Positions 1 to 20,076 of a stretch of DNA of 20,076 nucleotides are shown in pieces. Position 1 is the first letter of the stretch. Every line of letters starts with the position of its first letter. A program made the position numbers and the translations under genes. The notes under the pieces are model-generated. The model made no database searches. It had not been told where the DNA came from and saw only the letters and a list, made by a program, of their open reading frames with translations. The stretch spans positions 1 to 20,076 of the IMG/VR virus record IMGVR_UViG_3300027365_000073; one strand, 5' to 3'. The stretch is from a virus.

Positions 1-853
1 CACCAATCTCAAATTTCACAAACAGAGTGGCACGGTTTGAAGACCAAGTACTACCCAGAACAATGTCATTGAGATAGGTGTCTTGTACTGCTGAACGAAC
101 CCAATGTTCATCGAGTCGATAGCAGACTCCACCCATGACTGCATAGACATGACCAGTGTAGAGAGTAGAACCAGAGAATGGAATCTTCTGAGTGACAATG
201 CCTTTATCATTCAGTTCATTGGCAATTCCCGGTGCCACCACTTCAAATGTTGGATCATTGACAATTGGTTGAGTACTAAAGAACGACAAGATAAATGATG
301 CTTCACTGGAGAACTTTTGAAAATCCCACTCTTTCACGGGAACGGTGATCTTAACACCAGATGTCTCTTCAGTCTCTTTCTGGTACATCATGTTAACACA
401 AGGCGCACCATCGGAGCCGAGATATGCACTATATACCCGCTCCATGCCATCTTTACGGGCACGAATGGTGAAGTTGTTAGTATATGAGAATGGAGTCTTG
501 GAACCTAGACCGAATGCACCAATTGCATCATTGGAATCATTCTTGGTAGAAGTAAAGTATGACGTATAAACTTCACGAACACCCTCATCGTCTAGTCCAA
601 TACCAAAGTCTTCAATCTCAAAATATGGATGGAGATTATTGGGTAGAACAACTTTAAATGGTTCATCCGCATTGCCATTCTCTACATGGGCATCATAAGC
701 ATTACATGATAATTCTCTCACGATTGCCGCGACCTTATGTTCATAAAGCCCATCGGAAAGAATCTTGAATGCTTGCGCGGACGCATTGATCGTAAACTTG
801 GATTCACGAGTTGAGTTGGTCAGAACTTCATTATGCTGGCTATTGAGTTTCAT
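1..853 (-). CDS. rIIA: RIIA-like protein, 5' part (runs off the window edge)
   Basis: The first 284 residues read without interruption from the ATG at 853 to the window edge. They match my memory of T4 rIIA: a start region with TINASAQAFKILS, then IVRELSCNAYDAH (a GHKL-type ATPase N box), DFGIGLDDE (G1-like box) and IGAFGLGSKTPFSY (a G2-like, ATP-lid region). T4 RIIA with RIIB is membrane-associated and needed for growth in lambda lysogens, with links to lysis control and superinfection responses. Here only the ATPase-like N-terminal half is in view. AGAGGAG lies just upstream of the ATG, and a promoter and overlapping terminator precede it (886-919), so the gene has its own transcription unit. 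The homology is confident; the molecular function of RIIA itself is poorly known. Confidence 0.9.
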   Translation of the reverse strand, partial: MKLNSQHNEVLTNSTRESKFTINASAQAFKILSDGLYEHKVAAIVRELSCNAYDAHVENGNADEPFKVVLPNNLHPYFEIEDFGIGLDDEGVREVYTSYFTSTKNDSNDAIGAFGLGSKTPFSYTNNFTIRARKDGMERVYSAYLGSDGAPCVNMMYQKETEETSGVKITVPVKEWDFQKFSSEASFILSFFSTQPIVNDPTFEVVAPGIANELNDKGIVTQKIPFSGSTLYTGHVYAVMGGVCYRLDEHWVRSAVQDTYLNDIVLGSTWSSNRATLFVKFEIG

Positions 854-885
854 TTCACGGTAACTCCTCTTCAGAATACAGTGCC

Positions 886-913
886 ATTATATCAAAAACC
901 CCAGCTATGTAAA
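886..913 (-). promoter_or_regulatory. sigma70-type promoter for rIIA
   Basis: Reading the minus strand, -35 TTTACA (908-913) and -10 TATAAT (886-891) are separated by 16 bp. The -35 box lies in the loop of the terminator hairpin of the preceding gene. This is the only promoter of the window's set with a 16-bp rather than a 17-bp spacer. Confidence 0.75.
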
Positions 914-919
914 CCGGGG
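894..919 (-). terminator. Rho-independent terminator after the dsbA-like gene
   Basis: The minus strand reads CCCCGG, a 9-nt loop, CTGGGG, then TTTTT. This gives a 6-bp stem with one G-T wobble and a run of five T. It starts about 12 bases after the dsbA-like stop codon and overlaps the rIIA promoter. Confidence 0.7.
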
Positions 920-930
920 CGAGTAAAAAA

Positions 931-1194
931 TTATGACTCCATCACGCTCTCGTACAACTGCGCATAAGCATTCATTTCATCAACTTTCTTATTGAATTGA
1001 TCTTTATGCGCATCTGTTGCCATGCGCCTAATATATTTCTTATCAATACCAGTCTGTTCTGAAAGCTCTTCAATGGCTTCCTTCTGGTATTCTTTCTCAC
1101 CATCAACACGAGTCATCGAATTGGTGATTTCGTCGATGCCATCTTTGAGTTTCTTAAGATCGGCAGGGTTGCTTGGGGTTTGAATATCTGACAT
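931..1194 (-). CDS. dsbA: DsbA-like dsDNA-binding / late-transcription protein
   Basis: An 87-residue, charged, probably all-helical protein. Its length (T4 DsbA is 89 residues as I recall) and layout resemble T4 DsbA: a helical N-terminus, an ELSEQTGIDKKYIRRM segment that parallels the DELGVDGKMFNRLL region of T4 DsbA, a following His-Lys-Asp (AHKDQF) and an acidic Tyr-containing tail (YAQLYESVME). T4 DsbA is a small double-stranded-DNA-binding protein reported near late promoters. AAGGAGAG precedes the ATG with good spacing inside the end of the upstream gene, so it is co-transcribed with the RNA ligase cluster and closed by the terminator at 894-919. The match is from memory and short, so moderate confidence. 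Confidence 0.6.
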   Translation of the reverse strand: MSDIQTPSNPADLKKLKDGIDEITNSMTRVDGEKEYQKEAIEELSEQTGIDKKYIRRMATDAHKDQFNKKVDEMNAYAQLYESVMES

Positions 1195-1197
1195 GTG

Positions 1198-1431
1198 TTA
1201 CTCTCCTTTACCAGTTTTATATGCAAGTTCTAGTTCTACTTCGATCCAACTAAGATCACGACAGAATGTGGCATCTTCTGGCTCCATTGCATCGCTATAT
1301 ACCCTAGACCCGTTGGTATCAGTGATAAGAATATATGTAGCAACTTCCTTACCGTTTCCATTGTTTGGAACACACTTTTGTTCTTCTTCGGTTAGTTCGT
1401 CGAAGAAAAGACCTGAATCTACTTTATACAT
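1198..1431 (-). CDS. Hypothetical protein, 77 residues
   Basis: Not recognised. An acidic 77-residue protein without signal peptide or membrane segment. It has a short predicted beta-rich middle (VATYILITDTNG) and a Glu-rich C-terminal stretch (WIEVELELAYKTGKGE). The ATG overlaps the ligase stop codon by one base (TAATG) and GGCGGAG lies 7 bases upstream, so it is translationally coupled to the RNA ligase. Only 3 bases separate it from the dsbA-like gene. Tight coupling suggests a real gene, but no function can be assigned. Confidence 0.7.
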   Translation of the reverse strand: MYKVDSGLFFDELTEEEQKCVPNNGNGKEVATYILITDTNGSRVYSDAMEPEDATFCRDLSWIEVELELAYKTGKGE

Positions 1432-2531
1432 TATTCATCTCCGCCTTTAAGCAAGAATTTATTTGAGATTGCCTTGACTGAAACCATGGGCTCGATTCCA
1501 ACAGATTTCCACACTATACCTTCACGATACTTTGCATTGATGCTAGGTCCATCGGAGAACTCAAGAAGTTCATCTAATGTATCAAAGACTCTGAATGGCT
1601 CTGTTACCAATGCACTCAGATCAGGAACACACTGAACATCCAGTTCTTCTAATTGTTGTTTAGCTTGTGTCCATTCTATATACTCTTGACGGTCGATGTC
1701 AAATAGAGCAAATGCATAGAATTGGAAGTCATTGAACTTCTCTTTGTTGCCCTGGATTCCCGGTCCCATAACTTCACCCTGAATGGCAAAGTTTCCAATT
1801 CGGCCAAGCTCTGTCACCGCATCCACTACCCCTCCAGACATAGCAGCTTTCCAGAAATGAGAAGACTCATCGTACTTTAGTTGAAGGTTCCTTGAGCATA
1901 CTGCTACCTCTCCGATCTTGGCACCGGTATGCTCTCGAACATCATACGAATCTTCATTCTTCCAGTAAGTTGTGGTTAGACCAAAGTATGCTACAGTGCA
2001 TGAAGACCCGTCAAGCTTCAGAGTAGGAATGAATTGTACATCTTTGTATTCGGTTGAAAACAGATCCCAAACGTTCTGAATTCTTTCTTCGTCTGTCCTA
2101 GGAATACAATTTGGAAAATAACCAGCGGCATTAGTTACTTGAGGTTCAGGACGTTCAAATTTGATAACGTCAAGATGCTCTGAAAGGTCAACCCCTTCAA
2201 GCTCAGGTAGTCGATGTAGTTCTGGGAACAATGACCAAGGAAGAGCAAGTCCCTGAGAGAGTTGTTTCCTGAGTTTGATAGTGCGTAGACGGATTCGCTC
2301 ACGACCAGAGGGATCTTTCTTAACTCCAGACTTGGCTAGGAAAGCAAACCGTTCATCGTCTGCTGGGAGCCAAGAATCAATTTCAAAAAAACAACACATG
2401 TCGCCACGAACAAACTCACCCCTACGTACTACTACTTGCCACCCATCGATTTTAGCTAATTCCAGAGCATCTGCATTTGGATGCTCATAGACATCAGAGA
2501 TTACGCGTCGAGTTACTAGTTTACGAGTCAT
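1431..2531 (-). CDS. RNA ligase, Rnl5 / DRB0094-like family
   Basis: A 366-residue nucleotidyltransferase-superfamily ligase. Motifs in order: an N-terminal OB/tRNA-binding-like region (residues about 1-110, opening with a VISDVYEHPNADALELAKIDGW segment); motif I KLDG in TLKLDGSS, whose Lys is the expected AMP-accepting residue; a GEVMGPGIQGN segment (motif III/IIIa area); motif IV EGIVWKS; and motif V KAISNKFL. The ligase with an N-terminal OB domain is the layout of Deinococcus radiodurans DraRnl (Rnl5), not that of T4 Rnl1 or Rnl2. It probably seals RNA nicks or breaks through ligase-AMP and RNA-AMP intermediates. Substrate unknown; repair of host anti-phage RNA cleavage is an inference. 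GGAGAATAGTT leads into the ATG, which overlaps the preceding gene by 11 bases. Confidence 0.88.
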   Translation of the reverse strand: MTRKLVTRRVISDVYEHPNADALELAKIDGWQVVVRRGEFVRGDMCCFFEIDSWLPADDERFAFLAKSGVKKDPSGRERIRLRTIKLRKQLSQGLALPWSLFPELHRLPELEGVDLSEHLDVIKFERPEPQVTNAAGYFPNCIPRTDEERIQNVWDLFSTEYKDVQFIPTLKLDGSSCTVAYFGLTTTYWKNEDSYDVREHTGAKIGEVAVCSRNLQLKYDESSHFWKAAMSGGVVDAVTELGRIGNFAIQGEVMGPGIQGNKEKFNDFQFYAFALFDIDRQEYIEWTQAKQQLEELDVQCVPDLSALVTEPFRVFDTLDELLEFSDGPSINAKYREGIVWKSVGIEPMVSVKAISNKFLLKGGDE

Positions 2532-2736
2532 AACTATTCTCCATCATCTCAATGAAGTCATCCCAGAATGCATCTTTGATTTCTGCTGACATTTCTTTTG
2601 TTCCAAATTCATGCGTCCAAACAGAGTGTCCTAATTTATCTTCAACTGCCTCATGGAAGTCAGCAAAACTCTTTACCACCATTTTCCCAGTTATAGCAGT
2701 GAGAACAATAGCTTGTTCTTTAGTAAGACCTTTCAT
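2521..2736 (-). CDS. Small phage protein, DUF7736-like
   Basis: A 71-residue protein with the pattern LTKEQAIVLTAITG near the N-terminus, then FADFHEAVEDKLG, VWTHEF and a C-terminal helix. I recognise this LTKEQA...FxDFHxxVExxLG...VWTHE pattern from many small phage proteins of unknown function (the DUF7736 type). It is soluble, with no catalytic motif I can name. GGAG lies 7 bases before the ATG. Its start overlaps the stop of the upstream gene in an ATGA arrangement and its end overlaps the RNA ligase start, so it is part of one translationally coupled run. Family assignment is from memory. Confidence 0.75.
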   Translation of the reverse strand: MKGLTKEQAIVLTAITGKMVVKSFADFHEAVEDKLGHSVWTHEFGTKEMSAEIKDAFWDDFIEMMENSYDS

Positions 2737-3005
2737 ACATCTACTCCAAGCTCAATAAGAGAAGAATCAACTTCATTAAGTCTAATAGTAAGAACTTCCA
2801 TAGTTGCTTCAACCACGTCATCTAAAACACAACACCCGCTCAAGTCTACAACTTCCCCAGAGCCATCATCATGGTTTGAAAGTTGTCCCCAGTAATTATC
2901 ATCTCGTTCTTTCTCGAAATACTTATCACACTTTTCAATTGCAACTATAGTTTTATTTCGTTGCTTAACAAGTTCTTCTACACGTTTGAAATCTTCAAGT
3001 TTCAT
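2733..3005 (-). CDS. Hypothetical protein, 90 residues
   Basis: Not recognised. An acidic protein with a helical, Lys/Glu-rich N-terminal half (FKRVEELVKQRNKT) and a cysteine pair in LSGCCVLDD. I chose the ATG at 3005 over an in-frame ATG four codons upstream, because GAGGTG lies just before the 3005 ATG, whereas the upstream ATG is embedded in the stop codon of the TM2 gene (ATGA). Either start couples translation to that gene. The end overlaps the next start by 4 bases. Confidence 0.65.
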   Translation of the reverse strand: MKLEDFKRVEELVKQRNKTIVAIEKCDKYFEKERDDNYWGQLSNHDDGSGEVVDLSGCCVLDDVVEATMEVLTIRLNEVDSSLIELGVDV

Positions 3006-3013
3006 ATAACACC

Positions 3014-3298
3014 TCATGCAAACCGTGGATCATCTTTGCGAAAACCAATCACAATAGCTTCAATCAAAGCAATCAGCGATGGGATGCCAGTCCACACGAA
3101 TGCAATCATTAGTAAACCAAAGATTACATTAGATCCTCCACCAAGATAGAATCGATGGATGCCCAGACCTCCCAGAAATAGCGCAAGAAGGACAAAGATC
3201 GCTTTACTTTTAGTACCCCTCTCTACCGTCGGATGACCGCACTTGGGACATGCCAGGGCTTCTTCACTCATTTCACTGCCACAATGTTTACAAAACAT
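3014..3298 (-). CDS. Zinc-ribbon plus TM2-domain membrane protein
   Basis: 94 residues from the ATG at 3298, chosen because GGAGAG is correctly spaced before it; an in-frame ATG upstream at 3322 has no such site. Residues 3-20 form a zinc ribbon (CKHC ... CPKC, Cys 3, 6, 17, 20). A TM2-type domain follows, with hydrophobic segments at about 33-48 and 57-86 and the signature GIHRFYLGG (46-54) in the connecting stretch. TM2 proteins are small integral membrane proteins common in bacteria; their role is largely unknown, and the zinc ribbon would face the cytoplasm. In a phage early region, an envelope function such as immunity or host interaction is a guess. It heads the run of coupled genes leading to the RNA ligase. 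Confidence 0.85.
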   Translation of the reverse strand: MFCKHCGSEMSEEALACPKCGHPTVERGTKSKAIFVLLALFLGGLGIHRFYLGGGSNVIFGLLMIAFVWTGIPSLIALIEAIVIGFRKDDPRFA

Positions 3299-3333
3299 AA
3301 TACTCTCCATTTCGTAGTTCATTCTTGATTAGA

Positions 3334-3376
3334 GCTATGGGTCAACCTATATGATCAATCCGGTCCCACCCATAGC
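3334..3376. repeat. 9-bp inverted repeat with 25-base loop
   Basis: GCTATGGGT (3334-3342) and ACCCATAGC (3368-3376) are perfect inverted arms in the 96-base gap between the 133-residue gene and the TM2 gene. There is no T-run after the stem on the minus strand, so it is not a typical terminator. An operator or mRNA structure is possible. Confidence 0.5.
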
Positions 3377-3394
3377 ATTGCTAGAGACGTTTTC

Positions 3395-3796
3395 TCAGAT
3401 GGCTCGACCCACATACCGAGCATATCCATAACCTTCAGTATTCACATAGAACCTATCACCAGAATCTTTGTTGATGACCTCGGTTACCATGGTGTAGCAA
3501 GTGTCCATGAAGATTTCACGAAGTTCCTTGCTGTTGAAGATCTCATTGGGATGATTCACTTTATCAAGACGTGGATCATTGGATGCAGAACCTCCAATGT
3601 AACCCCAGATTGCTTCATTTCCATTGTCCATGAATTCCATACTGAGTCGATTGTAGACAGCATCTCCAACTTCAACTTTACGCATCACTTTACACTTGGT
3701 CACATTATGACCAGCAGCAATCTCATGGTCGGTTTCCTCGAGATCACAAGTTTTGTTGATAGCCGGAAAAGCAACTTTGATTAGGTCGATAGTCAT
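3395..3796 (-). CDS. Hypothetical protein, 133 residues
   Basis: Not recognised. A soluble, mixed-charge protein without membrane segments. It contains an IWGYIGGSASNDPR segment and a YVNTEGYGYARYVG C-terminal stretch rich in aromatic residues and glycine. It has a dedicated promoter (3832-3860) and a leader ending AAGGAACTATATCATG, the shared early-gene module of this phage. That makes it very likely a real, independently expressed early gene. Confidence 0.72.
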   Translation of the reverse strand: MTIDLIKVAFPAINKTCDLEETDHEIAAGHNVTKCKVMRKVEVGDAVYNRLSMEFMDNGNEAIWGYIGGSASNDPRLDKVNHPNEIFNSKELREIFMDTCYTMVTEVINKDSGDRFYVNTEGYGYARYVGRAI

Positions 3797-3831
3797 GATA
3801 TAGTTCCTTCTTCAATTTACCCTACAAGTTT

Positions 3832-3860
3832 ATTCTATCAATGATTGACTTCCGTGTCAA
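3832..3860 (-). promoter_or_regulatory. sigma70-type promoter for the 133-residue gene
   Basis: -35 TTGACA (3855-3860), 17-bp spacer, -10 TAGAAT (3832-3837). The transcript would carry a short leader ending in the common SD/start module. Confidence 0.8.
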
Positions 3861-3867
3861 CCATTCT

Positions 3868-4155
3868 TTAAAAATATCCTGATTCGATGCTGGCATGGTT
3901 CAGAGCATTCTCGAGTATCATGGCAATATGCTTGCGTTTCTTCCTGTCAAGTTTCACTTTCATACCAACACGAGACAATGATACATAGGATTTCTCTGTA
4001 TCATCAACGATGGATTTCATATCAACTCGATCGGTCAGATTAAGAACTTCCATCAGTGCCTCGTGTCGAGTGGTAAAATACTCTGAACGTGAAAGAAAAG
4101 TCGCGGCAATAGAATGAAATTTTTTCTTGAAAATGGGGTCTTCATAGAAATTCAT
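3868..4155 (-). CDS. Hypothetical protein, 95 residues
   Basis: Not recognised. A basic, helical protein with a Lys/Arg-rich segment (KVKLDRKKRKH) towards the C-terminus that could contact nucleic acid. Its promoter, leader and first codons (encoding MNF) lie in a 74-bp segment that is exactly duplicated upstream of the next small gene. GAGGAGGAACTGTATC precedes the ATG. It has its own consensus promoter at 4185-4213. Function unknown. Confidence 0.7.
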   Translation of the reverse strand: MNFYEDPIFKKKFHSIAATFLSRSEYFTTRHEALMEVLNLTDRVDMKSIVDDTEKSYVSLSRVGMKVKLDRKKRKHIAMILENALNHASIESGYF

Positions 4156-4221
4156 GATACAGTTCCTCCTCAGTTTGTAGTACCATTATATCACCAAATC
4201 TTCAATGTGTCAACCATCAAT
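4148..4221. repeat. 74-bp direct repeat, copy A (promoter-leader-start module)
   Basis: Identical base for base to 4362-4435 (offset 214). It contains a complete promoter, leader, Shine-Dalgarno site, ATG and the next two codons of the 95-residue gene. Confidence 0.95.
4185..4213 (-). promoter_or_regulatory. Consensus sigma70 promoter, repeat copy A
   Basis: -35 TTGACA (4208-4213), 17-bp spacer, -10 TATAAT (4185-4190): a perfect consensus in both boxes. Drives the 95-residue gene. Confidence 0.88.
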
Positions 4222-4225
4222 ATAT

Positions 4226-4369
4226 TTAAAGATTCGGATTTTTGGGATATTTTACTCGAATAGTGTCAATCTCTACATGAGAAATCCTATCACCTTCACG
4301 AATTCTAATTGTCTGGCCATATTCGCCATTTTCAAAAAGAATCACATATACAATCGGTGTAAAATTCAT
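4226..4369 (-). CDS. Small hypothetical protein, 47 residues
   Basis: A 47-residue open frame from the ATG at 4369 to the TAA at 4226. It opens MNFTPIVYVILFENGEYGQT and continues with a beta-type alternating pattern (TIRIREG, HVEIDTIRV). Not recognised. Its promoter, Shine-Dalgarno site (GAGGAGGAACTGTATC before ATG) and first three codons are identical to those of the downstream 95-residue gene, because both lie in the 74-bp duplicated module. After the MNF start the two proteins do not look alike. It is supported by the dedicated consensus promoter and strong ribosome-binding site, not by homology. Confidence 0.7.
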   Translation of the reverse strand: MNFTPIVYVILFENGEYGQTIRIREGDRISHVEIDTIRVKYPKNPNL

Positions 4370-4435
4370 GATACAGTTCCTCCTCAGTTTGTAGTACCAT
4401 TATATCACCAAATCTTCAATGTGTCAACCATCAAT
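4362..4435. repeat. 74-bp direct repeat, copy B
   Basis: Exact copy of 4148-4221. It supplies promoter, leader and start codon to the 47-residue gene, and its far end overlaps the last 5 bases of gene 41 (including the stop codon). Confidence 0.95.
4399..4427 (-). promoter_or_regulatory. Consensus sigma70 promoter, repeat copy B
   Basis: TTGACA (4422-4427), 17 bp, TATAAT (4399-4404), immediately after the gene 41 stop codon. It drives the 47-residue gene and possibly those beyond. Confidence 0.88.
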
Positions 4436-5813
4436 CCCATGAGATGTCGTCAAGTTTCTTTTCTTTACCTTGTGGTTTGTTCTTCCCTACTTTGTTCTTT
4501 ATCTCGTCTGTGGTTGGTTGTTGTGGATTTGAACTTACATCGTAGTAACGCATACGTGTGAAATCGATTCCAACCATTTGTGGTTTAAGTTTAGTCTTAT
4601 TTCCCCACCTAGTTTTCAGTAGATGAATAAGCTGCCTATCGTTTTCTTCCATGACTTCATCGGTTGTCATGGCAATGAACCAATCGCAAGTGGCGGGCAA
4701 TCCAAAGCTTTCCGATGTTGACGTGAGATCAGGTGATGTTTCATTGAAGCCCGATCTATTGATCTGTGTGGCTGTTACTAGAGGTACATCAAATTCAACA
4801 GCAAGACCTCGAAGTTCTTCAGCAATCGCTTTTACATATGAATATGAGTTTACACCATTCATACTCTTATATCTAGACGATGCACAAATGTTAATATAGT
4901 CTACGAAAATGACCTGTGGTTTGAACTTCTTCTTTTGTTTGAGTTCTTTCAATAGATGCCTAAAGTGACCAGCGTGTGCCGCACTTGTTGGATATTCCTT
5001 AGCAAAGAACCGTCCATTAGTTTTACCTTTGATTTTGTTAATACCATTAAGATATTTCTCTTTAGACATTCGTTTAAGATCATCTGTGCTGACATCAAGC
5101 AAGTTGGCTTCTACACGCTCATAGAGAAGTTCCTCAGCCATCTCCATACTGATATAAAGAACATCAATTCCCTGTTTAAGAAACTCACCAGCAAGATAAC
5201 ACATCAATGCGCTTTTGCCGACGTTCGTTCCTGCGAGAATACATGATAGTGATTTCTTCTTTAAACCACCATTTGACAAATCGTTGAGAGCTTTTAATGG
5301 GAATTGGATTCTGTTATCTTCTGCAGTGTACAGTTCATATCGACGTTCAGCATCATCAAAGAATTCCATACCAATAGAACTATCAAATGAAACTCCAAGA
5401 GCAGAATCAAGCATCTCTGGTATGGCATGCTTGTCGTGTTGCTTGTCTGTACCCTCTAGAATATTGATAGACGAATAGATAGCATTATAAATCGCCTTAT
5501 CCTTGCAGTACTCCTCCGTCTCATCAATTAGCCAGTCTGTATCGACAGGTTCATCTTTGTGCTTAGACACCTCCTCTACAACACCCAGAATATCTTCATA
5601 TTCATGCTCAGAGATCTTAGACTTTTGAAGTGTAACCGCAATAGATTCAATATTCGGAATCTTGTTATAACGGTCAAATAGATCTTTATAAATTTTGAAT
5701 AATGAACGATACCCACCATCAAAATATGATTCATCTAGATATGGAATGGTTTTTCGTGAGAAGTCTTCGTCAAATAATAGTCCTTTAAAGATAGATGTTT
5801 CGATTGAGATCAT
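4431..5813 (-). CDS. 41: Replicative DNA helicase, T4 gp41-like (DnaB superfamily)
   Basis: 460 residues, close to T4 gp41 (475 as I recall). An N-terminal helical domain (about 1-150) precedes a RecA-like ATPase core. Walker A is GTNVGKSA (195-202), a Walker B-like VIFVDYIN follows near residue 305, ATQINRSG is the sensor/H3-type segment and LLKTRWGNKTK a likely DNA-loop region. gp41 forms the hexameric 5'-3' helicase of the phage replisome and works with the gp61 primase on the lagging strand. Neither primase nor the gp59 loader is in this window. The start is supported by AAGGG before the ATG. It follows uvsX across a terminator-like hairpin, as 41 lies near uvsX in T4. The stop codon lies inside copy B of the duplicated promoter module. 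Confidence 0.92.
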   Translation of the reverse strand: MISIETSIFKGLLFDEDFSRKTIPYLDESYFDGGYRSLFKIYKDLFDRYNKIPNIESIAVTLQKSKISEHEYEDILGVVEEVSKHKDEPVDTDWLIDETEEYCKDKAIYNAIYSSINILEGTDKQHDKHAIPEMLDSALGVSFDSSIGMEFFDDAERRYELYTAEDNRIQFPLKALNDLSNGGLKKKSLSCILAGTNVGKSALMCYLAGEFLKQGIDVLYISMEMAEELLYERVEANLLDVSTDDLKRMSKEKYLNGINKIKGKTNGRFFAKEYPTSAAHAGHFRHLLKELKQKKKFKPQVIFVDYINICASSRYKSMNGVNSYSYVKAIAEELRGLAVEFDVPLVTATQINRSGFNETSPDLTSTSESFGLPATCDWFIAMTTDEVMEENDRQLIHLLKTRWGNKTKLKPQMVGIDFTRMRYYDVSSNPQQPTTDEIKNKVGKNKPQGKEKKLDDISWD

Positions 5814-5841
5814 TCTGAACCCTTAGCTGATAACAAAACGA

Positions 5842-5864
5842 CAGGCGAGCTTAACACCCGCCTG
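5842..5864 (-). terminator. Rho-independent terminator between uvsX and gene 41
   Basis: The minus strand reads CAGGCG, an 11-base interior that may add two pairs, then CGCCTG followed by TCGTTTTGTT. The stem plus T-rich tail fits a terminator or attenuator after uvsX. A TATAAT at 5876-5881 just upstream has no convincing -35 box, so how gene 41 is transcribed (readthrough or an activator-dependent promoter) is open. Confidence 0.65.
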
Positions 5865-5886
5865 CATTTAATTTAATTATAACACA

Positions 5887-7002
5887 CTATGACGAAAGAA
5901 TTTCACCTGTTTCTGGATCCAATTGTTCATCATCGGAAAGAATAGTATCAAGTTTGTCTTGAAGCACTTGACCCCCACCAGAAAGCTTGTACATATCCTT
6001 TACAGCATTACAAAAATCTTCACTGTTAAGCAGAGGATCCCAAAATTCTGGACAAGATGTATCTTTCTTCCTCCAATTCTTATCACCTTCAACAGTAGTA
6101 CGCGTGTACCAACCCATTTTTGGTTTTTCAACATGACCTGTGGCCAAAGCAATGTCTAGTAGTCCAGTATATCTGTCAATACCACCTTCATATAGTACTT
6201 CTACGGGAATTGCTGACTTTTCACGGATTGTTCGTGATTTTTCAGCGTTTAGTACAAAGTTCCAACCAAGTAGATCTTTACCATCTTTAACCTGTCTTTT
6301 CCCTAATACAAAGACAGAATTGGAACTCAGCATGCCCCCTTGCCCACCACTCATGATCTGCTTTGGTGCACCCATCCCACCAATCTCGTCATATGTGTGC
6401 ATGATCGGAATCCAATACATTTTATAGTTGGCAAAATATGGAGTCACAATACGGAATAGAGATTTCAATGCTTTTGCTCGTGACATATCAGCAACAGACT
6501 TTTGATCTATTGCATCATTCACTTCTTTAACAGATGCCAGATTACCAATAGAATCAGTAAAGAATACAAAATGAGAATATTGTTTAGTTTCATCATATTC
6601 TTTCTTAATAGCTTCAAGCTTTTCCATCATATCGAATTTTAGATCTTCAATATTCATGATTGGAATATAAATGACTCGATCCGTATCAATGCCAACAGAT
6701 TTAAAATAATCTTCTGATGCACCACCTTCTGAATCATAAAAGATCATATATGCATCTTCATATGCATCTAGATATGCTTTGCACGATAGAAGACCGAACA
6801 TAGATTTGAATGAACGGCTTTTACCCGCTAGACAATGAATTCCGTCTGTTACACCACCATGTAGATCACCAGAATATGCTAAATTTAGAGCATAAATTCC
6901 AGTATTATATAGTTGTTTTTCTTCTTTAGTTACTTCAGATAGACGGCCAGCGCCTTTCATTTTAGAACTTGATTTAATGAACTTGTCGGCTAGGCTAGAC
7001 AT
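5887..7002 (-). CDS. uvsX: UvsX recombinase (RecA-like strand-exchange protein)
   Basis: 371 residues (T4 UvsX about 390). A typical UvsX Walker A reads GKSRSFKS (60-67), in the context HCLAGKSRSFKSMFGLL, which parallels GPSKSFKS of T4. YMIFYDSEGG is the region after it and HFVFFTDSIGNL a Walker B-like strand. The IMSGGQGGMLSSN segment corresponds to the DNA-binding loop region of the family. UvsX forms filaments on single-stranded DNA and drives recombination-dependent replication and repair, with UvsY and gp32 in T4. The ATG directly follows the stop codon of the GIY-YIG endonuclease gene, so its ribosome-binding site (AGAGGAA) lies inside the last codons of that gene. The C-terminus is acidic, as in T4. 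Confidence 0.93.
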   Translation of the reverse strand: MSSLADKFIKSSSKMKGAGRLSEVTKEEKQLYNTGIYALNLAYSGDLHGGVTDGIHCLAGKSRSFKSMFGLLSCKAYLDAYEDAYMIFYDSEGGASEDYFKSVGIDTDRVIYIPIMNIEDLKFDMMEKLEAIKKEYDETKQYSHFVFFTDSIGNLASVKEVNDAIDQKSVADMSRAKALKSLFRIVTPYFANYKMYWIPIMHTYDEIGGMGAPKQIMSGGQGGMLSSNSVFVLGKRQVKDGKDLLGWNFVLNAEKSRTIREKSAIPVEVLYEGGIDRYTGLLDIALATGHVEKPKMGWYTRTTVEGDKNWRKKDTSCPEFWDPLLNSEDFCNAVKDMYKLSGGGQVLQDKLDTILSDDEQLDPETGEILSS

Positions 7003-7938
7003 TTATAGGGTTTCCTCTTTATCTAAGATATTTTTACCAACTTTTAATTTGGCTGGAACTGCATTATTACACACTTGTTTACTAAAGACAATCACATTTT
7101 TCTTTGTTGGATCATTTTTAACTTTTTGTGTTCTCCCATTAAAGTAATCATCACCAGGTTTCGTTTCAGATAATTTATTAATTTCGCCATTAGTCCATTG
7201 TGGGTATTTTAAGTGTTTTAAACTATTTTCGTTTATTGATCCATTGCCTCTATACCATCCTGGACCAGGGCATTCATGAGATCTTGTTGTTTCTTTGCCA
7301 TTAGTCCAAAATTTCATCTTTCCTGTAGTTTTTCCACCTTCAGAACTCCATTTCTTATGTTCTTCTAAATGAAATTGCTTGGCGTTCTCCCAAGATATTT
7401 TACCTGCTTTACTAGAATATTCTTTAACATATTCTTCATTTTGTTCTCTCCATTCTTTAGAATAAAATCCAGATCTAGTACCCGTTAAATTAAGCGCAAG
7501 ACCACCAGCTCTGTTTCTTTCTTTGTTTAAATCGTGTATAGGAATAAAACCAGGTAATACATTTATTAGTTTTCCATCATTGGAAACTAAACGCCCAAAT
7601 TGCTCTATAAGCTTATTTTCTAGTTCATATGCTTCTTTCTCAGTCAATCCATAATCAAAAAGATATACCACTGGAGGTTCATTCATTGTATAAAGATACT
7701 TCATAAGCTTATTCTTAAAAGATTTCTCGTCTCGACACATTAGATGTAAATATGCACGATTGCCTTTACCTTTACCTATATAAAATGGCTCGCCACCATC
7801 ATATAAACCATAAACATAATATGGCATGTCTTCAGAAAGAGAATTTATTACAGATTTGAATGATCTAAATTCTTCGTCAATTATGTCTTTCATATCTAAA
7901 TCAAGACCATCAATCAACCTCTTATTAGCAATATACAT
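7003..7938 (-). CDS. GIY-YIG family endonuclease, probable free-standing homing enzyme
   Basis: 311 residues. The GIY-YIG nuclease domain lies at about 38-125: YVYGLY (41-46), FYIGKGKGNRAYLHL (52-66, with the catalytic-type Arg after the YIGKG strand) and a Glu-containing helix EKEAYELENKLIEQFG (near 100-115). The C-terminal half carries DNA-binding-type modules: SSKAGKISWENAKQFH and SSEGGKTTGKMKFWTNG look like repeats, and WTNG recurs at 211-214 and 248-251, each followed by a Gly/Pro-rich turn. Such W(T/N)NG modules occur in phage homing endonucleases. The base composition looks more AT-rich than in gene 41 or the rIIA region. The stop codon abuts the uvsX start and its last codons carry the uvsX ribosome-binding site. 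Homing is the usual role of such genes; target site unknown. Confidence 0.85.
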   Translation of the reverse strand: MYIANKRLIDGLDLDMKDIIDEEFRSFKSVINSLSEDMPYYVYGLYDGGEPFYIGKGKGNRAYLHLMCRDEKSFKNKLMKYLYTMNEPPVVYLFDYGLTEKEAYELENKLIEQFGRLVSNDGKLINVLPGFIPIHDLNKERNRAGGLALNLTGTRSGFYSKEWREQNEEYVKEYSSKAGKISWENAKQFHLEEHKKWSSEGGKTTGKMKFWTNGKETTRSHECPGPGWYRGNGSINENSLKHLKYPQWTNGEINKLSETKPGDDYFNGRTQKVKNDPTKKNVIVFSKQVCNNAVPAKLKVGKNILDKEETL

Positions 7939-7952
7939 TTTTAATACTCTTA

Positions 7953-8504
7953 CTAGTGTACGTTAGTAAACAGTTTCTTTTCGATGTTTTCTTTTTCGAT
8001 AATGCCTTTAGAATCAAGAACTTCAAGCAATCCTTGAATAAGTTGCTTGTAATACAAAATACCTGATTTATCAAAAAATGAATACATTGCTTCCATTTTC
8101 TCTTTTAGATCTTCTTGTTCATGTACAATATCAGAACAGATATAGTCTAGCATGTTGACTTGTTCTTCTACGTATTCTAGATTCTTTTCACTTAAGAAAC
8201 CAAATGATTCATTAATTGTATTACTTTCAAGTGCCATTGTAAAATCATCATTAGTAATATCTTCAAATTCATCAAATGGGACATACCGATGATCACTGAA
8301 CAATGAAATGATTTTCTTTAGACTGTCATGATCATCATACTCAAAGCAAAAAGATGGGCATGAAATATCATACTTATCATTCGTTACAAATTCAACATAC
8401 CATTCTTTGTCGCCAGTCATATGTTGAACAAAGTCTTTTAGTCTATCATTAATTTCTGTTTCTTCAATTGAATAGTTAGATTTGATTTTTAGTACTGTTT
8501 TCAT
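7953..8504 (-). CDS. Hypothetical protein, 183 residues
   Basis: Not recognised. An acidic, mostly helical protein, rich in Asp/Glu and Phe/Tyr: CPSFCFEYDDHDSLKK, FEDITNDDF, and a coiled-coil-like C-terminal third (EEQVNMLDYICSDIVHEQEDLKEKMEAM). No signal peptide, membrane segment or catalytic motif seen. I chose the ATG at 8504 (AAGGA 10 bases upstream) over an in-frame TTG two codons earlier. It has its own promoter (8545-8573) embedded in a 12-bp inverted repeat just after gene 43, and is followed 14 bases later by the GIY-YIG gene. The pair may have arrived together (inference). Confidence 0.72.
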   Translation of the reverse strand: MKTVLKIKSNYSIEETEINDRLKDFVQHMTGDKEWYVEFVTNDKYDISCPSFCFEYDDHDSLKKIISLFSDHRYVPFDEFEDITNDDFTMALESNTINESFGFLSEKNLEYVEEQVNMLDYICSDIVHEQEDLKEKMEAMYSFFDKSGILYYKQLIQGLLEVLDSKGIIEKENIEKKLFTNVH

Positions 8505-8524
8505 AAGCAAATCATCCTTGTTGT

Positions 8525-8566
8525 GTTGATCTTGCGCAATATCTATAATAACAACGCAAGATCAAC
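8525..8566. repeat. 12-bp perfect inverted repeat around a -10 box
   Basis: GTTGATCTTGCG (8525-8536) and CGCAAGATCAAC (8555-8566) are perfect arms separated by 18 bases that contain the -10 hexamer (8545-8550). It lacks a T-run. The symmetric layout around the promoter suggests an operator, or a strong 5' structure in readthrough mRNA. Confidence 0.8.
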
Positions 8567-8573
8567 TTGTAAA
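8545..8573 (-). promoter_or_regulatory. sigma70-type promoter downstream of gene 43
   Basis: -35 TTTACA (8568-8573), 17-bp spacer, -10 TATTAT (8545-8550). It begins 4 bases after the polymerase stop codon and drives the 183-residue gene and probably the GIY-YIG/uvsX genes beyond. Confidence 0.75.
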
Positions 8574-8576
8574 CTA

Positions 8577-11147
8577 TTAGAACAATGTGTTTACATGTTC
8601 TGGAGTCCAATTGATAGCCTTCAAGAAAATCTTGAGTGGTTGCTCAAATGACTTTTCAAAAATGGCATCACGATCGATATACTCTTCAATCTCAAACTCC
8701 TTTGGAAGATACGTATCAAACGCAATGACTGGTTGGTGTGTTGGATTCGGCATCTTCAATTCAATGTACTTAATCTTATTTCCATCTTCAATTGGTTGAA
8801 TGCGGTTTAGACCAAGATCTTTGATCATTTTGTTATGTACAAGAGAAGCCTTAACCTGCTTCGGCGTACCAGACTTATAGAGATTATCCTTGTCATAGTA
8901 CTTGTTGATTCCATTCACACTAGATGGAATAGCAATCATGTTTGCGTCATATGATTTGAATTCTACCTTCACCTCCCGATACCTCTTCTGAAGGCCTTCT
9001 TTGTCACGTAATAGACCATAAAGGTAGAACTCTTCGAGAAGCTCTCGTGCCCACTCAGGGGTGCTAGACTTTACCGATTCCAATCCAGTGAGCTTCATCT
9101 TTGGTTTGCCAGTATAGCGAACACCTTCAGAGTCCCACACATTCATCGTGTATTTTTTCTTAGCAACCCAAATAGCAGTCTCTGAAATGACCTCTCGAGA
9201 CCATACCATCTTTTGCTCATAACAATTTAAATACTCGCATAGTTTATCACACAGTGTTTCAATCTTAGGTTGAATGACTTCATTGCAAAAACGATCAGCA
9301 ATATCTACTTTCTTTTGGATATCTGATTCTTTTACAGTATCCATAAATTCATCGATCCTAATATACATCGAGTCAGTGTCACCGGCGATCCAGTACTTTT
9401 CATTGCTATTGAAAAGCTCTTGCAGAAATACTTCTATTTGACTAGCTGTCCATTTATTAACGAGTTGTCCTGATAATGTGATAGCTTCTGCGTTTTCTAC
9501 CATGTAATATAAGAAATAAGAGCTCGCGAACGCGCCATACCCACTATTCAATAGGATTTTTAGTCCCATTTGCATTGAATTCATTTTAGCTTCAAGATAT
9601 TCACACTGTTTCTTATCAGATTCTGTTTTGACTTTTTGCTTATCAGACTCTGCCTGAAGCATTTTCTTTTTGAATTCATTGCGTGTATTGTATAGATCAC
9701 GCATGATTGCAGAAAAGAAAGATATCTTATCTTTTCGATAGAATTCAAAATTCGGCGTCATTGTTACATTATATTCATCAAGTTTGCTTAGATCTACTTT
9801 CCGATTAAGCACGTCTTCAAATTTATATTTTTCTCGATACTCTATTAGATCTTCAGGTAATTCACTTTCATCAATTCGTGTTTCAGTGCCAATGTTGTAC
9901 TGCATGATGCAATGCGGGTACAGAGAATTTAGATCGTATGAAACAACCCAATCATAAATTCCAGGATTAACTTCTTTAACGAACGCACCTTCAAAATCAC
10001 GTTCTTCTTTTTTCATATGTCTAAACGGCGGAACTTGGTTATTATTGTAAAGATATTTGGCAACGAGTTGTTCCCAGATCTTCACTGTTCCCATTGTATC
10101 TTCATAGTTAGACAGAGTATAATAAGTCATTGCATATACGAGAGCAAACAGCCCAAGCTTTTCATCAAGACGTTTGATGATGTTAACGTCTTGAATATTA
10201 TAATCTAGAAACAGTTGGTAGTTTTTAACGTACAGATCCTGAAGATCACCATACTCTTCATAATTAAGTTTGTTTTCTCCAAGTTCCGCATAAGCAATAA
10301 AATCTAGTTTATATGATTCGCGTGGTGTATAGGTGTGCTTTTTATACACTTGCATATAATCAAGATGAGGCAGTCCAAAGATTTCAACTTTTTGTTGAGT
10401 CTTTCCTCCAAATCCAGATCGTACTTCTTTAATGTCTATCTTATTAAATGGAGAAAGTAATTTAGACGTATATGCTTCACCGAATAGCTTAAAGCAACGA
10501 TTAACGATATAAGGCATATCGAATGATTCTGAGTTCCAACCCGATGTTATATCATATTGGTGATCATTCATATGCGAAAGAAAAGATCGCATTAGATCTT
10601 TTTCTGTTTCGAACTCAAAATACGTAACGTTAAGATCTCGAACTTCGTCAGTTGATTGTTCTTTAGACCAATGATCATCATCTTTGTGCTTAAGCCCAAA
10701 TGTATAGAACATCTTATCAATAGTATCATAAATTGTAATACCGTTGATCGGCCATTCAGCCTGTTCTGGATATGGGAACCCTGATTCTGAGAACACCTCA
10801 ATATCCAAAATACCAACACGGATCATATCGTCTGTATATTCAGGAGATTGTCCTTCGTACAGATCAATCATGAACTGATTCGCGTAGTTGTTGTTTCCTT
10901 CAATGACAAAGTTATCTACATCTTTATACTGATCACCAAAGCTTTTTGCTGCTTTGATCGAGTCAAATTCAATTGGTTTTAGAGAATACCCATAGATAGA
11001 AGTTACATCTGAATCAGTGTCGTTTGATTTCGTATACAGTGTCGGCTTGTACGAATTGATGATCTTAGTTTTAGTGATTGGTTGATCGGGTAGTTTATAT
11101 CTAACGAAAATACGATTGCCTAATTGCTTATAGAATACATATAGCAA
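8577..11147 (-). CDS. 43: DNA polymerase, T4 gp43-like family B
   Basis: 856 residues (T4 gp43 898). The 3'-5' exonuclease domain has Exo I DIEV (115-118), Exo II around NSESFD (205-210) and Exo III YNIQD (Asp320). The polymerase domain has motif A DLNSLYP (405-411), motif B KILLNSGYGAFASS (about 530-543) and motif C GDTDS (589-593). All catalytic carboxylates are present, so both polymerase and proofreading functions should be intact. The C-terminus ends EHVNTLF, where T4/RB69 polymerases carry the peptide that binds the gp45 sliding clamp; the same HVNTLF ends the methyltransferase at 11756-12925. The start is a TTG at 11147, supported by AAGGAG 8 bases upstream; no better ATG is in frame. 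It has its own promoter (11200-11228) and a leader hairpin at 11173-11198, reminiscent of the autogenous operator of T4 gene 43. Confidence 0.95.
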   Translation of the reverse strand: MLYVFYKQLGNRIFVRYKLPDQPITKTKIINSYKPTLYTKSNDTDSDVTSIYGYSLKPIEFDSIKAAKSFGDQYKDVDNFVIEGNNNYANQFMIDLYEGQSPEYTDDMIRVGILDIEVFSESGFPYPEQAEWPINGITIYDTIDKMFYTFGLKHKDDDHWSKEQSTDEVRDLNVTYFEFETEKDLMRSFLSHMNDHQYDITSGWNSESFDMPYIVNRCFKLFGEAYTSKLLSPFNKIDIKEVRSGFGGKTQQKVEIFGLPHLDYMQVYKKHTYTPRESYKLDFIAYAELGENKLNYEEYGDLQDLYVKNYQLFLDYNIQDVNIIKRLDEKLGLFALVYAMTYYTLSNYEDTMGTVKIWEQLVAKYLYNNNQVPPFRHMKKEERDFEGAFVKEVNPGIYDWVVSYDLNSLYPHCIMQYNIGTETRIDESELPEDLIEYREKYKFEDVLNRKVDLSKLDEYNVTMTPNFEFYRKDKISFFSAIMRDLYNTRNEFKKKMLQAESDKQKVKTESDKKQCEYLEAKMNSMQMGLKILLNSGYGAFASSYFLYYMVENAEAITLSGQLVNKWTASQIEVFLQELFNSNEKYWIAGDTDSMYIRIDEFMDTVKESDIQKKVDIADRFCNEVIQPKIETLCDKLCEYLNCYEQKMVWSREVISETAIWVAKKKYTMNVWDSEGVRYTGKPKMKLTGLESVKSSTPEWARELLEEFYLYGLLRDKEGLQKRYREVKVEFKSYDANMIAIPSSVNGINKYYDKDNLYKSGTPKQVKASLVHNKMIKDLGLNRIQPIEDGNKIKYIELKMPNPTHQPVIAFDTYLPKEFEIEEYIDRDAIFEKSFEQPLKIFLKAINWTPEHVNTLF

Positions 11148-11172
11148 TTTTAATACTCCTTTTCAAACGAAT

Positions 11173-11198
11173 GAGGGATGGAATCTATTCCAACCCTC
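11173..11198 (-). promoter_or_regulatory. Hairpin in the gene 43 leader, possible translational operator
   Basis: The minus strand reads GAGGG, T, TGGAA, a TAGA loop, TTCCA, T, CCCTC: ten base pairs with one T-T mismatch. It lies about 20 bases before the polymerase Shine-Dalgarno site. T4 gp43 represses its own translation by binding an RNA hairpin next to its ribosome-binding site. Here the position is similar but farther from the site, so an operator role is inference. The stem begins so close to the -10 box that it would be complete only in readthrough transcripts from the modification operon. Confidence 0.5.
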
Positions 11199-11199
11199 A

Positions 11200-11228
11200 A
11201 TTATATCAACTATCTATTGTGTTGTAAA
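11200..11228 (-). promoter_or_regulatory. sigma70-type promoter for gene 43
   Basis: -35 TTTACA (11223-11228), 17-bp spacer, -10 TATAAT (11200-11205), directly abutting the gene 56 stop codon. Confidence 0.8.
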
Positions 11229-11747
11229 TCAATAATCGCGTTGAGTATAGCGCTGGTAGTTTTCATAGTTCTTAAGCATATATAGAAGATAAATGTCTTC
11301 TGATTTAAATCCCATTGCAACAAAGATATTGAGAATAAAGTGCCAAACATCGATAAATTCCATCAGCATTTCCATGCGATCATCGTCTGGCATTTCACTT
11401 AGTAGTTCAGAAGTCAGTTTTCCATGATCAGATTTCCAACGCTTCCACACAGCAGACGCAGCCTTTTCACCATTAGACATTCCGCCAATTGATGTTTTGA
11501 GTTCACGATATTCATCAAGGATTGCATCAAAGTTACGATCAATCCAATCAACGAGCTCACCTTTGGTCTGAATATCAGAAGGCTTCATGTTGAATTCTGG
11601 AAGCTTCTCAGCAAGGACTGATTGTAACCACTCCTGAGTATCTAGCATGTCCTGAAGAGGGTCTGGTGAAGACTCGCGCTGGTTCAGGATTTCTTGTACC
11701 TTTTCTTGATCTTTGATTAGATTTGCACAGCTATTAAATTCAGACAT
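11229..11747 (-). CDS. 56: dCTP/dUTP pyrophosphatase, T4 gp56-like
   Basis: 172 residues, essentially the length of T4 gp56. It matches gp56 as I remember it: an FNxCAxLI start, DPLQDMLDTQEWLQ, ILDEYRELKTSIG (metal-binding Glu motif), GMSNGEKAASAVWKRWK, and EFIDVWHFILNIFVAMG (second acidic motif, ExxD), ending in a Tyr/Asn-rich helix. This all-alpha NTP pyrophosphatase hydrolyses dCTP and dUTP to the monophosphates. That keeps cytosine out of phage DNA and supplies dCMP to gp42 and dUMP to thymidylate synthesis. It closes the modification operon, 8 bases after the second methyltransferase, with AAGGA before its ATG. This supports a genome in which hydroxymethylcytosine replaces cytosine. Confidence 0.92.
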   Translation of the reverse strand: MSEFNSCANLIKDQEKVQEILNQRESSPDPLQDMLDTQEWLQSVLAEKLPEFNMKPSDIQTKGELVDWIDRNFDAILDEYRELKTSIGGMSNGEKAASAVWKRWKSDHGKLTSELLSEMPDDDRMEMLMEFIDVWHFILNIFVAMGFKSEDIYLLYMLKNYENYQRYTQRDY

Positions 11748-11755
11748 ACGATTCC

Positions 11756-12925
11756 TTAAAATAATGTATTAACGTGAGAGTTTGATTCGTATTCGACTTC
11801 TTGAGATTTATTATTTTGTTTGATAAAGTTTGAAGTCGACATCGGAAGTTCATTATTCATGAACTTGATAGATTCTATCACCATATCACGAGATGTACAT
11901 ACCGGAACCGTTTGTCCAATATGCTCGTAATTAGTTTTTCCTTTCAACAGTTCAAAATCATGTGGAAATCCCATCATGTGTAGTGCTTCACGAATTGTAA
12001 TGTTTCGTTCTTCAATTGGATGCAGTGTATCTACCATATTACGTGATATCACACCATCCATCACAGACTCATAGATATTGATTGATGAATCCCAGATTTC
12101 ACCTCCATTTGCGTATTTCTCTAAAGCATATGCTCCGAGTTCTTTTGCCTTTTCGTTGTTAGTTTCAACTGCCCAACTATAAAAATCGTTCATCAAATCA
12201 TTCTTGATAATATATTTTAGACATGTTCGATATCCTTTAACTACTGATTGAACATCTCCATATCTATGCTTTAAGAAATGATAAAAAGGTTCATGTTCAA
12301 CCTTGTTTCCAATTTGAATATCATTCTGTAGTTGTATTCCACTCACTGTGCTAATATATTCAGCAAAATCAAGAGACTTACGCCTATAGAAATTCATATA
12401 CGGCGCTGTTTCTGATTTCCATATTACCATGAATGTTCTATAACGGCGTTGTGGAATTCCATGATAATGTGTAGAAGTAAAATACAAAGACATCGAGTAC
12501 CCACGTGATTCAATCATTTCACGAACTTGACTAACGATCGAATCACCGCCAGTTGTATATAAACGTGGTGCGTTTTCAACAATGATAACTTTGGGATCAA
12601 AATTATCCAAAGGAAACTGAATAGACTTATAAATCCATTCGTTCTGTTTGGCAGTTTCGCCTTTCACCTCTTCATTCTTACCCGTATTAAGCATGCTTAA
12701 ACCAGAACAAAGAGGTGTACATACAACTAGATCATATTGATCATCATACGTTTCTTTATCGTTGAGTGTTACAAAATCAACATCTTTCCAATAGTTCTTA
12801 AGATGCGAATCATTATGTTTAAACTCATCATATGTGAATATTTTGCGCGGGAGGTTTCCCGTTGCTTCATACGCACCTAACGGGAAACCTCCACACAATG
12901 GAATGAAAGCTGTCCAATTGACCAT
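11756..12925 (-). CDS. C5-cytosine methyltransferase paralogue 2, with polymerase-like C-terminal HVNTLF
   Basis: 389 residues of the C5-cytosine methyltransferase fold. A divergent motif I PLCGGFPLG (9-17) lacks the usual acidic start. Motif IV is CTPLCSGLS with the nucleophile Cys73, motif VI VENAP (Glu117), motif VIII IPQRRYR (157-163), and motif X GQTVPV, where GNSVP is usual. Between VIII and X lies a recognition-type region of roughly 140 residues. It is clearly related to the gene just upstream (shared CTPxC, ENAP, SLYxTST, HGIPQ, ALHMMGFPHDFELL), so the pair is a tandem duplication. The last six residues, HVNTLF, are identical to those of gp43, which suggests binding to the phage clamp. 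The start follows the upstream stop after one base (TAACATG) with a weak SD, implying coupling. Actual reaction on hmC DNA unknown. Confidence 0.88.
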   Translation of the reverse strand: MVNWTAFIPLCGGFPLGAYEATGNLPRKIFTYDEFKHNDSHLKNYWKDVDFVTLNDKETYDDQYDLVVCTPLCSGLSMLNTGKNEEVKGETAKQNEWIYKSIQFPLDNFDPKVIIVENAPRLYTTGGDSIVSQVREMIESRGYSMSLYFTSTHYHGIPQRRYRTFMVIWKSETAPYMNFYRRKSLDFAEYISTVSGIQLQNDIQIGNKVEHEPFYHFLKHRYGDVQSVVKGYRTCLKYIIKNDLMNDFYSWAVETNNEKAKELGAYALEKYANGGEIWDSSINIYESVMDGVISRNMVDTLHPIEERNITIREALHMMGFPHDFELLKGKTNYEHIGQTVPVCTSRDMVIESIKFMNNELPMSTSNFIKQNNKSQEVEYESNSHVNTLF

Positions 12926-12926
12926 G

Positions 12927-14126
12927 TTAAAGCTCTAATGTATTCGTTGGTTGATCTTCAGAAGATTGATAGTCGATTTTCTGCTTATAGTTATTCTGTT
13001 TAATTAGTGTCGAATCAGACATTTCCAAATCACCATCTAAAAACTTAACAGCTTCTAATACCATATCACGTGCAGTATAGGCTGGAACATTTTGACAGAT
13101 GTGATTCATGTTCTTACGCGATCCGAGTAGTTCAAAATCATGTGGAAATCCCATAATATGCAGAGCTTCTTTAATAGTAAGAGAACGATCTTCTTTTGGA
13201 TGAATTGTAGATATTAGATTGCGTCCAATTAATGCAGCAATTCGATCATCATACACATTCATTGAACCATCCCAAATATTCTTTCCATCGCCAAGTTTCA
13301 TTTTAGCATGCTCAGCTAATTTTAATCCTTTCTCATTATCAGTATCATTAAAGTATTGGATAGCTTCATCTAGTAGATTCTGATGATAGACGTATTGAAA
13401 TGCTGTTTTCTTACCAACTTCTTTTATAGCTTCACGTACATCATCAACTTTAGTTTTTAAGAATAAGAAATACGGATCTTCGAGTAATTTAGGATTAGTC
13501 AGATCACTATTATCATTATCAACTTTACTCAACCAACCTTCAAAGTCTTCACGCTCTCGATCATAATAATTGATAATAGGTGCAGTTGAGCTATTCCATA
13601 AAATAGCGAATGTACGATCACGTGCTTGTGGAATTCCATGAAACATTGTCGATGTCTTGTATAGAGTCATCGAATATCCATGATCTTGTGCAATCTTATA
13701 TAGATTATTAGCTACTTGTTTGCCTTTGGTGGTGTATAGCCCAGGAGCATTTTCGATTAACACTACTTTAGCGTTCAACTTTTCAATAGCATCAGTAGCA
13801 GAAATATACATCCAATCATTCTTTGCACATCCAGCGCCACGTGCTTCTGGTGTCTTTCCAGAATTGAACGATGATAGACCCGCACACGGAGGCGTACACA
13901 TCACAATATCAACATCAGTATAAGAATCTTCTTGTTCTGAAATGTTGATGTAATCAATGTTTCTATTCTTAATCGCATTTTGATAATAAACATAATGTGA
14001 ATCGTTAGCTTCGAATCCAGAATATGAATAGATCGCTTTTGGCGGTTTTTCTAATGCAAGTTCAGCTCCTAGTGGAAAGCCGCCGATGAGTGGAATCACC
14101 GGCGCAAAAGTATATTGAGATGCCAT
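12927..14126 (-). CDS. C5-cytosine methyltransferase paralogue 1
   Basis: 399 residues of the C5-cytosine methyltransferase fold. Divergent motif I PLIGGFPLG (12-20); motif IV CTPPCAGLS with the nucleophile Cys81 (the usual PCQ is PCA); motif VI ENAP (125-128); motif VIII IPQARDR (165-171); late ALHIMGFPHDFELL; motif X HICQNVPAYTARDM, lacking the standard Gly-Asn pair. The C-terminal extension (IKQNN linker, then NTLEL at the end) parallels the linker and NTLF tail of paralogue 2. It sits directly after the glycosyltransferase, overlapping its stop by one base, with AAGGA before the ATG. A classical member would methylate C5 in a specific site. In this hmC-making operon, the target could be residual cytosine, host DNA or a new reaction on hmC (open). 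Confidence 0.88.
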   Translation of the reverse strand: MASQYTFAPVIPLIGGFPLGAELALEKPPKAIYSYSGFEANDSHYVYYQNAIKNRNIDYINISEQEDSYTDVDIVMCTPPCAGLSSFNSGKTPEARGAGCAKNDWMYISATDAIEKLNAKVVLIENAPGLYTTKGKQVANNLYKIAQDHGYSMTLYKTSTMFHGIPQARDRTFAILWNSSTAPIINYYDREREDFEGWLSKVDNDNSDLTNPKLLEDPYFLFLKTKVDDVREAIKEVGKKTAFQYVYHQNLLDEAIQYFNDTDNEKGLKLAEHAKMKLGDGKNIWDGSMNVYDDRIAALIGRNLISTIHPKEDRSLTIKEALHIMGFPHDFELLGSRKNMNHICQNVPAYTARDMVLEAVKFLDGDLEMSDSTLIKQNNYKQKIDYQSSEDQPTNTLEL

Positions 14127-15373
14127 TAAGAATCCTTTTTGATATGTCTGTTAATATTAGACATCAGAGAAGAGAATGTACCGTCTGCCGATTGATGTGA
14201 CTTATAATATTCATATGCCATTTCACGCCAATCATCGCGCATCTGATCATCTTTAGCAAGTTGTTCCATTAGATTGTAACATTCATTCCAATTAGAACCA
14301 TCCTTTTCAATGAATACAGTCCCTGTGTCTTTGTCTTGTGCAATTGGATTGCCTGTTTGTTTATGGTAACAATAATCAAAGTAATTTTTGCGAAATACTG
14401 GAATACATCCGACAGACACAATTTCTGCATGCGTATATTCAATAGAATGTTCAAGGAAACGTGGATCTAGGCGTGATAACTGATAGCCAAAACCGCATTT
14501 AGATAGACGCTCAAGTAGTTCATCATTCTTATAAAAAGAAAATAGCGCTGGAAGTCCATTATAATATGGTTTTAGATCAATGTCTTCGATTTGATCTTTG
14601 AAATGGTTATGAAAATCGTATGATTGCTTGACATTAATGATAGCAGGTGATTGTTCAAGACCTTCAAATGTAATAAGGAAATCGCGACCCATGAGTTCCT
14701 GACAGAACTCGAACATCAGATCATAACCCTTGAAAGGAGCAGTTCGTCCAATCCACTTGTGATGATATGAGTCTTGTTCTGTAATTGGCTTCCAATACTT
14801 TTCACGTACATCTTCAAAATACATTCCAGGTTGGAAATTAATAATGGGAATGTCTTGTGCTTCTGAGGGTTCATCAAATAGACTATTGGCTTCGTGATCA
14901 ATAATAACGTCGTTCTTCTTTAACCAACGAACGAAATCACTATCTTTTGTAGCATGAGAAAAGATAACGTTCGCTGCGCGACATGATTCTTCAATACATC
15001 CATTACGAACAATGGACATATTATTGTGATCATGTTGAATGAATGCCATCTTGCCTTTGGATAGATCGATCAGTTGATTGAAACGTTCTAACACAATTTC
15101 TTTGCTTGATCGAACAGGAGGTAGAGAATTTAGAATAACAACATCAGCATCTTTAACGATTTTTTGTGCTACTTCAAACTCATCGTCTTTTCGAATTGAT
15201 GTCTTGGTAATTTTACTAAAGGAATGTGATTCTTTGCGTGACCAACGCTTATCGTCTACAGCCAAAATGTCGTAGTCATAGTTGTTTTTCTTAAACCATT
15301 TTTCCCATTCGATTGCGAATTTTGTGACACCGCATCCTTCAACTCCACGACCAAGTAAAAGCAAATATTTCAT
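14126..15373 (-). CDS. agt: Glycosyltransferase, T4 alpha-glucosyltransferase-like (hmC-DNA modification)
   Basis: 415 residues (T4 alpha-GT 400). It matches T4 alpha-GT along its length as I remember it: GRGVEGCGVTKFAIE (8-22), DADVVILNSLPP, a QHDH motif (113-116), RAANVIFSH, IINFQPGMYFEDVREKYW, KWIGRTAPFKGYDLMFEF (208-211 IGRT), EGLEQSPAI, GFGYQLSRLDPRFLEHSIEYTHAE and GCIPVF. This is a GT-B fold enzyme that, in T4, transfers glucose from UDP-glucose in alpha linkage to hydroxymethylcytosine in DNA and is known to interact with the gp45 clamp. The sugar used here cannot be read from sequence. AAGGA lies 10 bases before the ATG, and gene 42 ends 13 bases upstream, consistent with one operon making and then glycosylating hmC. 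Confidence 0.9.
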   Translation of the reverse strand: MKYLLLLGRGVEGCGVTKFAIEWEKWFKKNNYDYDILAVDDKRWSRKESHSFSKITKTSIRKDDEFEVAQKIVKDADVVILNSLPPVRSSKEIVLERFNQLIDLSKGKMAFIQHDHNNMSIVRNGCIEESCRAANVIFSHATKDSDFVRWLKKNDVIIDHEANSLFDEPSEAQDIPIINFQPGMYFEDVREKYWKPITEQDSYHHKWIGRTAPFKGYDLMFEFCQELMGRDFLITFEGLEQSPAIINVKQSYDFHNHFKDQIEDIDLKPYYNGLPALFSFYKNDELLERLSKCGFGYQLSRLDPRFLEHSIEYTHAEIVSVGCIPVFRKNYFDYCYHKQTGNPIAQDKDTGTVFIEKDGSNWNECYNLMEQLAKDDQMRDDWREMAYEYYKSHQSADGTFSSLMSNINRHIKKDS

Positions 15374-15386
15374 ATTCTTCTGTTCC

Positions 15387-16064
15387 TTACTTAACTAGAT
15401 GAAAATGACGATCATAAATGTGTGCTGATCCTGCAGTCCAGATAATATCGCCTTTGATGACTTTATCGAACGAGAATTTATTATACTCTTTGACTAACTT
15501 ATCAAGTACATAATTAGCAAACGCCCTGTCATTCTTATATCCATATAGCATATCATTTGAGCGCATTCTTACGTGAAGACTCAAAGCATCATCACGAATA
15601 AAGAATTGATAAGCGTCTGTGCACATAAAATCAGAACGTCCATTATGGTTATAATCATTCCACATTTGAGGACGCGTGAAAATAGCTTGCGCACGACGAG
15701 AGTTTGGATTGTTCAAAAGCTCATGTAGAACATGATCATATTGAAATCCATTTTCACCAGAGAACAAACACCACCCATAGTTAGAATTGATCTTACCATT
15801 CTTATCAGAGACTTGATTCCAAATATCTGGTGTCTTACCTGGGATATCTTTTACATACAATGATTTACTTTCGTACCAAGCAATTTCTCGTTCAACATAA
15901 TCCCAATTCACTTCACCAAAGATTGCATCTTCGTCTGCTAGAAAAGTTAGACCGATAATTTCAATCGTTTTTACACCTGTTTTATCAGTCACAAAATCTT
16001 CATTGTCGAGTCGGTCAATGAATTCACGACGAACGTCATTTACATTTGGCAGAAAATTATTCAT
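15387..16064 (-). CDS. 42: dCMP hydroxymethylase, T4 gp42-like
   Basis: 225 residues of the thymidylate-synthase fold. It tracks T4 gp42 closely: DKTGVKTIEIIG, YESKSLYVKDIPG, INSNYGW, RRAQAIFTRPQMW and SDFMCTDAYQF with the catalytic Cys148. RMRSNDMLYGYKNDRAF places Asp179 where thymidylate synthases have Asn; that Asp gives T4 gp42 its cytosine specificity, and both residues have the T4 numbering. It makes 5-hydroxymethyl-dCMP from dCMP with methylene-tetrahydrofolate. The protein ends soon after HIYDRHFHLVK, about 20 residues earlier than T4 gp42; all active-site residues listed are retained. AAGGAG precedes the ATG with 8-base spacing, and the start overlaps the kinase stop codon (ATGA). 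Confidence 0.95.
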   Translation of the reverse strand: MNNFLPNVNDVRREFIDRLDNEDFVTDKTGVKTIEIIGLTFLADEDAIFGEVNWDYVEREIAWYESKSLYVKDIPGKTPDIWNQVSDKNGKINSNYGWCLFSGENGFQYDHVLHELLNNPNSRRAQAIFTRPQMWNDYNHNGRSDFMCTDAYQFFIRDDALSLHVRMRSNDMLYGYKNDRAFANYVLDKLVKEYNKFSFDKVIKGDIIWTAGSAHIYDRHFHLVK

Positions 16065-16588
16065 TTAAGAAACTCCTTAACAGTTGGAAGTAGATTATCA
16101 AATCCACCATCATTAGTAATATGGTAATGTAATTTATGAGGTACGCAAGAGTTATTATACACCTGTAGAAATCTCTCTGACACTCTCTCGATCATTTCTG
16201 GTTTGATAGAGTATGTATATCCATCCTCTCGCTCAATGATGCCCTCAGGTGAATCTGTGAGGAGAATAAGACGGCAATCAATATCTGACAAGAACTTTCT
16301 TTCAATGTCGTAAACATAGTCAGCAGATTGCTGTCTGAAAACGGGTCCATAGACATCTTCACCAAGATGCGATCTATCTAGAATAACATCCCAACCTTGT
16401 TCACAGAGTGTCCTAGACATCCCTAGAACCTCACTGTAGTGCTCTTGCGACCAGCCCGAATGGTATCCATCAGGTGGAGACACGCAGTGAATAGAAGTCG
16501 TTCTAGGACTAGTCAGGATGCATTTACGAATATCTTTGATGAGAGTTGACTTACCACAATTGTCGTTGCCTTCGATGATAACAATCAT
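16061..16588 (-). CDS. P-loop deoxynucleoside monophosphate kinase (thymidylate-kinase-like)
   Basis: 175 residues from the ATG at 16588 (AGGGA upstream). A longer in-frame start at 16639 would begin inside the terminator stem and is rejected. A Walker A GNDNCGKST lies at 7-15, DRSHLGEDVYGPVF near residue 70 is the DR(S/x) catalytic-region pattern of thymidylate-kinase-like enzymes, and CRLILLTDSPE is a following beta strand. The family phosphorylates dNMP to dNDP. Because the gene overlaps gene 42 by 4 bases and heads the operon, hydroxymethyl-dCMP is the likely substrate, as for T4 gp1. It looks thymidylate-kinase-like rather than like T4 gp1 as I remember it. Substrate is inferred from context. 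Confidence 0.85.
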   Translation of the reverse strand: MIVIIEGNDNCGKSTLIKDIRKCILTSPRTTSIHCVSPPDGYHSGWSQEHYSEVLGMSRTLCEQGWDVILDRSHLGEDVYGPVFRQQSADYVYDIERKFLSDIDCRLILLTDSPEGIIEREDGYTYSIKPEMIERVSERFLQVYNNSCVPHKLHYHITNDGGFDNLLPTVKEFLK

Positions 16589-16617
16589 AATTTTCCCTAT
16601 AGTATAAACGAAACAAA

Positions 16618-16641
16618 GGATGGAGGGAAATCCCTCCATCC
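16618..16641 (-). terminator. Rho-independent terminator after the HTH/acidic protein
   Basis: The minus strand reads GGATGGAGGG, loop ATTT, CCCTCCATCC, then TTTGTTTCGTTT. A 10-bp perfect stem plus T-rich tail, 23 bases after the stop codon of the gene at 16665. It separates the early genes from the modification operon. No consensus promoter is visible between it and the kinase start, so the operon may use a middle (activator-dependent) promoter or leak-through. Confidence 0.9.
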
Positions 16642-16664
16642 AAATTTATGAGTGTTTGAGAACT

Positions 16665-17402
16665 TTACTTGTTCCAACCTCCGAACACTTTCTTGTATCC
16701 GCTAAAGTATTTTTTGGCTTGCTTCTCATCATGGCCTGTCGCTTCAACAATTTGGTTGATGATCTCTTGGCGATTCTCTTTAGTGAGAGTACCTTGAGCT
16801 TTGTGGCTCTCAATCACTTCCATTACGATGAAGCGGATTGACTTGATTCCTTTCTTAGCTCGGCCGCGCTTACCTTTGCGATCCTCAACTTCAGTTGCTT
16901 CAGCCTTTTGAGCATAAAAGTCTGCAAGCAGTTTCTTCTGGTTATCATTGAGATCTTCGTAAAAATCTTCTTCTTTGATCTCTTCAAGAGAAAATTCAGC
17001 CTGCGGAGTAAACTCTTTCAGTTCAACCTCTTCTTCTTGAGTTTCTTCCTCTTCAACTTCCGGACTAGCTTCAAGGTCATCAGATTCACTCTCAGGCTCT
17101 TCAATTTCCTCAGCTGATTGAACATCTGCCTCCACTTCTTCGGGCTCCTCAGAAGCTTCCTGAGTGTCTTCTACCTTAGGAGCAAATGCTTCTTTCAGCT
17201 CAATGGTTTCTTCTGATTCGTTTGCCTCAGTCAGAAGATCCATTGCTTCATCTTCGTACTTTTCGGCATACCGAGTCACTGAGCGGGGTGAAACTTCAAA
17301 TTCTTTTGCGATATCAGCTTTGGTTTTGCCAGTCTCGTCCATCATCAGAACTTCGTAAGCGATGGCAATTTGAGTTTCACGAGTAGTGGTTGAAGTAGTC
17401 AT
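16665..17402 (-). CDS. HTH protein with long acidic linker and basic C-terminal domain
   Basis: 245 residues in three parts. Residues about 10-50 form a helix-turn-helix (KTKADIAKEFEVSPRSVTRYAEKY), of the type used to bind DNA. Residues 77-128 are 52 residues without a single Lys or Arg, 27 of them Asp or Glu, a flexible acidic stretch. Residues 175-187 are basic and AT-hook-like (KGKRGRAKKG), followed by a helical C-terminal domain to 245 (FIVMEVIESHKA...QAKKYFSGYKKVFGG). I do not recognise the whole protein. A DNA-binding regulator or chromatin-like protein with a DNA-mimic-like linker is plausible. It has its own promoter (17463-17491), a leader with a 9-bp stem-loop, GAGAGGATTATATC before the ATG, and a strong terminator after it, so it is monocistronic and likely abundant early. 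Confidence 0.8.
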   Translation of the reverse strand: MTTSTTTRETQIAIAYEVLMMDETGKTKADIAKEFEVSPRSVTRYAEKYEDEAMDLLTEANESEETIELKEAFAPKVEDTQEASEEPEEVEADVQSAEEIEEPESESDDLEASPEVEEEETQEEEVELKEFTPQAEFSLEEIKEEDFYEDLNDNQKKLLADFYAQKAEATEVEDRKGKRGRAKKGIKSIRFIVMEVIESHKAQGTLTKENRQEIINQIVEATGHDEKQAKKYFSGYKKVFGGWNK

Positions 17403-17429
17403 GATATAATCCTCTCTTCTCTTTTCAAT

Positions 17430-17458
17430 TTAGAGATTGGCTCATTCCTAATCTCTAA
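17430..17458 (-). other. Stem-loop at the predicted 5' end of the leader
   Basis: TTAGAGATT and AATCTCTAA arms, 9 bp, 11-base loop, starting about where the transcript from the promoter at 17463-17491 should begin. It may stabilise the mRNA. Confidence 0.6.
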
Positions 17459-17462
17459 GTAT

Positions 17463-17491
17463 ATTCTAACAAATCGTTTGAGATGTGTCAA
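17463..17491 (-). promoter_or_regulatory. sigma70-type promoter for the HTH/acidic gene
   Basis: -35 TTGACA (17486-17491), 17-bp spacer, -10 TAGAAT (17463-17468). Confidence 0.82.
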
Positions 17492-17507
17492 CCCCTTCCT
17501 TGGGGTT
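17490..17507 (-). terminator. Weak terminator-like hairpin overlapping a -35 box
   Basis: AACCCC, 6-base loop, GGGGTT on the minus strand, between the winged-helix gene and the next promoter. Its last two bases are part of the TTGACA box. No T-run follows on the minus strand, so termination efficiency is doubtful. Confidence 0.4.
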
Positions 17508-17516
17508 TCTTTCATT

Positions 17517-17810
17517 TTATCGAGCGTCCCACTCGAGTACACCTTCTTTAGTGATGCAGATCATGTCATAATCTTCTTCAGGATCTGTACATTCAATCAA
17601 ATCTTTCTTTGCAAGCGAAGCAATGTATCCTTTAGCCGCATTCACGCTAACTTCAAGTCGTGCAACAATATCTTCAACTGTCACTTCATTATGCCACCCG
17701 TCTACCCTTTCTCCATTCTTTGCCATTTCAACAAGTTCCAGCTTATCAAAATCAGACACATGATTCATAACTTCGTCGAGCGCTAAGAATTCATATGCGT
17801 TGAGCTTCAT
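17517..17810 (-). CDS. Small winged-helix-like protein
   Basis: 97 residues. The central and C-terminal part reads as a winged helix: TVEDIVARLEVSVNAAKGYIASLAKKDLIE is a helix-turn-helix followed by a wing-type strand ICITKEGVLEW. The N-terminus is helical and acidic. Such proteins bind DNA or act as transcription adaptors; no specific family or T4 equivalent is recognised. It has its own promoter (17856-17884) and a leader ending GAGGAACTATATCATG. The leader and promoter share 41 of 43 bases with those of the next gene upstream (18181-18223). Confidence 0.72.
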   Translation of the reverse strand: MKLNAYEFLALDEVMNHVSDFDKLELVEMAKNGERVDGWHNEVTVEDIVARLEVSVNAAKGYIASLAKKDLIECTDPEEDYDMICITKEGVLEWDAR

Positions 17811-17825
17811 GATATAGTTCCTCGT

Positions 17826-17868
17826 GGTTATTCCGTTTTCCTACCTTACAAGTCTATCTTAACAAATT
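17826..17868. repeat. 43-bp leader/promoter repeat, copy 1
   Basis: Matches 18181-18223 at 41 of 43 positions (differences at 17846 and 17854). It covers the leader and the -10 box of the winged-helix gene. Confidence 0.9.
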
Positions 17869-17884
17869 CTGGTAGATGTGTCAA
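17856..17884 (-). promoter_or_regulatory. sigma70-type promoter for the winged-helix gene
   Basis: -35 TTGACA (17879-17884), 17-bp spacer, -10 TAAGAT (17856-17861). Confidence 0.8.
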
Positions 17885-17893
17885 TAGCCATGA

Positions 17894-18166
17894 TCACATT
17901 TCGTAGTCATTGATGATACAATTCATTTCGTCGCGGCCAAAATACTCAACACATCCACGATCATCGACAATCTTAATTTCTTTATCATCCACCTCATCGA
18001 CGATCAATTCTCCACCTTCAATCTCATCAAGATCACAACCATTATACTCACATACACGCTTATAGAGATCGTCTTTGCTATCATAATATTCGACCCAAGG
18101 AATATCGTCATGCGCAAAGCGAATTTCAAAGAAGTACCCATTAACATTCATAACATAGCGTTTCAT
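17894..18166 (-). CDS. Hypothetical acidic protein, 90 residues
   Basis: Not recognised. A strongly acidic protein of alternating strands: NVNGYFFEIRFAHDD, then YDSKDDLYKRVCEYNGCDLDEIEGG, then VDEVDDKEIKIVDDRGCVEYFG. The start at 18166 is chosen because GGAGACTATATC directly precedes it and the promoter at 18211-18239 lies just upstream. An in-frame ATG at 18277 would lie upstream of that promoter and across the terminator. Net charge is very negative, as in several small phage inhibitors or DNA mimics, but nothing specific supports such a role. Confidence 0.7.
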   Translation of the reverse strand: MKRYVMNVNGYFFEIRFAHDDIPWVEYYDSKDDLYKRVCEYNGCDLDEIEGGELIVDEVDDKEIKIVDDRGCVEYFGRDEMNCIINDYEM

Positions 18167-18180
18167 GATATAGTCTCCAA

Positions 18181-18223
18181 GGTTATTCCGTTTTCCTACC
18201 CTACAAGTATATCTTAACAAATT
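18181..18223. repeat. 43-bp leader/promoter repeat, copy 2
   Basis: Second copy of the module at 17826-17868 (41 of 43 identical), upstream of the acidic 90-residue gene. Confidence 0.9.
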
Positions 18224-18239
18224 TATGATAGCTTGTAAA
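18211..18239 (-). promoter_or_regulatory. sigma70-type promoter for the acidic 90-residue gene
   Basis: -35 TTTACA (18234-18239), 17-bp spacer, -10 TAAGAT (18211-18216). The terminator of the previous gene ends 5 bases upstream of the -35 box. Confidence 0.75.
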
Positions 18240-18244
18240 CCAGC

Positions 18245-18268
18245 AAAGGGGCAAAATTTTGCCCCTTT
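18245..18268 (-). terminator. Palindromic terminator after the AP2-like gene
   Basis: A perfect 24-base palindrome (AAAGGGGCAAAA and its complement) located 25 bases past the stop codon of the gene at 18294. On the minus strand the T-run is only three bases; on the plus strand it is five. Probably bidirectional in principle. Confidence 0.7.
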
Positions 18269-18293
18269 TTGTAACACTATGTAAACGATTAAA

Positions 18294-18791
18294 TTATTTG
18301 ATCATGATGCCCGTCAGATGATTGAGAAGCTGAACACCTTCTTTACTCAGTGAGTTATTCATATATGAATTCACCACTGAGCTAATAAGTTTTTGTTCGT
18401 CATCGTTGAATCCACTCTTGCTAACATCAAAATCAAGTTGATTTTGCATCACGGGCTGTTTGGATTTGGTTGAAATCTGTTTGATATATCGAGTCTTTGT
18501 ATCGATTTCAAATGTCCCTTTAGTCGTCTCAACAGTCATCGTACGCTGTGCTGGAAGCTCAGAGTGGCGATACCCATAAAACTCAGCTGCAATTTGCGCT
18601 ACGACTTGCTCACTTGGATTCACACCAAGAAACGAAAAAGTCAGATTGGAATTAGAAGCGGTATTGATTTGAATGCGCCATGCATATCCAGGACGTTGGT
18701 CTTTCGACACACCCCAATATTTAGAAGTGCCACGATTGTTAACATAACCAAAGCCATCAAATTGAATATTCATGTTCTTACGTTTAGCCAT
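18294..18791 (-). CDS. Stand-alone AP2-like DNA-binding protein
   Basis: 165 residues from the ATG at 18791 (AGAGGA 8 bases upstream). An in-frame TTG six codons earlier lies on the Shine-Dalgarno site and is rejected. Residues 21-73 resemble an AP2/ERF-type domain: GTSKYWGVSKDQRPGYAWRIQI for the three-strand sheet, then FLGVNPSEQVVAQIAAEFYG for the strand and packing helix (compare SKYRGV...W.A.I...G.F.T.EEAA.AYD). In phages this domain usually comes with an HNH nuclease; here no HNH motif is seen, and the rest (74-165) is a mixed region ending in two helices. The N-terminus is basic (MAKRKN). A sequence-specific DNA-binding protein is likely. It has its own promoter (18843-18871) and a hairpin at the predicted transcript start. 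Confidence 0.68.
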   Translation of the reverse strand: MAKRKNMNIQFDGFGYVNNRGTSKYWGVSKDQRPGYAWRIQINTASNSNLTFSFLGVNPSEQVVAQIAAEFYGYRHSELPAQRTMTVETTKGTFEIDTKTRYIKQISTKSKQPVMQNQLDFDVSKSGFNDDEQKLISSVVNSYMNNSLSKEGVQLLNHLTGIMIK

Positions 18792-18818
18792 TTTCACTTT
18801 CCTCTTCAAGTTTAAGTA

Positions 18819-18835
18819 TGGATTTCCTCAATCCA
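18819..18835 (-). other. Short stem-loop at the predicted mRNA 5' end
   Basis: TGGATT, 5-base loop, AATCCA; it starts about 8 bases after the -10 box, so at the expected +1. Confidence 0.5.
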
Positions 18836-18842
18836 CAATTAT

Positions 18843-18871
18843 ATTCTACACCAACATTTTCAATGTGTCAA
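18843..18871 (-). promoter_or_regulatory. sigma70-type promoter for the AP2-like gene
   Basis: -35 TTGACA (18866-18871), 17-bp spacer, -10 TAGAAT (18843-18848). Confidence 0.82.
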
Positions 18872-18877
18872 CCAGAT

Positions 18878-19072
18878 TTATGATACAATCTCATTAACGG
18901 TTTTCACAATATGTTTTGCTTGGCAATATGAAGTATCATCTCCACGTGTAATAGTAAACACGTCGTTAATGATAGCAATTTTCATGTGCTTCACGTAAAG
19001 ATACGGCCAAACAATCTTACTTTCACATTTAATAGCTTTCTTAAGATCAACTAGCGTATAGACAGTATTCAT
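18878..19072 (-). CDS. Hypothetical protein, 64 residues
   Basis: Not recognised. A small basic protein with a hydrophobic beta-type middle (IVWPYLYVKHMKIAIINDVFTITRG). No clear membrane helix. GAGGAATCTATATC precedes the ATG and a dedicated promoter lies at 19103-19131, so it belongs to the same style of single-gene early units as its neighbours. Confidence 0.65.
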   Translation of the reverse strand: MNTVYTLVDLKKAIKCESKIVWPYLYVKHMKIAIINDVFTITRGDDTSYCQAKHIVKTVNEIVS

Positions 19073-19102
19073 GATATAGATTCCTCATCAGTTTACATAT
19101 CT

Positions 19103-19131
19103 ATAATAACAAAGCATGACATCCGTGTCAA
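19103..19131 (-). promoter_or_regulatory. sigma70-type promoter for the 64-residue gene
   Basis: -35 TTGACA (19126-19131), 17-bp spacer, -10 TATTAT (19103-19108). Confidence 0.8.
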
Positions 19132-19145
19132 CTTTTTTTCTCACA

Positions 19146-19469
19146 TCAGTCAGCATGTCCCCAACGAGATGCCCCGGCTGCAGCATCGTCATCCGCTTCA
19201 TCTGGATCATTCCAGTCAAGCTCAAACACGTCTTCAAGATATGTTAGCGCCACATCATAATCTTCAACGTTTGCTGTACTGATAGCAGCACCATTAGCAT
19301 CAAAGAGAGTTACTGTGGTTTGGAGAGTAACTGGATCTTCTTCAATCTCAAAATATTCGGCTTGATCTACGATAGCATCAGTGAAAGCATCATCCATAGA
19401 TTGGACGGCTTCTGAGATTTCTCTGTGTTCTTGGAGTGAAAGCATATGACTGTTCCTAGGATAAAACAT
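19146..19469 (-). CDS. Hypothetical acidic protein, 107 residues
   Basis: Not recognised. An acidic protein with a helical N-terminal part (LQEHREISEAVQSMDDAFTDAI), a beta-type middle (VTLQTTVTLFDANGAAI) and an Asp/Ala-rich C-terminus (DEADDDAAAGASRWG). Two starts are possible: the ATG at 19469 (AAAGGTG upstream, preferred) or the ATG at 19445 (AGGA upstream). It starts 10 bases after dexA with no promoter visible between, so it is probably co-transcribed with dexA. Confidence 0.7.
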   Translation of the reverse strand: MFYPRNSHMLSLQEHREISEAVQSMDDAFTDAIVDQAEYFEIEEDPVTLQTTVTLFDANGAAISTANVEDYDVALTYLEDVFELDWNDPDEADDDAAAGASRWGHAD

Positions 19470-19479
19470 GGATTCACCT

Positions 19480-20076
19480 TTATTTATTTGAATTTGGATC
19501 TACATCATCGGGAATGTCCATTTCACCTCGAGCATACAGCTCACCGTACTTAATATGTAACACAGCGCGAGCGCAGTCATGCACGGGATTATGATGCTCA
19601 AATCCATTCAATGTTTCTGCAGGCAGAGGAATCTTAGTTATGTTTGGATCCACAACGAGTCCTGCAATATAGTCACGGATATCTCTCCGTTGCCAAAAAG
19701 GAACAGGGAAATAGATTTCATTAATGGGATATTCGTCTTTATTTAACACATATTTTTGAGTTTTGATGATGTGACATAGAATTCCAAAATCGAACTCTTT
19801 TCCGCGGGCCCAGCCCACAGACTTGTTTCCAATGTTGAGCTCTTTGCACATGTTGTAGAATTCAACTAAAAACTGTCTTAAAGTAATATCATCATTTGTA
19901 GGCTTAACTTGAGCATTCTTTACATCAACGTCTTGTTTGTCCCACCATTCAAGTGTTTTCTGATCTATCTTCCTACCAGTCTCTACTTGAGATTCTACAT
20001 CGAACTTATAGTAGATAGTATCATCAATATACTCTTGGAACGTTTTGAGTTCATCGCGTTCAAACGGTGTTACAGC
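19480..20076 (-). CDS. dexA: DexA-like 3'-5' exonuclease (start lies outside the window)
   Basis: The frame is open from the stop at 19480 to the window edge, about 198 residues. It aligns from memory with T4 DexA: YKFDVESQ...LEWWDKQ (T4 IKFDLKSQ...IEWWKNQ), GWARGKEFDFGILCHI (the Asp of exonuclease motif II), FWQRRDIRDYIAGL, and GFEHHNPVHDCARAVLHI (motif III, with the catalytic Asp after His). The N-terminal DFET-type motif I is outside the window. T4 DexA is a DEDD-family exonuclease that degrades single-stranded DNA and RNA from the 3' end. An internal ATG at 19851 is not the real start, because the matching sequence continues upstream of it. Confidence 0.88.
   Translation of the reverse strand, partial: AVTPFERDELKTFQEYIDDTIYYKFDVESQVETGRKIDQKTLEWWDKQDVDVKNAQVKPTNDDITLRQFLVEFYNMCKELNIGNKSVGWARGKEFDFGILCHIIKTQKYVLNKDEYPINEIYFPVPFWQRRDIRDYIAGLVVDPNITKIPLPAETLNGFEHHNPVHDCARAVLHIKYGELYARGEMDIPDDVDPNSNK

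Follow-up and report, generated by a model that had tools for sequence, protein, structure and literature searches.

Divergent C5-cytosine-methyltransferase-fold proteins accompany dCMP hydroxymethylase in phages and may act on hydroxymethylcytosine DNA

Two adjacent genes in a viral DNA record encode MTase-A and MTase-B, divergent members of a widespread and apparently undescribed family related to C5-cytosine methyltransferases. We put at roughly 0.4 the probability that these proteins represent a phage-specific family with the C5-methyltransferase fold, dedicated to 5-hydroxymethylcytosine (hmC) DNA and carrying out a C5 chemistry other than methylation. Slightly more tentative is the specific proposal that they form a natural, widespread enzyme class of this fold that would alter the 5-hydroxymethyl group in hmC at selected phage-genome sites without SAM, either by erasing it to cytosine or by attaching a nucleophile. 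Every statement on the function of the family is based on residues and gene linkage.

The window, by which we mean the whole 20-kb virus record analysed (IMGVR_UViG_3300027365_000073:1-20076), has, on its minus strand, replication genes resembling those of T4. Its family B polymerase was confirmed by a Pfam profile match, and rIIA-like, RNA ligase-like, helicase and UvsX-like genes were assigned by reading the translations. Distant homology was used because a near relative of the whole window was absent from the phage records searched. From 16588 down to 11229 on the minus strand, the genes of interest lie in the order kinase, gp42, AGT, MTase-A, MTase-B and gp56-like gene, as follows.

16061..16588, minus strand: P-loop nucleotide kinase, thymidylate-kinase-like; first gene of the cassette (ORF 16061-16639, start ATG at 16588)
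15387..16064, minus strand: dCMP hydroxymethylase of the T4 gene 42 type (gp42); match to the T4 gp42 structure, equivalents of Cys148 and Asp179
14126..15373, minus strand: DNA alpha-glucosyltransferase of the T4 AGT family; PF11440, match to the T4 AGT chain
12927..14126, minus strand: MTase-A, divergent C5-cytosine-methyltransferase-fold protein; PF00145, AF2 model, column comparison
11756..12925, minus strand: MTase-B, diverged paralogue; PF00145, sequence comparison
11229..11747, minus strand: gp56-type dCTP/dUTP pyrophosphatase; phrog_173, identity to phage dCTP pyrophosphatases

The kinase and gp42 genes overlap by 4 bases and the AGT and MTase-A genes by 1 base, with gaps of 13 bases between gp42 and AGT, 1 base between MTase-A and MTase-B, and 8 bases between MTase-B and the gp56-like gene. 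A preliminary description of this DNA had reported such a packed cassette, and all six genes were found on the minus strand at the places it named, with the same overlaps and gaps. A terminator-like hairpin (16641-16618) lies immediately upstream of the kinase start codon at 16588, which is consistent with the cassette being a separate transcription unit. The kinase itself gave weak matches to Pfam Thymidylate_kin and to phrog_761, and its orthologue adjoins gp42 in three other loci (L006, L011 and L012).

The genes flanking the MTase pair point to hmC biosynthesis. The window gp42 aligned with the T4 dCMP hydroxymethylase structure over 217 residues (E 2e-76), is 58% identical to gp42 of Citrobacter phage Moon, and conserves the equivalents of Cys148 and Asp179. 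Asp at the latter position sets cytosine specificity, and proteins that have it occur on contigs with modified cytosine, identified by selective sequencing (PMC8670742). The AGT gene matched Pfam AGT (PF11440, E 3.1e-63) and the solved T4 AGT chain (E 1.3e-71), and the gp56-like protein matched phrog_173 (E 3e-24) with 50% identity to annotated phage dCTP pyrophosphatases. The window thus holds what defines a T4-type hmC cassette, namely a gp42 with Cys148/Asp179, a dCTPase and an hmC glucosyltransferase, and from these genes we infer that the virion DNA of this uncultured virus contains hmC. The cassette had been read in this way before, and the clear T4-type orthology of gp42, AGT and gp56 supports that reading; it also upholds the point that C5-methyltransferases would have no ordinary substrate in the virion DNA, as ordinary methylation is hard to square with these three genes. 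Related phages may carry 5-hydroxycytosine glycosides in place of hmC; in Thanatos, sugars are attached to 5-hydroxycytosine (PMC12838424).

Both MTase proteins matched PF00145 (E 1.5e-22 for MTase-A and 1.7e-20 for MTase-B), the pair scoring 74 and 81 bits against a cut-off of 22, and they share 42% identity. The catalytic residues are Cys81, Glu125, R169 and R171 in MTase-A, and Cys73, Glu117, R161 and R163 in MTase-B; the two cysteines, and the ENAP and QxRxR motifs noticed earlier in the translations, were all found. A structure comparison with M.HhaI, which had also been suggested, was made with an AF2 model of MTase-A (pLDDT 88.9). Its best fold match in the PDB was M.HhaI itself (Foldseek E 8e-14), with M.HaeIII also among the best. 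Profile scores above the cut-off for both proteins, together with this fold match for MTase-A, place them in the PF00145 fold family, and MTase-B is predicted to have the C5-methyltransferase fold as well. Among viral predicted structures (BFVD), the best match of MTase-A was Bacillus phage G gp301 (TM 0.79), compared with TM 0.5-0.6 for ordinary viral C5-methyltransferases. The NCBIfam dcm model (TIGR00675) did not recognise either protein at its cut-off of 100.65 bits (MTase-A 67.7, MTase-B 58.0), and its match begins only at residues 39-43, beyond motif I.

A profile scan yielded 206 relatives in viral contigs, for 80 of which sequence was fetched. Eight further contigs with family members are filed under bacterial genomes; six of them are probably viral, since they have gp42 in the fetched stretch or phage-type neighbours. 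Cultured carriers are Pseudoalteromonas phage XG4, cyanophages S-TIM5/54/61/66 and, distantly, Bacillus phage G. The maximum-likelihood tree recovers the family as a single clade (100/99). Its basal member is phage G gp301, and a branch measuring 1.6 changes per column leads to all the others. Values of dN/dS ranged from 0.02 to 0.22 (median 0.10, 700 pairs), showing that the family is under strong purifying selection. Given these values and the invariant catalytic residues, a degenerate, dying methyltransferase was rejected. No description of this altered methyltransferase-like family was found in the open-access literature searched. The preliminary description knew of no described system with this layout, yet the layout is not a one-off: many marine phages combine a hydroxymethylase with a single enzyme of this kind, as do S-TIM5 and XG4 and, distantly, phage G. 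Within our sample, the tandem duplication alone appears to be unique.

We compared 39 non-redundant family members with 74 canonical phage enzymes column by column in M.HhaI numbering, the alignment near motifs II, III and X being uncertain. Cys81, Ser85, Glu119, Asn120, Arg163 and Arg165 are each kept in 39/39 members. Motif I, by contrast with the canonical FxGxGG, reads I/V-P-L-I-G-G: Phe18 (71/74 canonical) is replaced by Ile or Val in 36/39, Ala19 by Pro in 37/39, and Gly20 (73/74 canonical) by Leu in 37/39. The ribose-binding acid at position 40 (Glu/Asp in 73/74 canonical enzymes, Glu40 in M.HhaI) is not conserved under either plausible alignment. Four further replacements occur in all 39 members: Gln82 (63/74 canonical) to Ala or Ser, Phe84 to Leu, Val121 (74/74 canonical) to Ala, and Asn304 to Gln. 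Position 60 is acidic in 26/39 (D60) and position 41 aromatic (W41), which may still allow binding of a nucleoside-type cofactor. When Gln82 and Asn304 of M.HhaI were cut to Ala by Klimasauskas and colleagues, the pocket became wider, methyl transfer went down and larger groups were transferred better (PMC10666283). In CmoX, the adenosine of the cofactor is held by Phe25, Glu47, Phe48 and Asp69, the same positions as 18, 40, 41 and 60 (PMC12783734). Because the replacements in the family coincide with the M.HhaI Q82A/N304A sites and the CmoX cofactor contacts, the C5 pocket appears to be widened and the donor site changed, with the machinery for activating the cytosine ring apparently intact. 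The two enzymes had been called intact-looking, which holds for the catalytic Cys, Glu and Arg residues. It does not hold for motif I and other SAM- and C5-pocket positions, which are changed in both proteins as they are family-wide. With these pockets rebuilt throughout the family, MTase-A and MTase-B do not look like ordinary intact methyltransferases.

The family is tied to hmC synthesis by its genomic position. Among loci with at least 6.5 kb of upstream sequence, gp42 was present in 30/30. In an enlarged set it was present for 44 of the 46 distinct family proteins with enough upstream sequence, and the two exceptions, S-TIM5 and S-TIM54, have in their genomes a ThyA with Asp177 and an AGT homologue. 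Thus, for all 46 distinct proteins the virus has a dCMP-type (Asp177) thymidylate-synthase homologue, and the pairing is near-obligate. Of the canonical phage C5-methyltransferase loci, 0/80 had gp42, and the same was true of the subset reaching 15 kb or more (0/28; Fisher p about 1e-18 or lower). Chance neighbourhood was rejected on these figures (46/46 family proteins against 0/28 controls). In the reverse direction, 36 gp42 loci had 8 kb or more of downstream sequence; the family was present in 23 of them and a canonical C5-methyltransferase in none. The 13/36 without the family show that hmC DNA does not require it. The genes separating gp42 from the MTase differ by locus and comprise a T4-type AGT; a TET-associated glycosyltransferase (TAGT, PF20691), which lies between the two in L015 and in the same gene cluster in L011 and L012; GT-B, cytidylyltransferase and HAD-kinase genes; NTP-transferase-kinase (APH) fusions; or an inositol-phosphate-synthase-like gene with an hmdU-DNA-kinase-like gene. 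Since the decorating module varies while gp42 and the MTase stay constant, hmC would be the common substrate, which suggests that the MTase acts on hmC or its making and not on one particular decoration.

Catalytic residues left intact beside a rebuilt methyl-donor pocket argue that the family probably does something other than ordinary DNA methylation. Among ordinary C5-methyltransferases, DNMT3A/B and M.MpeI can release the hydroxymethyl group of hmC as formaldehyde in vitro (PMC11347137), and eM.SssI can couple thiols to hmC in vitro (PMC7176277). These reactions draw on the Cys-dependent ring activation that the family has kept and not on the methyl donor, which is why a natural chemistry at C5-CH2OH is proposed. 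At a specific sequence in phage DNA, the enzyme would flip out an hmC. Its Cys thiolate would attack C6 while Glu protonated N3, and the activated ring would then react at C5-CH2OH rather than take a methyl group from SAM. The outcome would be dehydroxymethylation or the coupling of a nucleophile to the CH2, perhaps without SAM, and the product could be an unmodified cytosine at specific sites, another base or a handle. To judge from their divergence only, the two paralogues in the window could serve two target sequences. A new reaction on hmC had been the first option offered in the preliminary description, and it is the reading we favour after testing.

The main rival is a transferase that uses another cofactor on residual cytosine, as CmoX does. 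If gp42 and gp56 were leaky, cytosines left unmodified in the phage DNA could be given a non-methyl group, with a SAM analogue or a one-carbon donor as its source; restoration of hydroxymethyl after replication would be one example. CmoX shows that a change of cofactor, in its case to Cx-SAM, is open to phage C5-methyltransferases by way of residue 304 (PMC12783734); the family has Gln there in 39/39 members, a larger group would fit the widened C5 pocket, and the constant pairing with gp42 would be accounted for. However, CmoX-like control proteins keep the FxGxGG of motif I where the family does not, and no cofactor-synthesis gene is conserved across its variable neighbourhoods. We regard this explanation as unlikely, at about one chance in four. 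A plain SAM-dependent 5mC methyltransferase, acting on host DNA or residual phage cytosines, is less likely still. It would agree with the full catalytic set, the M.HhaI-like fold and the common occurrence of orphan C5-methyltransferases in phages, but it has to cope with the lost FxGxGG glycine (37/39), the unconserved Glu40, V121A in 39/39 and the missed dcm cut-off, and it leaves the exclusive hmC context (0/80 canonical controls) unexplained.

Catalysis might also have been given up altogether. The proteins could bind hmC DNA sequence-specifically, possibly with formation of a covalent Cys adduct, and so label or shield sites for packaging or transcription without turnover. The retained base-flipping fold and pocket changes that suit hmC are in keeping with this, and the two diverged paralogues of the window could read two sites; yet Cys, Glu and both Arg residues are invariant in 39/39, which is more than binding needs, and we hold this improbable, at about one in nine. 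Least credible, with very little probability left to it, is a relict of a methyltransferase-TET-glycosyltransferase pathway, kept after gp42 replaced the oxidation route. The PF20691 glycosyltransferase genes near gp42 recall such a pathway, but dN/dS of about 0.1 and family-specific invariant residues indicate ongoing selection, and Tet_JBP was unmatched in 10 records, though no control genome gave a match either.

MTase-B departs further from the family than MTase-A. Several near-invariant positions are altered, with Leu72 for Pro (PLC where relatives have PPC), Ser74, Cys11, Glu334, and Thr339 in place of an Asn that is invariant elsewhere, and no orthologue above 45% identity was found among viral contigs. 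These deviations and the lack of a closer relative suggest that MTase-B may act on another target or that its activity may be modified. Each of the 10 viral records searched had exactly one PF00145 protein, compared with two in the window, and no second locus with a tandem pair was found among those sampled. A recent tandem duplication is unsupported, as MTase-B branches apart from MTase-A on a long branch with weak support and no second locus with the pair was found.

If the remodelling of hmC is borne out, it would add a second, DNA-level step to the hmC pathway of many marine phages, performed by an enzyme family that has moved on from the writing of methyl marks and edits a hydroxymethyl mark already in place. 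It would be the in vivo counterpart of reactions hitherto seen only as side reactions in vitro, and might offer a direct enzymatic hmC eraser or an hmC-specific labelling tool. A clear bench test is possible because cultured S-TIM5, XG4 and Bacillus phage G carry members. More generally, automatic 'DNA methylase' labels in phages can mask different chemistry.

Compared with M.HhaI and M.HaeIII (PF00145), the family shares the fold (Foldseek E about 1e-13), the motif order, Cys81, Glu119, Arg163 and Arg165, but differs in motif I and at Val121, Gln82, Phe84 and Asn304, has a C-terminal extension with an invariant Asn, forms its own clade, and occurs without a restriction partner and always in an hmC context. 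CmoX, the carboxymethyltransferase of Synechococcus phage S-B43 (PDB 8YF3), is likewise a phage C5-methyltransferase homologue with non-methyl chemistry; a change at position 304 is common to both, and of the proteins with solved structures it is CmoX whose sequence the family profile matches best. In CmoX, nevertheless, motif I and the residues contacting adenosine are retained, Cx-SAM is the cofactor, used with Arg350, and CmoA and CmoY are neighbours, whereas members of the family carry Gln and accompany gp42. A CmoX-type carboxymethyltransferase was rejected, given Gln and not Arg at 304, TPPC/TPLC and not SPPC, and the different motif I. No CmoA was recognised in the general annotation of the neighbour genes examined.

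Bacillus phage G gp301 has NCPCSGLS, ENAP, IAQGVP and an altered motif I in common with the family, in a cluster with two alpha-glucosyltransferases, HAD, a nucleotidyltransferase, a dCMP deaminase and an Asp177-type thymidylate synthase, but it is very divergent (end branch 2.1), keeps Phe18 and Glu40, and comes from a phage of a Gram-positive host. The gp42, gp56 and AGT orthologues of the T4 hmC pathway are clustered in the window, whereas the near-genome-scale, T4-type-looking contigs L235 and L261 lack the MTase-like family, and T4 and its enterobacterial relatives are not known to have a C5-methyltransferase-like partner. As in the phage TET/TAGT pathway, some family loci have a TET-associated glycosyltransferase, adjoining gp42 in L015; in contrast to that pathway, their hmC would come from gp42 and their MTase is not of the canonical type.

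Two sets of gp42 (dCMP hydroxymethylase) loci have stretches that bear on cytosine modification.

L095:5828-7998 (also in L094 and L092), hmdU-DNA-kinase-like (PF18723) and inositol-1-phosphate-synthase-like proteins
L015:1354-2223 (also in L011 and L012), TET-associated glycosyltransferase (PF20691, phrog_842)

In L095, L094 and L092, the kinase-like and synthase-like genes are flanked by gp42 and the methyltransferase-like gene, an arrangement hinting that hmC, rather than hmU, undergoes a kinase-based hypermodification. In L015, L011 and L012, which are close relatives of the window, the glycosyltransferase gene comes immediately after gp42, occupying the slot of the window's alpha-glucosyltransferase (AGT).

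One stretch lies in cyanophage S-TIM5.

L004:8784-9620, ThyA, annotated thymidylate synthase

This protein has Asp where E. coli has Asn177, and on that basis its substrate is probably dCMP. A dCMP-type ThyA, together with the annotated AGT, predicts modified cytosine in S-TIM5 DNA.

Bacillus phage G carries a further candidate.

NC_023719.1, 219303-234494 (loci L109 and L113), candidate cytosine hypermodification cluster

The cluster, apparently unrecognised so far, encodes an Asp-type thymidylate synthase (gp319), a dCMP deaminase (gp317) and a divergent C5-methyltransferase-like member (gp301), along with two alpha-glucosyltransferases, a HAD protein, a nucleotidyltransferase and an APH-like protein.

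Two genes of the window itself were recorded.

7003-7938, minus strand, gene for a GIY-YIG homing-endonuclease-like protein, directly next to the uvsX-like gene
3014-3322, minus strand, small zinc-ribbon protein that also has a TM2-like membrane domain, unusual for a T4-like replication region

Among the control loci, drawn from the ordinary phage C5-methyltransferase set, six (L136, L140, L149, L153, L157 and L189) encode enzymes resembling CmoX, the phage DNA cytosine C5-carboxymethyltransferase, with SPPC and Arg at position 304 (M.HhaI numbering); in L140 and L153 they form tandem pairs.

Follow-up and report, generated by a model that had tools for sequence, protein, structure and literature searches.

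A polymerase-type C-terminal tail points to probable sliding-clamp tethering of a C5-cytosine methyltransferase family protein in an uncultured T4-like virus

Three proteins of bacteriophage T4, gp43, gp33, and gp55, attach to the sliding clamp gp45 by C-terminal tails that combine hydrophobic with acidic residues and can be freely exchanged for one another, according to the available part of the source (PMC2988020). These T4 proteins end in KASLDFLFG (gp43), TNTLDFLL (gp33), and PSLDFLYEAND (gp55), and the methyltransferases found here in relatives of the virus under study end in LEEFF-like sequences. With regard to base modification in T4, the DNA alpha-glucosyltransferase (alpha-GT) co-purifies with gp45 while the beta-glucosyltransferase (beta-GT) does not bind it, and the larger share of glucosylation attributed to alpha-GT was judged to stem mainly from something other than its binding to the clamp, as given in the accessible portion of that report (PMC13216743, 2026). 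The original prediction for the DNA analysed here had relied on the clamp-binding C-terminal peptide of the T4/RB69 polymerase and on the association of alpha-GT with gp45, and both precedents are borne out by these two sources, as far as their available text goes (PMC2988020, PMC13216743).

The window, i.e., the whole stretch of 20,076 bases that was analysed, comes from an IMG/VR record of an uncultured virus of bacteria and carries T4-like genes on the minus strand (Table 1). M2 belongs to the C5-cytosine methyltransferase family PF00145 by profile, fold, and Pro-Cys motif. Its best matches in the PDB are M.HaeIII, CmoX in second place, and DNMT1, and its fold is also M.HhaI-like. The paralogue M1 is 49-55% identical to the methyltransferases of relatives and is closer than M2 to the single copy that these carry. 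The tandem of M1 and M2 (11756-14126) was found in the window only, with two full methyltransferases at no further locus among the 130 listed, and no alpha-GT homologue was detected at E 1e-5 in those 130 methyltransferase loci. Next to uvsX, the window also encodes a putative homing endonuclease that is GIY-YIG-like by its sequence (7003-7938); in T4, uvsX likewise has a GIY-YIG neighbour, segA.

Table 1. Coordinates of the genes and C-terminal elements of the window
Feature	Position	Strand	Basis
gp43, family B DNA polymerase	8577..11147	minus	ends NWTPEHVNTLF
gp43 tail HVNTLF	8580..8597	minus	read from translation
Nucleotide pyrophosphohydrolase, candidate dCTPase	11229..11747	minus	phrog_173 E=3e-24; dUTPase_2 below cut-off
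M2, C5-cytosine methyltransferase family protein, 389 aa	11756..12925	minus	PF00145 E=1.7e-20; AlphaFold2 model
M2 tail HVNTLF, proposed sliding-clamp-binding motif	11759..11776	minus	same as gp43 tail; matches LxxFF tails of relatives
M2 linker, from conserved QNN to tail, varying among relatives	11777..11809	minus	alignment A3, columns 395-411
M1, paralogous C5-methyltransferase family protein, 399 aa	12927..14126	minus	PF00145 E=1.5e-22
M1 tail NTLEL, altered form	12930..12944	minus	C-terminus and codons read
DNA alpha-glucosyltransferase family protein, without gp43-like tail	14126..15373	minus	PF11440 E=3e-63; phrog_2888
T4 gp42-type dCMP hydroxymethylase, candidate, RSNDMLYGYKND	15387..16064	minus	PF00303; phrog_160; T4 gp42 has RSNDVVFGFRND
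Thymidylate-kinase-like protein, candidate (hm)dCMP kinase	16061..16639	minus	phrog_761 E=4e-11

It is clear that M2 and gp43 share their extreme C-terminus, as had been noticed before: M2 ends in YESNSHVNTLF and gp43 in NWTPEHVNTLF, with the last six residues (HVNTLF) identical in both translations. The 26 proteins of the window form 325 pairs, and in none of the others are even the last three residues the same. The number of pairs with six common terminal residues expected from composition lies between 1.4e-5 and 1.9e-5 for the window, and the identity therefore exceeds chance. Five of the six codons differ between the two genes, all of them synonymously (CAT GTA AAC ACA TTG TTC versus CAC GTT AAT ACA TTA TTT), and no likeness of the DNA is apparent beyond the stop codons of gp43 and M2, indicating that the tail is not a recent DNA copy, a point on which the earlier reading of the codons holds. 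M1 ends in SSEDQPTNTLEL, placed behind a KQNN stretch present in M1 and M2, which agrees with the altered NTLEL end behind a common linker that had been described for it. The codons of NTL (AAT ACA TTA) are common to M1 and M2, and for this reason it is more likely that the tail of M2 arose from the own tail of the methyltransferase family, in parallel to that of gp43, than from gp43 itself.

In the AlphaFold2 model of M2 (pLDDT 84.6), the core is confident and residues 381-389 are unstructured, with a mean pLDDT of 35. The linker ahead of the tail differs in length and sequence among relatives (alignment A3). Judged from both, the tail forms the very end of the protein and follows a linker that is flexible and variable, as a T4-type clamp motif requires. 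It is hydrophobic and equal to the gp43 tail of the window, whereas the acidic residues seen in T4-type tails are missing from it.

The distribution of such tails was followed in IMG/VR using M2 as query (best 80 of 120 relatives), M1 as query (5), and an alignment as query (best 80 of 130), which together gave at least 130 loci, 86 of them sequence-distinct and 85 of these with a complete C-terminus. Among the matches listed for the 86 distinct loci, all 85 complete methyltransferases carry [LI]xxF[FILMY] within the last nine residues (e.g., TTPNLEEFFA, NLEEFFA, NATLEGFFV, and ISTLEEFLV), spanning 18 clusters at 90% identity and 6 at 70%. In an alignment of 20 sequences, the leucine of the tail is invariant in 19 of 19 rows with a letter and the phenylalanine in 18 of 18, the gapped rows being M2 (both columns) and M1 (phenylalanine only). 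The gp43 tails found on methyltransferase contigs (15 loci, six clusters) are of the same kind: VNTLDDFFS, VNTIEDFFS, VASLESFFM, and DTLESFFM. As background, the motif occurs in 49 of 1665 ORFs of 13 records, namely, as listed, in 7 gp43, 9 methyltransferases, 9 proteins similar to T4 beta-GT (BGT-like), and 24 others; the latter, which include a gp55, are drawn from 1640 ORFs outside the three groups. Phage XG4 has duplicated stretches and was therefore excluded from this count. That 85/85 methyltransferases have kept the tail suggests a role for it in the modification of DNA as such.

The last eight residues of every ORF were also scored for their likeness to the gp43 tail of the same record. 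In all five records in which the gp43 C-end and the methyltransferase are both present (G002, G003, G004, G006, and G008, with 61-273 ORFs each), ranks 1 and 2 were taken by the methyltransferase and the gene directly upstream of it; these ranks are approximate, since the ORF caller was simple (stop to stop, longest first) and may miss or add genes, and they correspond to about four independent records, since the tails of G003 and G008 are the same. G003 and G008 are probably one species. The model of the neighbour has a pLDDT of 85, and T4 beta-GT provides its six best PDB matches. Its tail (TLEDFFA and similar) is present in 76 of the 85 loci, among the matches listed, and absent in the other 9, including L238, a doubtful chimera. 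In L238, a methyltransferase-like N-terminus and the C-terminal half of the BGT-like protein are fused within a single ORF (172-1099). An ORF of about 236 aa with a GMKSFFI-like end was set aside as a baseplate hub protein, its likeness being taken as chance.

The tails of the closest polymerases place the short form of the window in context. The gp43 most similar to that of the window (L083, 66% identity) ends in YVNTLF and the next (L159/G011, 50%) in QVSLF, versus VVSLEDFFS in pf16 (47%), indicating that the gp43 tail was shortened in the lineage of the window, where the tail of M2 is shortened too. In L083 (G001), two TAGT glycosyltransferases lie near gp43 (2956-3852 and 4717-5553), the second ending in DIELF; this pair takes the place that is occupied in the window by the methyltransferase/alpha-GT cassette. 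In G011, 4 of 180 ORFs end in LF, and all four are DNA enzymes: gp43, a UvsW-like helicase, a Dda-like helicase, and a TAGT glycosyltransferase. The latter (PF20691) is found together with a Tet_JBP oxygenase (PF12851, E=6e-23) at 66898-69113, adjoining the T4-like gp43, and its end, KVESVSLF, is close to the tail of that polymerase, EEQVSLF. The gp55 of G011 ends in SALLFN, and a clear tail is absent from the gp55 of G002-G004 and G008. The tails of UvsW and Dda were rejected as a general feature, being found in G011 alone, and so was the tail as a trait of DNA glycosyltransferases generally, given its absence in the TAGTs of Aeh1 and Kuja, in T4 alpha-GT and beta-GT, and in the alpha-GT homologue of the window. 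In G011, an intein-like insert (GGCVTEGTRIMLENGDF...) splits uvsX (74532-76727), and gp43 reads as two ORFs in G004 (170396-172440), XG4 (54303-56963), and L166, where the split lies near residue 513 of the window protein.

Homologues of the gp45-type clamp are encoded in G002-G012, XG4, and pf16, and G011, with its short QVSLF polymerase tail, has gp44 and gp45 homologues of its own. No gene for a gp45-type clamp was recognised in the window (20 kb) or found in G001 (39 kb), both of which are fragments. When the tails of gp43 and of the methyltransferase on the same contig are compared, they match only modestly better than shuffled pairings (22 of 5040 permutations with the window and 22 of 720 without it, kinship being ignored), and those of gp43 and the BGT-like protein match no better than shuffled ones (372 of 720, kinship again being ignored). 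Strict covariation was thus discarded as weak outside the window, where the tails share a consensus and not identity, and the claim is accordingly one of a shared motif and not of matched pairs. Independent divergence of the two tails in relatives had been named as the observation that would refute the idea, and it is seen in part: the tails differ around a consensus, and in XG4 gp43 has kept a tail while the methyltransferase has none. In XG4, gp43 ends in EASLDDLFM and gp45 is present, yet neither the methyltransferase nor the BGT-like protein has a tail. This record (PP712099.1, labelled UNVERIFIED) contains many doubled ORFs, e.g., at 71872-88400, some of them on opposite strands with identical C-ends, which looks like an extended inverted duplication or else an error of assembly. 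The distant methyltransferases of S-TIM5 and S-TIM54, a favourable control from one lineage, lack the tail, and no gp43 or gp45 of T4 type is detectable in their records.

The best explanation of these observations, and one that is considered highly probable, is that the tail of M2 is a clamp motif that docks the enzyme on a gp45-type clamp and leads it to modify newly replicated DNA. The last six residues would constitute a sliding-clamp-binding motif of the T4-type gp43 kind, carried on a flexible linker; M2 would dock through HVNTLF on the gp45-type clamp of the phage, which would hold it on newly replicated DNA to work there on cytosines alongside the further enzymes of base modification that the operon encodes. 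In relatives, where methyltransferase and the neighbour with the T4 beta-GT fold both have tails, the tethered unit would be the base-modification apparatus. The gp43 tail of this virus is probably used for holding the sliding clamp, and the conservation of the tail, the ranking, and the T4 precedent together make the clamp tether of M2 well supported by inference from sequence. With the pattern recurring in many relatives, these enzymes may well travel with the replication machinery and modify DNA during its synthesis. A coupling of the modification to the fork is plausible, with the caution from T4 alpha-GT that clamp binding need not determine the extent of modification (PMC13216743). The proposal that the methyltransferase rides the clamp, first made from the window, has gained from the 85/85 tailed methyltransferases and the two top ranks in 5/5 records. 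Counting against it are the tailless methyltransferase and BGT-like protein of XG4, the nine tailless BGT-like neighbours, the altered tail of M1, and the lack of acidic residues in HVNTLF.

It is possible, if somewhat unlikely, that the tail binds the clamp as a generic tether, for local concentration, repair, or a contact with late transcription, with the modification being uncoupled from the passage of the fork. The T4 alpha-GT, for which clamp binding is confirmed without being the main cause of its glucosylation share (PMC13216743, available part), would fit such a role, as would the tailed helicases of G011 and the fact that XG4 manages without a tail; the conservation in 85/85 methyltransferases among the matches listed speaks against it. 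The partner itself could also be a different one, since the short tails (HVNTLF, QVSLF, and SVSLF) resemble the bacterial clamp motifs QLSFF, QMSLL, and DLPLF of MutS proteins (PMC8034640, in the portion available) and might bind the beta clamp of the host instead of a gp45-type phage clamp. This is improbable, given that G011, whose gp43 has one of these short tails, encodes its own gp44 and gp45 homologues and that the long-tailed relatives fit the T4 pattern.

The remaining explanations concern the origin of the likeness. Had recombination transferred the tail from gp43, with drift or a different partner (for instance, as a protease tag) preserving it since then, this would account for an exact identity of six residues that is seen in one genome only. 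However, the synonymous codon differences with no DNA likeness beyond them, the codons common to M1 and M2 through which the M2 tail could stem from that of its family, and the gp43-like tails of all 85 complete relatives listed make this improbable. Chance resemblance between short hydrophobic ends is of negligible probability: such ends do occur elsewhere, as in the baseplate hub protein mentioned above, but about 1e-5 pairs are expected in the window, and for the family as a whole chance is refuted by this expectation and by 85/85 versus 24/1640 other ORFs.

With regard to chemistry, the catalytic motif reads TPLC in M2, while M1 has TPPC, as do 129 other sequences. In motif X, the position that selects the donor (residue 338 in M2), with its register taken from HMMER alignments and PMC12783734, is Gln wherever the pattern was detected, namely in 130 of 133 sequences, and is invariant in alignment A5; the Asn that lies beside the methyl donor in motif X (N304 of M.HhaI) was not found there, being replaced by this Gln. 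An identity with CmoX was rejected, since the family combines TPPC/TPLC with Gln versus SPPC with Arg350 in CmoX, and CmoA (the Cx-SAM synthase, TIGR00740) was detected in 0 of 12 records other than the window. Among the matches listed in the 86 methyltransferase loci, the thymidylate-synthase-family proteins are all of the T4 gp42 type (38/38), i.e., makers of 5-hydroxymethylcytosine (hmC), and the gp42-type signature RSND...GxxND with Asp is present in these 38 and in the window (RSNDMLYGYKND; RSNDVVFGFRND in T4). Thymidylate synthase has Asn where the gp42-type dCMP hydroxymethylase has Asp. The C5 of cytosine should therefore already carry a hydroxymethyl group, which calls the predicted activity, methylation, into question and raises that of the role of a cytosine-C5 enzyme where C5 is already substituted. 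C5-methyltransferases can remove the hydroxymethyl group as formaldehyde (PMC11347137) and couple thiols to hmC (PMC7176277), both according to the available parts of these papers. A tentative and rather unlikely reading is then that these enzymes are clamp-tethered second-tier editors of nascent hmC DNA rather than ordinary methylases. Cytosine would be replaced by hmC before synthesis; the enzyme, on the clamp behind the polymerase, would attack C6 of hmC and remove or exchange the 5-substituent at chosen sites, after which a clamp-tethered or free glucosyltransferase would settle which residues are capped. The invariant Gln of motif X would be the mark of such an altered chemistry.

When compared with the clamp motifs of T4 and RB69 (gp43, gp33, gp55, and DNA ligase, the latter leaving position out of the comparison), the tail of M2 is likewise C-terminal, hydrophobic, and on a linker. 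It differs in being found on a C5-methyltransferase family protein and, in relatives, on a glucosyltransferase of the BGT fold, and in being shortened to NTLF in the window. The T4 alpha-GT is similar as a base-modification enzyme held by the clamp, which for M2 is proposed (PMC13216743, available part), and differs in ending in FDIITK without a gp43-like tail, as does the alpha-GT homologue of the window. T4 beta-GT has the fold of the methyltransferase neighbour in relatives, at about 10% identity, and does not bind gp45, in contrast to the gp43-like tail of that neighbour (PMC13216743, same part). CmoX (8YF3), a DNA cytosine C5-carboxymethyltransferase of a Synechococcus phage, has the C5-methyltransferase fold in common with M2 and is distinguished by SPPC and R350 versus TPPC/TPLC and Gln. 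In the titles and abstract openings surveyed, no earlier report of a clamp-binding phage methyltransferase was found. If the clamp docking of M2 is true, phage base modification would be physically part of the replisome by means of a portable polymerase-type tail, placed on unrelated enzymes (the C5-methyltransferase and BGT folds and, in one record, also TAGT and helicases). This would explain how phage DNA could be protected against nucleases of the host only seconds after being made and would provide a sequence tag for finding unrecognised replisome-bound enzymes in phage genomes. The clamp motif of DNMT1 sits elsewhere in the protein and not in a C-terminal tail as proposed for M2. DNMT1-PCNA also differs in belonging to eukaryotic maintenance methylation with a different clamp, and it is alike in that a clamp motif recruits a cytosine-C5 methyltransferase to freshly made DNA (PMC9690074, in the part available), so that M2 and its clamp, if the proposal is true, would be the viral counterpart of DNMT1-PCNA.
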